A stretch of DNA of 64,000 bases from Gammaproteobacteria bacterium (GTDB lineage Bacteria > Pseudomonadota > Gammaproteobacteria > Pseudomonadales > Azotimanducaceae), in assembly GCA_026707735.1 (NCBI GenBank), contig JAPOWH010000012.1:1-64000 (forward strand), written 5' to 3'. The notes under the pieces are model-generated. The model saw nothing but the letters and a program-made list of their open reading frames with translations. It was not told the DNA's origin and did not search any database. This document shows, piece after piece, positions 1 through 64,000 of this stretch; the first letter of the stretch is position 1; each line of letters begins with the position of its first letter. Position numbers and translations under genes: made by a program.

Positions 1-190
1 GTGCGGGCCACCGTTCACGATCGTGAAGGGTGGCCCGTGCAGCATGAACTCTACGACTAGTGCCTCACCGCTCGGTTCGGGCCGTTTATTGCCTCAATAT
101 AGCTATTCGCGAGTAGCGACACACAGAATTTCGCAGCTTCTTCTCCATTGCTTTCGAACCACAGGCTCGTTCGCACTTTTGGACACATTG
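1..190 (-). pseudogene. VOC-family (3-dmu-9_3-mt / PhnB-like) protein, 5' part, frameshifted and cut by window edge
   Basis: Reading the minus strand from an ATG at 188 gives KVRTSLWFESNGEEAAKF and then LLANSYIEAINGP. This resembles the start of glyoxalase-fold proteins of the 3-demethylubiquinone-9 3-methyltransferase/PhnB type. The frame then closes at a stop, but the neighbouring frame continues the family pattern with EALVVEFMLHGPPFTIVNGG up to the window edge. The switch falls around 79-83, at the minus-strand run GGCCC, so a single-base indel is the simplest explanation. The gene follows directly on a broken AHSA1 gene with no normal spacer. AHSA1-VOC neighbours are common in bacteria, so a deletion joined what is left of a pair. 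This is a homology judgement from reading the residues, with no search run. Confidence 0.55.
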
Positions 191-223
191 GAGAATTTCG
201 CAACACCAACTCGTCAGAGCTCT

Positions 224-418
224 TGGCCCTTCCATAACCGTGTTCATCCGCTCGCCGACTCTAAGACCGAAGTCAGCTTTAGTGACTCGCCAAGGCTTTG
301 GGGAGAACCGCTGTGCAAAGAGGGAAGGGTCAGTCCAGCAGCGCCATATGGCATTGGGAGTTGCATCGATAGCTCTTTCTATATGTAGGGTGTAACGAGG
401 TTCCACGAACTTTTCCAC
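224..418 (-). pseudogene. AHSA1/SRPBCC-domain protein, truncated remnant
   Basis: The first about 65 residues are typical of activator-of-Hsp90-ATPase-like SRPBCC proteins: YTLHIERAIDATPNAIWRCW, then a DPSLFAQRF-like segment, KPWRVTKADFGLRVGERMNT and VMEGP. These proteins are normally about 140-160 residues and bind small hydrophobic ligands. After VMEGP the similarity stops and the ORF runs into the upstream region of the VOC fragment in a wrong frame. The C-terminal half, including the ligand-cavity helix, is missing, so this is a remnant and not a working gene. Start is ATG at 418. Confidence 0.6.
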
Positions 419-436
419 GCAACTTTTTATGGTCAG

Positions 437-756
437 TTGACGACGATTCTAGATCGTCGCAATTGTTTGTCGCAATTCGAGACCATTTCATTTCGCCAAT
501 GCGGTCTGAAGGCACTTTACGAAGGGAGAGCATCGAATCGTGTTTATCCGAACCACATCAGTAGACTGCGGGACATACTGACCGTACTTGACACTAGTAG
601 TGGACCTGAAGGTGTGAATCTGCCACGATATGAGCTGCACCAACTAGGGGTGAGAGGATGGGCTACTATGCCATCAACGTGTCTGGAAACTGGCTAGTGT
701 CCTTTCAGTTTGAAGACGCCAGACCGGTTAACGTCGACTATGAAGATTGCTTTTGA
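437..756 (+). pseudogene. higB: HigB-type RelE-family toxin, frameshifted
   Basis: Residues such as ISFRQCGLKALYEGR, VYPNHISRLRDILTVLDTSS and LPRYELHQL match the N-terminal two thirds of plasmid-maintenance HigB toxins, which are ribosome-dependent mRNA interferases. The first frame then leaves the family pattern. The frame one base back continues it exactly: GYYAINVSGNWLVSFQFEDA, then VNVDYEDCF and a stop at 754-756. The break lies at the G-run 647-650. One extra G would restore an uninterrupted protein of about 95-105 residues. higA begins 12 bases downstream. As written the toxin is not made. Start unclear (TTG at 437 or 467). Confidence 0.75.
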
Positions 757-767
757 GGAGGCTTCAA

Positions 768-1055
768 GTGAGTATGCATAACCCGCCACATCCGGGCGGT
801 ATCGTCAAACGACAGTGTTTGCAGCCAATGGGGTTAACGGTTACCCGTGCGGCACAGGGACTTGGTGTTACCCGACAAACCCTATCTGAGTTGGTCAATG
901 AACGCACAGGAATTTCGGTAGACATGGCGATTCGCTTGTCCAAGGCTTTCGGTTCGACACCAGAGACGTGGCTTGGCATGCAAATGGCCTACGATCTATG
1001 GGAAGCCCGAGACCGAGCCAGTCAGATCGTTGTGGAGGACTTTGCTGCAGCTTAG
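768..1055 (+). CDS. higA: HigA-family antitoxin (XRE helix-turn-helix)
   Basis: This 95-residue protein carries the HigA signature NPPHPGGIVKRQCLQPMGLT followed by a helix-turn-helix (AAQGLGVTRQTLSELVNERT) and the family tail SKAFGSTPETWLGMQMAYDL. HigA binds and neutralises HigB and represses the operon. I chose GTG at 768 because GAGGAGG at 755-761 sits six bases upstream. ATG at 774 is an alternative. The upstream higB is frameshifted, so this antitoxin may persist alone or the frameshift may be a sequence error. Confidence 0.88.
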   Translation: MSMHNPPHPGGIVKRQCLQPMGLTVTRAAQGLGVTRQTLSELVNERTGISVDMAIRLSKAFGSTPETWLGMQMAYDLWEARDRASQIVVEDFAAA

Positions 1056-1124
1056 TAGCTAACCCTTACTGAATTAATGGTTGATGAAAAAAAATCTAGG
1101 TTGACGCAAGAGACTGTTTTGGTA

Positions 1125-1922
1125 TTAGGAAGCCCTGTGCTCAAGCTGGATTTTCGCATCGACTCCCACGGGGCAATGGTCGGAACCTAGAGTATTTGCC
1201 CATATAAATGAGTTAGTTGTAAGACGGGCAGCGGAAGGCGAGGCAAGCACGTAGTCGATGCGCCATCCCACGTTGTTTTCTCTAGAGCCTCCCCACTGGC
1301 GCCACCAGGTATAGTGGTCTGGTTCCTCCGGATGTTGGCGACGGAAAAGATCGACCCAGCCCGTGCGCATCCATTCGTCTAGTGCATCGCGCTCCACGGG
1401 AAGAAACCCTGTTGTCTTCTCATTTTGCTTTGGTCGGGCTAAATCAATTGCCGTATGGGCGGTATTGAAATCACCCACTACCCACACAGGGCCATACTTT
1501 CGCATACGGTCCAGTGTTTTCTTTGCGCACGCATAGAATTCAAGCTTAAACGGGACGCGACTGTTGTCTCGGTCTTTTCCGGCACCGTTAGGAAAGTAGA
1601 TTGACGCGATCGAGACACGACCGAATCTAGCAACTAGATAGCGTCCCTCATGATTGAACCTATCATCGGGAAGCTGCGTAAGGATGTTGTCCGCGGGTTT
1701 TCTGCTGTAGATCGCAACGCCACTATATCCAAGCCTTTCGGCGGACGAAAAATAGGAGTGCCATCCCTTGGGGTGTCCAACATTATTGGGCAATTGGGAT
1801 TCAAGTGTCCTAGTTTCCTGCAAGGCGACAACATCTGCTTCGCAGGACTCCAAAAAGTCAAGAAAGACACCTTTTTTGGCAAGTGCGCGAAGTCCGTTTA
1901 CGTTCCAACTGACAATTCGCAT
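1125..1922 (-). CDS. xthA: Exodeoxyribonuclease III (AP endonuclease)
   Basis: A full-length 265-residue endonuclease/exonuclease/phosphatase-family enzyme that removes nucleotides 3' to 5' from duplex DNA and cuts at abasic sites in base excision repair. Visible active-site motifs are WNVNG with Asn7, LQET with Glu36, YFPNGAGKDRDN with the catalytic Tyr, GDFNTAHTAIDL with the Asp/Asn pair, the W-rich loop before WRIDYVLAS, and the terminal GSDHCPVG with the Asp-His pair. The gene lies 60 bases downstream of larE on the same strand and may be the last gene of the lar operon. Confidence 0.95.
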   Translation of the reverse strand: MRIVSWNVNGLRALAKKGVFLDFLESCEADVVALQETRTLESQLPNNVGHPKGWHSYFSSAERLGYSGVAIYSRKPADNILTQLPDDRFNHEGRYLVARFGRVSIASIYFPNGAGKDRDNSRVPFKLEFYACAKKTLDRMRKYGPVWVVGDFNTAHTAIDLARPKQNEKTTGFLPVERDALDEWMRTGWVDLFRRQHPEEPDHYTWWRQWGGSRENNVGWRIDYVLASPSAARLTTNSFIWANTLGSDHCPVGVDAKIQLEHRAS

Positions 1923-1981
1923 AGGAGTCGACTTCGTCAGTCTTGCTGCGACATAGTGAGACTATTGATGTTGAGTGTTGC

Positions 1982-2824
1982 CTATGAGGTCGGGTCCACA
2001 TGGACCACATCTAGGATTGCCTTATTTAGAGATCCGGACTTGAATCCAGATAGATCCAATGCAACGAATCGATAGCCGCAAGCTTGCACGCGTTCGGATA
2101 TCTCCTCGCTCTGTTCAAGAGCAGTCGCCATTTCCTCAGAGGGAATTTCAATCCGAGCCACATCGTCATGGTGACGAACTCTAAATTGAGTAAATCCCAG
2201 TTCTGCCAACTGATTTTCCGCTTTCTCTATTTGTTCAAGAATTGATTCGTCAATGCTTGTGCCGTAGGGCACCCGACTGGATAGGCAGGCCGCCTGTGGC
2301 TTTGCCGCATTTTCCAATTTTAGATGGGTAGCCAATTCGCGAATGTCTGCCTTTCTGAAACCTGCATCGACCAAAGGCGATTGAACTTTGTAGTTGCTTG
2401 CCGCTACCAAGCCCGGTCGATGGTCCCCCAAGTCGTCAACGTTTGTACCGTTGACTATGTGCTCGATGCCTTCCTTTTCGGCGATAGATGTCAGGAGATC
2501 GTAGAGGGAAGTCTTGCAGTAGAAGCATCGATTGACTGGATTTCGCCGATACCCCTGCTTGGAGAGTTCATCAGTCAACACAACGCGATGGTTCAAACCC
2601 CACTTCTCGGCTAGTTCGTGAGTGAGGCTAAGGTCGCTGCGCTTAAGACTTTTCGATCCTGACGTCACAACAAGTGCGTTGTTCTTTAGTTCTTCGTTGG
2701 CGACAAAAGCCACGAGGGAACTGTCGACACCTCCGGAAAATGCAACGATAACCTTGTTCATCTCCCGGAGTGAAGTCTTGAGTCGTGAGTACTTTTCGCC
2801 GACTTCGGCTGACAGAACAGTCAT
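1982..2824 (-). CDS. larE: LarE, sulfur transferase for nickel-pincer nucleotide cofactor
   Basis: A 280-residue PP-loop ATPase. It has the loop AFSGGVDSS at residues 28-36 and a family-typical middle (NGTNVDDLGDHRPGL). LarE adenylates and thiolates the pyridinium dicarboxylate mononucleotide made by LarB. Cysteines 100 and 103 (RCFYCK) and 180 (AACLSSR) are all present. Single-Cys LarE sacrifices its own sulfur, while three-Cys LarE proteins are reported to carry a [4Fe-4S] cluster. The three cysteines here fit the second type, which is inference. I chose ATG at 2822-2824, four bases after the larB stop. An upstream in-frame extension would only overlap larB. Confidence 0.9.
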   Translation of the reverse strand: MTVLSAEVGEKYSRLKTSLREMNKVIVAFSGGVDSSLVAFVANEELKNNALVVTSGSKSLKRSDLSLTHELAEKWGLNHRVVLTDELSKQGYRRNPVNRCFYCKTSLYDLLTSIAEKEGIEHIVNGTNVDDLGDHRPGLVAASNYKVQSPLVDAGFRKADIRELATHLKLENAAKPQAACLSSRVPYGTSIDESILEQIEKAENQLAELGFTQFRVRHHDDVARIEIPSEEMATALEQSEEISERVQACGYRFVALDLSGFKSGSLNKAILDVVHVDPTS

Positions 2825-2828
2825 GAAT

Positions 2829-3626
2829 TCACAGTCTATTGATAATGTTCGCAAGAAATCCTGCACCAAATCCGTTGTCAATATTAACAACAGACACGCC
2901 TGAAGCACATGAGGTAAGCATTCCAAGCAATGCGGCAATTCCATTGAATGCCGCACCGTAGCCCACGCTTGTTGGGACCGCTATCACCGGCTTGTCGACC
3001 AATCCACCAACGACGCTTGGCAATGCTCCTTCCATGCCAGCGACCACGACAATGACTCGACAACAACGAATTGATTCCACTCTCCGCAGCAATCGATGTA
3101 CGCCTGCCACACCGACGTCGAAGATGCGCTCGATCTTGTTACCGTAGAACTCTGCTGTTACAGCTGCCTCCTCGGCCACCGGAAGGTCGCTTGTTCCAGC
3201 GGTCACTACCCCTATAGCGGTGGAAGGAACATCGGGGAGTCGATCAGGGTGCATCCAACTAGCTATACGGGCCGATTCGTTAATGTTAACTTCTTGAATT
3301 TCACGCGACAAAGCTTCGAATGCCTCTGGCTTAACGCGTGTCGCAAGCACGTTGTGTCCGCTGTCTTGTATTGTTCGGAACGCTGACACAACTTGCTGGG
3401 GTGTCTTGAATTCACCGTAAATGACCTCTGCAAATCCCGTGCGTCGATGCCGATCATGGTCAATGGTTGTAGCTTCAACCATGCGGCTCTCGACTTCAGA
3501 GATCCTCGCTATTGTTTCTTCATAGCTTGCGTTACCGTCTTTATAAGCATCGAGAACGGATTTCAAATCGGACAATTTAGTTGAGCTCCCTTCGTATGTC
3601 TTCGTCAATCTGAGTCCGAGCAGCAA
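2829..3626 (-). CDS. larB: LarB, pyridinium-3,5-biscarboxylic acid mononucleotide synthase
   Basis: LarB carboxylates and hydrolyses nicotinic acid adenine dinucleotide, the first step of nickel-pincer cofactor synthesis. The C-terminal half is PurE/AIR-carboxylase-like, with VVTAGTSDLPVAEEAAVTAE, VVVAGMEGALPSVVGGLV and the end VGYGAAFNGIAALLGMLTS. The N-terminal helical part carries YGEFKTPQQVVSAFR. The longest reading overlaps larC by 50 bases. A TTG at 3573-3575, just after the larC stop and ten bases behind GGGAG, would give 248 residues and is a good alternative start. Order larC-larB-larE on one strand indicates an operon. Confidence 0.92.
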   Translation of the reverse strand: MLLGLRLTKTYEGSSTKLSDLKSVLDAYKDGNASYEETIARISEVESRMVEATTIDHDRHRRTGFAEVIYGEFKTPQQVVSAFRTIQDSGHNVLATRVKPEAFEALSREIQEVNINESARIASWMHPDRLPDVPSTAIGVVTAGTSDLPVAEEAAVTAEFYGNKIERIFDVGVAGVHRLLRRVESIRCCRVIVVVAGMEGALPSVVGGLVDKPVIAVPTSVGYGAAFNGIAALLGMLTSCASGVSVVNIDNGFGAGFLANIINRL

Positions 3627-4749
3627 GGTAGTCGAGTTTCTGTTTAACTGCTATGGTTTGTACGTCATCGTGTTCGACTTTCCACCGCTTTGAACCGTCG
3701 GGAAGTGTCCCGACCTTGACGTTGACCGACCCAAACCTTGTCTGAAGCACACGATATTCGCGCGGCAGCATGTACTTTGCAACAGCATGAGTCCGTACAC
3801 CAAGAGAAGTTGTGCTCTGCAGGACCAATTCGATAAGTTGCTGCGCTGTTTTGCTATTCGCAAGGACCGATAGTCGATGGGCTGGCCGGGACTTTTTCAT
3901 GTGTATGGGAGTGATGAACACATCTAGAGCTCCCGCGTCGAACAGTCTGTCGTAAAGCGGGCCAAAGGCTTCAGGGCTCATATCGTCTATATTGCATTCG
4001 ATCTCCACGTTTGTCTCATTCTCCAGCGGGGAGTCGACGTTACCAAGGGACAGCCGTACTGCGTTGGGTGTTTCGAAATCCTTGTGGCCCAATCCGTAGC
4101 CTAGACTCTCCACGCGAAAATCCGTTGGGTATTGGAATGAATCGACTATGGTTGCAAGGATTGCTGCTCCGGTAGGCGTTGTCGCCTCGCCGCTCACTCG
4201 ACCCCGTGTCGTTGGCTTGCCAACCAAGAGTTCCGCTGTCGCAGGGGCAGGAACAGGAAAATTGCCATGCTCGCACTTTACCATTCCTGACCCAAGCTCA
4301 ACTGGGCCGCATGCGACGTGATCGGGTTTCAAATAGTCGAGGCCAATCGCTGCGCCCACGATGTCCACGATGGCATCCACTGCACCCACCTCGTGAAAAT
4401 GCACTTTGTTTGGCGAGATGTCGTGCACTTTCCCTTCGGCTTCTGCTAGGCGTTCGAATACTTGTATCGAAGTCGACTTGACTGAAGAAGTCAACGCTGA
4501 CGACTCGATCAAACCACGGATGTCTTTGAGATGTCTATGTGCATTGGACTGTTCGCACTTAACGCTAGCAAGAGTCCCTGCAATCCCACACTTCTCGCTC
4601 CGTGAAACGATCAACTTGAATTGATCGCAAAGTTCGAGATGTGCGAGACTTTCCCTTAGATGGTTCTCGGGTACGCCAAGATCTATCAGCGCACCCAAGT
4701 TCATGTCTCCCGCTATGCCGCTAAAGCACTCGTATAGCAGCACTCGCAT
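3577..4749 (-). CDS. larC: LarC, nickel insertase for nickel-pincer nucleotide cofactor
   Basis: LarC inserts nickel, using CTP, into the bis-thiocarboxylic mononucleotide to complete the cofactor used by LarA-type racemases and epimerases. Family landmarks are LYECFSGIAGDMNLGALIDL at the start, VHFHEVGAVDAIVDIVGA in the middle and PTGAAILATI plus the ECNIDDMSPEAFG motif further on. In Lactiplantibacillus the protein is made from two frames by programmed frameshifting. Here it is one continuous 390-residue ORF. It is the first gene of the larC-larB-larE set and is followed by xthA. Confidence 0.93.
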   Translation of the reverse strand: MRVLLYECFSGIAGDMNLGALIDLGVPENHLRESLAHLELCDQFKLIVSRSEKCGIAGTLASVKCEQSNAHRHLKDIRGLIESSALTSSVKSTSIQVFERLAEAEGKVHDISPNKVHFHEVGAVDAIVDIVGAAIGLDYLKPDHVACGPVELGSGMVKCEHGNFPVPAPATAELLVGKPTTRGRVSGEATTPTGAAILATIVDSFQYPTDFRVESLGYGLGHKDFETPNAVRLSLGNVDSPLENETNVEIECNIDDMSPEAFGPLYDRLFDAGALDVFITPIHMKKSRPAHRLSVLANSKTAQQLIELVLQSTTSLGVRTHAVAKYMLPREYRVLQTRFGSVNVKVGTLPDGSKRWKVEHDDVQTIAVKQKLDYLAARTQIDEDIRRELN

Positions 4750-4761
4750 TGGTCGAAATTG

Positions 4762-5997
4762 TTAACCTAGCATGCGATGTGTTGGGGCGCAAAGACTGGC
4801 AATGTCTACACCGTAAGTGCATGCATTTGCACATGGTGCGCCACTGCATGTTAGGCATGCCTTTGCGTTGACGGCGAATCTAGCGTATTCATCTCGAGCC
4901 ATACCTACATCCTGGTAGTCGACCGCATACATTCTTGTTCGCAAAACATCGGCAATCTGCACGTTGTAGGGACAGCTGCTTTCGCAGTCCGAGCAGTTCG
5001 GGCGGCAGTAGGTGCTGTCGTTGAGCATGGCATAGCGCTCAAGCAGTTCCCGATCGCCATAGCTCAGTTCTTCGGCTCCCGATGCACCTAGAAACTCATC
5101 TACTTGCTCCTGTTGATTCATCGTAATGACCAGCGCATCCATGTCGGGGTTTGACAACACCCACCTAAACGCAGCCTGTGCAAACGTGGAACCATCCTTC
5201 TCATAGGGCTTCATATCATTCAGACGAGCACCCCGCGTAGTCTTCATAGCCACAGTGCCAACGTCGTTGTCTTTTGCTTTCTTTAGCAATTTAGGAAGTT
5301 TGGGCTGTATGGCAACCATGTCCATCCGTCGAGTCACATTAGCCATGAATCCTGGGTCTTGACCAAAGTTGTACGCACAAAGAATGACATCGCAGAAGTC
5401 TTGATCCAACGAGTATTCGAGACACTCTGCCAATCGACCGGCATGCCCCGACATACCGGCAAAACGGATTTTTCCTTGTTCCTTAGCTGTTTCCACAAAG
5501 GACTGCCATTCTGGCGATTGCACACGCTTAACGTCATTCACGGCGTGATTCATGTAGACATCAACATAGTCTGTTTGCAATCGACGTAGCGATCCTTCAA
5601 GAGCCTTCATGAAGTGGTCGCTCTTGGCGTCGGGCGACGTGTGCAGTTTTGAAACAATGTAGACCTTGTCTCGCATCCCTTTGACAGCGTTGCCTATGGT
5701 CGTTTCCGATTGACCTCCCGTGTAGCTCTCCGCGCTATCCAGATAGTTGATTCCGCGGTCAATCGCGTACTTGACCAAGTCCTCTTGTCCCGATCTCAAC
5801 CGACTCGACCCAAACGAAATGTCCGATATTTCAAAATTGGTACGTCCAAGTCTCTTGTACTTGCGAACCTCAGGGATTTCGGCTTTCTTTGCGTCCTCTG
5901 CAAGGGTGCCCTTGCCCAATATCGCACCCGTTAGTCCTGCGGCTGTTCCCCATTTCAAGACTTGACGTCTGTTGGGGCTTAGAGTGCCCGCGACCAT
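4762..5997 (-). CDS. Tat-exported aldo/keto reductase with C-terminal ferredoxin-like Cys clusters
   Basis: A 411-residue protein. An N-terminal twin-arginine signal (NRRQVLKWG, Arg10-Arg11, then a hydrophobic stretch) suggests export of a folded, cofactor-loaded enzyme. The barrel domain has the aldo/keto reductase tetrad Asp87, Tyr92, Lys117 and His151 (LDSAESY, SKLHTS, MNHAV). The last about 80 residues contain YCRPNCSDCESSCP and KACLTCSGAPCANAC, cysteine groups that could hold iron-sulfur clusters as in other ferredoxin-tailed members. I chose ATG at 5997 because GGAGAG sits five bases upstream. The longer frame to 6078 has no signal-peptide logic. Substrate unknown. The start lies just after larC-like genes but reads independently. 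Confidence 0.85.
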   Translation of the reverse strand: MVAGTLSPNRRQVLKWGTAAGLTGAILGKGTLAEDAKKAEIPEVRKYKRLGRTNFEISDISFGSSRLRSGQEDLVKYAIDRGINYLDSAESYTGGQSETTIGNAVKGMRDKVYIVSKLHTSPDAKSDHFMKALEGSLRRLQTDYVDVYMNHAVNDVKRVQSPEWQSFVETAKEQGKIRFAGMSGHAGRLAECLEYSLDQDFCDVILCAYNFGQDPGFMANVTRRMDMVAIQPKLPKLLKKAKDNDVGTVAMKTTRGARLNDMKPYEKDGSTFAQAAFRWVLSNPDMDALVITMNQQEQVDEFLGASGAEELSYGDRELLERYAMLNDSTYCRPNCSDCESSCPYNVQIADVLRTRMYAVDYQDVGMARDEYARFAVNAKACLTCSGAPCANACTYGVDIASLCAPTHRMLG

Positions 5998-6127
5998 AGT
6001 GACTCTCCGAATGAGTTTTGATAAGCATAACCCAATCGACTCAATGAGCAATGTCCGGTGGCAATTCCCATTACCCATCCCACCGATTTAGAATTGCTGA
6101 ATCAACACAAACAGAAGATTCGGTCGA

Positions 6128-7582
6128 ATGCAACGAGGAAGAAGGCATTTACTTCTTGGATTCATATTAGGAGTTGGCCTCACGGCGGTTGCTTCAGTGA
6201 TGTTGGCAATATCGATTCCTTTGGTTCCCATTGAAAGACACACAAAGGAAACCAGTCAGGCTGAAGAAATAGCGTCGATTGGCAATGAACCAGACTCGCG
6301 AAGACTAAGTTCCGATGTAGATTTCGAGACAACACAGCATCCACTCTCGAACAATGAAAGCTCCGCTACCCGGAACCCGGGTCAATTTTGGAAAAGGTTA
6401 ACCACCGACGACGTTAGCGACGCCGCACAAGCCGTTCAGCTGATTGAAACAGCCGTGGCATGGGCGGACCAGAAAGGTGTTGAAATCCTAGAAGAGATGC
6501 ATTCAACTCAAATGGACCCTGCTTTGCGCGAAACTGTCATGCGTGCAGTTCTCGCTCGAACCTCAGAACTGGGATGGGAAAAGGGATTCGAGCAGATCGC
6601 AGGCCTTGCTGGCCAATCACGCGAGTGGGTCATGGAAGAGTCCGCACTGAATTGGGCCAAAAAGGAGCCGCGTGCCGCTTTGCGTACGGTGTCTTCGCTT
6701 CCAGATGCAGAAAGTAATCGTAGAGTGCTTCAACGAATCGTGGCCCTTGCTTGGGCCGAGGCCGAACCCCAAGTGGTCCTGGATGATTTGCAAGCAATTC
6801 CTGAGAACCTGCGGCTCCTAATAGAAGAAACGGCCATTTTGGCGATTGCTGAAGAGACACCAGAATTGGCGGTCCAATACATGCCGAAGTTCTCAGGTTT
6901 TCCGCAGGAACCCGTCCTCGCGGCAGCGATTGCCGCCAATTGGGCGGAGTTCGACCCCACTGCCGCCTTGGCCTGGGTACGGTCTCAAAATTTTTCCAGT
7001 GAATTGGTTCGGAATGATGTCACGAAGGTATTGCTGCGCACCTATGCCAAGTCCGAACCGGAGGTGGCTCTTCAGGTTGCCCTTGAAACTCCACTCGAGA
7101 GCACTAATTGGGATGCGGTCGGATTGGAGGCAGATGTCGTCGAGGTGGTGGCGTCGCGGGACATCGATGCGGCGATCGACATGCTGGCTCGAGTTCGCCC
7201 CGGTCGCACCACGCAAAGCGCATACGATGCTGTCGGCTCGACTTTGGTAGTGGAGCTACAGGACTTTGACCGCGCGATTGAGTTGGGAGAGAAAATTGTG
7301 CAGAATCATCGCTCCCGCTACTACAACGTGATTGCGGTTCGCGGGGCGTCACGAAGACCTCTCAGTTTGCTTGAACACCTGGAGAAGTTTCCGGTTTCGT
7401 CGCGGTCCAGTGCGGCCAAGCAGCTTCTCATGCACAATCGGGCAACAATGGCACTTACAACCAAGCAGATTGAGCAGGCTAAGACTTATCTGAACCCCAC
7501 CGACCGAAAAGCCATAGAGAGCTTGCCGCAAAGACATACCTTTGTCGTTCGTTCGAGGATTACTAGGGACGACGAACACTAA
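6128..7582 (+). CDS. Membrane-anchored helical-repeat protein, function unknown
   Basis: A 484-residue protein with one N-terminal hydrophobic segment (LLLGFILGVGLTAVASVMLA, about residues 8-27) that could be a membrane anchor. A low-complexity polar linker follows. Then come degenerate repeats of about 33-36 residues built around a Trp-Ala start and an acidic-Pro turn: WAKKEPRAAL, WAEAEPQVVL, AEETPELAV, WAEFDPTAALAW, YAKSEPEVAL. This looks like a TPR/HEAT-like alpha solenoid facing the periplasm and likely serving protein binding. I do not recognise a named family. It is divergent from the aldo/keto reductase with 130 bases between starts. Confidence 0.7.
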   Translation: MQRGRRHLLLGFILGVGLTAVASVMLAISIPLVPIERHTKETSQAEEIASIGNEPDSRRLSSDVDFETTQHPLSNNESSATRNPGQFWKRLTTDDVSDAAQAVQLIETAVAWADQKGVEILEEMHSTQMDPALRETVMRAVLARTSELGWEKGFEQIAGLAGQSREWVMEESALNWAKKEPRAALRTVSSLPDAESNRRVLQRIVALAWAEAEPQVVLDDLQAIPENLRLLIEETAILAIAEETPELAVQYMPKFSGFPQEPVLAAAIAANWAEFDPTAALAWVRSQNFSSELVRNDVTKVLLRTYAKSEPEVALQVALETPLESTNWDAVGLEADVVEVVASRDIDAAIDMLARVRPGRTTQSAYDAVGSTLVVELQDFDRAIELGEKIVQNHRSRYYNVIAVRGASRRPLSLLEHLEKFPVSSRSSAAKQLLMHNRATMALTTKQIEQAKTYLNPTDRKAIESLPQRHTFVVRSRITRDDEH

Positions 7583-7702
7583 CATTGCGCCACCGACAAG
7601 TTTCATATGCTGTAGTTAACGGTTGCCGCATCGGTCTGGGGCACGACTTCAAGTTTCAGATTTCAAGACTGTCTCAACAACTCGTTGAGAAGCTACGCTT
7701 TG

Positions 7703-7811
7703 TTGCATTAGGGCACTTGTGGTAGCAATACAACCACTGAAGAGCTTGCATAACTGTTGCATTTGTGCAGTCATTTGCAAGTAAGCAGATTTGCACAACT
7801 CCCTAGTTGCA
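7703..7811. promoter_or_regulatory. Cluster of TTGCA repeats upstream of the enoyl-CoA hydratase gene
   Basis: In the 301-base gap between the helical-repeat gene and the hydratase gene, TTGCA occurs at 7703, 7746, 7757, 7775, 7791 and 7807. The last three are spaced 16 bases apart, and the 7775 copy reads TTTGCAA. This looks like an array of regulator half-sites. The cognate regulator is not identifiable here. Nothing else is seen in the gap. Confidence 0.35.
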
Positions 7812-7883
7812 TTTCTTAGTGTGGTACATTCTTAAGCCCTGCCATAGGGGTAGGTAGTAGCAATTGAGCAAGGGGAGACACTA

Positions 7884-8786
7884 GTGCCTGACTACGATTT
7901 TGTACTGACTGAACGAACCGGCACGGACGACCGTGTGGGAGTCGTTATTTTGAACCGTCCCGAAAAACTGAACGCTTTGTCACAGGAATTGCTTTACGAC
8001 TTTAACGAAGCGCTTCACGACATGGAGGCGGATGATTCGATTCGGGTGATTATTGTCAAGGGAGCGGGACGAGCGTTTAGTGCTGGCTACGATCTGACAC
8101 CTGCGGGAGGACGAGGAGCTGACGCGGTTGTTCGAAGATTTCGGGGCGCAGATTCGAAGGGTCGTCGTTTGATGATGGGTATTCGCACGGGAATGCAACA
8201 AATTACTGACATCCACATGTATTTCTGGAATATGGCAAAGGTGACTATTGCTCAAGTTCATGGCTATGCGATTGCTGGAGGTTGTGAAGTGGCCATGATG
8301 GCGGATCTAGTGGTTGCGGCGGACGACGCTCAGTTGGGACACCCTGGATGCCGGGGCTTGGGTACCTCACGCACCGGTGTGATTTGGCCTCTTGTTATGG
8401 GCATGCGTAAGGCCAAGGAGTTGTATTACATGGGTGAAAACGTCACGGGTACCGAGGCGGAAAAGATTGGCATGATCAACTACGCCTGGCCAGGTGATGA
8501 ACTGGAGGATCGAACGGTTGCATTTGCCGATCGACTAGCCAACATGACAGCTGACCATCTTGCAATTCTCAAGGTCAACATGAACCGCTTCTACGAGAAC
8601 ATGGGAATTTACTCGTCCGTTCGCAGTAGCACAGACCTTGACGCAGCTGGGCAAAGTACCGGCTCTAGCTATACCTGGCAGGATCACATGCGCGAAGGCG
8701 GACTCAAACATGCGCTCGCTTGGCGCGATGGCATGTATCGAGACAACGACTGGTACAAGTACCCTACGAAGAAAGACGACGAATAA
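7884..8786 (+). CDS. Enoyl-CoA hydratase/isomerase (crotonase) family protein
   Basis: A 300-residue crotonase-fold protein. GVVILNRPEKLNALS opens the family, GAGRAFSAGYDLTP forms the first oxyanion-hole loop, and HGYAIAGGCEVAMMADLVVA forms the second. PGCRGLGTSR follows in the region that carries catalytic acids in hydratases. It acts on a CoA thioester, in fatty-acid or aromatic degradation, but the substrate cannot be read. The start is GTG at 7884, seven bases behind AGGGGAG (7871-7877). The C-terminus is longer than in minimal crotonases (about 260). It is followed by a TrmH-family gene 42 bases on. Confidence 0.88.
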   Translation: MPDYDFVLTERTGTDDRVGVVILNRPEKLNALSQELLYDFNEALHDMEADDSIRVIIVKGAGRAFSAGYDLTPAGGRGADAVVRRFRGADSKGRRLMMGIRTGMQQITDIHMYFWNMAKVTIAQVHGYAIAGGCEVAMMADLVVAADDAQLGHPGCRGLGTSRTGVIWPLVMGMRKAKELYYMGENVTGTEAEKIGMINYAWPGDELEDRTVAFADRLANMTADHLAILKVNMNRFYENMGIYSSVRSSTDLDAAGQSTGSSYTWQDHMREGGLKHALAWRDGMYRDNDWYKYPTKKDDE

Positions 8787-8828
8787 ACTGGGTGCACAAT
8801 TGGAGGAGCACCAATACTGTAGGTCGCA

Positions 8829-9644
8829 TTGCGTAGAGTAGAGAGCCTCAAGAATCCAAGTGTCAAGTTGGCCTTGAGCCTGCGGGACAAGCGAAAAAGG
8901 ACCAGTCAGGGTCTGTTTCTCATTGAGGGCCAACGGGAACTGCAACGGGCGGCTGAAGCCGGACTGCCAGTCGATCTAGTGATTGTTGACGAGTCTCGAA
9001 CTAGCGAGCCAGAAATTTCAGGCATCCTTGCTCAAGTGCAGAGACACTGCGATGCAGAGGTTCTGTCAGCAAACCATGCTGTGATGGAACGGGTCTGCGT
9101 AAGAGGAGTAGATGCTGTTGCTATCGCCATAGCGCCGATGTATTCATTGGATCTTTCCAGACTGAAAGTACAAGAGAATGCCCTATTTCTAGTAGCTGCT
9201 GGGATTGAAAAGCCTGGAAACTTAGGAACCATCCTTCGTTCGGCGGACGCCGCAGGGGCAACTGGCGTAATCGTGTGCGACGAAGTAACGGACATCTTTA
9301 ATCCAAACGTTATACGTGCCAGCCTTGGAACCTTGTTTTCAGTTCCAGTGGCACGAACTACATTTGCGAAGCTTCTCCAGTGGGCGAGGGGTCACAGCAT
9401 TTCTCTCGTCGCTGCTTCCCCAGAATCAGCTACACCGTATACCCGTGCTGACTACACGAAATCCGTAGGATTGATTATTGGCAATGAAGCACAAGGACTT
9501 CGCAAGGATTGGTTGGACAAAGTGGACGTTGTAGTTAGTCTTCCGCAACTTGGGCAAGCAGACTCCCTCAACGCTGCTATGGCCTCGACGCTAATGGTGT
9601 TTGAAGCGCGCCGTCAACGAGATCTAGAAAGAACACCGTGTTAA
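8829..9644 (+). CDS. TrmH-family (SPOUT) RNA 2'-O-ribose methyltransferase
   Basis: A 271-residue protein with an N-terminal RNA-binding substrate domain (SLKNPSVKLALSLRDKRKR, EGQRELQRAAEAG) and a C-terminal SPOUT domain. It has all three TrmH motifs: IEKPGNLGTILRSADAAGA, GLIIGNEAQGLRKDWL and VSLPQLGQADSLNAAMASTL, which form the trefoil knot that binds S-adenosylmethionine. By family it methylates ribose 2'-OH in rRNA or tRNA, with 23S rRNA most likely. The TTG start at 8829 is chosen for family alignment. No clear Shine-Dalgarno is seen, and coupling to the gene upstream is possible. Confidence 0.88.
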   Translation: MRRVESLKNPSVKLALSLRDKRKRTSQGLFLIEGQRELQRAAEAGLPVDLVIVDESRTSEPEISGILAQVQRHCDAEVLSANHAVMERVCVRGVDAVAIAIAPMYSLDLSRLKVQENALFLVAAGIEKPGNLGTILRSADAAGATGVIVCDEVTDIFNPNVIRASLGTLFSVPVARTTFAKLLQWARGHSISLVAASPESATPYTRADYTKSVGLIIGNEAQGLRKDWLDKVDVVVSLPQLGQADSLNAAMASTLMVFEARRQRDLERTPC

Positions 9645-9763
9645 CGCCGTTTAGTAATTGGTCGCCGCGTGTAGAAGAGACACTTGGCAGCGGTAGATTC
9701 CCACCAACAGACAATAACGTGTCGCCCTCGACATCGGAGTTGAGTCAACTAGCACAGTGGGTT

Positions 9764-10156
9764 CTACAACAGTGAGACACCGTTAACGCGGGCTGCCCTT
9801 TTGTCAAACGAGTACATCGAACGCGCTGACAATCGTTCGGCGGCGGCAAGAATCATCAGGTCGGAGAAATCAGCACTAGACGCAAGGTATTGAAACGCCG
9901 CCCGAAAAGCATCGTCGCCTTCTTCGACAAGGAAGACGTCAGTCGCAACAAGCTCCATCAATGTCGTCGCGATTTGGTTGCGAGAAAAGCCATAGGCTCG
10001 TTCCAGAACCCAAACTAGCTCGACGATTACTTCGCGACAGATGAATGCCCGATTGTCAGGGGCAAGGGAACTCAGTAGTGCTTTGGCGGCCTCTGCTTGT
10101 ACCTCGTTGTCGCGCACAAGATAGCGAACGAGGACATTGGTGTCGAGTGCGATCAT
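9764..10156 (-). CDS. vapC: VapC-type PIN-domain ribonuclease toxin
   Basis: A 130-residue PIN domain. The acidic active-site residues are in place: ALDTNVLVRYL at the N-terminus, REVIVELVWVLE (Glu), FSDLMILAAAERL (Asp), and YSFDKRAAR (Asp) near the end. VapC toxins cut tRNA or rRNA with Mg2+. The gene overlaps the preceding antitoxin gene by four bases (ATGA), so the pair is translationally coupled. Confidence 0.92.
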   Translation of the reverse strand: MIALDTNVLVRYLVRDNEVQAEAAKALLSSLAPDNRAFICREVIVELVWVLERAYGFSRNQIATTLMELVATDVFLVEEGDDAFRAAFQYLASSADFSDLMILAAAERLSARSMYSFDKRAARVNGVSLL

Positions 10157-10386
10157 TCACTAGCGGCGCTATCGGCAACTGCTTCATGCATCTCTTCCAC
10201 AGTGACTACAGCGCCTTCATAGTGCAGGACACCAAACAACCGACTGACTGGACGAATAGGCAGAATGCGAACTTCACTATCCGAAATGATGTATCGCACG
10301 CGATCTCCTGCCTGCACTCCGAGTGACTCTCGTACAGCTTTGGGTAGCGTAGTTTGTCCCTTCTTGGTAATAGTCGATTCGATCAT
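10153..10386 (-). CDS. vapB: VapB-type antitoxin (AbrB/MazE swapped-hairpin fold)
   Basis: A 77-residue protein starting IESTITKKGQTTLPKAVRES, the classic AbrB/SpoVT DNA-binding swapped-hairpin motif. A C-terminal tail (TVEEMHEAVADSAASE) typically wraps the toxin. It binds VapC and represses the operon. The 242 bases upstream (10387-10628) hold no convincing gene. The start region TTATACAAGATGCC is AT-rich and is the likely promoter. Confidence 0.9.
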   Translation of the reverse strand: MIESTITKKGQTTLPKAVRESLGVQAGDRVRYIISDSEVRILPIRPVSRLFGVLHYEGAVVTVEEMHEAVADSAASE

Positions 10387-10628
10387 TACTATGCCAATTT
10401 AACTCGCATTACATTATACAAGATGCCTTACTTAATGACTAATTGTAAGGAAACTTCCTCAGATTGTCACAATGAAATAGAGTATTCGTCGTTGCAGCCA
10501 ATACCCGAGCACGTGCATTTAATGTCCAGGTGTACAACCGCATCTCGCGTTGTTGGCTCTATTGGGGGAGATTTACGTCGAGCGTAACTCCTTGGGATGC
10601 AGGAAAACGCGATCACGCTGACAGATTC

Positions 10629-11411
10629 CTACCGCGAGGCTTTGATGGGAAGCCGCCGTGGTTTGCGTTCTTTGTCGAGAGAATGGTCCCATATGGAGTC
10701 TTCGTTCAGTGAGTAGACGTAGCGATAGGAGAAAGGTCGCTTCCTGAATATTGTGTTGTCGTTGTCAAGGAGCTGAGTGCCAAAGTCTTTGTCGTAGACC
10801 GCAACAAGCGCATGGTGTTCGCGCGCTTTACGGTCGTACACAATCATGATGCGCAAATTGGTCGGATCGAACCCTAACAATTTGAGAAGCGCATACTTTG
10901 ACGTAGCGTAGTCCTCGCAATCCCCTCCACGGTCTAGAAACTCCAATAGCGTTGACCATTGCTGGCGCTTTAGCAAACGATAATCATCATATTCTCGATA
11001 GCTCCGTCCGTCTCGATGGTAGCGCCGTTTCCGATTGATATAGTGGTTAACAAGGGTGAGCTGTTTTTTCGGGGAAAGGGTTCGTCCGCGGAGAATCAAT
11101 CGACGTAGTGGCTTCATTCGCCTTGTACAGTTCTCTTCTAAGTCCAGACAATTCTCAATTTGCTCGTGTTCCTCAATTGCACGCAGCATGGTTTCATGCC
11201 AATCCGGTAGCAAGCTCGAAGAGCCCACCAGCTCCGATCCTTCATCGAAATTAAACGTGGTTTCGCCGCTAGACACTGGCGAAGTTTCCGCATACAAGCC
11301 CGGCATTAGAAACACGGCAATAGAAAAACTTATTAATGCCCGCGAAATTGGGTAGTGTCGCAGTTTGACTTTGGTCGCCCGACCATATAGTCTTGGCAGC
11401 GGGGAGGACAT
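10629..11411 (-). CDS. Transglutaminase-like cysteine peptidase (BTLCP family), 5' end replaced by transposon insertion
   Basis: The catalytic region has GGDCEDYATSKYALLKLLGF (Cys), EHHALVAVYDKDFG (His) and LLDNDNT (Asp), the triad of bacterial transglutaminase-like cysteine proteinases such as LapG, which act in the periplasm. A signal peptide begins at ISRALISFSIAVFLMPGLYA. The first 21 residues of the present ORF are encoded by the end of the 6.4-kb mobile element. The original start, an ATG at 17772-17774 on the minus strand, lies on the other side of the element. Removing the element and one 6-bp duplication restores MSISRALISFSIAV in frame. The fused ORF stays open but has lost its promoter and ribosome site and carries a charged extension before the signal peptide. 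It may be silent. Confidence 0.8.
   Translation of the reverse strand: MSSPLPRLYGRATKVKLRHYPISRALISFSIAVFLMPGLYAETSPVSSGETTFNFDEGSELVGSSSLLPDWHETMLRAIEEHEQIENCLDLEENCTRRMKPLRRLILRGRTLSPKKQLTLVNHYINRKRRYHRDGRSYREYDDYRLLKRQQWSTLLEFLDRGGDCEDYATSKYALLKLLGFDPTNLRIMIVYDRKAREHHALVAVYDKDFGTQLLDNDNTIFRKRPFSYRYVYSLNEDSIWDHSLDKERKPRRLPIKASR
11344..11349. repeat. Target-site duplication, left copy (GAAATT)
   Basis: GAAATT abuts the outer left terminal repeat and is repeated exactly at 17764-17769, directly after the right terminal repeat. Collapsing the two copies restores an unbroken host reading frame, which confirms that this is a 6-bp target duplication. Confidence 0.85.
11350..11374 (+). repeat. 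Outer left terminal inverted repeat
   Basis: GGGTAGTGTCGCAGTTTGAC followed by TTTGG. It matches the right end at 18 of the first 20 positions, differing at two bases (TCG versus CCT). It directly follows the GAAATT target duplication. Confidence 0.8.
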
Positions 11412-11426
11412 TATACCGTAAAAATG

Positions 11427-11450
11427 GGGTAGTGCCTCAGTTTGACTTTG
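11427..11450 (+). repeat. Inner copy of the left terminal repeat
   Basis: GGGTAGTGCCTCAGTTTGAC then TTTG. It is identical to the right end over 20 bases, thus a better match than the outer copy 77 bases away. It may be the functional end, or the relic of nested insertion. The following bases to 11818 hold no convincing gene. An imperfect dyad CTAAAGG...CCTTTAG lies near 11663-11686. Confidence 0.7.
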
Positions 11451-11818
11451 GGGCGAGAGAGAAGGGTAGACTTACAGCCTACCCTTTCCACAACCTTCCG
11501 GAATTTCGAGTCCCAGAAGAACTGCTAAAGCTACCCGAGGGGAAATTTCTCCTGCGAAACTGACTCATTCCACTCTTGGCTCCGTAGTCATAAGAGCACA
11601 AGTGAGTTCCATTTCCAACGAATATCTTAAATATCGCATACCCAAAAGAAGATACGCGCAACTAAAGGTCTTCTAACCCCTTTAGTTCTCTCGCTGCTGG
11701 AACGCTAAAGTCTCTTGGCTTTTTGCTTAATTTCCGCGAGATTGATCCAAACAAGTTTTCATAGAAAACCTCCTTGTACCAAAATATAGTGGAGAGCACT
11801 GGGCTTTAAGAAGTAGAT

Positions 11819-11845
11819 GTGGCTGGGGGCACAACCCCCAGCCAC
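11819..11845 (+). other. Strong hairpin just ahead of an extended Shine-Dalgarno
   Basis: An 11-bp perfect stem GTGGCTGGGGG / CCCCCAGCCAC with loop CACAA. No T tract follows, so it is not a simple terminator. Five bases later comes AAGGAGGTGAT. It could block upstream transcription read-through or protect the transcript. Confidence 0.55.
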
Positions 11846-11866
11846 TAACAAGGAGGTGATTAATCA

Positions 11867-11914
11867 ATGAAGGGATTGCCCGTGAAAACCATTGAGAGCC
11901 ATCCTATAACATAG
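11867..11914 (+). CDS. 15-residue micro-ORF with near-perfect ribosome site
   Basis: ATG at 11867 follows AAGGAGGTGAT (11850-11860), which is fully complementary to the 3' end of 16S rRNA. The encoded peptide is MKGLPVKTIESHPIT. It is followed at once by the two-hairpin module at 11916. No similarity is recognised. It could be a leader or regulatory peptide, or chance, but the ribosome site is exceptionally strong. Confidence 0.4.
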   Translation: MKGLPVKTIESHPIT

Positions 11915-11915
11915 C

Positions 11916-11995
11916 TTGGGCTAGAAGTTCTAATTAACTTCTAGCCCAACGTACTTCGGGGTGGCTATTGCATCTACTCAAGAACCACCCTTTTT
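11916..11995 (+). ncRNA. Two-hairpin module, copy 1
   Basis: First hairpin: 14-bp perfect stem TTGGGCTAGAAGTT / AACTTCTAGCCCAA with a 6-base loop (11916-11949). Second hairpin: GGGTGG (11959-11964) / CCACCC (11985-11990) around a 20-base loop containing TGCATCTACTCA, then TTTTT. A related copy at 13275-13349 changes the stem bases in a compensatory way. It sits between a rightward micro-ORF and the leftward transposase gene and overlaps the transposase 3' end. It is at least a terminator-like 3' element on the plus strand, and possibly a functional structured RNA. Confidence 0.55.
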
Positions 11996-12840
11996 GCGCG
12001 GCTGGTTCGTGGTCGGTATTTCGTGCCTTTAGTTGGTCCCGGTTTCTTGGGTTGAGGTTCATTAGCATCAATAAGGTCTACAAGCATAGGGAAATCATAG
12101 AGTGTGTCGGTCAGCCCGGCATAGAGGGCGGGTGGCATACGGAGGGTTTGGTGGATTCGGATAAAGTTGTAGTAGACCATGAAGAGGTGCATTGAGGCTT
12201 TGTGATTGGCAACTATTTTGGAGAAAGCGTTGGTCTTGCGCGAGTAGCGACGGTTCGCCATTCTGATTGTCAGATTATGTCGCTCGACATAAGCGGTGGA
12301 GTGGTCGCTGGTAGTGCCTTTGCGGATTTGCTGGAGTTGAATCGGACTATCCAGGTCCAGAAATAGCAGACAGAACGCGACCCAGTAGGCTTCGAGCTTG
12401 TCGGTACAGATAGACAGCATAGTCTCGCCGAACTTTATTCGCAACTTCAAATCCTCAAAGAAACCGATTGCTGAAACCGAATCTCGGCGTTTGGCGATTC
12501 GATAAGACAGTAGAACTTTCGAGTGCGCGTCGATGGCGGTGAAGGTCCAGATACTGCCCATACCCTCCTCAGCGGGTGGTGCGACCAATGTTTCCGTTCT
12601 AATTGTCCGATCCTTGGCATACACAAATGACCAGAGTTCATCACATTGCACGTCAGTAGTTATGGGCACATTGCGGACATGTTCGTTGTGAAATTGTCGG
12701 CAGGTCTCGCCAGCAGCAACTAGTAGTTTGTTGACGGTGTTGATACTAACAGCTTCGAGACGGGCGATGGAACGCATGGAGACACCTTCACACAGAAGGT
12801 GCAGAATCTTGGCGCGTTTAGCTTTAGAAAGTTTGTTCAT
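11974..12840 (-). CDS. IS1-family-type DDE transposase
   Basis: A 288-residue protein. The N-terminal helix-turn-helix (KRAKILHLLCEGVSMRSIAR, then LEAVSINTVNKLL) recognises ends. The RNase-H-fold part has CDELWSFVYAKD and FTAIDAHSKVLLSYR, with the acidic residues of the catalytic site. The IS1 signature YVERHNLTIRMANRRYSRKT and NAFSKIVANHKAS precedes YYNFIRIHQTLR. IS1 proper makes its transposase by frameshifting from two ORFs. Here a single ORF encodes it, as in other IS1 subgroups. The C-terminal basic tail (KPGPTKGTKYRPRTSRAKR) is extra. It is the only recombination gene in the element. Confidence 0.9.
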   Translation of the reverse strand: MNKLSKAKRAKILHLLCEGVSMRSIARLEAVSINTVNKLLVAAGETCRQFHNEHVRNVPITTDVQCDELWSFVYAKDRTIRTETLVAPPAEEGMGSIWTFTAIDAHSKVLLSYRIAKRRDSVSAIGFFEDLKLRIKFGETMLSICTDKLEAYWVAFCLLFLDLDSPIQLQQIRKGTTSDHSTAYVERHNLTIRMANRRYSRKTNAFSKIVANHKASMHLFMVYYNFIRIHQTLRMPPALYAGLTDTLYDFPMLVDLIDANEPQPKKPGPTKGTKYRPRTSRAKRVVLE

Positions 12841-12846
12841 ACCTTG

Positions 12847-12874
12847 ATTGTACTTACCTAGAAGGGAAAGTCAA
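12847..12874 (-). promoter_or_regulatory. Sigma-70 promoter of the transposase gene, predicted leaderless
   Basis: On the minus strand TTGACT (12874-12869) and TACAAT (12852-12847) are 16 bases apart. The ATG begins at 12840, six bases after the -10 box, which places the expected transcription start on or next to the A of ATG. Confidence 0.65.
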
Positions 12875-12970
12875 GTACATTTCGGCAATTAAATCAAACT
12901 TTTACGTCCTTTGGGATTGATTACAGACGTACCGAGGAATTTTGTGCGGCGGTAGCCGTCTAAAGGAGGT

Positions 12971-13000
12971 GCCCCGTACTCGCAGAATCGAGTACGGGGC
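12971..13000 (+). other. Strong hairpin directly behind a Shine-Dalgarno-like sequence
   Basis: A perfect 12-bp stem GCCCCGTACTCG / CGAGTACGGGGC with loop CAGAAT, immediately preceded by TAAAGGAGGT (12961-12970). It lies upstream of the 75-residue gene at 13032. The pairing of an extended Shine-Dalgarno with a hairpin also occurs at 11819-11860, in the opposite order. Confidence 0.5.
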
Positions 13001-13031
13001 GAACGCAACTTTAACTCACATAGGTACTTAA

Positions 13032-13259
13032 ATGACTTACTCGGAAATCATTAACAAGCTAAAGCCACGTTATACAGGCGATGGTACAAGCCACATTGTG
13101 CTTAATGAAACTCACGAAAGTCAGCCAGAGTTCCAGACACGGTATATCGCAACAATCGTTCATGCCCAAACTCTAGCCAACACATATAGTATTCCAGTTC
13201 ATATCGTGTTTCCGGAGGAGAGACACTGGCGTTGTGTAACTCCCACACTGGTTTGGTAG
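13032..13259 (+). CDS. Small hypothetical protein (75 aa), element cargo
   Basis: MTYSEIINKLKPRYTGDGTS begins a soluble protein with no membrane segment. It ends FPEERHWRCVTPTLVW. I recognise no family. Support for being coding comes from the open frame filling the space between two hairpin elements and from a downstream structured 3' element shared with another position of the mobile element. The ribosome site is weak (AGGT near 13021), so start confidence is modest. Confidence 0.5.
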   Translation: MTYSEIINKLKPRYTGDGTSHIVLNETHESQPEFQTRYIATIVHAQTLANTYSIPVHIVFPEERHWRCVTPTLVW

Positions 13260-13274
13260 TCAGCCCATAACGAA

Positions 13275-13349
13275 GCATGGGCTAGGAGTGTTGTTAACTT
13301 CTAGCCCATGCACCCAAGGGAGGCAACTGCGTCTACTCAGGAACCTCCT
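13275..13349 (+). ncRNA. Two-hairpin module, copy 2
   Basis: First hairpin: GCATGGGCTAGGAGT (13275-13289) / ACTTCTAGCCCATGC (13297-13311), 15 bp with one G.T pair. Second: GGGAGG (13318-13323) / CCTCCT (13344-13349) around a 20-base loop with TGCGTCTACTCA. Compared with copy 1 at 11916, the middle pair of the second stem is A-T instead of T-A, and a pair near the base of the first stem is A-T instead of T-A. The structure is therefore conserved while the sequence changes. Like copy 1, it lies between a rightward and a leftward gene. Confidence 0.55.
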
Positions 13350-13379
13350 AATATATGGTCAGCCATATAACCAGCCGAG

Positions 13380-13619
13380 TCAGTGGCTACGTTCCTCGAT
13401 ATTGTCGGCTTCGGCCAGGGCACCTGTCAACTTGGGGTGCAGGGTGGCCGATGGTCGCCATTTGTCCTGATCGCCGTTGACTCGGACGGCCAGTCGGTAG
13501 CCGGAACGGGTCTTGCGACTCCAAGGTTGGATGTAGTAGTTGTACTTCCGACCAGTGGCGTAGCGGTACAGTCGCCGTTCGCCATAGTGCCAGCGCAGTT
13601 TGCGACTCTTGATAGTCAT
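13380..13619 (-). CDS. Small basic hypothetical protein (79 aa), element cargo
   Basis: The sequence starts MTIKSRKLRWHYGERRLYRY and is rich in Arg, Lys, Tyr and Trp, suggesting a nucleic-acid-binding protein (inference). It continues YYIQPWSRKTRSGYRLAVRV. AGAGGA lies four bases upstream of ATG 13619. The overlapping plus-strand frame (13383-13643) lacks such support and is taken as a shadow. No family recognised. Confidence 0.5.
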   Translation of the reverse strand: MTIKSRKLRWHYGERRLYRYATGRKYNYYIQPWSRKTRSGYRLAVRVNGDQDKWRPSATLHPKLTGALAEADNIEERSH

Positions 13620-13767
13620 GGTTTCCTCTACTTGTGGCGATGAGGGATGGATTATAGGAGGCCATGTACTGCGTAGTGTCAGGCACCACCCCTCACCGCT
13701 CGATTGATTGTACGACGTTTGCTAGTCAGGATACTCGAATTGGTATTGCGTGTGCTACAATCATGGA

Positions 13768-13859
13768 GCAAATTTCATCTGACCACAGGTCGGGTCGCTT
13801 GTCCCATACAACAGCCATTTGGCGAAAGGACGAGGATTCCGCTATCAGGTGAAATTTGC
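13768..13859. ncRNA. Candidate multi-stem structured RNA or DNA element
   Basis: A 15-bp closing stem GCAAATTTCATCTGA (13768-13782) / TCAGGTGAAATTTGC (13845-13859), with one G.T pair, encloses a second stem CTTGTCC (13798-13804) / GGACGAG (13828-13834) and a small third one GCCATTTGGC (13814-13823). No long open frame with a ribosome site crosses it convincingly. Strand and role are unknown. The order of nested stems is what one expects for a folded RNA. Confidence 0.45.
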
Positions 13860-13863
13860 AACG

Positions 13864-13880
13864 GCCCGACACCTTCGGGC
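13864..13880 (+). other. Short GC hairpin between structured element and next gene
   Basis: GCCCGA / TCGGGC with loop CACCT, directly after the structured element and 35 bases upstream of the ATG at 13916. There is no T tract, so it could be a transcript end or a 5' leader structure. Confidence 0.4.
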
Positions 13881-13915
13881 GCTGAGCTTGCAACTCAACT
13901 TGATAGGAGACTCCT

Positions 13916-14146
13916 ATGGCTCTGGCTTCCTACGGCTTACCCATCGAACTCACGTGCGACGACATGCGTGACATTCGCCGAGGTTATTACGAGTACACAT
14001 CGCACACATCAACACTCGATGGCTCCCCAAAGGTCAACCTTGGTCAAATCATCCAACGGGCGCAACTTCCGCTTGAGGAGGGTTTGCGCTTCTTAGGTTA
14101 CAACTTCCCGGAGGGGAGTGCCGAACCGCTAGCTAGCTCCGAATAG
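13916..14146 (+). CDS. Small hypothetical protein (76 aa), element cargo
   Basis: ATG 13916 follows a good AGGAG. The protein starts MALASYGLPIELTCDDMRDI and includes an Ile-Ile-Gln helix and LEEGLRFLGYNFPEG. It is acidic at the end. No family recognised. Its stop TAG shares its last base with the GTG start of the next gene, which points to translational coupling and supports both genes. Confidence 0.6.
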   Translation: MALASYGLPIELTCDDMRDIRRGYYEYTSHTSTLDGSPKVNLGQIIQRAQLPLEEGLRFLGYNFPEGSAEPLASSE

Positions 14147-14691
14147 TGGTGGCTAGCGGGCGCGTGATTGCGGCGGTCGCAATCCTTTACGCAGTCGGAA
14201 TGGCGGTTGCGGATGCAGACGACAATGATCTAAACGAGGTTGAGAATGTGCGCGAGTACGGGGCGTGCAAGGTCTTTGATCGGGTCGATGCGTTCACGGA
14301 TAAGCGGGTGGTCAACTTGCGGTGCAAGACTGAGAAAGCCTTGTTGCACATGTCCATACCACCAGTGGGTTTCCCGACGATGACGTTGGCCATAACTGAC
14401 AAGGTCGTGTCCAGTGCGGATGGCAAGGTGCAGGTTGACTACCGCATTGGCGATCACGAGGGTCAGTCGCGGACGGTCGCTTACAAGACGACGGACAAGA
14501 CGAGCCAGGTCTCGATACAGGAGTTGCTGGCTGAGGATTGGCTTGAGGAGCTACGGGATTCGGATCGGGTCATCTTTCGCTACGATGGTGCGTCGGGCAA
14601 GATTGACTTGACCAATTCGGCGCAACTAGCCAGCGATCTTCAGTCGCGGGTTCGAGTGAGCAAGGCTGAAGCCAAAGCGCGGTCCAGTTAG
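14146..14691 (+). CDS. Secreted hypothetical protein (181 aa), element cargo
   Basis: The N-terminus (GRVIAAVAILYAVGMAVADA) looks like a signal peptide with an Ala-rich cleavage region. The mature part is polar and beta-rich, with two cysteines (GACKVFDR, LRCKTEKA), and ends in a charged helix. It overlaps the preceding stop by one base (TAGTG), and a second GTG follows at 14149. No family recognised. A periplasmic or surface role is inferred from the signal only. Confidence 0.6.
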   Translation: MVASGRVIAAVAILYAVGMAVADADDNDLNEVENVREYGACKVFDRVDAFTDKRVVNLRCKTEKALLHMSIPPVGFPTMTLAITDKVVSSADGKVQVDYRIGDHEGQSRTVAYKTTDKTSQVSIQELLAEDWLEELRDSDRVIFRYDGASGKIDLTNSAQLASDLQSRVRVSKAEAKARSS

Positions 14692-14709
14692 ACGGCGAGG
14701 AGACACAGA

Positions 14710-14997
14710 ATGACAATAGCCAGTGAATTCATGGAGAATTTACGATTTCAAGCAACGAACGCCGGTCCACTTGTTGACATATTTCGTTTCGTGCCGAAAC
14801 CAGAAGATCAATTTGTTCGTCTAGTGGTAGTTTACTTAGTACACGATAGACATGGGAATCCTCTTCCCGATGTATCTGTTTCAGTAATTCCATCCGAGTC
14901 AGAATTTTCAGACCTTTTTGCTCAGCTTCCGTTAGCTGAAGGTCTTGAGGAGTACATTGTTCGTGTTGTACGTTCGCTTCGCTATTTGGAGTCATGA
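14710..14997 (+). CDS. Small hypothetical protein (95 aa), element cargo
   Basis: ATG 14710 follows GAGGAG by eight bases, 18 bases after the previous stop. The protein (starting MTIASEFMENLRFQATN, with FVRLVVVYLVHDRHGNPLPD in the middle) is soluble and mixed alpha/beta. Its stop overlaps the next start as ATGA. An antisense frame 14729-14995 is also open for 88 codons but lacks a ribosome site. No family recognised. Confidence 0.6.
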   Translation: MTIASEFMENLRFQATNAGPLVDIFRFVPKPEDQFVRLVVVYLVHDRHGNPLPDVSVSVIPSESEFSDLFAQLPLAEGLEEYIVRVVRSLRYLES

Positions 14998-15317
14998 TTC
15001 ACCACTACTTAAAGGACAATATGGATTCGGAGACGTATGAGGGATTACTTCGATTACAGGGGGAGCTTGACGGTGCCAGTCGGGCGCTAGCCGTGCTCAT
15101 GGAACTAGTGGTCCGATTGAGCCGAGAGGACATGGCCATAACGCGGCGGGAGTTCGGGCAGCTGCTAGCTGATATTGTCGAGGATGACCAGCTGATTTCA
15201 GACGGAGTTTACGGCGAGGGAGTCGAGAGCTTCATCGAGCGCTTGCGGCGACAGTTTGGGGAGTTGGCTGAGATTGACGCGGTACCGCCACCAGCCGGCG
15301 AGGGCACGTTGCATTGA
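14994..15317 (+). CDS. Hypothetical helical protein (107 aa), element cargo
   Basis: Coupled to the previous gene by a four-base ATGA overlap. The protein is predominantly helical: YEGLLRLQGELDGASRALAV, MAITRREFGQLLADIVEDDQ and ESFIERLRRQFGELAEID have heptad-like hydrophobic spacing that suits a dimer or adaptor. No family recognised. It is the last gene before the hairpin repeat at 15340. Confidence 0.6.
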   Translation: MIHHYLKDNMDSETYEGLLRLQGELDGASRALAVLMELVVRLSREDMAITRREFGQLLADIVEDDQLISDGVYGEGVESFIERLRRQFGELAEIDAVPPPAGEGTLH

Positions 15318-15339
15318 GTTTGGACTACAGTTTAGAGAA

Positions 15340-15377
15340 AAAGAAGCGGCGACCCATAAGGAGAAATCACCGCTTCT
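15340..15377 (+). repeat. AAAGAAGCGGCGACC hairpin repeat, copy A
   Basis: AAAGAAGCGGCGACCC, a short spacer, then ATCACCGCTTCT. It forms an 8-bp stem AGAAGCGG / CCGCTTCT. A near-identical copy lies at 15690. Each copy follows a gene stop and precedes the ribosome site of the next small gene, so it may be an intergenic processing or termination element. Confidence 0.6.
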
Positions 15378-15411
15378 TCAACCTGCATCTAGACCCATAG
15401 GAGGTAGACAG

Positions 15412-15453
15412 ATGCATACGCCCATCACAAACACCCAAAGGAGGTTAAATTGA
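15412..15453 (+). CDS. 13-residue micro-ORF overlapping the next gene
   Basis: ATG 15412 follows TAGGAGGT (15398-15405). The peptide is MHTPITNTQRRLN, and its TGA stop overlaps the next ATG (TGATG, 15451-15455). The Shine-Dalgarno of the next gene (AAAGGAGGT) lies inside the micro-ORF. This arrangement suggests translational coupling or a regulatory leader peptide. Confidence 0.45.
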   Translation: MHTPITNTQRRLN

Positions 15454-15668
15454 TGAGACGCTATTTGATAGCCTATTCGGGCAATACTAAATCCGCACGG
15501 TATAACAAGGCCACGCGGATATTCCAAAAGCAGAACGCTCGGAGAATAGCCGATGGCACTTGGATAGTTGAGAGCACGGAACCGACAGCCGACAAATTCA
15601 TAGGTTCGTTGCCCGACGCTTTCTTCCGTTGCCACGTCAACATCGTGCTTTGCCGACCACTTTATTAG
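15453..15668 (+). CDS. Small protein (71 aa) resembling the SinR/Cas2-like ferredoxin fold, element cargo
   Basis: The protein opens MRRYLIAYSGNTKSARYNKA, with a beta strand, then helix, then ADGTWIVESTEPTADKFIGS and a final strand VNIVLCRPLY. This strand-helix-strand order with a YLI-Y start and TWIVEST core resembles small Cas2/SinR-like proteins. The resemblance is weak, is based on pattern only, and no cas1 or CRISPR array is present. ATG 15453 is preceded by AAAGGAGGT at seven bases, an excellent ribosome site. Confidence 0.55.
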   Translation: MRRYLIAYSGNTKSARYNKATRIFQKQNARRIADGTWIVESTEPTADKFIGSLPDAFFRCHVNIVLCRPLY

Positions 15669-15689
15669 TTAGTGCAGTAGGCTACAATT

Positions 15690-15726
15690 AAAGAAGCGGC
15701 GACCCCAATACAGACATCACCGCTTC
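15690..15726 (+). repeat. AAAGAAGCGGCGACC hairpin repeat, copy B
   Basis: AAAGAAGCGGCGACCCC, a different spacer, then ATCACCGCTTC. The stem is GAAGCGG / CCGCTTC. Both copies are preceded by a CTACA-TT-A stretch. It lies between the 71-residue gene and the 53-residue gene. Confidence 0.6.
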
Positions 15727-15756
15727 CGAATATCAAATCCCCCCGAGGAGAGGGAA

Positions 15757-15918
15757 ATGCAACACTATATAGAGCTAACAATTCGAGAGATACAGTTGTA
15801 TCAGTTCCATATCGAGATTATTGATAGCCCGGTAACTTGCTCTGCTGAGTCAGAACGAGAGGTCGGGACTCTGGAGCGGTTCCTGACTGAGCATTATTTC
15901 CCAGAACTACTCACTTGA
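15757..15918 (+). CDS. Very small hypothetical protein (53 aa), element cargo
   Basis: ATG 15757 follows GAGGAG. The product starts MQHYIELTIREIQLYQFHIE and ends in an acidic helix (EVGTLERFLTEHYFPELLT). A short alpha/beta protein with no recognised family. The next frame starts four bases after its TGA. Strong ribosome site and position behind the repeated hairpin support it. Confidence 0.5.
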   Translation: MQHYIELTIREIQLYQFHIEIIDSPVTCSAESEREVGTLERFLTEHYFPELLT

Positions 15919-15922
15919 GTTG

Positions 15923-16156
15923 ATGCGATATAAACTGAAGGACGGCTTCACGTCGTCGCAATTCTTGTCCGTAGATCAAGATTCGCGTTGGAATTCCCAC
16001 ATTCCGCAGGTGCGGCGATTCACTGAGGAGTTTAAACACATCATGCTGAGGATTGTACCTATGCCGATCATGCAAGGTATCCATATTTATCCCTGTCTAA
16101 CCTGGTTAACGGCGGGCGGGTTTCGGCTTGGCTTTGGTCTGAGTCTTGCGGTCTAG
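15923..16156 (+). CDS. Small hypothetical protein (77 aa), element cargo
   Basis: Begins four bases after the previous stop (TTGATG), so translational coupling is likely. No separate Shine-Dalgarno is seen. The N-terminal part (MRYKLKDGFTSSQFLSVDQD) is polar and the C-terminal part hydrophobic. Its 3' end overlaps the convergent gene at 16106 by 51 bases, so one of the two may be shorter or not coding. No family recognised. Confidence 0.4.
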   Translation: MRYKLKDGFTSSQFLSVDQDSRWNSHIPQVRRFTEEFKHIMLRIVPMPIMQGIHIYPCLTWLTAGGFRLGFGLSLAV

Positions 16157-16315
16157 GTTGCGGATGGTACGCGGTGGTTCGTCGATGCCGGTGAGCTTAC
16201 GCATGACGTGCATGGCGTTGGCGACTTCGCAGACTGGTTGTCGACTCCCGTCAGGGCTGGGGGCGAAGGGTTGTTGCTTGCGGAGTTGGCGGAGTTCTTT
16301 GGCGGTGTAGGTCAT
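16106..16315 (-). CDS. Small basic hypothetical protein (69 aa), element cargo
   Basis: Starting at ATG 16315, six bases after GGAG, the protein reads MTYTAKELRQLRKQQPFAPS and later NAMHVMRKLTG, ending in a basic Lys/Arg/Pro-rich tail. The composition suggests nucleic-acid contact (inference). It is transcribed away from the gene at 16512, and the hairpin at 16421 lies between them. Confidence 0.5.
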   Translation of the reverse strand: MTYTAKELRQLRKQQPFAPSPDGSRQPVCEVANAMHVMRKLTGIDEPPRTIRNLDRKTQTKAKPKPARR

Positions 16316-16420
16316 GTTTTGCTCCATTCAGACGTAGAGTGTAACATATAGCGTTAGTTTCTGTGAGTTTAGCAAATCAAGATTTCGCGACAGGTAGCAG
16401 TAAGTTTCGATTCGTGTTCT

Positions 16421-16478
16421 GACTCCCCACCGCCTCTCTCTGAATTGACGTAAGTAAACCTCTGAATGGTGGGGAGTC
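16421..16478. other. Long-range inverted repeat in a divergent promoter region
   Basis: GACTCCCCACC (16421-16431) and GGTGGGGAGTC (16468-16478) form a perfect 11-bp stem around 36 bases that carry CTCTGAAT twice. It lies between the leftward gene ending its 5' side at 16315 and the rightward gene starting at 16512. It could be an operator or a structured leader. Confidence 0.5.
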
Positions 16479-16511
16479 GAACTAGAGGCGATTTTTGTTT
16501 CGGGAGAATTC

Positions 16512-16799
16512 ATGTCGTACTTAATCATTAGACCTGTACTGAATCACTATTACACAGGGGAGGATCGGTCGCAAGATTATGGTAACTTACACGAGTTAAT
16601 CGGTACCTGCGGGAATATACTAATACATGAACACGGTTTGTATTTACTACACTCAAATTATAGCTTTGACGATACATATCGTATTATTGAAGAGTCACTG
16701 CCCAGAGCGGAAGATCAACTCATTGTCGCAGAAACTCAAACCGAGTACAACAGGGGTAGCGGCGGGTTTGAACCGATAGTCAGACAACGGCTCTTTTGA
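16512..16799 (+). CDS. Small hypothetical protein (95 aa), element cargo
   Basis: ATG 16512 follows GGGAGA. The product starts MSYLIIRPVLNHYYTGEDRS, then HEHGLYLLHSNYSFDDTYRI and a C-terminal REDOX-neutral polar tail. It has alternating strands and helices like the 71-residue cargo protein but no clear family. The 3' end overlaps the convergent DUF2971-like gene by 20 bases. Confidence 0.55.
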   Translation: MSYLIIRPVLNHYYTGEDRSQDYGNLHELIGTCGNILIHEHGLYLLHSNYSFDDTYRIIEESLPRAEDQLIVAETQTEYNRGSGGFEPIVRQRLF

Positions 16800-17589
16800 A
16801 TTTCCGTGCATCTTGCTCCAGTACGATCTCGGCCGACAGTTTATCATACACTTTGACATCACCCAATTTGGGAAATTCAAAGAAAAACCTTTCACGATCG
16901 AATTTTTCGATACCGTCATCGGGTACAAATGCAATTCGAAACTCTGCTTCAATTGCAAACTGATTGAAATCTTTAACAAACCACGCTGTATGACCTGAAA
17001 GCTGCGGTGACAGCAACTCCAAGAATTCCTTGGAGTTCTCGATAGTCAGATCGGTGTTCAGATCAACGTACATTACTTTACCGAAAATTGCTGACCAATG
17101 TTTGAGATCCGGTAAGAATCTAGTCCGTACATTGTTGATTCTTAGTGCGAGCAAGTGGATAAAGGGTTTGGTGTTTATTTCAATGACATGATCCGCGTTG
17201 AATCTATCAAATAGATCAAGGTCCAATCTGGTGCTACAGCATAGTACCAAGTAGTCAGTGTGACTCTTTATAGTCTTGGATAGAGACAGTGGGACTAGAG
17301 GTTCACCCGAAGTAAGTTCGGCCAACTTAGTACGCGCTTCTTCGGTCGAATCGTTTTCGTGTATTGCTTTGACCGGGTCAGTAGTAACGAACAACTCGAT
17401 ACAATCGTTGACATTACGGGCCATTACTGACTTATCCATTTCGTTGTCAACGGTAATGGATGTGGCGGATCGAAAAGGTAAAGTACCTTTGATGAAATCT
17501 TTGACGTGTTCTTCTGGTGTATATCTGTATATCTTAGGCGGCAATTTCAGTGATTTAATTTGATCTATGGTTAGTTTTTGCAAACCCAT
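16780..17589 (-). CDS. DUF2971-like protein (269 aa), largest cargo gene of the element
   Basis: The order of features resembles DUF2971 proteins: an opening YRYTPEEHVKDFIKGTLPFR (compare the usual tyrosine-rich start and 'L-F-S-P' segment), a middle DYLVLCCSTRLDLDLFDRFN with HVIEI after it, GKVMYVDLN, and near the end W-KD-F-IEAEFRIAFVP. DUF2971 has no established activity but is often found in accessory regions. The call is by pattern and is uncertain. The gene lies at the right end of the element and reads inward, with its start about 150 bases from the terminal repeat. Confidence 0.45.
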   Translation of the reverse strand: MGLQKLTIDQIKSLKLPPKIYRYTPEEHVKDFIKGTLPFRSATSITVDNEMDKSVMARNVNDCIELFVTTDPVKAIHENDSTEEARTKLAELTSGEPLVPLSLSKTIKSHTDYLVLCCSTRLDLDLFDRFNADHVIEINTKPFIHLLALRINNVRTRFLPDLKHWSAIFGKVMYVDLNTDLTIENSKEFLELLSPQLSGHTAWFVKDFNQFAIEAEFRIAFVPDDGIEKFDRERFFFEFPKLGDVKVYDKLSAEIVLEQDARKFKRAVV

Positions 17590-17739
17590 CTTCGGCTCCT
17601 ACGGGCGACAAGTGGGGTCATATAGTGCGTGTGGGACGGTTAGTCGGACTGGCAACCGCTAGAGCTGCGGTCGTCCAGTACAAGGCAGCCTCTCGGCTGG
17701 GCTAGTCGCTGGATTGCACCTCGACTCGGCGGGTAAACT

Positions 17740-17763
17740 AAATGTCAAACTGAGGCACTACCC
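17740..17763 (-). repeat. Right terminal inverted repeat
   Basis: On the minus strand it reads GGGTAGTGCCTCAGTTTGAC followed by ATTT. It is identical over 20 bases to the copy at 11427 and differs at two of 20 from the copy at 11350. GAAATT follows directly. Confidence 0.85.
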
Positions 17764-17769
17764 GAAATT
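17764..17769. repeat. Target-site duplication, right copy (GAAATT)
   Basis: Exact repeat of 11344-11349 directly outside the right terminal repeat. Confidence 0.85.
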
Positions 17770-18111
17770 GACATTGTGGATTTATTCAGTGACCCAGGCA
17801 AGTAATCCATCAGTCCATTATGGACCTTCCCAACTGGGATCTTATTCGTGCCTGGGGTCGCGAACAATAGCCCCGAAAATAGCTTCAGGTTGGGAGTCTA
17901 GATCATATGGGAATTTTTGAAAATCGTACGTCTTTGAGCAGCAACAAGAATGAACCTTGGTGGTGATTCACGCATACTACTACCTGCCATATCGTGGCCA
18001 TTGGAATAATTGGGACGAAGGATCCAGGTGTGCGCATTGCGAACCGAATGGGCTTCAGTGCGTGAGACGGAGTTCGATTTTGAAGCTACATGAGACAGTG
18101 CTGGTGGACAT
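17770..18111 (-). other. Severed start codon and upstream region of the interrupted peptidase gene
   Basis: The minus-strand ATG at 17774-17772 starts MSI and continues, after removal of the element, into the signal peptide of the peptidase gene ending at 10629. The rest of this stretch up to the HIT gene (18112) is the former promoter region. No gene is seen in it. Confidence 0.7.
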
Positions 18112-18540
18112 ATGACCTACGATGAGAACAACATTTTTGCCAAAATAATTCGGGGCGAGGCCCCTGCACACATCGTTGAGCAAGACGATGCATGCCTAAC
18201 CATGATGGACATCATGCCCCAAAGTCCTGGGCACACACTAGTGATACCCAAGGAACCGGCAATCGACGTCTTTGAAGTCTCAGATCGTGGCCTTGAGCAA
18301 GTCATTCTGCAGACTCGCCGAGTGGCCCGAGCAATTGACAGAGTTTTCGAACCAGACGGAGTGATGCTTGTGCAATTGAACCGGTCTGGAGCCGGGCAAA
18401 GCGTATTTCACCTGCACTTTCATGTCATTCCTCGCTGGGGCGGCTTACAAATGGCATTTCATAGTCGAGATGTTGAGAAGAGTGAAATTCTTACCGAACA
18501 TGCCTCAAAAATACGTAGTGCGCTTGCCGAGATTGTCTAG
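18112..18540 (+). CDS. HIT-family nucleotide hydrolase/transferase
   Basis: A 142-residue HIT protein. The start NIFAKIIRGEAPAHIVEQDD and the histidine triad VFHLHFHVIPRW (His-x-His-x-His) are diagnostic. Members hydrolyse or transfer nucleoside phosphate conjugates such as adenosine phosphoramidates, and the substrate cannot be read. Standalone gene with its own promoter region. Confidence 0.93.
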   Translation: MTYDENNIFAKIIRGEAPAHIVEQDDACLTMMDIMPQSPGHTLVIPKEPAIDVFEVSDRGLEQVILQTRRVARAIDRVFEPDGVMLVQLNRSGAGQSVFHLHFHVIPRWGGLQMAFHSRDVEKSEILTEHASKIRSALAEIV

Positions 18541-18699
18541 CTGGATTCAGGATTCCGGAATGTGTTAACGAGAGGTGACTACCGACCAATTGGTTATTAT
18601 TCGTACTTTCTGACGAATCGAATTGCACGCAAATTCGCCTGTAGGACGTAAGAAAAAAGTCGTGGGACTAGCGTCTGGGCTGAAAGAAGGGAGGAATTC

Positions 18700-19809
18700 A
18701 TGCAGGAGTCGCTGACACTAGATCAAAAGAGAGATCTCTACCGGGACGGCTACATAATCGTCAAGGGTGCTGTTTCGGAAGAACTCACGGACGCCGCGCT
18801 ACACCGCATCAACAATCCTGTCGAGGGCGAGTATGCGGGAGTAACAACACCGTTGACGGATTTGGTGAACGCCAGTTCTGTTACGCCAATCCTTCACGAG
18901 GCAATGGGTTACTTTGATCCTCCCATCGCGTGTCAAGTGGGAGTACTTCCAGTACGAGAACCTGGAAAGCACTACAACAACCTTGGATATCCCGACATGG
19001 ATATGCCGTACTACGGAGCGGAGTCTCACATGGATGGGCTGTGCACGATAGGAGTACCACAAAAGCCGATCTCAGGAACGCCCGAAGAACGCTATCACCA
19101 CTATATTTCATCTGGACCTAAGGGTGATATTGGTCGATCTCCCGAAGTAATGGGTCACAACAGCGTTCCTCTGTTTGAGGATCCAGAAATGACCTTAGGA
19201 AACGGTAGCTTTACAGCGTTTGTCTTTGTGTGCTTGAACGATCAAACTCGGGAAGGCTGCGGACAAACCGCATTGTTACGCGGTGCCCACCACGAGACAG
19301 AGAAGTTTTTCCAATGGCAACGGGCTCAAAACAATTGCATGGGTCCGGAAGGACCGGGTTGGCCACGCCTTAATTACGATGCTCCAAATGGATGCGGACA
19401 CGTATATTTGCCGGAAGCGGTTCGAAGCAAGTTCCTCGACGAAACTTCTGAATCTACTCCCGATGGAGCCAAATGGCCTCGGCCGACGCAAGTCCTAATG
19501 GAAAAGGGCGATGCGTGCATAACGCTTTACCATATTCCTCACTCTGGTACGCGCAATGAGAATGGCACGGAGTCGCGCAAGAACATAATCTTTCGAATTC
19601 GAAATAAGAAACGACAGCCAAACGTCATGGTGAATGGAATCTCCGATCATCCCGACCGCGGTCAAAGAGGAGAGTGGCTGGAATTCGAAGAAGGCAACAA
19701 TCCGTGGGAACGATCCAAGGACATGCTCTGCGACATGTGGGACGAATGGGCTGGTATGCAAGAAATTGCTCTCGAGGAGAAAGCAAAGGAGAGCACTACA
19801 GCACTGTAA
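18700..19809 (+). CDS. Phytanoyl-CoA dioxygenase (PhyH)-family Fe(II)/2-oxoglutarate oxygenase
   Basis: A 369-residue protein beginning with the family pattern KRDLYRDGYIIVKGAVSEEL. The metal triad is seen as His110 and Asp112 (ESHMDGL) and a distal His281 in YHIPHSGTRNENGTES, with Arg299 in the FRIR segment for 2-oxoglutarate. It is longer than the PhyH core because of a middle insertion (residues about 120-170). PhyH proteins hydroxylate many small molecules and the substrate is unknown. AAGGGAGGA precedes ATG 18700. Confidence 0.85.
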   Translation: MQESLTLDQKRDLYRDGYIIVKGAVSEELTDAALHRINNPVEGEYAGVTTPLTDLVNASSVTPILHEAMGYFDPPIACQVGVLPVREPGKHYNNLGYPDMDMPYYGAESHMDGLCTIGVPQKPISGTPEERYHHYISSGPKGDIGRSPEVMGHNSVPLFEDPEMTLGNGSFTAFVFVCLNDQTREGCGQTALLRGAHHETEKFFQWQRAQNNCMGPEGPGWPRLNYDAPNGCGHVYLPEAVRSKFLDETSESTPDGAKWPRPTQVLMEKGDACITLYHIPHSGTRNENGTESRKNIIFRIRNKKRQPNVMVNGISDHPDRGQRGEWLEFEEGNNPWERSKDMLCDMWDEWAGMQEIALEEKAKESTTAL

Positions 19810-20316
19810 GAACAGACGGTAGTTCTTGAAATCAAAGCTGAATAAATCGAATCGTTATCGAGTTTGAAATTCAACAGACTCTGCGAGGGAGTGTTCTGAA
19901 TGAGGCGAAATTGCGAATTGGCTCGCGATTGGATACGCAAATTCTCGTCTTAACTTAGTGTACAAGCGACGATTGCAGACACAAAAAGCCCAGCGACTAA
20001 GACTCTTGGCGCGAGTCGAATCTAGGTGAGATTTCCAACAAGCATTAGTCCTGCATGCAAAGATCGAATGGTGCGGTCAGTCCGAAATTTAGGGAACGGG
20101 CTACTCTTCGAAAGAGTTTGCAATGTACTTGGGGCATGAGGGCATTTCGTCCGTCTTTTTGTACGCCCACACTGCTCAGAGTGGGATTTCGTGACATTTA
20201 CCACACCCACAAAGACTTGTAGCGACTTGTAGCAACAAGATCTCAGACGATTCTTCACGATGAGAATTTGCTCTCGACATTCCTTACGCTGTCACAGGCA
20301 TTGTTGTTGAATCGCG
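19810..20316. other. 507-base intergenic stretch with an integrase remnant
   Basis: Apart from the tyrosine-recombinase fragment at 20093-20194, no coding frame or clear regulatory signal is seen. The region leads into the PH-domain operon. Confidence 0.5.
20093..20194 (+). pseudogene. Remnant of a tyrosine recombinase C-terminus
   Basis: Between an in-frame TAG and the TGA at 20192-20194 the frame reads KEFAMYLGHEGISSVFLYAH. This matches the end of phage-type integrases, where LGH carries a catalytic His and the nearby YAH carries the nucleophilic Tyr. The N-terminal and central parts are gone, so this is a relic of an old integrated element. Short length makes chance possible. Confidence 0.5.
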
Positions 20317-22020
20317 ATGGATCAGAATTCACTAGATAGCTTGGCCAGCGAAGAGCCGCAAAGCCACCAATGGAACCGCACTTCACCGCTCGTGGTTCCG
20401 TTCTTTATAGGTCAACGATTCAAGTCCATTGTCGGAAGCGCGTTTAGTACCTTTCTGAACATCGCGGGTCCCGCCGCTCCCGTGTTCGTCTTACTTAGTG
20501 ATGTTGGCGTGAGTTTGATGTGGCGGGTAGTCTTGGCGATCGCATTCACGTTCGTAGTTCAGTGCTTCGCAGCAGTAGCGATGTATTGGTTCTTCAAGTA
20601 TCGCGTGGATGGCAGTACGGTCAGCGTCAGATCGGGCGTATTGGACAGGCACCGGACAGATGTTCCGTGGAATCAGGTTCGAGCAGTGAATGTGACGCGA
20701 GGTCCGTATGATCGACTGTTTCGCTTGGGACAGGTCTCCTTCGACACGGCTGGTTCCCAAGGAGCTGAGATTGAAATTCCAGGAATAAAGCTCTCACAAA
20801 TAGAGCAGCTTGTGAAGCGTGTCAACACTAACAAATTCGAGGATGAAATTGTCAGGCCCACACAGAGCGAAACTACGCATGACTCAGAAGAGGTCGCTAA
20901 TGAACAACCTGTTTCTCAGGGAGAGATCCTTTTTGAGTTGCAATTGCCCCAACTACTGAGAGCCACATTTTGTTTGGGTGGTGAGGTCAAAGCAGTTCTT
21001 AAAGGGGCTCTATCGTTTGCAGGGCTCTATGTGTTGCTGCGTTGGGGGTTGCACCACTTTGCAGGAGACAAGTCTGGTCCACTTCTCGACGCGCTGTTTG
21101 GGTGGATAGGTGAGCTTCCAGAGAACTTTCTTGTGGATGTGATGCGTCTACCAAAGCTGGCAGAAAGCATCCTGGCGATTTCTATTTTGGACTCGTCAGT
21201 TGGATTAGTGGCATTCTTCAGCTTGCTTGCGGTCTTTGTTTCGGTGCTCTCGTTGTTGATGGACCGCTGGCGTTTCATTAAGAAGAACTTTGGCCTTGTA
21301 CTACGACACGACGACACTCACTTAGTAGCCGAAAGCGGCCTGTTCTCGAAGACACGGGTCACGGTAGTCAAGAACCGGATTCAGGAGATTTCCTTTGAAT
21401 GCAACCTGCGAGAACGGCTATTGAATCGGGGCAAACTGACATTGCAGCAATCCGAAAGTGACACTGAGCACGAACTGAGTATTCCGTATGTAGATGTTCA
21501 CACTGTTGATTGCATTGCTCGGCTGACGTATGGCAGTGATGCGCGTGATATATCACTTGGACCGTACTCGACTCGGCTTCTCAGAGTGTCTGCAGTTGAC
21601 CTCTACATAAGCCTAATTGGCGTTGTAATGTTGTGGACTCCCGTTGCTATTGCTGCTATTGCCACCGTTATTCCCTATCTGCGACAGTTCTTGTGGCCTT
21701 ATGCTTTGGTGTTGCCGGTCTATGGCATCGTGCATGCTTATTTGAGTTGGCGAAAGGAGGGCTACCTATTGGGAGATCGTTTCGTGATACGCCGTACCGG
21801 GGGTCTTGTTGCGTATAAGGTCCGCGCAGTTCGGTTGGAAAAGGTCCAAAATGTGGCGATTACGCAAGCGCTCATACAGAGAATTCGAGCCAGGTGTAAT
21901 CTCAAGATCCAGTATGTGGTCGACTCCATCATCATCCCCTACTTGGACTTGGCTTCTGCAAAGTCGATGCGCTCTCGAGTACTCCACGTTGTAGAAAAAG
22001 AAAAGCTCAAATGGATCTAG
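20317..22020 (+). CDS. Bacterial PH-domain (DUF304) membrane protein, YdbT-like
   Basis: A 567-residue protein with three bacterial PH repeats separated by paired membrane segments. Each repeat has a basic-aromatic core: YWFFKYRVDGSTVSVRSGVL with DVPWNQVRAVNVTRGPYDRL; TRVTVVKNRIQEISFECNLR with ERLLNRGKLTLQQ; and GYLLGDRFVIRRTGGLVAYK with RAVRLEKVQNVAITQALIQR. Its stop overlaps the ATG of the second PH gene by ten bases, so the pair is one operon. YdbS/YdbT-like pairs occur widely. Their exact role in the membrane is not established, and one Bacillus pair is linked to bacteriocin resistance. Confidence 0.85.
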   Translation: MDQNSLDSLASEEPQSHQWNRTSPLVVPFFIGQRFKSIVGSAFSTFLNIAGPAAPVFVLLSDVGVSLMWRVVLAIAFTFVVQCFAAVAMYWFFKYRVDGSTVSVRSGVLDRHRTDVPWNQVRAVNVTRGPYDRLFRLGQVSFDTAGSQGAEIEIPGIKLSQIEQLVKRVNTNKFEDEIVRPTQSETTHDSEEVANEQPVSQGEILFELQLPQLLRATFCLGGEVKAVLKGALSFAGLYVLLRWGLHHFAGDKSGPLLDALFGWIGELPENFLVDVMRLPKLAESILAISILDSSVGLVAFFSLLAVFVSVLSLLMDRWRFIKKNFGLVLRHDDTHLVAESGLFSKTRVTVVKNRIQEISFECNLRERLLNRGKLTLQQSESDTEHELSIPYVDVHTVDCIARLTYGSDARDISLGPYSTRLLRVSAVDLYISLIGVVMLWTPVAIAAIATVIPYLRQFLWPYALVLPVYGIVHAYLSWRKEGYLLGDRFVIRRTGGLVAYKVRAVRLEKVQNVAITQALIQRIRARCNLKIQYVVDSIIIPYLDLASAKSMRSRVLHVVEKEKLKWI

Positions 22021-23231
22021 ACGAAATGGGTCTCCGTTCGTCTGAACTCACGGCCGAAAAAGAGTCAACACCGGTTGATTGGAACCGATTCCCCCCACGA
22101 TTTATGGTTAGATCTGCGATTTCGGCAGCGCTAGCGCTCACATTTTTGGGACTTCCTTTACTTGCTGGCTTAGGTTGGCTTGTTTGCTGGTCGTACTCCA
22201 TAGACCGGAACACAATGATCTGGATCGTGGCAAGTGTTTGGCTATTGCTCCTGATTGCTAAAGTTACTGAAAAAATACTAGTAGTGCCCAAGCGCTGTTT
22301 TGTCTTGAGGCGCTTAGATTTCACATTTAGGTCTGGATGGCTGGGACGAGAAGAGCTAGTAGTCCCGTTTAGCCGCGTGCAGGAGGTTGAGACTTCCTGC
22401 AATATCCTAGACCGAATCTTTCGATTGCGCTCGTTGCAGCTTCGACAGCCTGGAGAAAGCGAATCTATTGACGGCTTTGATCCCAACACTGTGTCTGTAT
22501 TGCGCGACTACATTGGTCTCCGGATAAAGCGCATAGTTGAATTGGATTCTGCTGGTCGATCTTCTAGCGCAGTCAGCGACCACCAGAATTCTCGTGTAGA
22601 AAGTCCTCAATGCCAAAGCAACGAAGTAGTGATTGTGGATTCACTGCAACAATCTGTAGAACCAGTGTGGTGTAAGTTTGGGCATGTCGGAAGAGAATTC
22701 GTTGGTCGATTGGGCAGTGTGTTCCTTTTGCTTCTCGTGTTCATGTTCGCGGGAGTGACACTCTATACTTGGTTCTGGAAAGACGAAGGTTCTTTGTCGG
22801 CGGTCATTTTCTTCTCATGGATTCTGTTTTCTCTGCGGACACTCATCTATCCATTTTTGGAAGTTCCCAGACGCGGTTATGCACTGTGTGAGTCCGACAT
22901 CCTCATAAAGCGAGGGCTGATCGCTACAACAAGATCGACAATCCCCTATGAAAGGATTCAGGACGTTTCTACAAGTAGTGGATTCATTGATCGACGGTTT
23001 GGCCTCAATACGCTTCACATTAGAGTGGCCAGTGCCGAGCCGTCGACTACAGGGTTTGTCTCGGTTAGGTTTTCGGGTGGAAGTAGCATTTCATTGAATG
23101 GCTTGGGCAAATCCGAAGCAGAAGCTCTCCGCACTCAAGTATTGGAACGCGTTAGCGAGTATCGTAGGAACCTGCAAAGCGAAAAGCCGTTATCGAATGA
23201 CGCCTCTGGTCAAACAGTGCCGGAAAATTGA
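22011..23231 (+). CDS. Bacterial PH-domain (DUF304) membrane protein, partner of the upstream PH protein
   Basis: A 406-residue protein with two PH repeats. The first repeat holds RRLDFTFRSGWLGREELVVP and then FSRVQEVETSCNILDRIFRL. The second holds GYALCESDILIKRGLIATTR and YERIQDVSTSSGFIDRRFGL. Each is preceded by hydrophobic pairs (LALTFLGLPLLAGLGWLVCW near residue 40). The ATG overlaps the end of the 567-residue partner by ten bases. It lies in the cytoplasmic membrane. Confidence 0.85.
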   Translation: MDLDEMGLRSSELTAEKESTPVDWNRFPPRFMVRSAISAALALTFLGLPLLAGLGWLVCWSYSIDRNTMIWIVASVWLLLLIAKVTEKILVVPKRCFVLRRLDFTFRSGWLGREELVVPFSRVQEVETSCNILDRIFRLRSLQLRQPGESESIDGFDPNTVSVLRDYIGLRIKRIVELDSAGRSSSAVSDHQNSRVESPQCQSNEVVIVDSLQQSVEPVWCKFGHVGREFVGRLGSVFLLLLVFMFAGVTLYTWFWKDEGSLSAVIFFSWILFSLRTLIYPFLEVPRRGYALCESDILIKRGLIATTRSTIPYERIQDVSTSSGFIDRRFGLNTLHIRVASAEPSTTGFVSVRFSGGSSISLNGLGKSEAEALRTQVLERVSEYRRNLQSEKPLSNDASGQTVPEN

Positions 23232-23538
23232 GAGCTCAGTGTTCAAGCTAGAGGTTGAGTAGTACCTTGTAATTGAATCGCCGCAATTGAGCCCCGGCCA
23301 AGGCGAAATTCAATGAAGTAGCACATCCAACGGTAAGAACAGCGAGTCTTCGCGGTTTTTTTGGGCCTCGCTACAATTCGTTGCGCTGGTTCAAGCCTTA
23401 GCGGATGGTTTGGTTGTCCAGCCAATGGCCATGGGTCCTACGGTCCTATCAGTCTTGTCGCAGATCCATAGGTAACCGGAAAAACGCGGCTTGCAACACA
23501 ATCGAGACGGTGCCTTAACGCTTCTTTCGCTAAACGAT

Positions 23539-25359
23539 ATGAAAAAGCTTAGAAACATTGCGATAGTTGCTCATGTTGACCACGGAAAAACGACTCTTGT
23601 GGACCGTTTGTTGCAGCAAACCGTACTCGGTGAGCGAGATCGACTTGAGGAGCGTGCGCTCGATACCAACGAACTCGAGCGAGAGCGTGGGATCACAATC
23701 CTCTCCAAAGTTACCGCAGTAGAGTACAAGGGACATCGCATAAATATTGTCGATACACCAGGTCACGCCGATTTTGGTGGAGAAGTCGAACGCGTGTTGT
23801 CCATGGTCGATGCCGTCCTACTTCTTGTGGACGCGGTAGAGGGACCAATGCCACAGACACGGTTTGTGACGCGCAAGGCGTTTGACGCAGATTTGCAGCC
23901 AATCTTGGTAGTAAACAAGATTGATCGACAAAACGCCCGCCCATACGATGTCCAAGAAGAAGTATTCGAGTTGTTCGACCAGTTAGGAGCAACCAATGAC
24001 CAACTGGATTTCAAGACCGTGTTTGCCTCAGCGACACAAGGAACTAGCGGATTGGATCTCGAACACCTCGACCAGAGCATGAATCCCTTGTTGGATTTGT
24101 TACTTGAGAATGTGCCTATCCCAAGAACTTCGGCAGGTCCCTTCCAAATGCAAGTCAGCACGTTAGATTATTCACCTTACGTTGGTGTAATCGGGATAGG
24201 GCGCATACATCGTGGTGTTGTCCATCCAAAAGATGAAGTCATTGCAATCGATCGCGAGGGCGAGCATCGAAAGGGCCGGATTCTTGCAATTCAAGCAAAT
24301 CGAGGCCTAGAAAGAACCGAGCTTGAGCGTGGCGAAGCGGGCGACATCGTTTGCATAACTGGAATCGACGGAATTGAAGTATCCGATACGCTTTGCGATC
24401 CAGCCCAGCCAGAACGTTTACCCGCACTGGTAGTCGACGAGCCGACTGTGACGATGTCATTCTGTGTTAACAGCTCGCCGTTTGTAGGAAAGGCGGGTAG
24501 ATTCAGGACGAGCCGACACCTCCGTGAGCGGTTGTTGACGGAAGCGTCGCACAACGTGGCGCTACGCGTAGCGACCACGCAAGACCCTGATAAATTCGAT
24601 GTTTCTGGTCGAGGCGAGCTGCACCTTTCAATATTGATCGAAACTATGCGACGAGAGGGATTCGAGTTAGAAGTGTCAAAGCCCTCTGTGATTCTCAAAG
24701 AGGTGGAAGGACGACTACAGGAGCCATTTGAGCTTGTGGTTTTTGATATCGAACAAGGTCATGAAGGTGCGATTATTGAAGCACTGGGAGATCGCAGAGG
24801 AGAACTTGTCGATATGGTTCCAGATGCGGGCGGGCGTCTCCGCATTTCGTTTGTGGTTGCGACGAGACTGTTGCTTGGATTCCGATCAGAATTTGCAACC
24901 TTGACATCGGGGACGGGCATCATGACCTTTTCAACTGCAGGCTATCGAGATGCAATTGCTGGTGCGGAACCCAGCCGACGCAACGGTGCGCTTGTCTCAA
25001 ATGCTAGTGGACTTGCTGTTGCGTATGCACTGTTCAATCTTCAAGAACGCGGCAAATTGTTCATTTCTCCAGGTACAGAAATCTATCCTGGAATGATTGT
25101 TGGGATAAACAGCAGACGGGAGGATCTGGTTGTAAATCCTATGAAGACAAAGAAGCTGACCAATATTCGGGCGGCTGCCAACGACGAGAATGTCCTCCTG
25201 ACTCCTCCGTTGCCACTAACACTTGAAAGTGCTTTGGAATTGATCAAGGACGACGAGTTGGTCGAAGTTACTCCCGACGCCATCAGAATGCGAAAGAAAT
25301 CGACGGCCAATAAACGTATGTCGAAGGAATTGCGAAGGTCAGCACTAGGCGCCAATTGA
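23539..25359 (+). CDS. typA: Ribosome-associated GTPase TypA/BipA
   Basis: A 606-residue translational GTPase of the usual family length. It has the P-loop IVAHVDHGKTTLVDRL, the switch I region LERERGITI, DTPGHADFGGEVERV (G3) and NKIDR (G4). The elongation-factor-like domains II, III and V follow (STLDYSPYVG, RGELHLSILIETMRREGFEL). TypA works on ribosome assembly and translation under cold and stress. I chose ATG 23539, which starts the family motif KKLRNIAIV. A TTG at 23491 would add 16 residues without a ribosome site. Confidence 0.96.
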   Translation: MKKLRNIAIVAHVDHGKTTLVDRLLQQTVLGERDRLEERALDTNELERERGITILSKVTAVEYKGHRINIVDTPGHADFGGEVERVLSMVDAVLLLVDAVEGPMPQTRFVTRKAFDADLQPILVVNKIDRQNARPYDVQEEVFELFDQLGATNDQLDFKTVFASATQGTSGLDLEHLDQSMNPLLDLLLENVPIPRTSAGPFQMQVSTLDYSPYVGVIGIGRIHRGVVHPKDEVIAIDREGEHRKGRILAIQANRGLERTELERGEAGDIVCITGIDGIEVSDTLCDPAQPERLPALVVDEPTVTMSFCVNSSPFVGKAGRFRTSRHLRERLLTEASHNVALRVATTQDPDKFDVSGRGELHLSILIETMRREGFELEVSKPSVILKEVEGRLQEPFELVVFDIEQGHEGAIIEALGDRRGELVDMVPDAGGRLRISFVVATRLLLGFRSEFATLTSGTGIMTFSTAGYRDAIAGAEPSRRNGALVSNASGLAVAYALFNLQERGKLFISPGTEIYPGMIVGINSRREDLVVNPMKTKKLTNIRAAANDENVLLTPPLPLTLESALELIKDDELVEVTPDAIRMRKKSTANKRMSKELRRSALGAN

Positions 25360-25398
25360 CTTCGCGACCTCTAAAGGACGGACTCACTCTAGAAACCT

Positions 25399-26241
25399 CT
25401 AGCCTGAGTCGGGAGCGGATTCGTTGACGCTATCTGGTTCGGCAACTTTGTCAGCTACCCAGCTCAAGGATCGCACGTGTCCAAGACGTTTGCCTCGATA
25501 GAGTTCCGGCAAATCTATTTCTGTAATAAAGTCCAACCCCGTTTCTTGGGGGTCTCCCGGAAAGTAGAGGAAAACCGAATCTAGATGTTGCACCGTCTTC
25601 CACTGGGTGATCGAAACGTTTGGCGGCAACTCCTTTGGCAAGTCTGGATCACACACGGTAAATGCCCCAAGTCCTCCAAGGGGCGATGCAACAATATGTA
25701 TGTCGAACTCTAACTCCTTTGGCAGGTTTTCGACAACGGAAATGGCAACTACACCCCCGCAGCTGTGAGCCACAATCTGGACGTTAGTAAACTCCTCGCC
25801 TCGTTGTTCTCTCAGTTCGCTTAACTCAGACAAGAACAAACTCTCTGCAAGCTCCGTGCGACGCCCCCATCCCCATCGGAAAAAGTACGTGTCAACGCTC
25901 TCATTGTCCATAACTTGCAATGGATAAACCCACTCAAACCCTCGCGCGGCAAAGCCGTGTATCGCTATCAATACTTCGTTAGTTGGCGTAATGTCGTGAT
26001 CGAGAAGATGTAGACCTTTGCCTAGCTTCATTAGACGATTGCCGTTCTTGCGGACTTCCCGGTCTCCCCAGAGCTTATCCTTCCAGTCTCCAGAGTCTAG
26101 AGTTGTAATCCAAGGGTAATTTGCAGGTTTTTCTTCTTCCGCAGTGCAATTGAACCCGACAAGCAGGATGCAAATCGCAAAGCAAATGCAGGGGATAGGG
26201 TGTGCCACTGATGGAAGGAGACGCGAAGTGATGCAACTCAT
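25399..26241 (-). CDS. Exported alpha/beta-hydrolase (lipase-like)
   Basis: A 280-residue protein with a hydrophobic N-terminus (CICFAICILLVGFNC) that can act as a signal peptide, though it lacks an exact lipobox. The hydrolase features are NEVLIAIHGFAARGFEWV (oxyanion-side HG), VAHSCGGVVAISVV (nucleophile elbow, with Ala in place of the usual Gly before His-Ser) and GKRLGHVRSLSWVADKV with a candidate catalytic His. Substrate unknown. It points toward typA, convergently, with 39 bases between stops. Confidence 0.7.
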   Translation of the reverse strand: MSCITSRLLPSVAHPIPCICFAICILLVGFNCTAEEEKPANYPWITTLDSGDWKDKLWGDREVRKNGNRLMKLGKGLHLLDHDITPTNEVLIAIHGFAARGFEWVYPLQVMDNESVDTYFFRWGWGRRTELAESLFLSELSELREQRGEEFTNVQIVAHSCGGVVAISVVENLPKELEFDIHIVASPLGGLGAFTVCDPDLPKELPPNVSITQWKTVQHLDSVFLYFPGDPQETGLDFITEIDLPELYRGKRLGHVRSLSWVADKVAEPDSVNESAPDSG

Positions 26242-26337
26242 TAGTTCGTAGAATTAGAGTAACAGGTTAGCTTATTCGTTCAGAGTTCACAGACCAGTTG
26301 CAACCACCGACTGGTCAATGAAGCTCTTCAATTGACC

Positions 26338-27660
26338 ATGGCAAATTCGATAAATCCACAACAGCCAGAATTACCGCCAGAGTTTCTCCCCGAAAACGTG
26401 GCCAAGTTGTCTGACGAGGAATCTCAGCTTCAGGATGCACGATGGTTTCGTTCTGGCGAACCATTTCGCTCGATGCATAAGAACAACCCTTGGCTGAAAC
26501 CTCCTGTAGGAGGAAACGGCGTTCCAGCCATGCGACCTGACGGCTCATTGACGGAGCGCTTTCGGTGTCCGTTGTTTGAGGCGGGACGCAGTGCCGAAGG
26601 CGGCGGGTTGAACGGAACGCCCTACTACGACACGACTGTGCCACGAAAGCACAACTATTGGAAGCAGTTTGACGATCTGCCCCATGAGACAAAAGACATT
26701 AATAAGGCTCGCCACGATCTGAACAAATATGGGTTCTGCCTCATCGAAGACGCTATGAGCGAATACCAGTGCTCTTACATGCGCCAACGATTGGAGAAGC
26801 AAGCAGAGGCTGAGAGAGAGTGCGGACTAGCCGACATGACTCCGCACTTTCACATTATGTGGACCTTGGTTAACAAGGGCGATTGTTTTGCAAAGTGCAT
26901 AGAGTTCAATCCCGAGTGGGTGCAGGGCGGAGCAATGATTGAGCAGCTCAACTATGAACTTTTGGGCCCTGGCCACTATGCATATTCCTTTGCTTCCAAC
27001 ATCGCTCGTCCGGGAAGCTATCCGCAGAATCTGCACCAGGATTCCGGGGCGATCCACCCTATACAAACGCCGAGTGCTCCGATCTTGGTGAACACCGTGT
27101 ACATCATGCAAGATGTAAACGAGGTAAACGGGGGCACCTTGGTTATTCCAACAAGCCATAGACTCGTTTCGCAGACGCCTCCCGGTGAAGAGGTCGGCGC
27201 GTTACCGCCCGCTGTCAACGTCGAAGCCAAGAGTGGAACCGTAATGCTCATGGATGGACGTCTCCTACATGGAACTGGCGTCAACCATACCGATGAGTGG
27301 CGCTACATCATGACGAACTCCAATGTCAAGCAATGGCTAAGGCAACAAGAAAACTGGCAATTATCAATTGATCCCGAAGTGCTGGAGAATGCATCCGACA
27401 AGCTACTCCAGCGCATGGGTTACTTCTCTTCAGGATTGCTAGAGATCGGGAGCTACTCCGGACCCAAGACAACGGTCGCCACGCGTCTGGCAATGGAAAA
27501 AGGAGACTATTCGCGGATCAGATCGCTCGATTCGCCCGTTCCAGCCAAACTCAAAGAGAATTTGCACATCTACAAGATGAAACGTCACATTGATGCGCGA
27601 AGGAAAGCAAAGGCCAAGAATCAGGCAGAGAACACAGCTCAGAAGCAATCCGCATATTGA
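26338..27660 (+). CDS. Phytanoyl-CoA dioxygenase (PhyH)-family oxygenase (440 aa)
   Basis: Metal ligands are visible as His233 and Asp235 (NLHQDSG) and the distal His311 (GRLLHGTGVNH), with Arg322 in EWRY positioned for 2-oxoglutarate. Residues 115-150 carry the usual start of the fold (LNKYGFCLIEDAMSEYQCSY). The first 110 residues are an extra polar extension with many Pro. I use ATG 26338 and not the TTG two codons upstream. It precedes a cupin gene and an MFS exporter, so they may act on one small molecule (inference). Confidence 0.82.
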   Translation: MANSINPQQPELPPEFLPENVAKLSDEESQLQDARWFRSGEPFRSMHKNNPWLKPPVGGNGVPAMRPDGSLTERFRCPLFEAGRSAEGGGLNGTPYYDTTVPRKHNYWKQFDDLPHETKDINKARHDLNKYGFCLIEDAMSEYQCSYMRQRLEKQAEAERECGLADMTPHFHIMWTLVNKGDCFAKCIEFNPEWVQGGAMIEQLNYELLGPGHYAYSFASNIARPGSYPQNLHQDSGAIHPIQTPSAPILVNTVYIMQDVNEVNGGTLVIPTSHRLVSQTPPGEEVGALPPAVNVEAKSGTVMLMDGRLLHGTGVNHTDEWRYIMTNSNVKQWLRQQENWQLSIDPEVLENASDKLLQRMGYFSSGLLEIGSYSGPKTTVATRLAMEKGDYSRIRSLDSPVPAKLKENLHIYKMKRHIDARRKAKAKNQAENTAQKQSAY

Positions 27661-27788
27661 CCGCAGGGTAGCTCAGCTTAATTTCTGCATCCCATTCTGA
27701 GAGCGGAGATTCGTCAAAGATTTTGCTGTCCTAGAATGCATTGCCTTATTCACTGAGAATTCCTCAACAACCAATAGCGGACAAAAGC

Positions 27789-28271
27789 ATGAGTACAGAC
27801 GATGCACTACACGCAATCCACGCGGCAGACGTACCTTCGAGGCCACGCAGGTCCAACTATCCCGAACCATTTAGGTCGCGAGTAGGTGAACGAGAGAAAA
27901 AACCGCTTGGCGAGGCGTTTGGACTGAAAAACTTCGGTGTCAATTTCACGCGGTTGCCACCTGGTTCGATGTCGGCTCTTATGCACGCCCACAGTAGACA
28001 GGATGAACTTGTATTCGTCTTACGAGGCAAACCAACACTAGTCACTGAGACTGGCGAAGTGATTTTGGAGGAGGGTATGTGTTGCGGTTTTCCTGCGCAG
28101 GGCGAAGCTCATCACCTCGTCAATCGAACAGGCCAAGATGTCATCGTATTGGAAATTGGAGATAGAACTGCAGGAGATGAGGTTCGATATCCTCAAGTCG
28201 ACCTTAGAGCGGGCCTTCGAAAGGATGGGACATGGGGATTCAGCCATGCCGACGGTACACCCTACACGTAG
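27789..28271 (+). CDS. Cupin-domain protein
   Basis: A 160-residue single-domain cupin. Motif 1 is seen in GSMSALMHAHSRQDELVFVL (metal-binding His-x-His and Glu) and motif 2 in FPAQGEAHHLVNRTGQDVIV with a His. It likely binds a metal and a small ligand, such as a sugar or an oxalate-like acid, and may be an enzyme or sensor. ATG 27789 is chosen. It sits between the PhyH oxygenase and an MFS transporter on the same strand. Confidence 0.8.
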   Translation: MSTDDALHAIHAADVPSRPRRSNYPEPFRSRVGEREKKPLGEAFGLKNFGVNFTRLPPGSMSALMHAHSRQDELVFVLRGKPTLVTETGEVILEEGMCCGFPAQGEAHHLVNRTGQDVIVLEIGDRTAGDEVRYPQVDLRAGLRKDGTWGFSHADGTPYT

Positions 28272-28367
28272 AAGGTTCAGGCTCGAATTGCAGTTGGAAT
28301 ACAGAAAGTCTAACCATAATTGAGTGTAGTTCGTTGGGCAAATCACTAACTTAGTTGGCGTTTTTGC

Positions 28368-29615
28368 GTGATTGTCCGCAAGCTTGTTCGTAGGTATCCA
28401 GCTCTTCTATACCCAGCCTTTCGAAAATACTGGACCGCTTCCTTTGCCTATGTAGGCGCCACCAACCTGATGATCCTCGGTCAGGGCTGGCTTATCTTCA
28501 AACTGACGGGTTCTCCATTACAACTTGGATTCCTGGGCGCGGCAGCAGCCGTGCCAGGAATTGTCGTGAATTTGGTTGGAGGAGTCATTGCCGACCGCTT
28601 CGACAAGCGGACAATATTGCTGTGGACAGGTTCCTGCAATACTGCATTGCTAGCGGTGTTGGCCATATTGGACATCAGTGGTTTGGTTGCGGTATGGCAT
28701 GTTTTAGCAATTGCAGCGTGCTCTTCGTTGGTGACAGGCATCGATTGGCCCGTTAGAGCAGCGATCTACCCATTGCTGGTGAGGCGTCATTCATACCTAA
28801 GTGCAGTTGCGCTCAATTCATTCGTTTGGCAATCATCTCGCACCACGGTGCCCGCGATCGGCGGAGCAATACTCCTTTTCGGGGGTACAGCCACCGTGTT
28901 TGCAGTTGGTGCCATAGGGTTTTGCGCCATGCTTCTTGTTATGTTCACAATTCGAACTCAGGAGGAGCAGCGCGTTGTCTCATCCCCGGTGAAGGAGCTA
29001 GTTGAGGGAATTGTGTTCATTTACAAGCACGACCTGTTCAAATGGCTATTGGTACTGACGTTTCTAGGGATGTTCTTCGTTCAGTCCTATGTTCAGCTAA
29101 TGCCATACATTGTGGAATTGCTCGGACAGAACGAAGCCGTCTATGGGTTGCTGCTAGCTGCCGGTGGCCTCGGCTCAGTAGTGGGGACAGCAATCGTTGG
29201 CGGAATGAAATGGAGTCGGATATCAGGGAATTTCATGCTCGGAGCAGCCATGCTCTCTGCGATAGGAACAATTGCACTAGCGCTCGTTGTCGTGCGGAAT
29301 TTGCTGCTGGCTGCCTTTCTGCTTGCCTTGATAAGTGCGATTTTCGCCGCTATTTTTCAGATCAATGCGATGGCAACAATGCAGTTGGCCGTTCCGCAAC
29401 GACTTCGTGGCAGAGTCATGGGATTCCACACGGTTTGCTACAACCTGATCCCATTGGGTGGCCTTTTCTTGGGATTTCTCACCGAGTCGTTCAACATCGT
29501 GGTGGCCATGGCGACGGGTTGCCTTGTCTACTTTCTCGTTATTGCCTATGTCGGCTCTACCAATTCGACTATACGCAACATTGGTCGAGAACCGATACGA
29601 GAAATGGTTGTTTGA
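28368..29615 (+). CDS. Major facilitator superfamily transporter (MFS_3, EntS-like)
   Basis: A 415-residue membrane protein with about 12 hydrophobic segments. The A-motif region GGVIADRFDKRTILL between segments 2 and 3 is the MFS signature, and the order LQGFLGAAAAVPGIVVNLVG is typical of EntS-like exporters of siderophores or macrolides. The start is GTG 28368. Substrate not readable. It follows the cupin gene by 96 bases. Confidence 0.85.
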   Translation: MIVRKLVRRYPALLYPAFRKYWTASFAYVGATNLMILGQGWLIFKLTGSPLQLGFLGAAAAVPGIVVNLVGGVIADRFDKRTILLWTGSCNTALLAVLAILDISGLVAVWHVLAIAACSSLVTGIDWPVRAAIYPLLVRRHSYLSAVALNSFVWQSSRTTVPAIGGAILLFGGTATVFAVGAIGFCAMLLVMFTIRTQEEQRVVSSPVKELVEGIVFIYKHDLFKWLLVLTFLGMFFVQSYVQLMPYIVELLGQNEAVYGLLLAAGGLGSVVGTAIVGGMKWSRISGNFMLGAAMLSAIGTIALALVVVRNLLLAAFLLALISAIFAAIFQINAMATMQLAVPQRLRGRVMGFHTVCYNLIPLGGLFLGFLTESFNIVVAMATGCLVYFLVIAYVGSTNSTIRNIGREPIREMVV

Positions 29616-29715
29616 GTGACATTTCGTGGATGAGTAGCGCGCACTAGACGATCTTCAACGTGTAGTACGTAGATCGCTTCCCAAATATATTGAATTCTCT
29701 TAACTATTAGGGTAT

Positions 29716-29743
29716 TATGAATCATTAGGTCAAAAAATTCATA
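29716..29743. promoter_or_regulatory. AT-rich region with TATGAAT...ATTCATA dyad before the ATPase gene
   Basis: A perfect 7-bp inverted repeat (29716-29722 and 29737-29743) with a 14-base spacer lies 26 bases upstream of the ATPase ATG (29769) in a stretch that is much more AT-rich than the surroundings. Candidate operator. Confidence 0.35.
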
Positions 29744-29768
29744 TGTAATCTTAATTTTTAGACGCAAA

Positions 29769-30941
29769 ATGGACTTTATAAATAGATTTTTCGACTTACC
29801 TGATCGATCCTGTTTCATATTTGGACCTCGTGGTACCGGAAAGTCGACATGGTTACGAAATCGATTGCCTTCAGCAGTGTATCTGGATCTGCTAGACCCT
29901 CGACTGACACGAGAGTTCATGGCAAACCCAGACCAAATACGAGAACACATTCCTAGACGAGATGGAAGTACAACTGTGATCGTAGATGAGATCCAAAGGG
30001 TTCCGCAATTGCTTTCCGTGATTCATGCGTTGTTGGAGGAACCAAACCCGCCGAAGTTCATCATGACCGGCTCAAGTGCTCGCAAGTTACGCCGGCAGAA
30101 TGTCGATTTGCTTGGGGGACGTGCCGTACTTCGGGCTTTTCATCCATTCATGGCGGCCGAATTGCCTTCGTTCCAGCTTGATGAGGCACTTGTAAGCGGA
30201 ACTCTGCCATTGATCGTCGCAGCCCAGGATCCCGTTGATGTCTTGAATTCATACATCAACCTGTACGTTGACGAAGAAGTGCGTACCGAGGCCTTGACAC
30301 GGAATGTGGAGCGATTTATACGGTTCTTGGAGGGAGTCAGCTTTTCCCACGCATCTCTGCTCAATGTTAGTAACGTCGCTAGGGAATGTCACGTGCCACG
30401 CAATGTCGTTGAGTCCTATGTCGCTATATTGCTTGATCTACTCCTGGCCTATCAGGTGCCTGTTTTTTCTAAGCGTGCGAAGCGTAAATTAGTCGCGCAC
30501 TCCAAGTTCTACCTCTTCGACGCCGGCATTTTTCGCACGTTGCGACCCACCGGTCCTCTTGATAGACCGAGCGAGATCGATGGGGCAGCTCTTAAAGGTC
30601 TGGTTTCCCAGAACTTGAAGGCATGGACTGACTATAGAAAAGGTGATTCCAAGCTTTATTTTTGGCGAACGCGGGCTGGTAGCGAGATTGACTTTATCGT
30701 TTATGGTCGAGAGAACTTTGTGGCGATCGAAGTAAAGAACTCTGATCGCATCACAAGTCAGGACGTTCGAGCGCTCAACGCGTTTGTTTCCGACTATCCA
30801 CAAGCGTCGCCCGTCCTCCTATATCGGGGTGAAGCGCCGCTTGAAGTAAGAGGGGTTTTGTGCCTTCCAGTCGGCATGTTTTTGCGTAGTCTCGCCCCGC
30901 ACGAATCGCTTGATTCAGTTATTGAGAGCTGCGTCAACTGA
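29769..30941 (+). CDS. AAA ATPase with C-terminal DUF4143
   Basis: A 390-residue protein. Walker A is FIFGPRGTGKSTWLRN and Walker B is TVIVDEIQRVPQLLSVIH. SSARKLRR and VDLLGGRAVL follow as in the AAA_14 group. The C-terminal DUF4143 part ends KLYFWRTRAGSEIDFIVYGR and then FVAIEVKNSDRI, a nuclease-like PD-(D/E)XK pattern (E-IDF...EVK). The family is common in mobile and accessory regions, with undefined biochemical role. The upstream AT-rich segment suggests later acquisition. Confidence 0.85.
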   Translation: MDFINRFFDLPDRSCFIFGPRGTGKSTWLRNRLPSAVYLDLLDPRLTREFMANPDQIREHIPRRDGSTTVIVDEIQRVPQLLSVIHALLEEPNPPKFIMTGSSARKLRRQNVDLLGGRAVLRAFHPFMAAELPSFQLDEALVSGTLPLIVAAQDPVDVLNSYINLYVDEEVRTEALTRNVERFIRFLEGVSFSHASLLNVSNVARECHVPRNVVESYVAILLDLLLAYQVPVFSKRAKRKLVAHSKFYLFDAGIFRTLRPTGPLDRPSEIDGAALKGLVSQNLKAWTDYRKGDSKLYFWRTRAGSEIDFIVYGRENFVAIEVKNSDRITSQDVRALNAFVSDYPQASPVLLYRGEAPLEVRGVLCLPVGMFLRSLAPHESLDSVIESCVN

Positions 30942-30981
30942 GTTAGGGCCAATCCACTCGAGGTGCGATTGCAAAACACAG

Positions 30982-32124
30982 CTATGTCGTTAAGATTCCC
31001 CTCGGTTCCAAGCCAAGCAGAACGCGTCCGGCATCGCCCAAGTGGTGTGGCGACACGGTGGTGTGCTGTTGCACTACTCGGACATCTCTCGCGATTCGGT
31101 TAAGTGGACTATCCAAGAAGTTTGACGAAGTTCCTGCTGCTTCCAGCAGGAAATCCACGCAATCGATCGCTGCCTTAACCGTGTCACAAGCCAAAACGTG
31201 GGCCAGTGCTCGATCTTGGTCAGTTAGATTGGATTCTCGTTGACAAACTTCCCAAACATGCTTCGCATGTTCGTAAATTCCAGCTCGTGCGCTACGCAAT
31301 CGTGCTTCGGCGTGGGCAATGGCCAAGTGCGCAATGTGTCTCTCTTGAAGTTTCCGTGATGAAAACCTCGGAGTTTTGCCGCGAGCAAGCTCACGGAATG
31401 CATCAATGCCGGCTCTTGCAATTCCAAGAGAGACGGCAACCTTGTTGAAAGTTAAGCGAACTCCCAATGGGATCTGCAATTGTCTGGATTGCATCGTGCC
31501 CTGACCCAGAGTAGGGACAAGCCGATTACAAGGTACAAGAGCATTGACCACTCTAACGTCGTGCGAGCCTGAGCCGCGTAGACCAGTTACATGCCACGTG
31601 TCAACTATCTCGTAATCTCCGTGCGGAATCATGGCGTAACGGAGAGTGTCGTCCGTTGGCTCTCCATTCTTTGTCGTACGCACAGTCGCACCAAACGCAT
31701 TGGCATTGTGTATGCCGCTAACGAATTGCCATTGGCCAGAAACCAAGTAGCCTTCCTTAGTAACTTCTGCATTCCCGACAGCTGCAGTCGAACCGGCCAA
31801 TATGGTGCGGGGATCTGCCACAAGATCTCTGCACGTATCCATAGATGGACCTACAAGGCCGAAGATTTCCATACCAATCATTAGGTTCCAGCCTGCTGCA
31901 CCACCCGCACGCGAGATTGTTTCGATCACTCGCATTTGGGTGCAGGTGTCTGCGTCCAGACCACCAATCTCGACTGGAGCTGCGGTGCGATAGAGATTTA
32001 GCTCAGCCATGGCTAGAGCGATCTCCTGGCTAAGCCTGCGGTTCGCCTCTGTCTTTTGAGCGTCCGCTTGAATTGCACCGATTAGAGATTGCGCGTGGGA
32101 TATGAGTGTTTCCGATTGCATCAA
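30982..32124 (-). CDS. Acyl-CoA-dehydrogenase-fold flavin monooxygenase-like protein
   Basis: A 380-residue protein with the order of the acyl-CoA dehydrogenase fold: helical start, GGAAGWNLMIGMEIFG, beta domain with GYLVSGQWQFVSGIHNANAF, VTGLRGSGSHDVRV, and a C-terminal four-helix part. The glutamate base of true dehydrogenases is not evident. GQWQFVSGI and GLRGSGSHD are typical of two-component hydroxylases such as HsaA/HpaB-like FMN enzymes. It is similar in layout to the protein at 57051. Substrate unknown. Confidence 0.75.
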   Translation of the reverse strand: MMQSETLISHAQSLIGAIQADAQKTEANRRLSQEIALAMAELNLYRTAAPVEIGGLDADTCTQMRVIETISRAGGAAGWNLMIGMEIFGLVGPSMDTCRDLVADPRTILAGSTAAVGNAEVTKEGYLVSGQWQFVSGIHNANAFGATVRTTKNGEPTDDTLRYAMIPHGDYEIVDTWHVTGLRGSGSHDVRVVNALVPCNRLVPTLGQGTMQSRQLQIPLGVRLTFNKVAVSLGIARAGIDAFRELARGKTPRFSSRKLQERHIAHLAIAHAEARLRSARAGIYEHAKHVWEVCQRESNLTDQDRALAHVLACDTVKAAIDCVDFLLEAAGTSSNFLDSPLNRIARDVRVVQQHTTVSPHHLGDAGRVLLGLEPRGILTT

Positions 32125-32454
32125 TCAGCCGTTGGTTTGTGGTGAATCTGCTCGATGCTACTGCTTTCTCGGAATTCTCCGAATCAGTAGCAGTGACAAT
32201 ACACGTAAGGACTGCATTATGGCAATTGCAATTGCGTACCGGCTTTCTTCACCAAGTTCTGGAGACTTTCGCCGCACCATGTTTAGAAACCAAAAACGGA
32301 TCCGACATCGCACGAAGTTCGCGCTAAACGCAATCGATACATATGCTCGAGCAAGCGCTTTTCGTTGCTACCTCTCCGGCGATCTCGACTGGTGGATCAA
32401 AAGTGCTTGCTTACAATTGCCATCGCTTCTTGTACTGTAGCCCCACGCAACGCG
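32125..32454. other. 330-base intergenic region, nothing recognised
   Basis: Divergent promoters for the flavin protein and the DUF3667 protein must lie here. Short frames in it have no ribosome site or family features. Confidence 0.5.
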
Positions 32455-33576
32455 ATGGCCACCGAATCCAATAATTCTGTTGTTCTCAGATGCGACAACT
32501 GCAATGCAGAGCTGACTGGCAGCTTTTGCTCCGAGTGTGGCCAGAACGACAAGAACTATGACCGATCACTTTGGAGAGTGGTCGGGGATCTCTTGCGGGA
32601 ACAGTTTGACATTCACTCCCGCATATCACGAACTCTACGCATGCTTTTTCTGCAACCCGGCGAGTTAGCCATCGAGTTTAGGCAGAATCGGCGAGCGAGT
32701 TATGTCGCTCCAATCCGAATGTATCTTTTTAGTAGTCTGCTCTTCTTCTTCCTTGCAGCCATCGCACCAACTGACGAATCTGGCGGCCCGTTAGTTGACT
32801 TCGTGTACGACGGGAACCAAGACTACGATGAGCAAGTGTCAGTCGATAGCTCGGAGTCCCAAAAAACTGACACCCTCGCAAGCAGCATTGATGAGCACGA
32901 TCAGTCTCAAGAAACCCCTCAGCCACAACTCGGTGACTCCGAAGTTGACGAAAAGCAAGAAATTAATGTGGATGCGACTGACGATTGGGTGGAGAAACTT
33001 CGCGAATTAACCAATGATCGAGTGCACCAAATGGCTCGTGAGGTGCTGATTCGCCCGGACGAGTCTAACTCGAAAGGCATTCTTTACCTTTATCTCACTC
33101 CCGTGCGCGAGGGAGAGGTGGTGGACAAGCTTTACGTTCGATTTCTGCCGCTCGTAGTAAAGGTTACCTACGACCATGAACAACTATGGAAAGATGTACG
33201 AAACAATCTAGCCTTAACAATGATCGTACTGTTGCCGTGGCTTTTGTTCACGTCGGCGTTGTTTCACTCGGGATCTGGAATACGACTGGTTCACCAGCTC
33301 GTATTCTGCATGCACGTATTTGCCCTCGCATTTCTTGTCTTGTCGCTAGAAATCCTGCTTGTTAGGTTCCTCTTGGATCAAGTGGAGGGCACATGGCGCA
33401 TTTCTCTATTGGTTTCTGGAGCCCTGCTGGTTCATACCTTTGTGGCCTACCAAAATTTCTACAGCAATGGTCCTATCGCAGGATTCTTCAAATTCTTTTT
33501 TCTAATGTTGCTGTATTGGTTTGCGTGGTCAATTTCATTTCTGCTGGTACTCGCGTATTCAGTCTTTTCGCTCTAA
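32455..33576 (+). CDS. DUF3667-family membrane protein
   Basis: A 373-residue protein. Residues near the start form a zinc ribbon, CDNCNAELTGSFCSECGQ, followed by the family segment RTLRMLFLQPGELAIEFRQN, RRASYVAPIRMYLFSSLLFF and an acidic low-complexity loop of about 70 residues. The C-terminus has four hydrophobic segments (MIVLLPWLLFTSALF; VFALAFLVLSLEILL; LLVSGALLVHTFVAY; FFLMLLYWFAWSISFLLVL). Function unknown. ATG 32455 is chosen because the ribbon starts right after it. Confidence 0.8.
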   Translation: MATESNNSVVLRCDNCNAELTGSFCSECGQNDKNYDRSLWRVVGDLLREQFDIHSRISRTLRMLFLQPGELAIEFRQNRRASYVAPIRMYLFSSLLFFFLAAIAPTDESGGPLVDFVYDGNQDYDEQVSVDSSESQKTDTLASSIDEHDQSQETPQPQLGDSEVDEKQEINVDATDDWVEKLRELTNDRVHQMAREVLIRPDESNSKGILYLYLTPVREGEVVDKLYVRFLPLVVKVTYDHEQLWKDVRNNLALTMIVLLPWLLFTSALFHSGSGIRLVHQLVFCMHVFALAFLVLSLEILLVRFLLDQVEGTWRISLLVSGALLVHTFVAYQNFYSNGPIAGFFKFFFLMLLYWFAWSISFLLVLAYSVFSL

Positions 33577-33577
33577 C

Positions 33578-34483
33578 TCACCGGATTGCGCTGCAGATCT
33601 CACTAAGTTTGTCGATCATCGCGTCTACCGTCCGGTAGCCGGCTTGAAATATTGCCGTCGCATTAATCGACCCCCATCCAAATCCTAGCTTCTCAACGAT
33701 TTCGATACGAGACTTGATCTTGTCCATATCTTTGTAGAACGTCTTGCCTTCTTCGTCTTGAGGTGGGGAGTCCAACATCATTTGAAAACCGAGCGCGTCA
33801 GGATCGCGTCCCGACCGCACAGCATGTTCCTTTATGGACTCTACAGCTGATTTGGCCCAGTCCAAGTCCGTTAAGGGCATCGCTAGCCACCCATCGCCAA
33901 ATTCCCCTACCCGACGTAGCGCTCGCTTCCTCATGCCTCCGATCCAAATTGGAATTTTGTCTCCTTGAGGGGGTTTGGGCTCAAACGCCATGCTATCGGC
34001 AAAATAGTGCTTGAATCTATAACTAATTGGGTCTTGACCCCAACATGCCCGCAAGACTTGTATGGCCTCATCGGTACGTTTGCCGCGGTTTCGGAAGGAC
34101 TCTTGAAGCATCTCGAACTCTGACTCTTGCCATCCAACACCCACTCCAAGGCGCATTCGACCTGCGGAAAGAATGTCGAGCGTCGCTACTTGTTTCGCAA
34201 CTAATACTGGTTGGCGTTGGGGCAGCACAAGCACCTCGGTCCCAATTCCAATGGACTTGGTATTTGCAGCAATAAAGGAGAGCGTTGTCAGGGCTTCAAG
34301 AATGGGCATGCGAGAAGGGTAGTGGGGAGCCGCACGGGTTTCTGTCGGATAGCCCATGACCACATGATCAAAAATGTCAATGTGGTCATAGCCAATTTCT
34401 TCAATGGCCTTTGCAAGCCGAGCAATAGCTTCTGGACCTTCTCGAAAGCTGATGGCTGGAAATTCAACTGAGAGTTTCATCAC
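33578..34483 (-). CDS. LLM-class (luciferase-like) F420/flavin-dependent oxidoreductase
   Basis: A 301-residue TIM-barrel protein. The start AIARLAKAIEEIGYDHIDIF is the usual first helix-strand, and AGRMRLGVGVGWQESEFEML is the diagnostic flavin-binding loop. DKIPIWIGGMRKRALRRVGE and GDGWLAMPLT complete the pattern. It is annotated in such genomes as LLM-class F420-dependent, but FMN use is equally possible. It ends two bases from the DUF3667 stop, convergently. Confidence 0.85.
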   Translation of the reverse strand: MMKLSVEFPAISFREGPEAIARLAKAIEEIGYDHIDIFDHVVMGYPTETRAAPHYPSRMPILEALTTLSFIAANTKSIGIGTEVLVLPQRQPVLVAKQVATLDILSAGRMRLGVGVGWQESEFEMLQESFRNRGKRTDEAIQVLRACWGQDPISYRFKHYFADSMAFEPKPPQGDKIPIWIGGMRKRALRRVGEFGDGWLAMPLTDLDWAKSAVESIKEHAVRSGRDPDALGFQMMLDSPPQDEEGKTFYKDMDKIKSRIEIVEKLGFGWGSINATAIFQAGYRTVDAMIDKLSEICSAIR

Positions 34484-34595
34484 TTATCGCAAGCGCTGTC
34501 TGGTGCCACAGGACTAAGACCTAGCACTTACTTGAGGATCTTGTGCGGAATGGCTTTAAGGGGACGAGAGCGAGACTTAGAGTTTACAAATGAAA

Positions 34596-34623
34596 ACAGC
34601 AGAGCCTGGGGAGGCTCTGCTGT
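34596..34623 (-). terminator. Terminator hairpin, leftward
   Basis: A perfect 12-bp stem ACAGCAGAGCCT / AGGCTCTGCTGT with a 4-base loop. On the minus strand it is followed by TTTTCATTTG. It fits the end of the transcript carrying the MaoC-type gene that stops at 34755. Confidence 0.75.
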
Positions 34624-34754
34624 CCAATCATTGGGGTTAGTCTAGCCAACCCCCTATGACTGTAAACATACGACCACCTCCTTTACCAACCACGATTGCC
34701 GAAAATTATACACTCGGGAAAGTTGATGGGTGGTTCAATCTGTCCCAGGCATAT

Positions 34755-35832
34755 TCAACTGTTCAATTCCGCAAGAACCGTGCCTTCGGCTGTGTGCAAT
34801 CCTGCTTGGTTTTCGTTCCAGACTGTCAGTTCCACGAGCTTTTGGTTGTCATGGATGAACTTTCTCGCAACATTTCCGTATATGGTGTTTGTGTTCCCAA
34901 CGACGTTGGGATGTCGTACGCGCGTACTTAGCGATCGGATAGTCGCATCGTCGCCTGCCCAATCGGTCGCTGCTTGGCAAAGCCAGCAAACTCGTTGCGG
35001 ACCCCAGTCAAACTGCCCTGGCATGTTTCGCCGTTCTTGAGCGTGCTTTTTGTCGTACCTACCGCCACCTCCTAGATCTGAGGAATCCTCGGCCTCTAGT
35101 GCTTGTCGAGGACTGCGGCCCGTACCCACGACTCCGTGTGTAATATAGAAAAAGCTCGGTTACTGTGTAGGTGCCCTTGGGAAGTGTAGGTATAGCTTCA
35201 CCTTCTACGACATCGTCCCACTTTCGTGGTTCGGAACCTCGACGGCTGCGCTCAAAAACCAGAGGATCTGGAGATGTAACGGAAACGTTTGTCTTGGTTT
35301 CGCGGTCATACTGCATGGTGCGGCCGCCGCCAAGGTTCTTATAGCGAGCCATATTGGTCTTCTTCGTGGCGACAAGTTCATTTCGGTTGTTGAAGTACTC
35401 CACCAACGCTTTGCAAATGCAGAATTCACCGATTCGGTCGCTTTGCTTTCGTTCGATTCCGATCACCGTTTCCTGAGCACGTATCGTGTCCCCACGCCAT
35501 ATCGGACGGACAAATTTGATTTCGCCGCCGGCATAGTTCATAGGAAAGTGGGCAGAGGAAGTTCGCCGCCAGTCGATGGTGCCATTGATTGCTGCCGAGA
35601 TTCCTAGACTGACACCATATATGAACATGGGTGGTGCGGTTATGGATTGGAACCGACTCTTCGCCGCGTACTCTTCGTTGCGCCACAACGGGTTGTAGTC
35701 GCCGACACCGTCTCCGAATCTTCTAATGTTGTCAAGACTGGCTTCTTTAGAACCGCGTGAGGGAAGGGCAGTGCCGATTCCCTTGCTGTATTCCTCTTCG
35801 AACTCGTCAAGTGTGGTGATCAGTTCTGGCAT
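34755..35832 (-). pseudogene. MaoC-like dehydratase (FAS1-type N domain plus C domain), frameshifted
   Basis: The first frame (35059-35832) encodes the N-terminal hot-dog domain: DGVGDYNPLWRNEEYA, ITAPPMFIYGVSLGISAAIN and PMNYAGGEIKFVRPIWRGD. The frame ends in a meaningless RSRGYGPQSSTS run. The next frame (34755-35129) continues the C-terminal hot-dog with WAGDDATIRSLSTRVRHPNV and FIHDNQKLVELTVWNENQAG. Joined near 35125-35140 they give about 358 residues, the size of a complete double-hot-dog enoyl-CoA hydratase. A single indel in GGAGTCGTGGGTACG would explain the break. It lies downstream of the COQ4 gene on the same strand. Confidence 0.75.
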
Positions 35833-35936
35833 TACTGCAAACTCCGATTTAAAGACAAACTTAGGTCAAATGAGCCCGCGAACACACTCTCACTTGCTAG
35901 TAAACAATTGGCTGTCCAGTAGGACCCACAAGTCGC

Positions 35937-36719
35937 TTAGCGTAGGCCGTGACGCTCCAAGATAGTCCAATAGGCTTCGGGATTGGGAATCGTAAGCATC
36001 GATCGAACGTCTTGAGCATTCAATTGCAGCATTTCTTCAAAGGGCTGAGCAGGCAGCCAACTAGCTCTACTTCCAGCACGATAGGCGCGCCACAACGCAC
36101 GTATCGTTCCTCTACCGTATCCCTTTGCCAACCGTCTTGCGCCGACAATCACTATGAATGCTGCACCTGGGTTACGCATTTGGGCATAGGTGAAGGCTAG
36201 AAGGCACGCTTCTCCAAGGGGTTCACGCCCGTATTGCGTCAATGCATGCCAAAGGTCGTGCATGTCTCGAATTCGGTTGGTGTAACGAAGCAAATGTGGA
36301 TTCTGAATGTTCTCTGTTGCTTCGTAGCTTGCTTCTACCAATCCGTCGGCCGATAGTTGTTCAGATTGGACGAATTTCAGATAGACGGCCGCGAGAGAAT
36401 CTGCCTCAAGTAGTGCCAATCTCTTGCGGTCTCGAAGCGTGTCGAGTAGATCGATCCCTTCGCGTAGGATACGTTCTCCTGTCGGCGAGGATCTGAAGCG
36501 TTCAAAGCCGCGTTCGAGCGACTTTCCGCGCATAGCCGATACAACCCTAAACACCTGTTCGGTATCGTCGGGATTAGCGATGAGAGCCCGAACAGCAATC
36601 CATGCTCTCTTGAATCGGAAAATCCGATCTTTGAGTCCTCCGGATATACTTGTGGCCGATTCGCTCGCTGCGAGGCCAACGGGTTCGTTGCTGTGCCGTG
36701 GTTCTGAAGAATCTGCCAT
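35937..36719 (-). CDS. COQ4-family ubiquinone biosynthesis protein
   Basis: A 260-residue protein with the COQ4 motif HDLWHALTQYGREPLGEACL (HDxxH-x-G-x-E) inside a helical fold, and upstream LLRYTNRIRDM. COQ4 homologues are needed for coenzyme Q biosynthesis and act on quinone intermediates at the membrane. Proteobacterial members support an aerobic, ubiquinone-using organism. I use ATG 36719, which starts two bases after the stop of the ADP-ribosylglycohydrolase gene. A TTG at 36725 would overlap it. Confidence 0.85.
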   Translation of the reverse strand: MADSSEPRHSNEPVGLAASESATSISGGLKDRIFRFKRAWIAVRALIANPDDTEQVFRVVSAMRGKSLERGFERFRSSPTGERILREGIDLLDTLRDRKRLALLEADSLAAVYLKFVQSEQLSADGLVEASYEATENIQNPHLLRYTNRIRDMHDLWHALTQYGREPLGEACLLAFTYAQMRNPGAAFIVIVGARRLAKGYGRGTIRALWRAYRAGSRASWLPAQPFEEMLQLNAQDVRSMLTIPNPEAYWTILERHGLR

Positions 36720-36721
36720 TT

Positions 36722-38845
36722 TCAATCTGTAGGTATTGATAGTGAAACTTGTTGCGTTGCCGTACGTCCTTCGTCTATAAGTAGAGCAATGCCACCGGAA
36801 GCCAACGCACCGTCATTCGCCTCTAGTACTCTTTTTGCGTCGAGATATCCAACTAGTGCAGAGCCTTTGGCCTCGATCGCAAAATCGTAGGTTCGCCCCA
36901 ATTCCAATGTGCACGGAGCCTGAGCAAGGATCGTTGTACCATCCAACTCTCGCAATAGCATCAACTGATTCTGATCTGTAACCACGAGTGCGTAGTAGCG
37001 TCTCATTCCTTGCACACGGCACGCGATACCAACGCGTTTAACGAGGTGGGGAGTTACGTCTGCACTTAGCCTATAGTCGGACCAATCTCGATTTCCATAG
37101 AGCATCAATCCCGTTTCTTTGTTTTGAATGAGTCGGAAACTCTCTCCCCAATGATGGCAGGCATCGACGCCATTGACCCATGCACGTCTCCACATTTGCC
37201 CAGGCCGCTGTCGAAGCGTAGCCCGCGGAGCTCCAGACCAATCAAGTCTGTCGAGAAAAACGCATCCATTGGACTCTGAATTTAGTACTTCAAGCCCAAC
37301 ACAAGAGATCGGATAGCCATCAACGTCAGGAATTTGCCATTCCAATGTCGTGGGTTCCGATCGGTTCAACTCACGCTGGGGTCCGTTCTGAAATACAACT
37401 TCGTCCTGATCGTTGAATACACCTATGCACAGCGCAACGGTTGTCGGTTCGTATGAGCTTGTATCAAGCGAGACTGTGCTGGTGACCAATTGGCCTGAAT
37501 TCAGTGTGGGGCTCGCCATCAGTGCGTATCCGCGCCCCCCGAAATACTGAGCAGTTTCGAGTGAATCGATGAATGTGCTGGAAGTAGCTCGAATTGGTCC
37601 ATCTCCATTTAAGTCAAAACTGATTTTCAAGGCACGGTTCTGTGTACTCGGACAGACCGAGTTTTCCAATTGACAATTAGCTCCAGCAAAGCCTTGCACT
37701 GATCCGGGGTAGGAAAAGTGAAATCGAGCTCCGTTTTTTGGAGGATTATCTGTGGTGCCGTGGAGCAGATTGGTGGTTCTAACAAGATTCCTTGTAATTG
37801 TTGCAGCATCGGTAATCCCTCCGCCACTGTCTGCAGTAGGTACGTAGCAAATATCGGCTACCGGACCGCGCCAGTCAGGTCCAGAGTCTATGCCTTCCAA
37901 CCCATTCCGGATACCCATGAGACAACCCAGATTCCCAGAATTGCAGTCCGTGTCCCAACCAGCGGTATTCACAATGTTGAGCGACTTGTGGAAGTCGCCA
38001 TCTCCATGAAGGAACGCCAGAATGATCAGCCCGTGATTCGGCACGATGTGGCAGTTTCCTCCGTACTTGTCATAGCCGTAAGTGGCTTTTAGTCTTCCGA
38101 ACGTCTTTCGCCAGTCGTCGCCCGCGTCAGCATGCCACTCTCGAATGTCGCTAATCATTTTGACGAGGAGTGAATCCTGAGGAACGCAACTCAGGCCCGT
38201 GTCTATGAGTGCGTCCAAATCTTGTTCGACGTAGGCCTGCGCCTCCATGGCAGCAAGAATCTGCGCGCCAACAATAGCTTCCCCATCATGAGAAACTGAG
38301 GCGGCACGTCGGGCAAAGTCAGCTGCTTTTTCGGGGTTTCCGGGATTGACCATTGCCCATCCATCGATGAAGATTTGCGCTCCGATTTGCTCGGCAACCA
38401 CTTTGCCATTTGTGGCAATCGAGCCACTTAGCGGGGCATCGATTCCCGAAGTTAGCCGAAGGTAGGCAGTATGTTCAGTTGAGTTGCCCAAGCCTCCCCA
38501 CCACAAGACTGATCTGCCGTTGATGAGGTAGTTGAGCCACGTTCTACCGATTTGTTTCGGAGTAAGTTCTGGATTAAATCCATAGTCCTCCAATGCACGG
38601 ATGAAGGTAAACGTTCCCGAAATGTCATCATCAGTGACGACAAGGCGAACTCCAACTTTCTCATGGACGTAGTAGTCAATTTCTCCGAGACGCGTTTCTA
38701 TAAGTTCGTTGGTCCAGCCTTCAAATGGTCGGCCCAAGTAGACTCCGATGATCTTCCCCAGAACGCCCGCATATGTGCGAAGTTCATAGTATGAGGGCGT
38801 AGAAACGTCAGTTGTTGGACGATGACTCACGCGCGCTTCCGCCAT
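36722..38845 (-). CDS. ADP-ribosylglycohydrolase-family protein with C-terminal extension
   Basis: A 707-residue protein. The N-terminal about 350 residues are an ADP-ribosylglycohydrolase domain: GVLGKIIGVYLGRPFEGWTN, VTDDDISGTFTFIRALEDYG (metal Asp cluster), EAIVGAQILAAMEAQAYV and a second metal site WDTDCNSGNLGCLMGIRNGL. The remaining 350 residues are beta-rich, with segments such as WSDYRLSADVTPHLVKRVGI and LGRTYDFAIEAKGSALVGYL, typical of jelly-roll carbohydrate-binding domains (LamG/DUF1080-like). The family can also hydrolyse nucleoside or glycosidic bonds. The fusion hints at a glycan or large substrate. ATG 38845 is chosen. It leads into COQ4. Confidence 0.8.
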   Translation of the reverse strand: MAEARVSHRPTTDVSTPSYYELRTYAGVLGKIIGVYLGRPFEGWTNELIETRLGEIDYYVHEKVGVRLVVTDDDISGTFTFIRALEDYGFNPELTPKQIGRTWLNYLINGRSVLWWGGLGNSTEHTAYLRLTSGIDAPLSGSIATNGKVVAEQIGAQIFIDGWAMVNPGNPEKAADFARRAASVSHDGEAIVGAQILAAMEAQAYVEQDLDALIDTGLSCVPQDSLLVKMISDIREWHADAGDDWRKTFGRLKATYGYDKYGGNCHIVPNHGLIILAFLHGDGDFHKSLNIVNTAGWDTDCNSGNLGCLMGIRNGLEGIDSGPDWRGPVADICYVPTADSGGGITDAATITRNLVRTTNLLHGTTDNPPKNGARFHFSYPGSVQGFAGANCQLENSVCPSTQNRALKISFDLNGDGPIRATSSTFIDSLETAQYFGGRGYALMASPTLNSGQLVTSTVSLDTSSYEPTTVALCIGVFNDQDEVVFQNGPQRELNRSEPTTLEWQIPDVDGYPISCVGLEVLNSESNGCVFLDRLDWSGAPRATLRQRPGQMWRRAWVNGVDACHHWGESFRLIQNKETGLMLYGNRDWSDYRLSADVTPHLVKRVGIACRVQGMRRYYALVVTDQNQLMLLRELDGTTILAQAPCTLELGRTYDFAIEAKGSALVGYLDAKRVLEANDGALASGGIALLIDEGRTATQQVSLSIPTD

Positions 38846-39001
38846 TTGGCTAACCACTGTTTACCTTAGCTTACACACAATTTTAGATGCTAGAACCATT
38901 CCGCTTGTCTCAGTAATCTTGTTAGGGGCGCTAAGAAACGCTTGTCAAGTACATCTGTAGAATTGGCAGCGATTTATTTGGATTTGCGAGGAAGACTGGT
39001 T

Positions 39002-39472
39002 ATGAGCGATGCATTGCAAGAGGCATACGATACCCTGAGTACAGGAATTGGAACTAGCTCTGCTCCAACAGAATGGTTCGAAATCACCCAAGATCGCATT
39101 AATGACTTCGCTGATGTGACTATGGATCACCAGTGGATCCATATCGACGAATCACGGGCCCAAGACGGACCTTTTGGAACGACCATTGCCCATGGCCATT
39201 TGACACTGTCGATAATGGGGCACCTGCCGCGCATGGTTGCAGAGACCGGACCACGACTCAAAGGACACAAGCTCTCTATCAACTACGGATTTGACCGCGT
39301 TCGTTTTCCAGCTCCAGTTCCGGTGGGCGCCCGCATTCGGGCGCAAAGTACGTTGAAGAGAGTTGAAATCAAAGGCGGCATGATCGAAACCATGAATGAG
39401 GTGGTTGTGGAAGTCGAAGGACAAGAAAAACCTTGCTGCGTTGCTGAGAGCCTGGGACGGTTGGTGTTTTGA
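39002..39472 (+). CDS. MaoC-like acyl dehydratase
   Basis: A 156-residue single-hot-dog enoyl-CoA hydratase/dehydratase. The catalytic stretch is FADVTMDHQWIHIDESRAQD and FGTTIAHGHLTLSIMGHLPR (Asp-His pair), followed by LSINYGFDRVRFPAPVPVGA. ATG 39002 is preceded by AGGAAG. The longer frame from 38942 has no ribosome site. It starts a rightward set of a MaoC protein, an amidohydrolase and an acyl-CoA dehydrogenase. Confidence 0.88.
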   Translation: MSDALQEAYDTLSTGIGTSSAPTEWFEITQDRINDFADVTMDHQWIHIDESRAQDGPFGTTIAHGHLTLSIMGHLPRMVAETGPRLKGHKLSINYGFDRVRFPAPVPVGARIRAQSTLKRVEIKGGMIETMNEVVVEVEGQEKPCCVAESLGRLVF

Positions 39473-39495
39473 ACACTATGCTCCGACAATAAGAA

Positions 39496-40665
39496 TTGAC
39501 TTCAACTACCTTTTCTAACGTTAGGATTTGGAACGGAATATCCGGAGAATATTCCGAATACGATTCAGTTTCAATAGCCGATGGGAAAATTTCTGCACTA
39601 GGAGAGCGCAATGCTCATTCACGCACCATGGATGGGCTCACGATCATTCCAGGGCTGATCGACGCCCATGTGCATATGACATTGGATCCGAAAATCCCTT
39701 CTCTTAAGGAACAACTGTCACAGTCTGACGATGAAATTCGTGCAAAGATGCGCGTTCGAGCACAGGAGATGGTGCGTTCGGGTATTACAACGGCTCGGGA
39801 CCTTGGAGGTGGAAGGTGGCTTGAGCTGGAACTCCGCGATCGAATAAATCGCGGCGAAGTCGCCGGACCCAGATTGCTCTGTGCTGGGCAACCTTTAACA
39901 AGCAAGAACGGACATTGCTATTTTTGGGGTGGCGAAGCGACTAACAAATCTGAGATTAGTGAAGTAGTAGATCGCCAGCATGCACATGGTGTCGATTTGA
40001 TAAAGATCATGGCTACAGGCGGAATGTACACCAAGAATAGCCAACCAGGCAGAGCCCAGTTCGAACAAGAGGAAGTGAGCCTTGCTGTAGAGATCGCCAA
40101 CCGATTGGGCTACTCAGTAGCTGCTCACTGCCACGGAACGGAAGGTATTGCGCATGCAGCCTTCGCAGGGGTTGCAACAATCGAACACTGCTCTTGGTTA
40201 GATACCCAGGGGTCTAGAGCTGGTTGTGACAAAGATATTTCACGCGAAATAGCCCGTCGCGGCATTTGGGTGTCACCGACTATCAATGCCGGATGGGCAA
40301 GATTCATGGGTGGAGACGGAAGATTTGAAGCTCACATCAAGAAACTCTTTAAAGACATGAAGGAATGCGGCGTGAAATTCATCGCTTCCACCGACGCGGG
40401 AATTCCCAATGTTCTGCATCACGAATTGTCTCGTGCGCTGCAGGTATTCGCATCCTTGGCAGGTTTGAGTCCAGTAGAATCCTTGCTATCAGCCACAACC
40501 CATGCGGCCAATGCGCTTGGGATCAAAGAATCTACAGGTACGATTGAAGTCGGCAAAGACGCAGATTTGCTGTTTTTGGAGGGCGACCCACTGCAGGATT
40601 TGGCAGCATTGCAACAACCAGTCCTAGTTGTGGCGCGCGGCAGGGAATATAGCACTCGGAGTTGA
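39496..40665 (+). CDS. Amidohydrolase-family metal-dependent hydrolase
   Basis: A 389-residue protein beginning TSTTFSNVRIWNGISGEYSE. It has the first metal site IDAHVHMTLDP, a Lys in HGVDLIKIMATGGMYTKNSQ, the His sites VAAHCHGTEGIAHAA and IEHCSW, and the Asp in ASTDAGIPN. These are the metal ligands of imidazolonepropionase-like amidohydrolases (often called Xaa-Pro dipeptidase-like). Substrate unknown. Start is TTG 39496. It sits between MaoC and acyl-CoA dehydrogenase genes, 23 bases and 2 bases from its neighbours. Confidence 0.85.
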   Translation: MTSTTFSNVRIWNGISGEYSEYDSVSIADGKISALGERNAHSRTMDGLTIIPGLIDAHVHMTLDPKIPSLKEQLSQSDDEIRAKMRVRAQEMVRSGITTARDLGGGRWLELELRDRINRGEVAGPRLLCAGQPLTSKNGHCYFWGGEATNKSEISEVVDRQHAHGVDLIKIMATGGMYTKNSQPGRAQFEQEEVSLAVEIANRLGYSVAAHCHGTEGIAHAAFAGVATIEHCSWLDTQGSRAGCDKDISREIARRGIWVSPTINAGWARFMGGDGRFEAHIKKLFKDMKECGVKFIASTDAGIPNVLHHELSRALQVFASLAGLSPVESLLSATTHAANALGIKESTGTIEVGKDADLLFLEGDPLQDLAALQQPVLVVARGREYSTRS

Positions 40666-40667
40666 AC

Positions 40668-41822
40668 ATGGAATTCAGAACGGAAACTAGGGCTTGGATA
40701 GAGGAAAACTGTCCAACATCAATTCGTGAACGCGATAAGACTCCGTCAAGGGAAGAAATTTCGTCATGGCGAAGTCTATATTTTGATCGCGGATGGAGTG
40801 CACCCACCTGGCCTTCCAAATACGGAGGAGGGGGCCTCGAAGGTCCGGAGGTCAGGATCCTGCAGGAGGAGCTGAGACGGGCAAATGCAGGCGTTCCGGT
40901 TGGGGGAATGGGCTTGACCATGATCGGTCCTGCACTGCTTGAGTTTGGCAGTGAAGAGCAATGCTACGAACACTTGCCGTCAATAGTGCGTCAGGAAATC
41001 GTGTGGTGCCAAGGTTATAGCGAACCTGGGTCCGGATCAGACTTGGCAGGGCTGCAGACAAAAGCCATCGAAGATGGCGATGACTACATAATCAACGGGT
41101 CAAAGATCTGGACTTCTGGGGCAGACCATGCAGATTGGATGTTTTGTCTAGTTCGCACTGACCAAAATGCATCGAAACACGAAGGTATTTCCTTCATTCT
41201 GTTTAGCATGAAGTCCCCAGGGGTTACTGTTAAACCCATAAGACTCATTAGTGGTGCATCGCCTTTCTGCGAGACGTTTTTTGACGATGTTCGCGTTCCA
41301 AAGCGGAATGTCGTCAGTGAGGTCAACAAAGGTTGGACAGTTGCCAAACGGCTGCTCCAATATGAGCGCACTTCAATCGGTGGAATGGGTGGAGGAGGTA
41401 GTGTTGCAAGTCGTGGTCGCGTGCGCACAATTGCTGATGTGGCGAAGGAGTGCGTTGGCGAGAACGACGGCCGAATAGCTGATCCGGATTTGAGGGATAG
41501 ATTAGTTTCGCATCGAATCAATGACCAAGCTTTTGCACTCACAGCACGTCGTACTGGGGAGGAGGGGCGAGCAGGGGTAGCTCCAACCTTTGTTTCCTCG
41601 ATGCTTAAGTACTACGGTACCGAGCAAAACAAGAACCGCTACGATCTCTTGATGAGCATGAAAGGCGTCAATGGCTTGGGATGGACCGGCGAAGACTTCG
41701 ATAGAACGGACTTAGACATTACTCGCCAATGGTTAAGGTCCAAGGCGAATTCGATAGAAGGAGGAACTTCCGAGGTTCAGCTCAATATCATTGCCAAAAG
41801 AATATTGGGACTGCCGGACTGA
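40668..41822 (+). CDS. Acyl-CoA dehydrogenase family protein
   Basis: A 384-residue flavoprotein. GWSAPTWPSKYGGGGLEGPE opens the fold. WCQGYSEPGSGSDLAGLQTK and INGSKIWTSGADHADWMFCL form the FAD/CoA-binding middle domain. LRSKANSIEGGTSEVQLNII near the end is the classic FAD-contact motif. It oxidises an acyl-CoA to an enoyl-CoA, and chain type cannot be read. The ATG is two bases after the amidohydrolase stop, which implies one operon with the MaoC hydratase that can act on the next step. Confidence 0.92.
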   Translation: MEFRTETRAWIEENCPTSIRERDKTPSREEISSWRSLYFDRGWSAPTWPSKYGGGGLEGPEVRILQEELRRANAGVPVGGMGLTMIGPALLEFGSEEQCYEHLPSIVRQEIVWCQGYSEPGSGSDLAGLQTKAIEDGDDYIINGSKIWTSGADHADWMFCLVRTDQNASKHEGISFILFSMKSPGVTVKPIRLISGASPFCETFFDDVRVPKRNVVSEVNKGWTVAKRLLQYERTSIGGMGGGGSVASRGRVRTIADVAKECVGENDGRIADPDLRDRLVSHRINDQAFALTARRTGEEGRAGVAPTFVSSMLKYYGTEQNKNRYDLLMSMKGVNGLGWTGEDFDRTDLDITRQWLRSKANSIEGGTSEVQLNIIAKRILGLPD

Positions 41823-41962
41823 CGGTACCCTTGGAACATCTTGACAGCTTCCGGTCAGCGAAGTGAGTCGATAACGTGTTTCAGAACTGAAATAGACGCA
41901 GAAATTACTGAGGAGTACTGAAACTTCAGAAGATTTCGAATGCACAATTTCCCATCGCCAAA

Positions 41963-42853
41963 TTATCTTGGGCTCTTTGTTCGAGGCGGAACTAGCTGGT
42001 TAGCAGAAGTTGCAACGGGCATCAGGAAGTCGGCGAGCTCCGCGACGATGTCTTCAAGTGAGTGGGGGTTGATTTCAAGATCTCCAACGAGTCGATTCCA
42101 TAGTTGACGCTTCAATGGGTCGTTAGAAAAAATTGGTGACAACCCATCGGGGATTTCGATTGGAATTTCTGTGCCCCTCCTTACAAAGGTTGCTGCTATA
42201 GACTGAGCTAAAAGGGATTGATCGATATCGAAGGCCTTGCTGATAATCCACAAATCATAGTAGTCCTTAATTCTGCTATTGGCTAAACCAAGATCTACCA
42301 ACGCTTGGAATTTCTCTGCTATTACTGTCTCGTGAGCGTAACCAAGCAACCGTGGAGAGGGCATGTCAAGCAATACAGGATAGTCGAGCCATTTGGCAGG
42401 CGGCTCTACGGCATCTCCAAAACCCACATCCACATGGACAGCAATTTGTGCTCCGCCAAAATCAGCTGTTGTTCGGTGGCGGACGCCACCGTAGGGATCG
42501 TGTGATCGAGTGGCGTCAATCCGAATTGCATCGACATCAAAACGCACACCGTCCGGGTGCTCTTGGCAGAGAATTTCTGCAAAAACAGATCGGATAAATT
42601 GCTGTGATGGTTCTCCATAACCAAGCAGGTCGAGGTCACGCGTACCGCGTATTGGCTCGTAAAACCATGTCATGAATAACATCGCACCTTTTAATACAAA
42701 CCGGTCGACATGTTTTGATTGCGCAAGCCGAAAAAGTAGACGCTCGATCGCATAATGTGTCAAGACAAGATCAAAATTCAGACCTTTGTCTTTGCTAATT
42801 CGTAAGAGACGAGCCATAACTGATGCTCCTAAATTTTTGATGGCTTTAGGCAT
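41963..42853 (-). CDS. abiEii: AbiEii-type nucleotidyltransferase toxin
   Basis: A 296-residue protein with the nucleotidyltransferase core MTWFYEPIRGTRDLDLLGYG and later YAHETVIAEKFQALVDLGLA with SRIKDYYDLW (DYxDLW motif of AbiEii/AbiGii). It is the toxin of type IV-style abortive-infection pairs. The ATG at 42853 lies inside the end of the antitoxin gene (overlap of eight bases). In the known pair the toxin is a GTP-binding nucleotidyltransferase acting on tRNA in related cases. Confidence 0.88.
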   Translation of the reverse strand: MPKAIKNLGASVMARLLRISKDKGLNFDLVLTHYAIERLLFRLAQSKHVDRFVLKGAMLFMTWFYEPIRGTRDLDLLGYGEPSQQFIRSVFAEILCQEHPDGVRFDVDAIRIDATRSHDPYGGVRHRTTADFGGAQIAVHVDVGFGDAVEPPAKWLDYPVLLDMPSPRLLGYAHETVIAEKFQALVDLGLANSRIKDYYDLWIISKAFDIDQSLLAQSIAATFVRRGTEIPIEIPDGLSPIFSNDPLKRQLWNRLVGDLEINPHSLEDIVAELADFLMPVATSANQLVPPRTKSPR

Positions 42854-43463
42854 TGATAGTGAGCACCTCAAGATAGGGATGGACTACGGTCGCAACGCCC
42901 CCGAGCTTTGCATGAGACGCGATATCCGCGGGTGATGCTTTGCGCTGGCGTAGGGCTTCTGTAAGTCCGCCTAAAGCAACATTCTGACCTACCGAACGAC
43001 GGTGTCGGAAACAATCGGCAATCGTCTTTGCTACGCCGAAAATCTTCACAGGAACTCGCTCGATATACACAGTCTCCACACTAGTCATCAGTAACGAATG
43101 TGCAAACCGAACGATGCGCATGGTCCGATTAGTGTCTTTAGGAGCCCAGTCCTTTGTACCAATCGCCATCCAAACAATTGGTGGAAGTTGGTCGGTCAGT
43201 CCGTGATATGCCAAAGCCGAAGCTAGACATACCACACCTTTGGGTACTCGCTTCGCGGCCTCGGCAAGGCTATGATTAGCGTCTAGCGGAGCATCTGCCA
43301 ATTGGTAAAGACCTCGTGCAAGACGTATTAGTTCGCCAGACCGGCTCATGCGGCTAATCGTAGCAGCAGTAATCCCAACGGCCTTAAATTCGGAAAGGCG
43401 CATGATTCCATACCTGTCAAGAAGCTTCAACGCTCGCTCGCGTTGCGAATCTGCTCGAGTCAA
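42846..43463 (-). CDS. abiEi: AbiEi-type antitoxin (winged-helix repressor)
   Basis: A 205-residue protein with an N-terminal helix-turn-helix (LLDRYGIMRLSEFKAVGITA, ATISRMSRSGELIRLARGLY) and the AbiEi middle domain (CLASALAYHGLTDQLPPIVW). It continues VKIFGVAKTIADCFRHRRSV, a family pattern. It represses its operon by binding inverted repeats and blocks the toxin effect. Upstream (43464-43530) is an AT-rich tract with TATAGGATTTATATATC, likely the promoter and operator. Confidence 0.88.
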   Translation of the reverse strand: MTRADSQRERALKLLDRYGIMRLSEFKAVGITAATISRMSRSGELIRLARGLYQLADAPLDANHSLAEAAKRVPKGVVCLASALAYHGLTDQLPPIVWMAIGTKDWAPKDTNRTMRIVRFAHSLLMTSVETVYIERVPVKIFGVAKTIADCFRHRRSVGQNVALGGLTEALRQRKASPADIASHAKLGGVATVVHPYLEVLTINA

Positions 43464-43674
43464 TGATACTTAACCTTTAAATATAGGATTTATATATCTA
43501 GTAATTATATCAAATTAGCGACGAATGTCAAATTGAACCGTTAACGTGTTGGCACGTTGGCCCCTGCAGACTAACTAGCTGCGGTAATTATCACTGTCAC
43601 TTAAACGAACCGTCGCATGACCATAGCAAGCTCTCGGCATGCAGTTACGACAGGTAGTAAGGGTTAGCAAGTCT

Positions 43675-43938
43675 CTACGTGCGGTGCGACTTACTAGATG
43701 CTTTTTGTTTCTTCTGCTTTACCGCGGCTACAAAGGTTTGAACTAGAAACCCTATCAAGAGTGTAAATCCAAACATCTCCACGATAATTTCGATTGACGC
43801 AATTTCTATAGATGGAGAATTTCCAAGCAGCAGTCGCACAATCATTGGCCCCAACATTACAGACGCCACAAAACAAACTATTCCCATAAGGGCGTACGAC
43901 CAATACGGTAAGCGATACCGTCTCTCGGGATTGTCCAT
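43675..43938 (-). CDS. Small two-segment membrane protein (87 aa), unknown
   Basis: Two hydrophobic segments (YWSYALMGIVCFVASVMLGP; FGFTLLIGFLVQTFVAAV) flank a short polar loop, with a basic C-terminal tail (KQKKQKASSK). No family recognised. There is no clear Shine-Dalgarno upstream of ATG 43938, so confidence is moderate. It reads leftward, with its start 217 bases from the stop of the large heme/propeller gene (44156). Confidence 0.45.
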   Translation of the reverse strand: MDNPERRYRLPYWSYALMGIVCFVASVMLGPMIVRLLLGNSPSIEIASIEIIVEMFGFTLLIGFLVQTFVAAVKQKKQKASSKSHRT

Positions 43939-44155
43939 AGCTATCAGACCCTATTGATTGTCATTTCTAGTCCAAGTGAACTATGGTTCTGCTACTAGCA
44001 TAGGCCATTGCCTTCCTAGGACAAATTCCCAGCCTGAATTGGAGGTGCAGTAGTTATGAATTCAATGCATCACATTGACGCCAATACTGTGTTGTATCGG
44101 ATTTCGGCGCCCCTACACAGAATGATGCTTGCCGCATTAATTGGCGTTGCCAACA

Positions 44156-47100
44156 CTACCTCTCAGACAAGAATCCGATATCGTGAGTGACACGTGGATC
44201 GCCACATTCTGATCCTTCGTAGAGTCCGATGTCGTCAAGGTTCACGGTAGCCGAGTGTTGGGCGAGATCGAAAGCAACTCTAGCTGTAATGTCGGATTCG
44301 TTGACAGTGAAGGTGTGCTTGAAGTCCTGCCATTCGGTTGTTAGCGTCGAAGTGAACTGACCGCCGCTAAGGTTTTGCCATCCATGCATATTGCGATCAA
44401 GATAGGCGGCTATGGTGCGTCTGCTGTTTGCCTTCGCCGAATAGCATAGGGTGTACTGCTGACCAGCTACAACAGAGACTGTGTGGCTGATTTGCGCACG
44501 CCAAGGTTGCCCCACGTTAACCACGGAAATGTTGCCTTGCAGCGTGCCATCGCTGTGGGAAATGGTGTTGCCATTGAGTTCAACCGTATTCCAAAATCGT
44601 TGTAGTGGGAACTCGAACCAGGAGAAATCACCTCGGCTCACGATCAGGTTTCCTGAAAATCTCGGTTTTTCCGTAACTTGTGAGTAAAACATTACGTCGT
44701 TGCTCATCATTCCATTTGGTGTTTGGATTTGCAGGAAATTCAGTCCGTAACGATCTGGGGCGCTTTCGAATTGAATCGTGATCAGCTCGCTACTGCAATC
44801 TGGCAACTCGTCTTCTAAACATCCAACGGAACCATCTATCCGATGACCGTTAACAAATAGAGTGGACCCGGGCTGAATGTGCCTTCCCTTCATACCGAGA
44901 GTGAGTGAATCGGTCAGGTAGGTGATTTCAACGGTGGGAGACTGTCGAGCAATTCCGTCAAAGGTCTCGTCACCAACCGTCCAGTATGGCCAAATGGCAG
45001 GATGAGGAGCTTCGAATCCGACGTTTTGGCCTAGTCGCCCTGAAAAAGTCAAAACCAGCTTGCCAAGTCTTGCAAGTGTTGTCAGGTCGCCCTTGGAAAA
45101 CTCCTCGTTAGCATTGCCTTCCTCTTCGCGAGCAACAAACTTTCCATTTGAGTATTCAAGGCTGATGCCCCGCACATCCTCTGTGTCAGCATCGACAACC
45201 ACTACACCCTCAGCGTGCAGGATGATGGCTCCGTCGTCTGCCGCTTTGATGAGCGTGTCTATCAGTGTATCGGTGAGCTCGGCTTCGACTGTCTTTTCGC
45301 TGAGCGTTGCCTGCCGTGCGAATGTTCCCGAGAATCCCGTGCTGTACTCAAGCACCATGTCCCAATTAGCTTGAGTGCGCGCTCCGGCATGGAACCAAAT
45401 CTCCTGCTCAGGAAAATCGCCGCCCAAATCCATTCCGATCCTTTCGAGCAGGTCTATGACGTTGAATCTTGCTTGGGGGGTGATAAGCCATCTATCGTAA
45501 GCTCCACGCCAGGTCGGCGCGTCCATCCCATTGAAGGATCCCACATCTGCAAAGATATTTTCTGAAGAGGGTGTGTTGGTGCTGTTCAAATATGGAGGTC
45601 GGTGACACGCACCACAAGATTGTGCACCTGTTGTTAGCCCCGTGTCGTTGAGGAAATTGAACTCAAATATGCCAGTTTTCGCGGAGGCAGAAAGCTCATT
45701 GTCGAATGGGCGATTGGGAGCTGGAGGAAACGGTACGCTGAGCAGATAGCGTCCAAGTGCATCCCGTTCCGCGGCATCGAGAGCACCTTTCTTGCCCTCA
45801 TCGTTTTCGGGGCATTCTCCATACAGGCACATCGTTGTTGCTAAGCTGCCGTCTATCAGTACTCGAATACAGGATTCCGGATCGTCTTCATCACAGTTTG
45901 GGTCTACAGGATCCCAGAGCGAACTTGCATTTACGCCGCCAAACGGATCTCCAGGTATCCCGTCCCAGTGATAGGGTTGCGTGTCGCGCAATCCCCGTGC
46001 TGGCATAGTTAGGCGTGGAGGAATCTGCCCGCAGTCTGGGTGGTCGCACGGAGGAGTTTCCAACACCCAGATGAGCTGGTCTACGTTGTTGTCTGGATGG
46101 CAACTCTCACAAGAAAAAGTTCCAGTTGTCGATGCATTGGCGTCATTGAATGCCATGCGACCCTGCTTGACAAGTTCGGGGGTTGGGTCCACCAATTGAA
46201 TGGTTTCTGAAACCTCGGGAGCGGCCAACGTCGACAGATCGATCTTGGAAACCGAGTTGGCTACGACGTTATGTACCCATGCGTGCGACAATGAATCGTC
46301 GGCTTTAGAGACTAGTACTAGACCCCTAGGCACTTCCTCGACTTCGACTCGTCCAATAACAGACCCACTGCTTGCATCCAACACAAAAACCATGTCAGAG
46401 CCAGCCGCGGTTGCCACAATTGTGGAATCGTCGTTGCTTAGTTGGACTGCAAACGGTGTTGCAAGCGCCATTCCTGGGTCGGGATGTTCAGGAGGCAGCG
46501 GTTCTAAATCGAAGAATATGGGCGTTTCACAAGGAATTGACGAGCAATCAATCTTTGTTATTTGATTTAGAAATGCGCGGTTTTCCATCTCGGCCATGCC
46601 ATGCCCCTGCGTTCCCGCACGACCGTTGTCGATATTTCTTGCATCGGCTTGGGCTACAAAGACATTCCCTTTGGAATCGATAGCTAGTCCATAGAGCAAT
46701 GTTCCTATACCCTCGACTTCCGCCAACAATTCGTCGGATGACGCATCGAAGATGAAGAGGTCTCGGTCGGGCACCTTCGGATTCTTGACTATGTCCGCTT
46801 CATAGTCGAGCGAGAGCACGTTATTTGTTGTGTGAGTGTGTTGTATGGCGTCGTAGGTGCAGTTGTCGCCGTCAATGTCTTCTGGATTGCATCCCGAAAG
46901 TTGGCTGCGATTGCCCGATTCGAAAGCAACGACATACAGTAATCCATTGCGTACAGCTATGGCTCTGGGGTCCTGTGCGTTTATCGTAAGGTGGTCGTAC
47001 ACGGTCCGCGATTCGACATCGATGATTGCGATGCGATTCGATGGTCCGAGCGCGACATAAGCCTTGGAGGAGTCCGCAAAAGCAATTCCAATGGGTTCGT

Positions 47101-47581
47101 CGAAGTTAGTCTGCAGCGAGTCTACGTCAACGTCCTGAATTGTCGCGATGACTTGATGGTAGAAAAAACTTCTGGGATCTGTGTCTATAACGCTTATCGT
47201 GTCGGAAACATGGTTGGCAACCCAGATTTCTCTCCCATCAGGACGTAGCGCCAAGGCCACAGGATCTATGCCGACGTTAATTCGAAAGACAACACTGGCA
47301 GTCTCTGTATCGATTACGTCAACCGTATCTGCAGGTGTATTTACCGCATAGACAAGACCTTCTCGCAAGACTATTGGATTGGAATGCGGACTGGCGAACG
47401 TGGGGTGACCTACGTTGTCACTCACGTCTAGCTGTATACCCAAATTAGATTCCGAGCCAGTTAATGGCGATGAAATCAACGTTACTGCTACGCAAGCAGC
47501 CATCGCTGCAGAAGCCTTGGTTGAAGAGAGCACTGAACTAGCCAGCGAATGCAGAATCGAATTTGCTCGAGCAATTCGCAT
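44156..47581 (-). CDS. Large exported protein: YVTN-type beta-propeller, two c-type heme motifs, C-terminal carbohydrate-binding-like domain
   Basis: An 1141-residue protein with a signal-like start (AMAACVAVTLISSPLTGSES). Residues about 50-450 form a beta-propeller with repeats like GLVYAVNTPADTVDVIDTET and IWVANHVSDTISVIDT. Heme-binding CxxCH sites are SCESCHPDNN (near residue 490) and SCGACHRPPY (near 655). The last about 130 residues (NISVVNVGQPWRAQISHTVS, DFKHTFTVNESDITARVAFD) resemble CBM4/9-type binding modules. The whole layout suggests a secreted or surface redox protein acting on a polymer or at the cell surface. Function beyond that is inference. It is intact. Confidence 0.75.
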   Translation of the reverse strand: MRIARANSILHSLASSVLSSTKASAAMAACVAVTLISSPLTGSESNLGIQLDVSDNVGHPTFASPHSNPIVLREGLVYAVNTPADTVDVIDTETASVVFRINVGIDPVALALRPDGREIWVANHVSDTISVIDTDPRSFFYHQVIATIQDVDVDSLQTNFDEPIGIAFADSSKAYVALGPSNRIAIIDVESRTVYDHLTINAQDPRAIAVRNGLLYVVAFESGNRSQLSGCNPEDIDGDNCTYDAIQHTHTTNNVLSLDYEADIVKNPKVPDRDLFIFDASSDELLAEVEGIGTLLYGLAIDSKGNVFVAQADARNIDNGRAGTQGHGMAEMENRAFLNQITKIDCSSIPCETPIFFDLEPLPPEHPDPGMALATPFAVQLSNDDSTIVATAAGSDMVFVLDASSGSVIGRVEVEEVPRGLVLVSKADDSLSHAWVHNVVANSVSKIDLSTLAAPEVSETIQLVDPTPELVKQGRMAFNDANASTTGTFSCESCHPDNNVDQLIWVLETPPCDHPDCGQIPPRLTMPARGLRDTQPYHWDGIPGDPFGGVNASSLWDPVDPNCDEDDPESCIRVLIDGSLATTMCLYGECPENDEGKKGALDAAERDALGRYLLSVPFPPAPNRPFDNELSASAKTGIFEFNFLNDTGLTTGAQSCGACHRPPYLNSTNTPSSENIFADVGSFNGMDAPTWRGAYDRWLITPQARFNVIDLLERIGMDLGGDFPEQEIWFHAGARTQANWDMVLEYSTGFSGTFARQATLSEKTVEAELTDTLIDTLIKAADDGAIILHAEGVVVVDADTEDVRGISLEYSNGKFVAREEEGNANEEFSKGDLTTLARLGKLVLTFSGRLGQNVGFEAPHPAIWPYWTVGDETFDGIARQSPTVEITYLTDSLTLGMKGRHIQPGSTLFVNGHRIDGSVGCLEDELPDCSSELITIQFESAPDRYGLNFLQIQTPNGMMSNDVMFYSQVTEKPRFSGNLIVSRGDFSWFEFPLQRFWNTVELNGNTISHSDGTLQGNISVVNVGQPWRAQISHTVSVVAGQQYTLCYSAKANSRRTIAAYLDRNMHGWQNLSGGQFTSTLTTEWQDFKHTFTVNESDITARVAFDLAQHSATVNLDDIGLYEGSECGDPRVTHDIGFLSER

Positions 47582-47784
47582 GATGTCAAAGCAATCCGCA
47601 AATCGTTGGATTGGCAGATCAAGAGATTTAAACGCCCCAAATATGTTATGTGATTGGCAATTACTTGTAAATTTTTAGGCGAAGCTGGGAGTTTGAACTG
47701 CGTCAAAACTCAACCCTCGACTGCACTAAGGAAAGAGCCAACGGCATAATTTAGCCATAGCAAAGTACTTCGAAAGTGAACCAA

Positions 47785-48966
47785 ATGCTGCCATTGCAGG
47801 ATCTCGTCGTTCTTGACCTAACCATTGCGCGTGCAGGACCGACTGCTGTTCGGCTGCTAACCGATTGGGGTGCAAATGTGATCAAGGTGGAAGCCCCGCC
47901 TCGCTCTACACGACCGATTACCGGTAGCAGAGATGGTCCAGACGATCAAAACCTGCATCGCAACAAACGCAGCATTTGCATCGATCTCAAATCGGACACG
48001 GGATATGAGACATTCCTGGACCTAGTCCGCAAGGCAGATGTGCTTGTCGAGAATTTTCGGGCTCCAGTCAAGCATAAGCTCAGAATTGACTATGAAACGC
48101 TCAATCGTGTCAACCAACGTATGGTTTATGCCAGCATTTCGGGGTTTGGACAGACCGGGCCATACAGCGAACGAGGAGGAGTGGATCAAATTGTGCAGGG
48201 CATGTCTGGTCTCATGTCTATTACCGGCCACAAAGAACACGGTCCCGTGAGGGTTGGCATTGCAATTAGCGATACGACAGCGGGCATGTTTCTTGGTCAA
48301 GGAATACTGCTTGCACTATTGCAACGAGAGAAAACGGGTAAGGGTCAATGGGTTCATACCTCCTTGTTGGAGAGCATGCTGTGCAAGCTGGACTTCCAAG
48401 GAGCACGATATACGATGCGGGGAGAGGTTCCTGAACAGAGGGGCAACGATCATCCAACGATTTTTCCCATGGGTACATTTCAGTGCAAGGATGGCTTTGT
48501 GAACGTCGCTGCGCCATCGCAACAGATGTGGAAATCATTTCTGGATGCAATTGACGACAGGAAATTGCGAACCATTGAAAACTACGGATCAGTCCGTGGC
48601 CGTAACCAATTCCGTGAAGAACTAAAGCACGATATAGAGCAAGCGTTGGCTCTGTTTGAAGTGGAAGAACTTGTGGATAGGCTAAACGCCGTCGGAGTGC
48701 CTTGCGGTCCAGTGAATTCTGTTCGCGAGGGCTTTGAGAATCCTCAATCGCAGTACTTGAAAATGACCAAGACGGCTTCGCACCATCGGCTTGGTGACAT
48801 CGAGCTAATCCGATCGCCCATCGCGATGTCCGAAAATCCTCACACTGGTCGTTTCAAGCGAGCAGCACCAGATCTTGGTGAGCACTCTAGGGAAATTCTT
48901 GTTGAATTTGGTATTGACGATCAGCGAATAGAAAGCCTCATTGAATCTGGGGCCGTCCGGACCTAG
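47785..48966 (+). CDS. CaiB/BaiF (type III) CoA-transferase
   Basis: A 393-residue family III CoA-transferase. LPLQDLVVLDLTIARAGPTA opens it, with WGANVIKVEAPPRSTRP, HRNKRSICIDLKSDTGYETF and LVRKADVLVENFRAPV, and the catalytic Asp in RVGIAISDTTAGMFLGQGIL. It moves CoA between acyl groups, with donor and acceptor unknown. ATG 47785 is used and GTG 47776 is an alternative. The stop is directly adjacent, tail to tail, to the stop of the selenoprotein gene. Confidence 0.9.
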   Translation: MLPLQDLVVLDLTIARAGPTAVRLLTDWGANVIKVEAPPRSTRPITGSRDGPDDQNLHRNKRSICIDLKSDTGYETFLDLVRKADVLVENFRAPVKHKLRIDYETLNRVNQRMVYASISGFGQTGPYSERGGVDQIVQGMSGLMSITGHKEHGPVRVGIAISDTTAGMFLGQGILLALLQREKTGKGQWVHTSLLESMLCKLDFQGARYTMRGEVPEQRGNDHPTIFPMGTFQCKDGFVNVAAPSQQMWKSFLDAIDDRKLRTIENYGSVRGRNQFREELKHDIEQALALFEVEELVDRLNAVGVPCGPVNSVREGFENPQSQYLKMTKTASHHRLGDIELIRSPIAMSENPHTGRFKRAAPDLGEHSREILVEFGIDDQRIESLIESGAVRT

Positions 48967-49485
48967 TTACGAGGTAAGAGCAGCTACGACGGCTTCAATG
49001 CATTGGTCTGCCTTGGCCTTCATCTCTGCGTCTGTTGTTCCCTGAATGGGATGTGGCACGAACACGCATTGTGCGTCATTCATGCCTAACGCCTGTGCCT
49101 GAGTCTCTGCCGCGCTCTTGAATTCCGTGGAAGCAATGCTTACCGCTGGTGTCCCTTGGATTTCAAACCATACCGTGTCATGCAAACTGCACGTGGTACA
49201 GGACCCTCAGTCAGCTAGCGCTTCAACCACTAGGTCGCAGTCGTTTCGAATTCGCTCTCGAAGCTCGACCGGTGCAGGTTTCGTGAATGTGGGCTTGGAG
49301 TATCTTGCAATTTGAAGCCCGGGATGTCGCTCCCTTAGAAGTTCTTCAAGTCTATCGAGCAGAACGTTCCCCCTGGGCTTCGCAATGTCAAGAAGCGCAA
49401 TGCGCCCAGTTAGCGAGTCGGGGCGTGGAGAAACAGCGCGAACAACAGGCTTTCGTTCATCTGTGGGGTCAAGAATTGTCGTCAT
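48967..49485 (-). CDS. UGSC-family selenoprotein (in-frame UGA, Sec93)
   Basis: The minus strand encodes TTILDPTDERKPVV, then TGRIALLDIAKPRGNVLLDR and CDLVVEALAD up to TGA at 49207-49209. The frame continues without another stop: G-S-C-T-T-C-S, then LHDTVWFEIQGTPAVSIAST, EFKSAAETQAQALGMND and VAALTS, stopping with TAA at 48967. The family known as UGSC (seleno)proteins has exactly this Sec-Gly-Ser-Cys motif at this position. With Sec at codon 93 the product has 172 residues. ATG 49485 follows GGAGG by ten bases. The Sec-Gly-Ser-Cys pair would be a redox centre. Requires selA/B/C/D elsewhere in the genome, not in this window. Function of the family is not known. Confidence 0.82.
49179..49209 (-). 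promoter_or_regulatory. Predicted bacterial SECIS element behind the selenocysteine UGA
   Basis: After UGA come 13 bases, then a 5-bp stem CGUGC / GCAUG (one G.U pair) closing a loop AGUUU. The loop starts 18 bases after the UGA, within the 16-37 range reported for bacterial SECIS, and has a G at its second position. The stem is short, so it is suggestive only. Confidence 0.45.
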
Positions 49486-49558
49486 TGGGTGAATACCTCC
49501 AACTGTGCGGCTAACAATATACATTGGGAACGTCCCAACGTTTCTCATTCAAGCCAAA

Positions 49559-51121
49559 TTAGTCCTCAATTTTCCGCGATGTAGGGATGGATCCCATGGG
49601 TCCACTTGCCCATCCGTGGAAGGCTGCTGTGAACATTCCTGCTTCTGAACCCGCAAGCACGATATGAATTCTGTCCGAGGACGCGAATTTCGGTATAGGC
49701 TGCTTTAGCTCTTCTTCGCTCATGTTTGCGACATTTCCGCGGGGAATACCTACGGCATGTTCGTCACTTTCTACTAGCTCTGCTAAGGGAACCGCGGAAG
49801 CAACTTGAATCTGATTGCGGACATCTTTCTTGGTCCAGGAATTTTGTTTGAATGTGTCGCCGTGTTCCGGGCTGACAACAAGCAAAGCATCGCCTGTTCG
49901 ATGTGATCTGACGTGGTGCTGTGCGCGTAGCGAAAGGCCAAAGCTATTGGCCAAGTGTCTTCCGTTATGTGAGGATTGGTCAACTATGAGAGTGGGGCCA
50001 CCCGACATAGCGAACAGGGTGACGACTGAATCGCTTGCGTCAAATCCACGTTCGACATGCAACGGAGTCCAGGGACTGCGCTCCTCCCATTCGGCGAAAC
50101 ACATTGTGAATTTCATAGGATTGCCAAACGTCGATCTCTCGGTGCCACCCGGTCGTGCGCCTCCAATGTTTCGAATTGCTAATCTCAACGCGCGACCAAT
50201 TGCAGCATTGGCTCTGTTGCCTTGGCCAAGCGCCGACATTCCCATCTGCATGTTGAGCTTGTGTCGAATTGGTCCATTCACGACCATAACAGGCGAAGCG
50301 CCCATGGTCGTCGCAAACACTCCATGGCCATTGAATTCTTCTGTACATACTGCTTCTAAAGCAGCAATTACTATAGGAAGAAATTCAGATTTACACCCTG
50401 CTAACAAGGCATTTATAGCTACTTTCTCAACTGTTGCTGGAGCTAGATTGGGAGGAACCATGGCTACGATGTCGTGTGGATCGCGACGGGTTCCCTGAAG
50501 CATTCGAACGACACGATCGGGAGTGGGAGGAACGACGGGTAAACCGTCCGTAAAACCTTGATCAAACATGAACTCGTGCACGTCATCCTGTGCACCGATT
50601 TCAATTCGACGAGCACGAATTGGACTGTTTTCGGACTCGGCTCTAAGGCGCTCTCCAATTACAGGATCTTGAGTCAAGGATCCACAGCCTGGTTGCCACT
50701 CTGGCAGTTCACTCCATGAAACGCTCGTAGTAGGAAAGTGGCGAGAAAAGAATGTCTGCCATTCGTTTCGATCAAATCCTACGAGTCGATCTGCTTCCGA
50801 ACCCTTACTGTCGCTAAGTATCAGCAACGGCACTGTTTCTACGTCGTACGCAAATGACACTTTGAGTATTGAGTCGTCAAGTATGGGTGCTTTAGGTTGG
50901 AAACGCTTGGCGAGTAGATGGTTGCCGTCAGTAGTTTGTCCCAATGCAAATACTTGAATCGAATCGTTTTTTGAAAGTTCGTCGATGATCGGAAACACAA
51001 GATTGCAAGTGGGGCAATCTTCTTTCACGAAGCAAAGCAGAGTCGCTTTGCCGGTGGGAAACGAGTGCTCGTATCCTTGAATGTCATGCAAAAGAAAATC
51101 GGGTAGGGAGGGATTGTTCAC
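49559..51121 (-). CDS. Thioredoxin-fold domain fused to a long domain of unknown function
   Basis: A 520-residue protein. The N-terminal about 150 residues are thioredoxin/TlpA-like: NNPSLPDFLLHDIQGYEHSF, then LLCFVKEDCPTCNLVFPIID with a CPTC active site (Cys36, Cys39). After WQPGCGSLTQDP comes an about 360-residue part (DVHEFMFDQGFTDGLPVVPP, AINALLAGCKSEFLPIVIAA, VFATTMGASPVMVVNGPIRH) that I do not recognise as a named family. GTG 51121 starts one base after the stop of the RraA-like gene (TGAAGTG), so translation is coupled. It is followed by the UGSC selenoprotein gene. A thiol-disulfide partner role for the selenoprotein is inferred from the layout. Confidence 0.65.
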   Translation of the reverse strand: MNNPSLPDFLLHDIQGYEHSFPTGKATLLCFVKEDCPTCNLVFPIIDELSKNDSIQVFALGQTTDGNHLLAKRFQPKAPILDDSILKVSFAYDVETVPLLILSDSKGSEADRLVGFDRNEWQTFFSRHFPTTSVSWSELPEWQPGCGSLTQDPVIGERLRAESENSPIRARRIEIGAQDDVHEFMFDQGFTDGLPVVPPTPDRVVRMLQGTRRDPHDIVAMVPPNLAPATVEKVAINALLAGCKSEFLPIVIAALEAVCTEEFNGHGVFATTMGASPVMVVNGPIRHKLNMQMGMSALGQGNRANAAIGRALRLAIRNIGGARPGGTERSTFGNPMKFTMCFAEWEERSPWTPLHVERGFDASDSVVTLFAMSGGPTLIVDQSSHNGRHLANSFGLSLRAQHHVRSHRTGDALLVVSPEHGDTFKQNSWTKKDVRNQIQVASAVPLAELVESDEHAVGIPRGNVANMSEEELKQPIPKFASSDRIHIVLAGSEAGMFTAAFHGWASGPMGSIPTSRKIED

Positions 51122-51122
51122 T

Positions 51123-51827
51123 TCAGTGAACTTCAGCTTGTTTGCCCCAAGCGCGCTTAAGCGCTTCAAAGTCGAATCCAGGTTGCTGCGACGCCTCAAT
51201 CACAACGCTCTCCACGCGTGCTATTCGAGCCGCGGCAGCGGGCACACCACCAGCAGCGTCGATTGGAATGACTACAGCACCGTGCTGGTCCGAATGTATC
51301 AAGTCTCCGTCGCTCACTTCCATGCCAGCAACATCCACCTTATCGCCAAACCCGACTACATGTACAAAAGCGTGTGACGGGCCTATTCGGTCAGCGAGCA
51401 TTTGAAATCCGTTTGCGGCGTCTGGAACGTCCCTAACGCTTCCATCCGTAATCACTCCTAGACAACCCAGTCCAAAATGGATATTGCTGTTCACCTCTCC
51501 CCAAAACGCGCCATATCCCTTCGATTCTGCGTCGAGATCCTGAATCACCACGATTGATGGCTTGGGTCCACCGTCGATGTACGCATAGTAGCCTTGACTC
51601 AATTGCCGCGCGTCAGCGCCGCGAACCTGGGAAGGTTCCCTCGCTTTGATGGTCGCAGTCCTTGCGAAACCAACCATACTGCCAAGTTCCGGCCTTGTGC
51701 AAACCAGCGGCTCTGTGGTGTAGCCAAATCCTCGTCTGTCGGGAGCCACCGCTTCCAATGCATTGCAGACCGTCGGAGTATCTAATTCACGGAGTTGTTG
51801 CAGCAGTGTTTCATCGACTTGTGACAT
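51123..51827 (-). CDS. RraA-like protein (4-hydroxy-4-methyl-2-oxoglutarate aldolase/RraA family)
   Basis: A 234-residue RraA/menG-fold protein. ELDTPTVCNALEAV opens it. YAYIDGGPKPSIVVIQDLDA and AFWGEVNSNIHFGLGCLGVI precede the family's key motif TDGSVRDVPDAA (Arg and Asp of the metal-pyruvate site), and DLIHSDQHGAVVIPIDAAGG closes it. Members are aldolases or decarboxylases of oxo acids, or RNase E regulators. Those with the DGSVRD motif are more likely enzymes. First gene of the set with the thioredoxin-fused protein and the selenoprotein. Confidence 0.85.
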   Translation of the reverse strand: MSQVDETLLQQLRELDTPTVCNALEAVAPDRRGFGYTTEPLVCTRPELGSMVGFARTATIKAREPSQVRGADARQLSQGYYAYIDGGPKPSIVVIQDLDAESKGYGAFWGEVNSNIHFGLGCLGVITDGSVRDVPDAANGFQMLADRIGPSHAFVHVVGFGDKVDVAGMEVSDGDLIHSDQHGAVVIPIDAAGGVPAAAARIARVESVVIEASQQPGFDFEALKRAWGKQAEVH

Positions 51828-52051
51828 GTGATGCTTACTCGTCTATAGCGGGGAGCGCATATTAGCAATTTGGCCTATCAATCATCCCGGCGTGTATGTT
51901 GACTTACAACAATTGACCGGACACGCTCGACGAATGGCATTGAATATAATGATTCGGCAGTCGACCTTGAGTTCTTGTTTAGAACTTCAGCACTGTAGCA
52001 CTGTCTCAAGGTGCTCCAACGGACGAAGTCGCAAAGTTCTCTAGTCGAGGC

Positions 52052-52128
52052 GGGTGTTTAGCTCAGTTTGGGAGAGCGATGGCCTTACAAGCCATAGGTC
52101 GTAGGTTCGATCCCTACAACACCCACCA
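52052..52128 (+). tRNA. tRNA-Val (anticodon UAC)
   Basis: Acceptor stem GGGTGTT / AACACCC, D-arm TTAGCTCAGTTTGGGAGAGC, anticodon stem ATGGC with loop CTTACAA and GCCAT, T-arm GTAGGTTCGATCCCTAC, and encoded CCA at 52126-52128. The anticodon UAC reads GUA codons. Confidence 0.95.
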
Positions 52129-52145
52129 CCATTTGCAATGTCGTC

Positions 52146-52223
52146 GGAGCGGTAGTTCAGTCGGTTTAGAATACTAGCCTGTCACGCTAGGGGTCGCGGG
52201 TTCGAGTCCCGTCCGCTCCGCCA
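52146..52223 (+). tRNA. tRNA-Asp (anticodon GUC)
   Basis: Acceptor stem GGAGCGG / CCGCTCC, anticodon stem-loop CTAGC CTGTCAC GCTAG, T-arm CGCGGGTTCGAGTCCCG, encoded CCA at 52221-52223. It is separated by 17 bases from tRNA-Val and likely co-transcribed. Confidence 0.95.
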
Positions 52224-52268
52224 TTCCAAATCAGCCGCAAATGAGTCTCGCACGAGCTCACGATCGTC

Positions 52269-53333
52269 TTAGCCCCCAACCCACTCCAGCCATAAACCAT
52301 GTGGCGACGCTCTAGCCAATAGTTTGCGCTCAGCTGCAGAATTGGAGCAATAACGGGTGAGCGCCAGTTCATATTGTCCATTTGCACTTCCTTCCAATTC
52401 TATGTGCCAAATGGGACGTTGTTTGCAGAATTCACCGAGCAGTGGGGCAATGGCACTGCGGGTCAATTCCGAAAACTGGTAGGTGGAAATGGTTGAATAG
52501 ACCACAATTGCGTGATTTGCCGCAGCGCACTCAATCGTTTCGGGTAGCCGTGCAATGACATCACCCTCAAGGATGGTGGCTGGGAACTGCTTGAATTCCT
52601 CGATTGCAGCGAGCAGGCGGTTGTGGTGAGCGTGATGTTCTGGCCAGACTAGAGCACGCAGCCAGTTGACAGCGTTGATGTCTTTCACATCCACAGGTGC
52701 GACATCTATACCGATCCGACTACCAACTTCAATTTCGGTTTCTAAGCTAAGTAATTGATTTCCCCGAATTTTCGTACAGATTCGAACATTAGAATGAGAG
52801 TTTCCCCACTCCAAATCCGCATTGCAAGGATGACTGTATTTGTAGTAATAGCGATGAAAATTTAGATTTAGGCCCGCGCTTGCGCCTAGATCTATCAAGT
52901 GAAGCGGTGCACGTTTGGATTCTAGAGAAACCATCGAAAACGCTGGCAGCAGACAACCGCATCTACTTACGACGTTCGTCTGAACCTTTCGTTCTTCCAA
53001 CAACTTCACAATGGCGTTGCGATGGATTTGGCAGAATTCGCGAAAAGCTGTGGAGGCGGATTCCGATTGCGGCTCACCTCGGGAGAGTATGGGATAGTAC
53101 TCGCGCAATGGATGCTTCATTCCTGTCATTAGCAAGTACTGAACCGATGCGAAGAGCAGGTTAGGGGAGGGCTGCAGCCTTGGGCAATGGCTAGCTAGCT
53201 CAAGAAGGTCCGGCGTGCTTGCCACCGCATGAGCTAGTTCAGCGTACATGGGCGAATCCAGTTCAACCGCTTCGGTTTCTGAGAATTTGCGGAATTGGTT
53301 GCTGAGGACCGTAAGTTCGCTGTGTCTAGGCAT
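52269..53333 (-). CDS. DUF2332 (methyltransferase-like) protein
   Basis: A 354-residue protein with the S-adenosylmethionine-like motif HLIDLGASAGLNLNFHRYYY and SRIGIDVAPVDVKD, plus FCQIHRNAIVKLLEERKVQT as in DUF2332. The C-terminus has PIWHIELEGSANGQYELALT. Methyltransferase-like fold, activity unproven. ATG 53333 (MPRHSEL) is used. The 45 bases between its stop and the tRNA-Asp CCA hold no other signal. Confidence 0.82.
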   Translation of the reverse strand: MPRHSELTVLSNQFRKFSETEAVELDSPMYAELAHAVASTPDLLELASHCPRLQPSPNLLFASVQYLLMTGMKHPLREYYPILSRGEPQSESASTAFREFCQIHRNAIVKLLEERKVQTNVVSRCGCLLPAFSMVSLESKRAPLHLIDLGASAGLNLNFHRYYYKYSHPCNADLEWGNSHSNVRICTKIRGNQLLSLETEIEVGSRIGIDVAPVDVKDINAVNWLRALVWPEHHAHHNRLLAAIEEFKQFPATILEGDVIARLPETIECAAANHAIVVYSTISTYQFSELTRSAIAPLLGEFCKQRPIWHIELEGSANGQYELALTRYCSNSAAERKLLARASPHGLWLEWVGG

Positions 53334-53920
53334 ACTTGATCGAGATAGAAGGGCTACCTGGCCCAATCAAAAGCATCAAACATTCACCTAAGCTTGCAGT
53401 ACAGTCAACAATTATGGATGATTAAAGCTATTGGTCGAATCCCGTCTAGAATTGGGAACTAGCTCATCTATCTTGGACGGCCAAGTGTTGGAAAACGACC
53501 AGCGTCTAGGGTTACGCTACGTTGAATATGTGCAGAAGGTATCGTTGAAAGCGTCTATATCCGTAGGGCCACCGGTTGCTCTAGACTCCGTTGACGAATC
53601 TAGCAGTGTTGTGGCTAGGGTAGTCTCCACGCGTATGCATGCGTTACGGTAAATTGATAGAAAATGAAGAAATTCTTTAGAGTAAGCTTGGGAGAGCTAG
53701 TACAATGTGTCAATGACAATTTAACATACTCATATGCGAATGTCTCTCATTCCAAGAGGCAATGAGCGTCTATTCAGCGCTCACAACGTGGAATTGCAAT
53801 CCATTGCGTATGAACATAATTGGCTGACTCTGGAGAACACCTACAAGGTTCTTCAGTCTAATCTCACACAAGGGCTTCTATGAAAGAAGGAATGAAGAGG
53901 AACAGGAATGGAGGTTCCGA
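53334..53920. other. 587-base region upstream of the TonB receptor gene
   Basis: An open frame at 53431-53652 (73 codons, TTG start) has no ribosome site and no recognisable features and is probably not coding. The rest should hold the receptor promoter. No clear iron-box-like palindrome was seen. Confidence 0.4.
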
Positions 53921-56900
53921 ATGAATCGTAAGACACCTTTGCATGCTCGCCGCGCCACCCTTGGTGCAAGTGTGGCAGGTTTTGCATGCGTTGTATGTCT
54001 CGGACTAGGAATGCCGACAGATGCGCAGGAATCTGAAACCGTTGACGAAGAGATTGAAGAGATCATCGTCACTGGATCTCGGATCTTGCGCAACGACATG
54101 GAAAGTTCTAGTCCGTTGGTGCAAATCGAAAGTACTGAGTTCGAGTACCAAGGAACTGTGCGTGTTGAAGACATGCTGCGAAATCTTCCGCAGGTATGGT
54201 CAAAGCAAAATACAGGGCAGTCGAACGGTGCGACTGGAACGGCTACAGTAGATTTGCGTAACTTAGGCAGTGTACGCACTCTGGTGCTAATGAACGGTCG
54301 CCGAATGCCAGCGGGATCGCCAATTGGTACTCCAGTTGACATCAATCAGATCCCGGGCGCACTAATTGACAGAGTCGAGATCCTTACTGGCGGGGCATCT
54401 GCTACCTATGGATCGGACGCTGTTGCTGGGGTCATTAACTTCATCCTAAAGGATTGGAGTGAAGGCATCGTGTTCGATTTCCAGCAAAGCGCCTACAACC
54501 ACATCAACGACAGCGATATACAAGACATCGTAACTGAGAGTGGTTTCGACTTGCCATCAGACAACGTCACGGATGGTCAGATGACTCAGGCTTCTCTACT
54601 GATGGGCGGCAATATCGACGACGGTAGAGGAAATATCACTCTTTATGCAACGTATCGGGACATCAAGGCCGTTAGGCAAGCAAGTCGCGACTACAGTGCG
54701 TGCGCGTTAAACAACGAAGCGGACGGATGTTGGGGTTCCAGCACAATACCCGAAGGACGATTTACCAATTTCGCGGGTGGACCCATTGGGTTTGACTACA
54801 AAGTTGACGGGACTCAGTTCGTACCCCGCGCCGGGACGCTATTCAACTACGGTCCTTTGAACTATTTTCAAAGACCTGACGAACGCTATGCCTTTGGTGC
54901 GTTTGGTACGTATCAAACAACTGATTGGTCTGAGGTTTACGTGGAGCTCATGTTCATGGATGACCGATCCGTTTCGCAAATTGCACCATCTGGAGCTTTC
55001 TTTGTCACGAGCTCGTTAAGCTGCGCCAATCCCTTCTTGAGTGATCAACAATATAACCTGCTCACTCAGGGTCGACTCTCGCCCGATCAACAGACAGAGC
55101 TCGACGAAGTACTCGCAGGATTGGCTGACGATGCTGCAAGAGACGCCTACTTGGACTCGGCATTCTGTCAAAACCGAGAAGACGATTTCATCGACGTCTA
55201 CATTGGTAGGCGAAATATCGAAGGTGGGCCACGGAGGCAAGACCTGCGACACACCAACTTCAGGATTGTTGCGGGATCTCAAGGCGAGATCAATGAGTAT
55301 TGGAGATATGACGGATTTGTCCAACGATCGGTCGTAAGCATGGAGAATACATACCAAAACGATTTGGGTACGACGAAGATCATTCGCGCTTTGGATGCAC
55401 TGTTTGACGGCGCTGGCAACGTGGTTTGCCGTTCCGCATTGAATGGCGTAGATCCGAATTGCGTTCCGTGGAACATATTTGATTCAGACGGCGTGACTCA
55501 AGACATGATCGACTACCTAGTACTGCCATTATTTGCACGAGGAACGACCGAACAGGAAGTACTCTCGGCATATGTTCAAGGGGATATGGCGCAATATGGA
55601 TGGCAAGTGCCAAGTTCTAGTCGAGGCATAGACTTAGTCTTGGGATTCGAAACTCGGTCAGAACGCATGACGTTTGATCCCGATGAGGGTTATCGCAACG
55701 GAGAGGGAGCCGGGCAGGGCGGCGCGACCAATCCCGTAGCTGGCGAGTATGACGTAATTGAGTTGTTCGGCGAAGCCAACATTCCTCTCATTGAAGGTGC
55801 AGACTACATGGAGGAAGTAATGCTCGAGTCGGCCTATCGGTTCTCAGACTACTCAACTGGTCATAGCACTCACACCTGGGGCTTGCGGTTGAGCTGGGCG
55901 ATTGACGATCAGCTTCGATTCAGAGGAAGTATCCAGCGTGCCGTCCGAGCAGCCAACATTCGAGAGCTGTTTACGCCTCAAGGATTCAATCTTTTTGACA
56001 TGGACGAGGATCCCTGTGGAGGTCCCGTTACTGATGGAACCACCAATGCTGGACGAACTCTGCAAGAGTGTCAGCGAAGCGGCGTAACCGCGTCTCAGTT
56101 TGGAAACATCCAGCACTCTCCTGCGGGGCAATACAACTTCCTCCAGGGTGGCAATCCCGATGTCAGCCCAGAAGAATCTGACACATTAACGGTTGGAGCT
56201 GTATGGAATCCCCATTTCGAGCCTGCCTTGAGCGTAGCGATGGACATCTACAACGTGAGAATAGAACAGGGCATTTCCATCTTGACGCCGGAATTCATTC
56301 TCAATGAGTGCTTGGATGGAGACGACGGCCAATGCCAATTGGTGAACAGAAGTTCCGCACGAGGAGACCTGTGGATCGGTTCCGACGTATCGTCAAGTGG
56401 CCACATTGTTGCTTTGAATGACAATCTGGCAGTCGAAGAAGTTACAGGAATCGATGCCATTGTGGACTACTCGTTTTCGTTGGATCGAATTGGAACTATC
56501 GATATTCACAACGTATTTGGTCTGCTGACGCAATGGGATCAGCAAGAACTTTCCTCTGCGCCAGTCGAAGACTGCTTGGGTGTTTGGGGCGGCGTATGCG
56601 GTTATCCGGTTCCTAATGTACGCAACAATTTGCGCGTGACCGTCGACACCCTGTACGAACCTTTGGTAGTAACCGGCATGTGGCGTTACACGGGCGAGAT
56701 GGATCAGCACGGTGGTGGCGTTAGCTTAGATGCAGTGCACTACATCGACGCGGCTGGAGTCTATACGGTCAACGAGACTACAAAGATTCGTGCCGGTGTG
56801 AACAATGTTCTTGATGTAGATCCGCCGATCGCTGGAAATGGGGCTGGACCGTCTATTTCTGGCAATGGAAACGTGTTTCCTGGATCCTATGACGCGTTGG

Positions 56901-56938
56901 GCAGATACTGGTATTTGGCTGTCAAAGTCACGCTATAG
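53921..56938 (+). CDS. TonB-dependent outer-membrane receptor
   Basis: A 1005-residue protein with a signal peptide (GASVAGFACVVCLGLGMPTD), a plug domain (EEIEEIIVTGSRILRNDMES, LPQVW, GATGTATVDLRNLGSVRTLV, MNGRRMPAG) and a large beta-barrel ending in an aromatic/hydrophobic strand (YWYLAVKVTL). The plug pattern GGASATYGSDAVAGVINFIL is diagnostic. It imports a siderophore, vitamin or glycan-like ligand, and the ligand cannot be read. Strong ribosome site GGAGG before ATG. A terminator hairpin follows at 56960. Confidence 0.95.
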   Translation: MNRKTPLHARRATLGASVAGFACVVCLGLGMPTDAQESETVDEEIEEIIVTGSRILRNDMESSSPLVQIESTEFEYQGTVRVEDMLRNLPQVWSKQNTGQSNGATGTATVDLRNLGSVRTLVLMNGRRMPAGSPIGTPVDINQIPGALIDRVEILTGGASATYGSDAVAGVINFILKDWSEGIVFDFQQSAYNHINDSDIQDIVTESGFDLPSDNVTDGQMTQASLLMGGNIDDGRGNITLYATYRDIKAVRQASRDYSACALNNEADGCWGSSTIPEGRFTNFAGGPIGFDYKVDGTQFVPRAGTLFNYGPLNYFQRPDERYAFGAFGTYQTTDWSEVYVELMFMDDRSVSQIAPSGAFFVTSSLSCANPFLSDQQYNLLTQGRLSPDQQTELDEVLAGLADDAARDAYLDSAFCQNREDDFIDVYIGRRNIEGGPRRQDLRHTNFRIVAGSQGEINEYWRYDGFVQRSVVSMENTYQNDLGTTKIIRALDALFDGAGNVVCRSALNGVDPNCVPWNIFDSDGVTQDMIDYLVLPLFARGTTEQEVLSAYVQGDMAQYGWQVPSSSRGIDLVLGFETRSERMTFDPDEGYRNGEGAGQGGATNPVAGEYDVIELFGEANIPLIEGADYMEEVMLESAYRFSDYSTGHSTHTWGLRLSWAIDDQLRFRGSIQRAVRAANIRELFTPQGFNLFDMDEDPCGGPVTDGTTNAGRTLQECQRSGVTASQFGNIQHSPAGQYNFLQGGNPDVSPEESDTLTVGAVWNPHFEPALSVAMDIYNVRIEQGISILTPEFILNECLDGDDGQCQLVNRSSARGDLWIGSDVSSSGHIVALNDNLAVEEVTGIDAIVDYSFSLDRIGTIDIHNVFGLLTQWDQQELSSAPVEDCLGVWGGVCGYPVPNVRNNLRVTVDTLYEPLVVTGMWRYTGEMDQHGGGVSLDAVHYIDAAGVYTVNETTKIRAGVNNVLDVDPPIAGNGAGPSISGNGNVFPGSYDALGRYWYLAVKVTL

Positions 56939-56959
56939 CCCACTGAATTCTTACTAACC

Positions 56960-56994
56960 GAGCGGCGTGGGGCCCTGCTAGTCTCACGCCGCTC
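56960..56994 (+). terminator. Terminator-like hairpin after the TonB receptor gene
   Basis: Ten-bp stem GAGCGGCGTG (56960-56969) / CACGCCGCTC (56985-56994), followed by TTCCATTTCT. Confidence 0.65.
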
Positions 56995-57050
56995 TTCCAT
57001 TTCTATCGTTGCGCCAAAAATTCGCAATTCCGTAAACTAACCGCTAACGG

Positions 57051-58205
57051 TTGGAACTGCGAGCTATCGAACTGTCTTCCACATTCGCTTCTTCGGCGCT
57101 TGAACGTGCCTCGAAAATCTATCCAAAAATCGTTGAGAACGGCGATGCTATAGATCACGAACGGGAATTGCCTGAGGAATTGGCAGAGCTACTTAAGGAT
57201 CAGGGGATTTTTCGATTGTTGGTTCCAAGATCCATGGGCGGCGAGGAATTGGATTTTCCAGCATATCTTGAAGTTGTAAGACTAATTTCTCATGCGGACG
57301 GCAGTACGGGCTGGTGCGTTAACCAAGGAGCTGTGTTTGCCACCCATGCTGGCCGCGCACAACCAAAGCTTGCAAGAGAGGTCTGGGGAAACTCAATCGG
57401 CGTTGTTGGCAACGGTCCGCCTAGTGGAGCAAGGTATGCAAGGGTACGGGAAGGTTACCGACTAACTGGTCGATGGAACTTTTCGAGCGGTTGTCGGCAC
57501 TCCAATTGGCTTGCCGCCGTCGCAGGCGGGTCGGACGGCGAACCGACACTATTGCATTTCATACCCAAAGAGGAGCTCAAGCTTGTAGACGTTTGGCAGG
57601 TCAATGGACTACGCGGCACAGGCAGCTTCAGCTTTGTTGCGGACGACCATTTTGTCCCCAAAGACCGAGCGATGCGCTTGGACACGGGTCCCGTAGAGAG
57701 TGGGCCTCTTTACATTGTTCCCCAAGGGCTGCTATTTGCGTGCGGGTTCGGTTGTGTGGCACTTGGCGTAGCCAGATCAGCAATCGATGGCGTGATTGAT
57801 TTAGCTATGGCCAAGAAGGCGCAATTCTCACAAAATACTCTCGCTCGAGATCCCAATGTGCAAACAAAAATCGGTCACGCTGAGGGATTGTGGAATGGAG
57901 CAAAAGCTATGTTGTACGACATAGTGAATCAAGTGTGGGACAACGTCTGCCTCAACGGTGAGATTGGACTTGACGATCGAATACGATTGCGGTTGGCGGG
58001 TACGCACGCGATACGGCAGTCAGCCGACGTTGTGGACATTGTCTACAACTTGAGTGGCTCTACGGCGATATTTGAATCGACTAGTATCCAGCGGAAGTTT
58101 CAAGACGTTCACGTAATCACTCAGCAAATTCAAGGTCGAGAGGCACATTATCAAACAGTGGGCAAACACCTGCTCGGCCAAGATCCGACGGGTGGTGTGT
58201 TTTAG
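57051..58205 (+). CDS. Acyl-CoA-dehydrogenase-fold hydroxylase-like protein (384 aa)
   Basis: A 384-residue protein similar in layout to that at 30982: helical N-terminus (LAELLKDQGIFRLLVPRSMG), GSTGWCVNQGAVFATHAGRA, beta domain GYRLTGRWNFSSGCRHSNWL and WQVNGLRGTGSFSFVADDHF. HVITQQIQGREAHYQTVGKH closes it. The RWNFSSGC pattern and GLRGTGS suggest the two-component flavin monooxygenase group. Start is TTG 57051. It follows the TonB receptor, so the imported compound may be its substrate (inference). Confidence 0.75.
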   Translation: MELRAIELSSTFASSALERASKIYPKIVENGDAIDHERELPEELAELLKDQGIFRLLVPRSMGGEELDFPAYLEVVRLISHADGSTGWCVNQGAVFATHAGRAQPKLAREVWGNSIGVVGNGPPSGARYARVREGYRLTGRWNFSSGCRHSNWLAAVAGGSDGEPTLLHFIPKEELKLVDVWQVNGLRGTGSFSFVADDHFVPKDRAMRLDTGPVESGPLYIVPQGLLFACGFGCVALGVARSAIDGVIDLAMAKKAQFSQNTLARDPNVQTKIGHAEGLWNGAKAMLYDIVNQVWDNVCLNGEIGLDDRIRLRLAGTHAIRQSADVVDIVYNLSGSTAIFESTSIQRKFQDVHVITQQIQGREAHYQTVGKHLLGQDPTGGVF

Positions 58206-58269
58206 TTAGTTAACTTCTGCAGTAAACCAAATTGACAACCAGGGTCGAGCCGGCCAGGACCTCGATTGC

Positions 58270-59742
58270 TCAAAGTTCCTTGGCGAGTTCCTTTTCGACC
58301 AACGCAAGAATGTCGCGCATGCCCTCAAGTCTTTTCTCATCAGTTTCCCAGTGTTTGGCGATTCTCATGTAAATTGACGCCTTTTCGTAGTCACCGAGTT
58401 GGCGATAGGTTTCTCCCAGGTGGAAGTTAACACGTGCAGACCACGGCGCGTGTTTGTGGGCGACGCGCAAATAATTCTTGGCATCGCCAGCTCGACCCTC
58501 GTTAAGGTAGAGGATTCCCAAGCCGAACGCTGCATCGACGCGCAAATGATCGATTTGCAAGGCTCTCCTATAGAGCTTCTGGGCGTCGCTAAGCAACGTA
58601 TTGCATGAACTGTCCTGCAATTCAACGCATAGTCGTATAAGCGCCGATGCCTTGGTTACGTTGGTTTCTGCGACATCCGGGTTGAGTCGATAGGCTTGAT
58701 CCGCATATCCCTTAGACAATTCCGCATCGCTTCTGGTCACTTCCGATAGTGCAGCGAGAACGGCGTAGTTGTTGGGTCGCAGTCGGTTGAGTCTAGCAAG
58801 AATGTAGTGTGCCCGGTCTACGTTGAACTCGGCCAAGGAGTCTGCGAGCAGCATGTAGCGGTCAACTAGATCCAGGCAATCGTTTTCCTGCACGGAGACT
58901 CCGGCACCGTCGAACGCGAATCGAATTTCCGGTTGGTCTACTGTCAAATAGTCGTAAAGTGTATTGTCCAGTGCTTTTTCGTCCATTTGTGCGATGGACA
59001 TATAAGCGGAGATGGCGTTTTCTCCGGAATTGGCTCGCTCAAGCAACGCATTGATTCGGTCGAAGGGATGTTCTTCATTTGTCGCAGGAATACCGTGGAC
59101 CAAGTAATGGACCAAGGCCCATGCAGCATCGTACTGTACGCGAAGATCCTCTGCATCTGAGTGGATGATGTCGAAATCGAGAATGTCCTCCCACTTGTTT
59201 TGTTTGGTTTCCAAGAACGAGACCAGTACACGACGTCGGTCGACTGCACCCACGCTAGCCTGACCCGTTCCAAGCAATTTCAACGTGGAAAAGTATTGAG
59301 CAAGACCCTCCTCAAGCCACCGAGGAGCAGGACGTTCAAGTCGAGATCGTATGATGTAGTGAGCATACTCGTGGAATGGCACATGCGTGTAGTGCTTGCG
59401 ACGTACATTGGCTGCGAGCAAAAGCTTATGTTCCTGAAAAGAGGGCTGCATGATCCCAATGAATTTCGATAGCTTGAGTTCGCGTACAAATTCACGAGAA
59501 TTGCGGAACAGCACAATTGTTGTCGACGAGCCTTGGAGAGCATTCGGCGCCATGACTGCACTGGTTGCATAGTGAAATGACAACAGGTCTTGGGTTATTC
59601 GTAGAGCGTCTCGTTTCTTTAGGTCGGTGTAAACGGTAAAGAAAGGGGTTTCGTATTCGCACCAGGACCTTGACAGGATTGATGCATATGACGAAAAAGA
59701 AACAAACGCCAATCCCAACAGTAAGAGGAATCTTGGCAGCAA
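58270..59742 (-). CDS. Exported zinc-peptidase-like protein with TPR repeats
   Basis: A 490-residue protein. Its start is uncertain. TTG at 59742 gives a signal peptide (LLPRFLLLLGLAFVSFSSYA) with AGGA six bases upstream, while ATG at 59910 would overlap the divergent gene by more than 200 bases. A gluzincin motif HEYAH (residues 124-128) with a Glu in WLEEGLAQYF about 20 residues on resembles the DUF1570/peptidase-MA pattern. The C-terminus holds TPR-like helices (DAAFGLGILYLNEGRAGDAK, ARVNFHLGETYRQLGDYEKA). Likely periplasmic peptidase. Substrate unknown. Confidence 0.7.
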   Translation of the reverse strand: MLPRFLLLLGLAFVSFSSYASILSRSWCEYETPFFTVYTDLKKRDALRITQDLLSFHYATSAVMAPNALQGSSTTIVLFRNSREFVRELKLSKFIGIMQPSFQEHKLLLAANVRRKHYTHVPFHEYAHYIIRSRLERPAPRWLEEGLAQYFSTLKLLGTGQASVGAVDRRRVLVSFLETKQNKWEDILDFDIIHSDAEDLRVQYDAAWALVHYLVHGIPATNEEHPFDRINALLERANSGENAISAYMSIAQMDEKALDNTLYDYLTVDQPEIRFAFDGAGVSVQENDCLDLVDRYMLLADSLAEFNVDRAHYILARLNRLRPNNYAVLAALSEVTRSDAELSKGYADQAYRLNPDVAETNVTKASALIRLCVELQDSSCNTLLSDAQKLYRRALQIDHLRVDAAFGLGILYLNEGRAGDAKNYLRVAHKHAPWSARVNFHLGETYRQLGDYEKASIYMRIAKHWETDEKRLEGMRDILALVEKELAKEL

Positions 59743-60227
59743 GTTTGGTCCTGCTGCTGACAATTGTCTCGGCGTCAAGTAGTGTTGAAGAATCTGTGGA
59801 ACTCTTTCCAGTACTAACCTGTGAAGCCGATGCAAAGGTCGGATTGCATGATGTTCTTGAAGAGGTCTCACAGATTGAATCCTACGAAACCCAGGTAATT
59901 CCGGCATCACGATTCAAACTGTTCGAAAACTTGACGTTTCGGGACTTGTTGGGAGACGAGGACGTTGACTTGTACTTGTCATTTCAAGCCGAAGATTCGT
60001 CAGATGTCCACGAGTATACATGTACAAGAATCAAGGGACTTGGTAACCGAAAGGGCTATAGTTGCCTCAACAGCCCTCCATCTGAGTTGCTCACTATCGA
60101 TCCGACGTCGTTGAGATTCGCACGTGCTTCTGTAGGAGCCTGGACGCTGTATACGGCTTCGGAATTAGGCAGAAGCGCCACTCTGTTTGTCGAGAAGGGA
60201 TCCTGCAATCTTGCCAATGCCGAGTAG
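59688..60227 (+). CDS. Exported hypothetical protein (179 aa)
   Basis: Starts at ATG 59688 (ATG 59682 is also possible). The signal peptide GILAASLVLLLTIVSASSSV is followed by a soluble region with two or three cysteines (LTCEADAKVG, YTCTRIKG, GYSCLNSPPS). No family recognised. Its 5' end overlaps that of the divergent peptidase gene by about 55 bases if the peptidase starts at 59742, so their expression may be mutually constrained. Confidence 0.55.
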   Translation: MTKKKQTPIPTVRGILAASLVLLLTIVSASSSVEESVELFPVLTCEADAKVGLHDVLEEVSQIESYETQVIPASRFKLFENLTFRDLLGDEDVDLYLSFQAEDSSDVHEYTCTRIKGLGNRKGYSCLNSPPSELLTIDPTSLRFARASVGAWTLYTASELGRSATLFVEKGSCNLANAE

Positions 60228-60455
60228 TCCTCTGAAATCGAATGATCCTTCCCGGTTTTCATTGGAGAGCGGTAGCAGATTCAATAATGTCAATGCGTTA
60301 GGCAAAAAGCTCACCTAATCTAGGAACATTGGATTGCGAAGGCGCATATTTCCTGGCTCCTGCTCCACTCTCGAGCAGAAGGAGAGCTGGTCAAGCTGAT
60401 TGGTAGTCGCCCGCTAAACTCGTGTGTCAACCCAACAATAGGGACGCCTTGAATC

Positions 60456-60893
60456 CTATTTGGGATCCTCTTTAGGCTTGACTTTTTTGGATTTCTTCAG
60501 CTTAGTCTTGTCCGTTGAATCGGTCGAATCCGCCGTTTGTTCTACAGTCTTGTTCGATTCGACAGAATCAGTCGCGATTTTCTTGTCGGATTTGGATTTT
60601 TGGTTCAAGGAATCGATGGCTATGGTCGTAGCTGAGATTGCTTCAAGAACCTCTTCGATTGCCTCTTCTTCCGCTTCCAAGTCCTCGAGAATTGCCGCGA
60701 TGTCTTCGTCAAGCTTCTCCGACTTCGAAGAGTCTATTTTCTTCTCAGATGTAATCTCGATAGTCTCAATGATCTCGATCTTATCGGTGGCGGAGAGCGA
60801 CGGAGATTCCGACTTGTTCTCCGTTGCGTGTACAGCAACGCAGGCAAAGGAGATAGCACCGACAACCAGTGGAATAGTTCGTAGCTTTTTCAT
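60456..60893 (-). CDS. Exported low-complexity acidic/lysine-rich protein (145 aa)
   Basis: A signal peptide (LRTIPLVVGAISFACVAVHA) is followed by a charge-rich, coiled-coil-like segment (EDIAAILEDLEAEEEAIEEV) and a Ser/Thr/Lys tail that ends KKSKKVKPKEDPK. No known family. Likely a disordered periplasmic or envelope protein. The complementary strand is also open for 146 codons because Ser/Glu/Lys-rich codons have open complements, so it is taken as a shadow. Confidence 0.55.
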   Translation of the reverse strand: MKKLRTIPLVVGAISFACVAVHATENKSESPSLSATDKIEIIETIEITSEKKIDSSKSEKLDEDIAAILEDLEAEEEAIEEVLEAISATTIAIDSLNQKSKSDKKIATDSVESNKTVEQTADSTDSTDKTKLKKSKKVKPKEDPK

Positions 60894-61026
60894 TGACTAA
60901 CCTACTTTCAGTCCGAAAAATATCGTAGCACAAGTTCTGGCAACTCCCAGTTCATTTACGCGAATAAACTCGGTACAAATTTCTAGTGCAATGAGTGTTG
61001 AGTCACAACCTGCATCTAACTGCGCG

Positions 61027-61926
61027 TCACTTGAGCAGTAATCTATTCACAATTATTTGAGCGCATCGCCGGAGTTCTGAATCGCCAATGGGTACCACCT
61101 GATTCGCTTCCAGCACAAGCCCATTGGAGGACAATTGCACTCTTTGTTTCAACGCAAGCTTCTCGATTCCTCTAGCGAGCTTGAACGAACCACGAGATGA
61201 GGACTTAAGGGGCAGTTCAATGACGCCAACAGGTGCTTGAGCAGCTAGGGCTTCATACAGCATCGAGACGCTATCACCCGTAACCCAGGTGGCCGAGCTC
61301 GAGGCAATAAGCTCTGTTAGGAATTCAGGGCTGGTCTCTTGCCAAGGCTTCGGGACGACGTTGTAGTCAGTCGGCAATTGTTGCATCAATGAGGGTGGCG
61401 TGCGCCGCGAATCGCAAATGGTCCAAAGCTTTTTCGGGTTTTGCTCCACAATTTCCTCAACAACACCAATAATCTCCTCGGTTTTCCAGATGAAATGCCG
61501 GCTATTACCGCCTAGAAGTATTGCACCAATTGAGGGATCTGGAGCTTTGTCGATACTCGGACTCAACACGCCTTCTGTGAAGCAGACATTGCCATAGCTA
61601 GCGCACGTGTCGTGCTGCGGGACCAGCGCAAGATCAAACATCGTCGCGGGAAAAGTCGGCTTCATTAGAACGATGCTTCTGCCACCGAAAATCAGGCGTG
61701 ATCTCAAGATCTGCAAATGGGTTGCATGCCCCGCACCAACGATCAGGTCGGGAGATGGCAGCTGGCATTGCTCCTGCAGTGTTGAATTGGTGTGAAGCAT
61801 ATGTGTGTCTAATTCAATTGTGGAGTGCACCTTGAGTCCTTGAATCAAACCAAGTGTCTGTTTTTCGTGCCCCTTTTTGCCATCGGTGAAGCACCAAAGC
61901 ACCACAGCGGCTTTCTTCGATGTCAT
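61027..61926 (-). CDS. ELM1/GtrOC1-family (DUF1022) putative glycosyltransferase-like protein
   Basis: A 299-residue protein with the family landmarks CFTDGKKGHEKQTLGLIQGL, PDLIVGAGHATHLQILRSRL, ILLGGNSRHFIW and ATWVTGDSVSMLYEALAAQA with PVGVIELP. Homologues in plants are mitochondrial fission proteins, and bacterial homologues are putative glycosyltransferases. The Asp/Ser region GDSVSML is the typical nucleotide-sugar site. Function unproven. Confidence 0.85.
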   Translation of the reverse strand: MTSKKAAVVLWCFTDGKKGHEKQTLGLIQGLKVHSTIELDTHMLHTNSTLQEQCQLPSPDLIVGAGHATHLQILRSRLIFGGRSIVLMKPTFPATMFDLALVPQHDTCASYGNVCFTEGVLSPSIDKAPDPSIGAILLGGNSRHFIWKTEEIIGVVEEIVEQNPKKLWTICDSRRTPPSLMQQLPTDYNVVPKPWQETSPEFLTELIASSSATWVTGDSVSMLYEALAAQAPVGVIELPLKSSSRGSFKLARGIEKLALKQRVQLSSNGLVLEANQVVPIGDSELRRCAQIIVNRLLLK

Positions 61927-62028
61927 GGCAAAGTGTCTTCTCGGTTTGATCCCAAGGGGTCACATCCCACCCATTCTAGAGTTTTGTCGAACAGTTAGAA
62001 TCGTCGCTTTCCCTCCCGCAACCGAACC

Positions 62029-63270
62029 ATGAATATGCCATTGCAACATCGCCGTGATGCCGTTTTCGGTGCGGGGTCACCGCTCTTCTATGCGGAGCCC
62101 CTACACATAGTGAGCGGACAAGGCGTGAAATTGCGAGACGCCAAGGGGAAAGAGTACGTTGACATGTACAACAATGTTCCATGTGTGGGCCATTGTCACC
62201 CTCATGTAGTCAGTGCAATTCAGAGCCAAGTCAGTCAGCTGAATATCCACAATCGCTATTTGCACGAAGCAATCATTGACTACGGTGAACGCCTGATAGA
62301 AAAGCATTCCGCTCGTATGGAAAACGTCGTGTTTTCGTGCACTGGGACGGAGGCTAACGAAGTAGCGCTGCAAATGGCAAAAACCGCTACGGGTTGCCGT
62401 GGATTTGTTTGCACAGATGCTGCCTATCACGGTAACAGCAATGAAGTAAGAAAACTAAATCGACCTAGCGATCCGCACGGCGAATATCGATCCATTCCGT
62501 TTCCTGAGACGTATCGGTGTGAAGCGTCCCAACCGCTTGACTACTTTATCGATCACTTGAATGCAACAATCGCGAGTTTCGACAAAGACAACATCCCATT
62601 TGCCGGGATGGTGATTTGTCCTATTCTTGCAAATGAAGGCTTGCCAAATATTCCTGCTAGGTTCATGCAGATGGCGACCGATCTCGTTCACGAACATGGA
62701 GGCTTGGTTATAGCCGATGAGGTTCAAGCAGGATTGTGTCGAACCGGCGAATGGTGGGGCTATGAATCGGAAGGATTTTGTCCCGACATTGTTTCTATGG
62801 GCAAGCCGCTAGGCGCAGGAATTCCCCTTGCGGCGACCGCGGCCTCGCGAGCAATCGTGGAATCGTTTCGAAAGCAATCTCGTTACTTCAATACTTTTGC
62901 CTCTAGTCCACTGCAAGCCGTGGCGGGAATGGCGGTGTTGGATGTTTTGGATTCGGAGAAGCTAGCAGAAAACTCGACCAAAGTCGGAAAGTGGCTTCGA
63001 CGATCGTTGCAAGAAGTACTAGGCGACCATCCGTCAGTTGGTCAAGTGCGTGGACGCGGGCTTTTCATTGCAATTGAGTGGGTTAAGGATCGAATAACGA
63101 AGGAACCGGATCGTTCGGGCGCCCTCCAAATGGTCGAACTACTCAAGGCGAATGGATACCTCATTGGCGCGGCTGGTCGATTGGGCAACGTATTAAAGCT
63201 TCGCCCTCCCTTGGTGTTCAACATGCAGGACGCTCAAGCGCTTGTGACGACGATCAAAGAGATCTTCTAG
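62029..63270 (+). CDS. Class-III aminotransferase (aspartate/alanine-glyoxylate/ornithine type)
   Basis: A 413-residue PLP enzyme. GAGSPLFYAEPLHIVSGQGV starts the fold. VFSCTGTEANEVALQMAKTA carries the phosphate site, GLVIADEVQAGLCRTGEWWG the Asp that contacts the PLP nitrogen, and DIVSMGKPLGAGIPLAATAA the Schiff-base Lys259. Members act on ornithine, 4-aminobutyrate, alanine-glyoxylate or 2,2-dialkylglycine. It is followed 29 bases on by an APH-fold kinase, a pairing also seen as a fusion in eukaryotic ethanolamine-phosphate and phospholysine phospholyases. A lyase or aminotransferase of a phosphorylated amine is therefore possible. Confidence 0.88.
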   Translation: MNMPLQHRRDAVFGAGSPLFYAEPLHIVSGQGVKLRDAKGKEYVDMYNNVPCVGHCHPHVVSAIQSQVSQLNIHNRYLHEAIIDYGERLIEKHSARMENVVFSCTGTEANEVALQMAKTATGCRGFVCTDAAYHGNSNEVRKLNRPSDPHGEYRSIPFPETYRCEASQPLDYFIDHLNATIASFDKDNIPFAGMVICPILANEGLPNIPARFMQMATDLVHEHGGLVIADEVQAGLCRTGEWWGYESEGFCPDIVSMGKPLGAGIPLAATAASRAIVESFRKQSRYFNTFASSPLQAVAGMAVLDVLDSEKLAENSTKVGKWLRRSLQEVLGDHPSVGQVRGRGLFIAIEWVKDRITKEPDRSGALQMVELLKANGYLIGAAGRLGNVLKLRPPLVFNMQDAQALVTTIKEIF

Positions 63271-63299
63271 CTGCGTTAGTTGGTCTCTGATCTGTAGGC

Positions 63300-64000
63300 A
63301 TGGTGGATCCAAAATATCATGAGGCGGCATGCAACGCCCTGCGTGCATTTTCTGTTTCACCCAAAGAGCTTGCTTTCGTCTCGCATTCAGAAAACATTTC
63401 GTTTCGTGTCGATTCCCATAGTGGCCATACCTATGTTCTCCGGCTCCATCGGCCGACATATCACAACTATGCAGAGCTCGTGTCCGAGCAACTATGGACC
63501 GAAGCACTGGTTGAGGCAGGGGTCGATGTCCCTATTGCGGTCCCAACCACAGAAGGATGTCGGTACACCCAGGTCCAATGCCCTGATGGTGCGCGATTTG
63601 CCGGATTGCTGAAATGGGTCGAAGGCGACGAACTTGGAAGCATTACGGCCAAGGACGAAGATTCCAAATCCACAATTGAATCGTTTCGTCTTCTTGGGCA
63701 ATTGATCGCACAGCTGCACAATCATGCCATCGAGTGGTCAATCCCGCGAGGATTTTCGCGGCATTCGTTTGATGTGGATGGTTTTGTTGGAGAGCAGCCG
63801 TTCTGGGGTCGGTATTGGGAATCACCTTTGCTTGAGGAAGCTCAGCAGGCTGATCTTTCCTCAATTCGAGCAGAAATTGAAAGAGTGTTGAGCTCGTACA
63901 AACAAAAGCAATCCAACTACAGTCTGATTCACGCTGACCTACACCCACACAACGTCATAGTTCAAGGATCCCGTCTGCACATCATAGATTTCGACGATGC
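63300..64000 (+). CDS. APH-fold (aminoglycoside/choline/hydroxylysine kinase-like) phosphotransferase, cut by window end
   Basis: ATG 63300 opens a frame that stays open to the window end (233 codons). The protein starts VDPKYHEAACNALRAF and includes FVSHSENISFRVDSHSGHTY and VLRLHRPTYHN (nucleotide-site N-lobe), ending SLIHADLHPHNVIVQGSRLH then IIDFDDA. HxDxxxxN and DFD are the Brenner-type catalytic motifs. It lies directly after the class-III aminotransferase gene. In eukaryotes hydroxylysine kinase and AGPHD1-type kinases pair with such lyases, so it may phosphorylate a hydroxylated amino acid (inference). Confidence 0.8.
   Translation, partial: MVDPKYHEAACNALRAFSVSPKELAFVSHSENISFRVDSHSGHTYVLRLHRPTYHNYAELVSEQLWTEALVEAGVDVPIAVPTTEGCRYTQVQCPDGARFAGLLKWVEGDELGSITAKDEDSKSTIESFRLLGQLIAQLHNHAIEWSIPRGFSRHSFDVDGFVGEQPFWGRYWESPLLEEAQQADLSSIRAEIERVLSSYKQKQSNYSLIHADLHPHNVIVQGSRLHIIDFDD

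Follow-up and report, generated by a model that had tools for sequence, protein, structure and literature searches.

A putative UGSC-family selenoprotein, its near-constant partner gene and its resemblance to the selenocysteine-bearing region of GrdB

The stretch of DNA analyzed here, referred to as the window, comprises 64,000 nucleotides of a contig (JAPOWH010000012.1) from a gammaproteobacterial genome of the Azotimanducaceae (assembly GCA_026707735.1; 3.37 Mb in 29 contigs, 95.8% complete). Its minus strand carries a short gene of the UGSC family, which starts with ATG 49485-49483, ends with TAA 48969-48967 and is preceded, ten bases 5' of the ATG, by a ribosome-binding-like GGAGG (49500-49496). 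A single TGA lies inside the frame, continued in frame by G-S-C-T-T-C, and 79 residues follow codon 93 up to the TAA; the mechanical ORF list splits the gene at this place into an ORF of 113 aa (ATG 49548 to the TGA) and one of 72 aa (from TTG 49185). The gene upstream, termed the partner here, encodes two domains, and its true start is probably located some 20 codons after the listed TTG, as judged by comparison with relatives. The remaining neighbors are an RraA-like gene, the only such match in the host genome, and a family III CoA-transferase gene, for which the host genome has 20 matches. The features are collected in Table 1.

Table 1. Features of the UGSC locus and the SelD fusion gene of the same genome (positions refer to the window unless another sequence is named).
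Feature	Position	Strand	Description
UGSC selenoprotein gene	48967..49485	(-)	172 codons plus TAA, Sec (predicted) at codon 93; full-length family match
In-frame TGA, predicted to be read as selenocysteine	49207..49209	(-)	codon 93 of the UGSC gene
SECIS-like hairpin	49179..49193	(-)	positions 17-31 counted from the T of the TGA; apical GUU, G at position 23
Partner gene	49559..51199	(-)	listed 546-aa ORF from TTG; thioredoxin-like domain followed by partner domain
CPTC motif, residues 62-65, in the thioredoxin-like domain	51005..51016	(-)	seen in the sequence
Partner domain, 352 aa	49562..50617	(-)	without Pfam or NCBIfam family
RraA-like aldolase-family gene	51123..51827	(-)	overlaps the start of the listed partner ORF
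Family III CoA-transferase gene	47776..48966	(+)	convergent; stop codon abuts the UGSC stop
SelD fusion gene	L099:5052-7241, contig C7 of the host genome	(-)	few kb from the tRNA-Sec gene

Further out, a DUF2332 protein (52269-53366, minus strand) and a TonB-dependent receptor (53921-56938, plus strand) are encoded upstream of the UGSC operon. On the other side, 44156-47581 (minus strand) encodes a protein of 1141 aa with an unusual mix of a YNCE-like beta-propeller and a carbohydrate-binding domain, in which a di-haem cytochrome c peroxidase match falls just under the cut-off. An AbiEii-type nucleotidyltransferase toxin gene overlaps that of an AbiEi antitoxin-like regulator at 41963-43463 (minus strand), forming a type IV toxin-antitoxin pair.

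An earlier note on this DNA had proposed that an in-frame UGA in a U-G-S-C motif joins the two apparent ORFs into one gene, whose product belongs to the named UGSC family. Both proposals are borne out: the single 172-aa frame (49485-48967) matches PF24696 over residues 3-171 (E 1.7e-50; 171.9 bits, curated cut-off 25) and NCBIfam NF041046 over residues 28-171 (E 1.1e-50; 171.4 bits, curated cut-off 125), which is far beyond chance. On sequence grounds, the window gene is a full-length member of the family, U-G-S-C motif included, and it is the sole match to UGSC in the host genome. The expectation that a gene finder would split such a gene is matched by a Paracoccus ferrooxidans plasmid (L186), which is publicly annotated with two small hypothetical ORFs in place of a UGSC gene with TGA in the motif (Sec form; L186:6387-6956); the same annotation places selB at a distance of a few kb.

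UGSC genes were found in 5 of 398 genomes of a phylum-wide sample and in 60 of 117 genomes drawn as relatives, the host being included in both sets. In the latter set, 96 of 102 matches have exactly one internal stop, always TGA; the other six are two Ser forms (L068 and L069), three short pieces and one weak match. Among 46 distinct UGSC sequences, the window's included, the motif residue is Sec in 42, Cys in two and Ser in two. The two Ser forms are paralogues (around position 7000-7500 of their loci) with the codons AGT and TCA at the Sec place, possibly a non-redox offshoot. According to the available part of PMC2398784, the “UGSC-containing protein” has been a named family since at least 2008 and, with 255 Sec sequences, ranks among the commonest selenoproteins of the GOS aquatic metagenomes. 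The earlier note had called the function unknown; this stands insofar as none is stated for UGSC in the available portions of PMC2398784 or PMC13188914, but the function can be narrowed via relatives and genomic neighbors.

The most constant neighbor is the partner. Homologues of the partner domain are present in the loci of 44 of the 46 distinct UGSC sequences, the two exceptions being the Ser forms (about 7 kb examined on each side); in L058 and L059, the partner and UGSC form one chain. Conversely, a search that started from the partner gave 127 genome loci; of the best 80, 78 contain Sec-form UGSC, and in the other two (L113 and L145) the N-terminal UGSC part alone was found, near the end of the available stretch. 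Plasmid records with the partner number 24, and in 13 of the 15 that were examined a UGSC-like protein is encoded: the Sec form in three (Acidovorax and two Paracoccus), the Cys form in nine (five haloarchaea, Roseovarius, Arthrobacter, Variovorax and Embleya) and, on a Vibrio europaeus plasmid (L184:6362-8047), an ORF that combines the partner domain with a UGSC-like domain whose motif has neither Sec nor Cys. In the other two, L185 and L187 (Sporomusa, Haladaptatus), the partner occurs without UGSC. Three haloarchaeal loci (L188, L190 and L194) carry the partner in duplicate, UGSC being located between the copies or next to them. The Vibrio europaeus ORF adjoins genes for aconitase X and DUF126. 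Among the matches listed, the closest named partner homologues belong to uncultured gammaproteobacterial genomes.

The partner protein itself is only partly covered by known families. Its N-terminus gives MauD, ResA and thioredoxin matches, all weak or below curated cut-offs, but consistent with each other. The following domain has D24, G25, P27, P31, A73-G74-C75, T104 and C173 among its invariant positions in 38 sequences (the window's and 37 of 38 references, the short L026 piece being omitted). When these 38 members were scanned against Pfam at E up to 0.1, two single-member matches (0.084 and 0.089) resulted, which were taken as chance. The structural model of the domain is confident (91.3); it has no counterpart among solved structures by fold at E 0.001 or better, and the partner profile has none up to E 1. 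A fumarate hydratase fold, the best Foldseek match (TM 0.26, E 1.6e-3), was considered and judged meaningless. Comparison with GrdE and the N-terminus of GrdB revealed no likeness, the partner profile reaching 0.1% probability against one GrdE. The partner domain is a widespread family without Pfam, NCBIfam or solved-structure entry. A domain “Unknown_1” is described as fused to UGSC in the legend to Figure S1A of PMC2398784, the part of that source available; it is possibly the partner domain, given that the partner is fused to UGSC in L058 and L059.

The catalytic role might instead be sought in the partner: it may be an enzyme of the hydratase, lyase or hydrolase type, and UGSC may only keep its invariant cysteines reduced or regulate it. 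The invariant C75 and C173, the occurrence of the partner without UGSC in L185 and L187, the UGSC-like domain of L184 that lacks both Sec and Cys, and a weak Foldseek likeness to fumarate hydratase and cyclic amide hydrolases (at best E 1.6e-3, TM 0.26) would fit this division of labor. However, the fold match is not significant, the motif likeness of UGSC is to a catalytic Sec protein, and with Sec in 42 and Cys in two of the 46 sequences, the two Ser forms are exactly the two without partner, as expected if Sec or Cys is needed with the partner. An enzymatic partner merely served by UGSC thus appears unlikely, and UGSC is preferred here as the selenol-bearing catalytic subunit.

Electrons for such a subunit may come from thioredoxin, for which linkage is seen in part of the family. 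In window-type loci a thioredoxin domain is fused to the partner; the gene order is trxB-trxA-partner-UGSC in Arthrobacter and partner-UGSC-trxB in Roseovarius, trxB lies near UGSC and the partner in Variovorax, and trxB matches were also obtained in L074, L075, L193 and L194. At E 1e-6, neither trxA nor trxB was matched in L057-L059, L061, L063, L065, L070, L073, L180 and L184-L192. As for the surrounding metabolism, CoA-transferases, RraA-family proteins, CoA ester lyase, TRAP or tripartite carboxylate transporters, phosphosulfolactate synthase and aconitase X recur around UGSC or the partner. CoA-transferases are matched in 9 and RraA-like proteins in 7 of the 80 genome partner loci (best 80 of 127), and in 5 and 2, respectively, of the 15 plasmid loci; a scan of 85 neighbor proteins (3 from the window and 82 of 132 selected ORFs) gave seven matches to acyl-CoA dehydrogenases, five to CoA-transferases and four to RraA. 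It is possible that the convergent CoA-transferase of the window is a member of the UGSC pathway, but the 20 matches in the host genome weaken this link, which counts for little. One further family III CoA-transferase match of the host (C2:251988-253100, minus strand) contains one in-frame TGA; it may be a disrupted gene, an error or something else.

A clue to the chemistry is offered by the B subunit of glycine reductase. The C-terminal region of a GrdB from a relative of the host (L077; Sec motif UGTCTRC) matches the UGSC protein of L072 with Sec aligned on Sec (E 2e-4); among the UGSC proteins searched with this query, L072 alone was matched at E 1e-3. At the profile level, 30 UGSC and 20 GRDB-type sequences align over 81 columns that surround and follow the Sec, with a probability of 90.9%, an E of 1.1e-6 and a score of 47.3, the control scores being at most 19.3 for 60 column shuffles and 14.5 for the reversed profile. 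The UGSC profile also matches one full GrdB (E 3.2e-7, score 52.5), compared with 26.1 for the best non-UGSC ORF among 219 ORFs of the neighborhood set. The UGSC alignment comprises 30 of 42 representatives of the 46 distinct sequences; nine further close relatives, the two Ser forms and L024, whose UGSC match is split and whose TGA is not at the motif, were left out. Common to both families is the pattern U-G-[ST]-C-T-x-C, then G-[IL]-P, then H-P-[ILV]. None of the 30 UGSC members matches the Pfam GRDB model (PF07355) at E up to 0.1, and the host genome contains no GRDB match. Since Pfam GRDB is silent and L072 is the sole sequence-level match at E 1e-3, the case for kinship depends on profiles, and the likeness peaks near the Sec motif; UGSC is accordingly called a relative of the Sec region of GrdB, not a GRDB member. 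Mainly at the profile level, then, UGSC resembles the selenium-bearing C-terminal region of GrdB, Sec on Sec. Genes of this type occur in genomes related to the host: an adjacent GrdE-GrdB type pair, with the GrdB Sec motif UGTCTRC, is located at L097:9069-11611 (minus strand), and L078-L096 contain numerous short GRDB-like genes, kin of PrdB, in which an in-frame TGA is part of a U-P-x-C motif.

The predicted fold of UGSC bears on the same question. In the AlphaFold2 model (mean pLDDT 94.7, pTM 0.88), five strands alternate with five helices, and Sec93 is placed just before helix 94-109. Foldseek relates this model to azoreductases, flavodoxins and lumazine synthases (TM roughly 0.4-0.6, E 3e-5 at best), and thioredoxin is absent among the 50 solved structures listed. 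Against solved structures, the UGSC profile gives E 0.29 and worse only, and a search by sequence for solved relatives of GrdB yielded none. A thioredoxin-like fold has been suggested for UGSC in the available part of PMC2398784 and is implied in that of PMC13188914; the alternating model and a Foldseek list devoid of thioredoxin speak against it, and an alternating alpha/beta fold is predicted instead. UGSC may still be a selenoprotein of general thiol redox function, akin to a peroxidase or thioredoxin, which is the assumption made in the literature, and the UxxC motif and the thioredoxin-type neighbors would be in keeping with such a role. In view of the five-strand, five-helix model, a profile similarity that is to GrdB and a near-constant partner of 350 aa, which a general redox protein would hardly need, we regard this role as rather improbable and retain a GrdB-like function of UGSC.

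All of this presupposes that the TGA is decoded as selenocysteine. The selA, selB, selD and tRNA-Sec genes, for which the earlier note had advised a search, are all present in the host genome above their cut-offs: tRNA-Sec with 71.9 bits (Rfam cut-off exceeded; anticodon TCA), selA with 515 bits, selB, which directly adjoins selA, with 367 bits and selD with 273 bits (curated cut-offs exceeded). SelD is the C-terminal part of a protein of 729 aa with an N-terminal pyridine-nucleotide oxidoreductase domain, a fusion of a type also mentioned in the available part of PMC2398784. No common neighborhood of UGSC and the sel genes was found: three contigs of the host genome carry UGSC, selA/selB and tRNA-Sec/selD, respectively. 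With sel genes in the genome and Sec or Cys in homologues at codon 93, the joint absence that the earlier note had named as fatal to recoding does not occur, and its other ground for rejection, separate translation of the two ORFs, does not apply either.

Selection on the part behind the TGA was assessed in 31 sequences that are equal in length and have TGA as codon 93; some of them represent one place fetched twice. The median dN/dS is 0.156 on the 3' side of the TGA vs 0.205 on the 5' side (118 of 465 pairs, with dS usable and below 2 on both sides; against the window sequence itself, dS is mostly saturated), which indicates that the downstream part is selected as protein. Bacterial SECIS elements have a small apical loop that holds a G (PMC1088965, available part), and the window UGSC gene has a hairpin of this kind just 3' of the UGA. 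Its pairs 17-31, 20-28 and 21-27 are kept in all 31 distinct UGSC sequences, 18-30 and 19-29 in 28 and 22-26 in 27; pair 21-27 is C-G in 28 and G-C in three, i.e., changed on both sides, and position 23 is G in 28 of the 31. The folding energy of the window hairpin is reached by 43 of 1000 synonymous reshuffles, modest support when taken alone, and that of six tested relatives by 6 to 51 of 1000. In L065 and L070, 225 and 236 of 1000 reshuffles fold as well; these two and one of the two L076 copies are without the hairpin G and two pairs. An Rfam scan of 48700-49700 returned no SECIS, with a sub-threshold CRISPR repeat as the sole match, and thus lends the hairpin no support.

Taken together, the family matches, the host sel genes with tRNA-Sec, the conserved TGA and the purifying selection 3' of it uphold the selenocysteine assignment of the earlier note: codon 93 is almost certainly decoded as selenocysteine by the host SelA, SelB, SelD and tRNA-Sec, aided by the hairpin just 3', and this recoding is as sure as sequence alone allows. 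That the TGA is instead a real stop, a sequencing or assembly error or a codon for another amino acid, with the downstream part untranslated in frame, would agree with the two mechanically listed ORFs, but is hardly credible given TGA at the same codon in 42 of the 46 distinct sequences and Cys in two, the full Sec machinery of the host and a dN/dS that is lower in the downstream than in the upstream half.

The pieces of the UGSC operon resemble parts of glycine reductase, except for a different second subunit. UGSC and its partner are proposed to make up a thioredoxin-fed enzyme of two subunits that reduces a small carboxylic metabolite. Starting from the recoding context, the profile-level kinship, the partner linkage and the partial thioredoxin linkage, we infer complex, substrate and reaction as follows: UGSC would act as the selenol subunit and form a complex with the upstream-encoded partner as second subunit. 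The partner domain may bind a small organic acid or related metabolite, positioning it for attack by the Sec selenolate in front of helix 94-109, upon which a C-X bond would be cleaved reductively. The oxidized Sec may then form a selenenyl-sulfide with Cys96 or Cys99, to be re-reduced by the thioredoxin-like CPTC domain that is fused to the partner here. The RraA-like enzyme, and perhaps the CoA-transferase, would process the substrate or the product. This whole account, in which a Sec-decoded relative of GrdB and PrdB and its partner make up a thioredoxin-fed enzyme that reduces a small organic substrate, is in our estimation evenly balanced between being right and being wrong. More tentatively, and with the doubts prevailing, UGSC and its partner may represent a further, unrecognized class of GrdB-type selenoenzymes, thioredoxin-driven reductases of small organic acids with a substrate-binding subunit of their own; the same guarded reading would make this class widespread in uncultured aquatic bacteria, with a Cys form in haloarchaea, whereas glycine and proline reductases of the classical kind are known chiefly from anaerobes that ferment amino acids.

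The kinship with GrdB, the questioned fold, the near-constant partner and the thioredoxin supply bring UGSC within reach of co-expression and assay, and the partner domain, as a widespread family outside Pfam and NCBIfam, is of interest by itself. Neither a link between UGSC and GrdB nor a description of the partner was found in the available text of the literature searched, which lay outside subscription papers and preprints.

Among known systems, the glycine, sarcosine, betaine and proline reductases (GrdB/PrdB, PF07355) share U-G-[ST]-C-T-x-C and the downstream H-P-[ILV] with UGSC. According to the available part of PMC13188914, GrdB carries UxxCxxC and thioredoxin takes part in the reduction by glycine reductase, much as thioredoxin is linked to UGSC in part of the family. 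A nucleophilic attack of the GrdB Sec on the bound substrate is assumed in the available part of PMC10838667. In contrast to GrdB, UGSC has neither the N-terminal GrdB domain nor a Pfam GRDB score, its operon contains a different partner family instead of a GrdE-like partner, and it is also found with Cys, in haloarchaea. The same portion of PMC10838667 proposes, from genome and transcript data, that the GrdB/GrdE homologues FarB/FarE cleave the C-F bond of fluoroacetate in Synergistota, which suggests that the GrdB type may act on C-X bonds other than C-N; unlike the UGSC system, FarB/FarE is anaerobic and its operon contains a GrdE homologue and a radical SAM protein. With the UGSC family as described by PF24696 and NF041046, the window protein agrees in all essentials, motif included, and its gene adjoins a thioredoxin-partner fusion and an RraA-like gene. 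The window gene is thus a new member of a family already known, and it is the link to GrdB and the partner that merit further attention.
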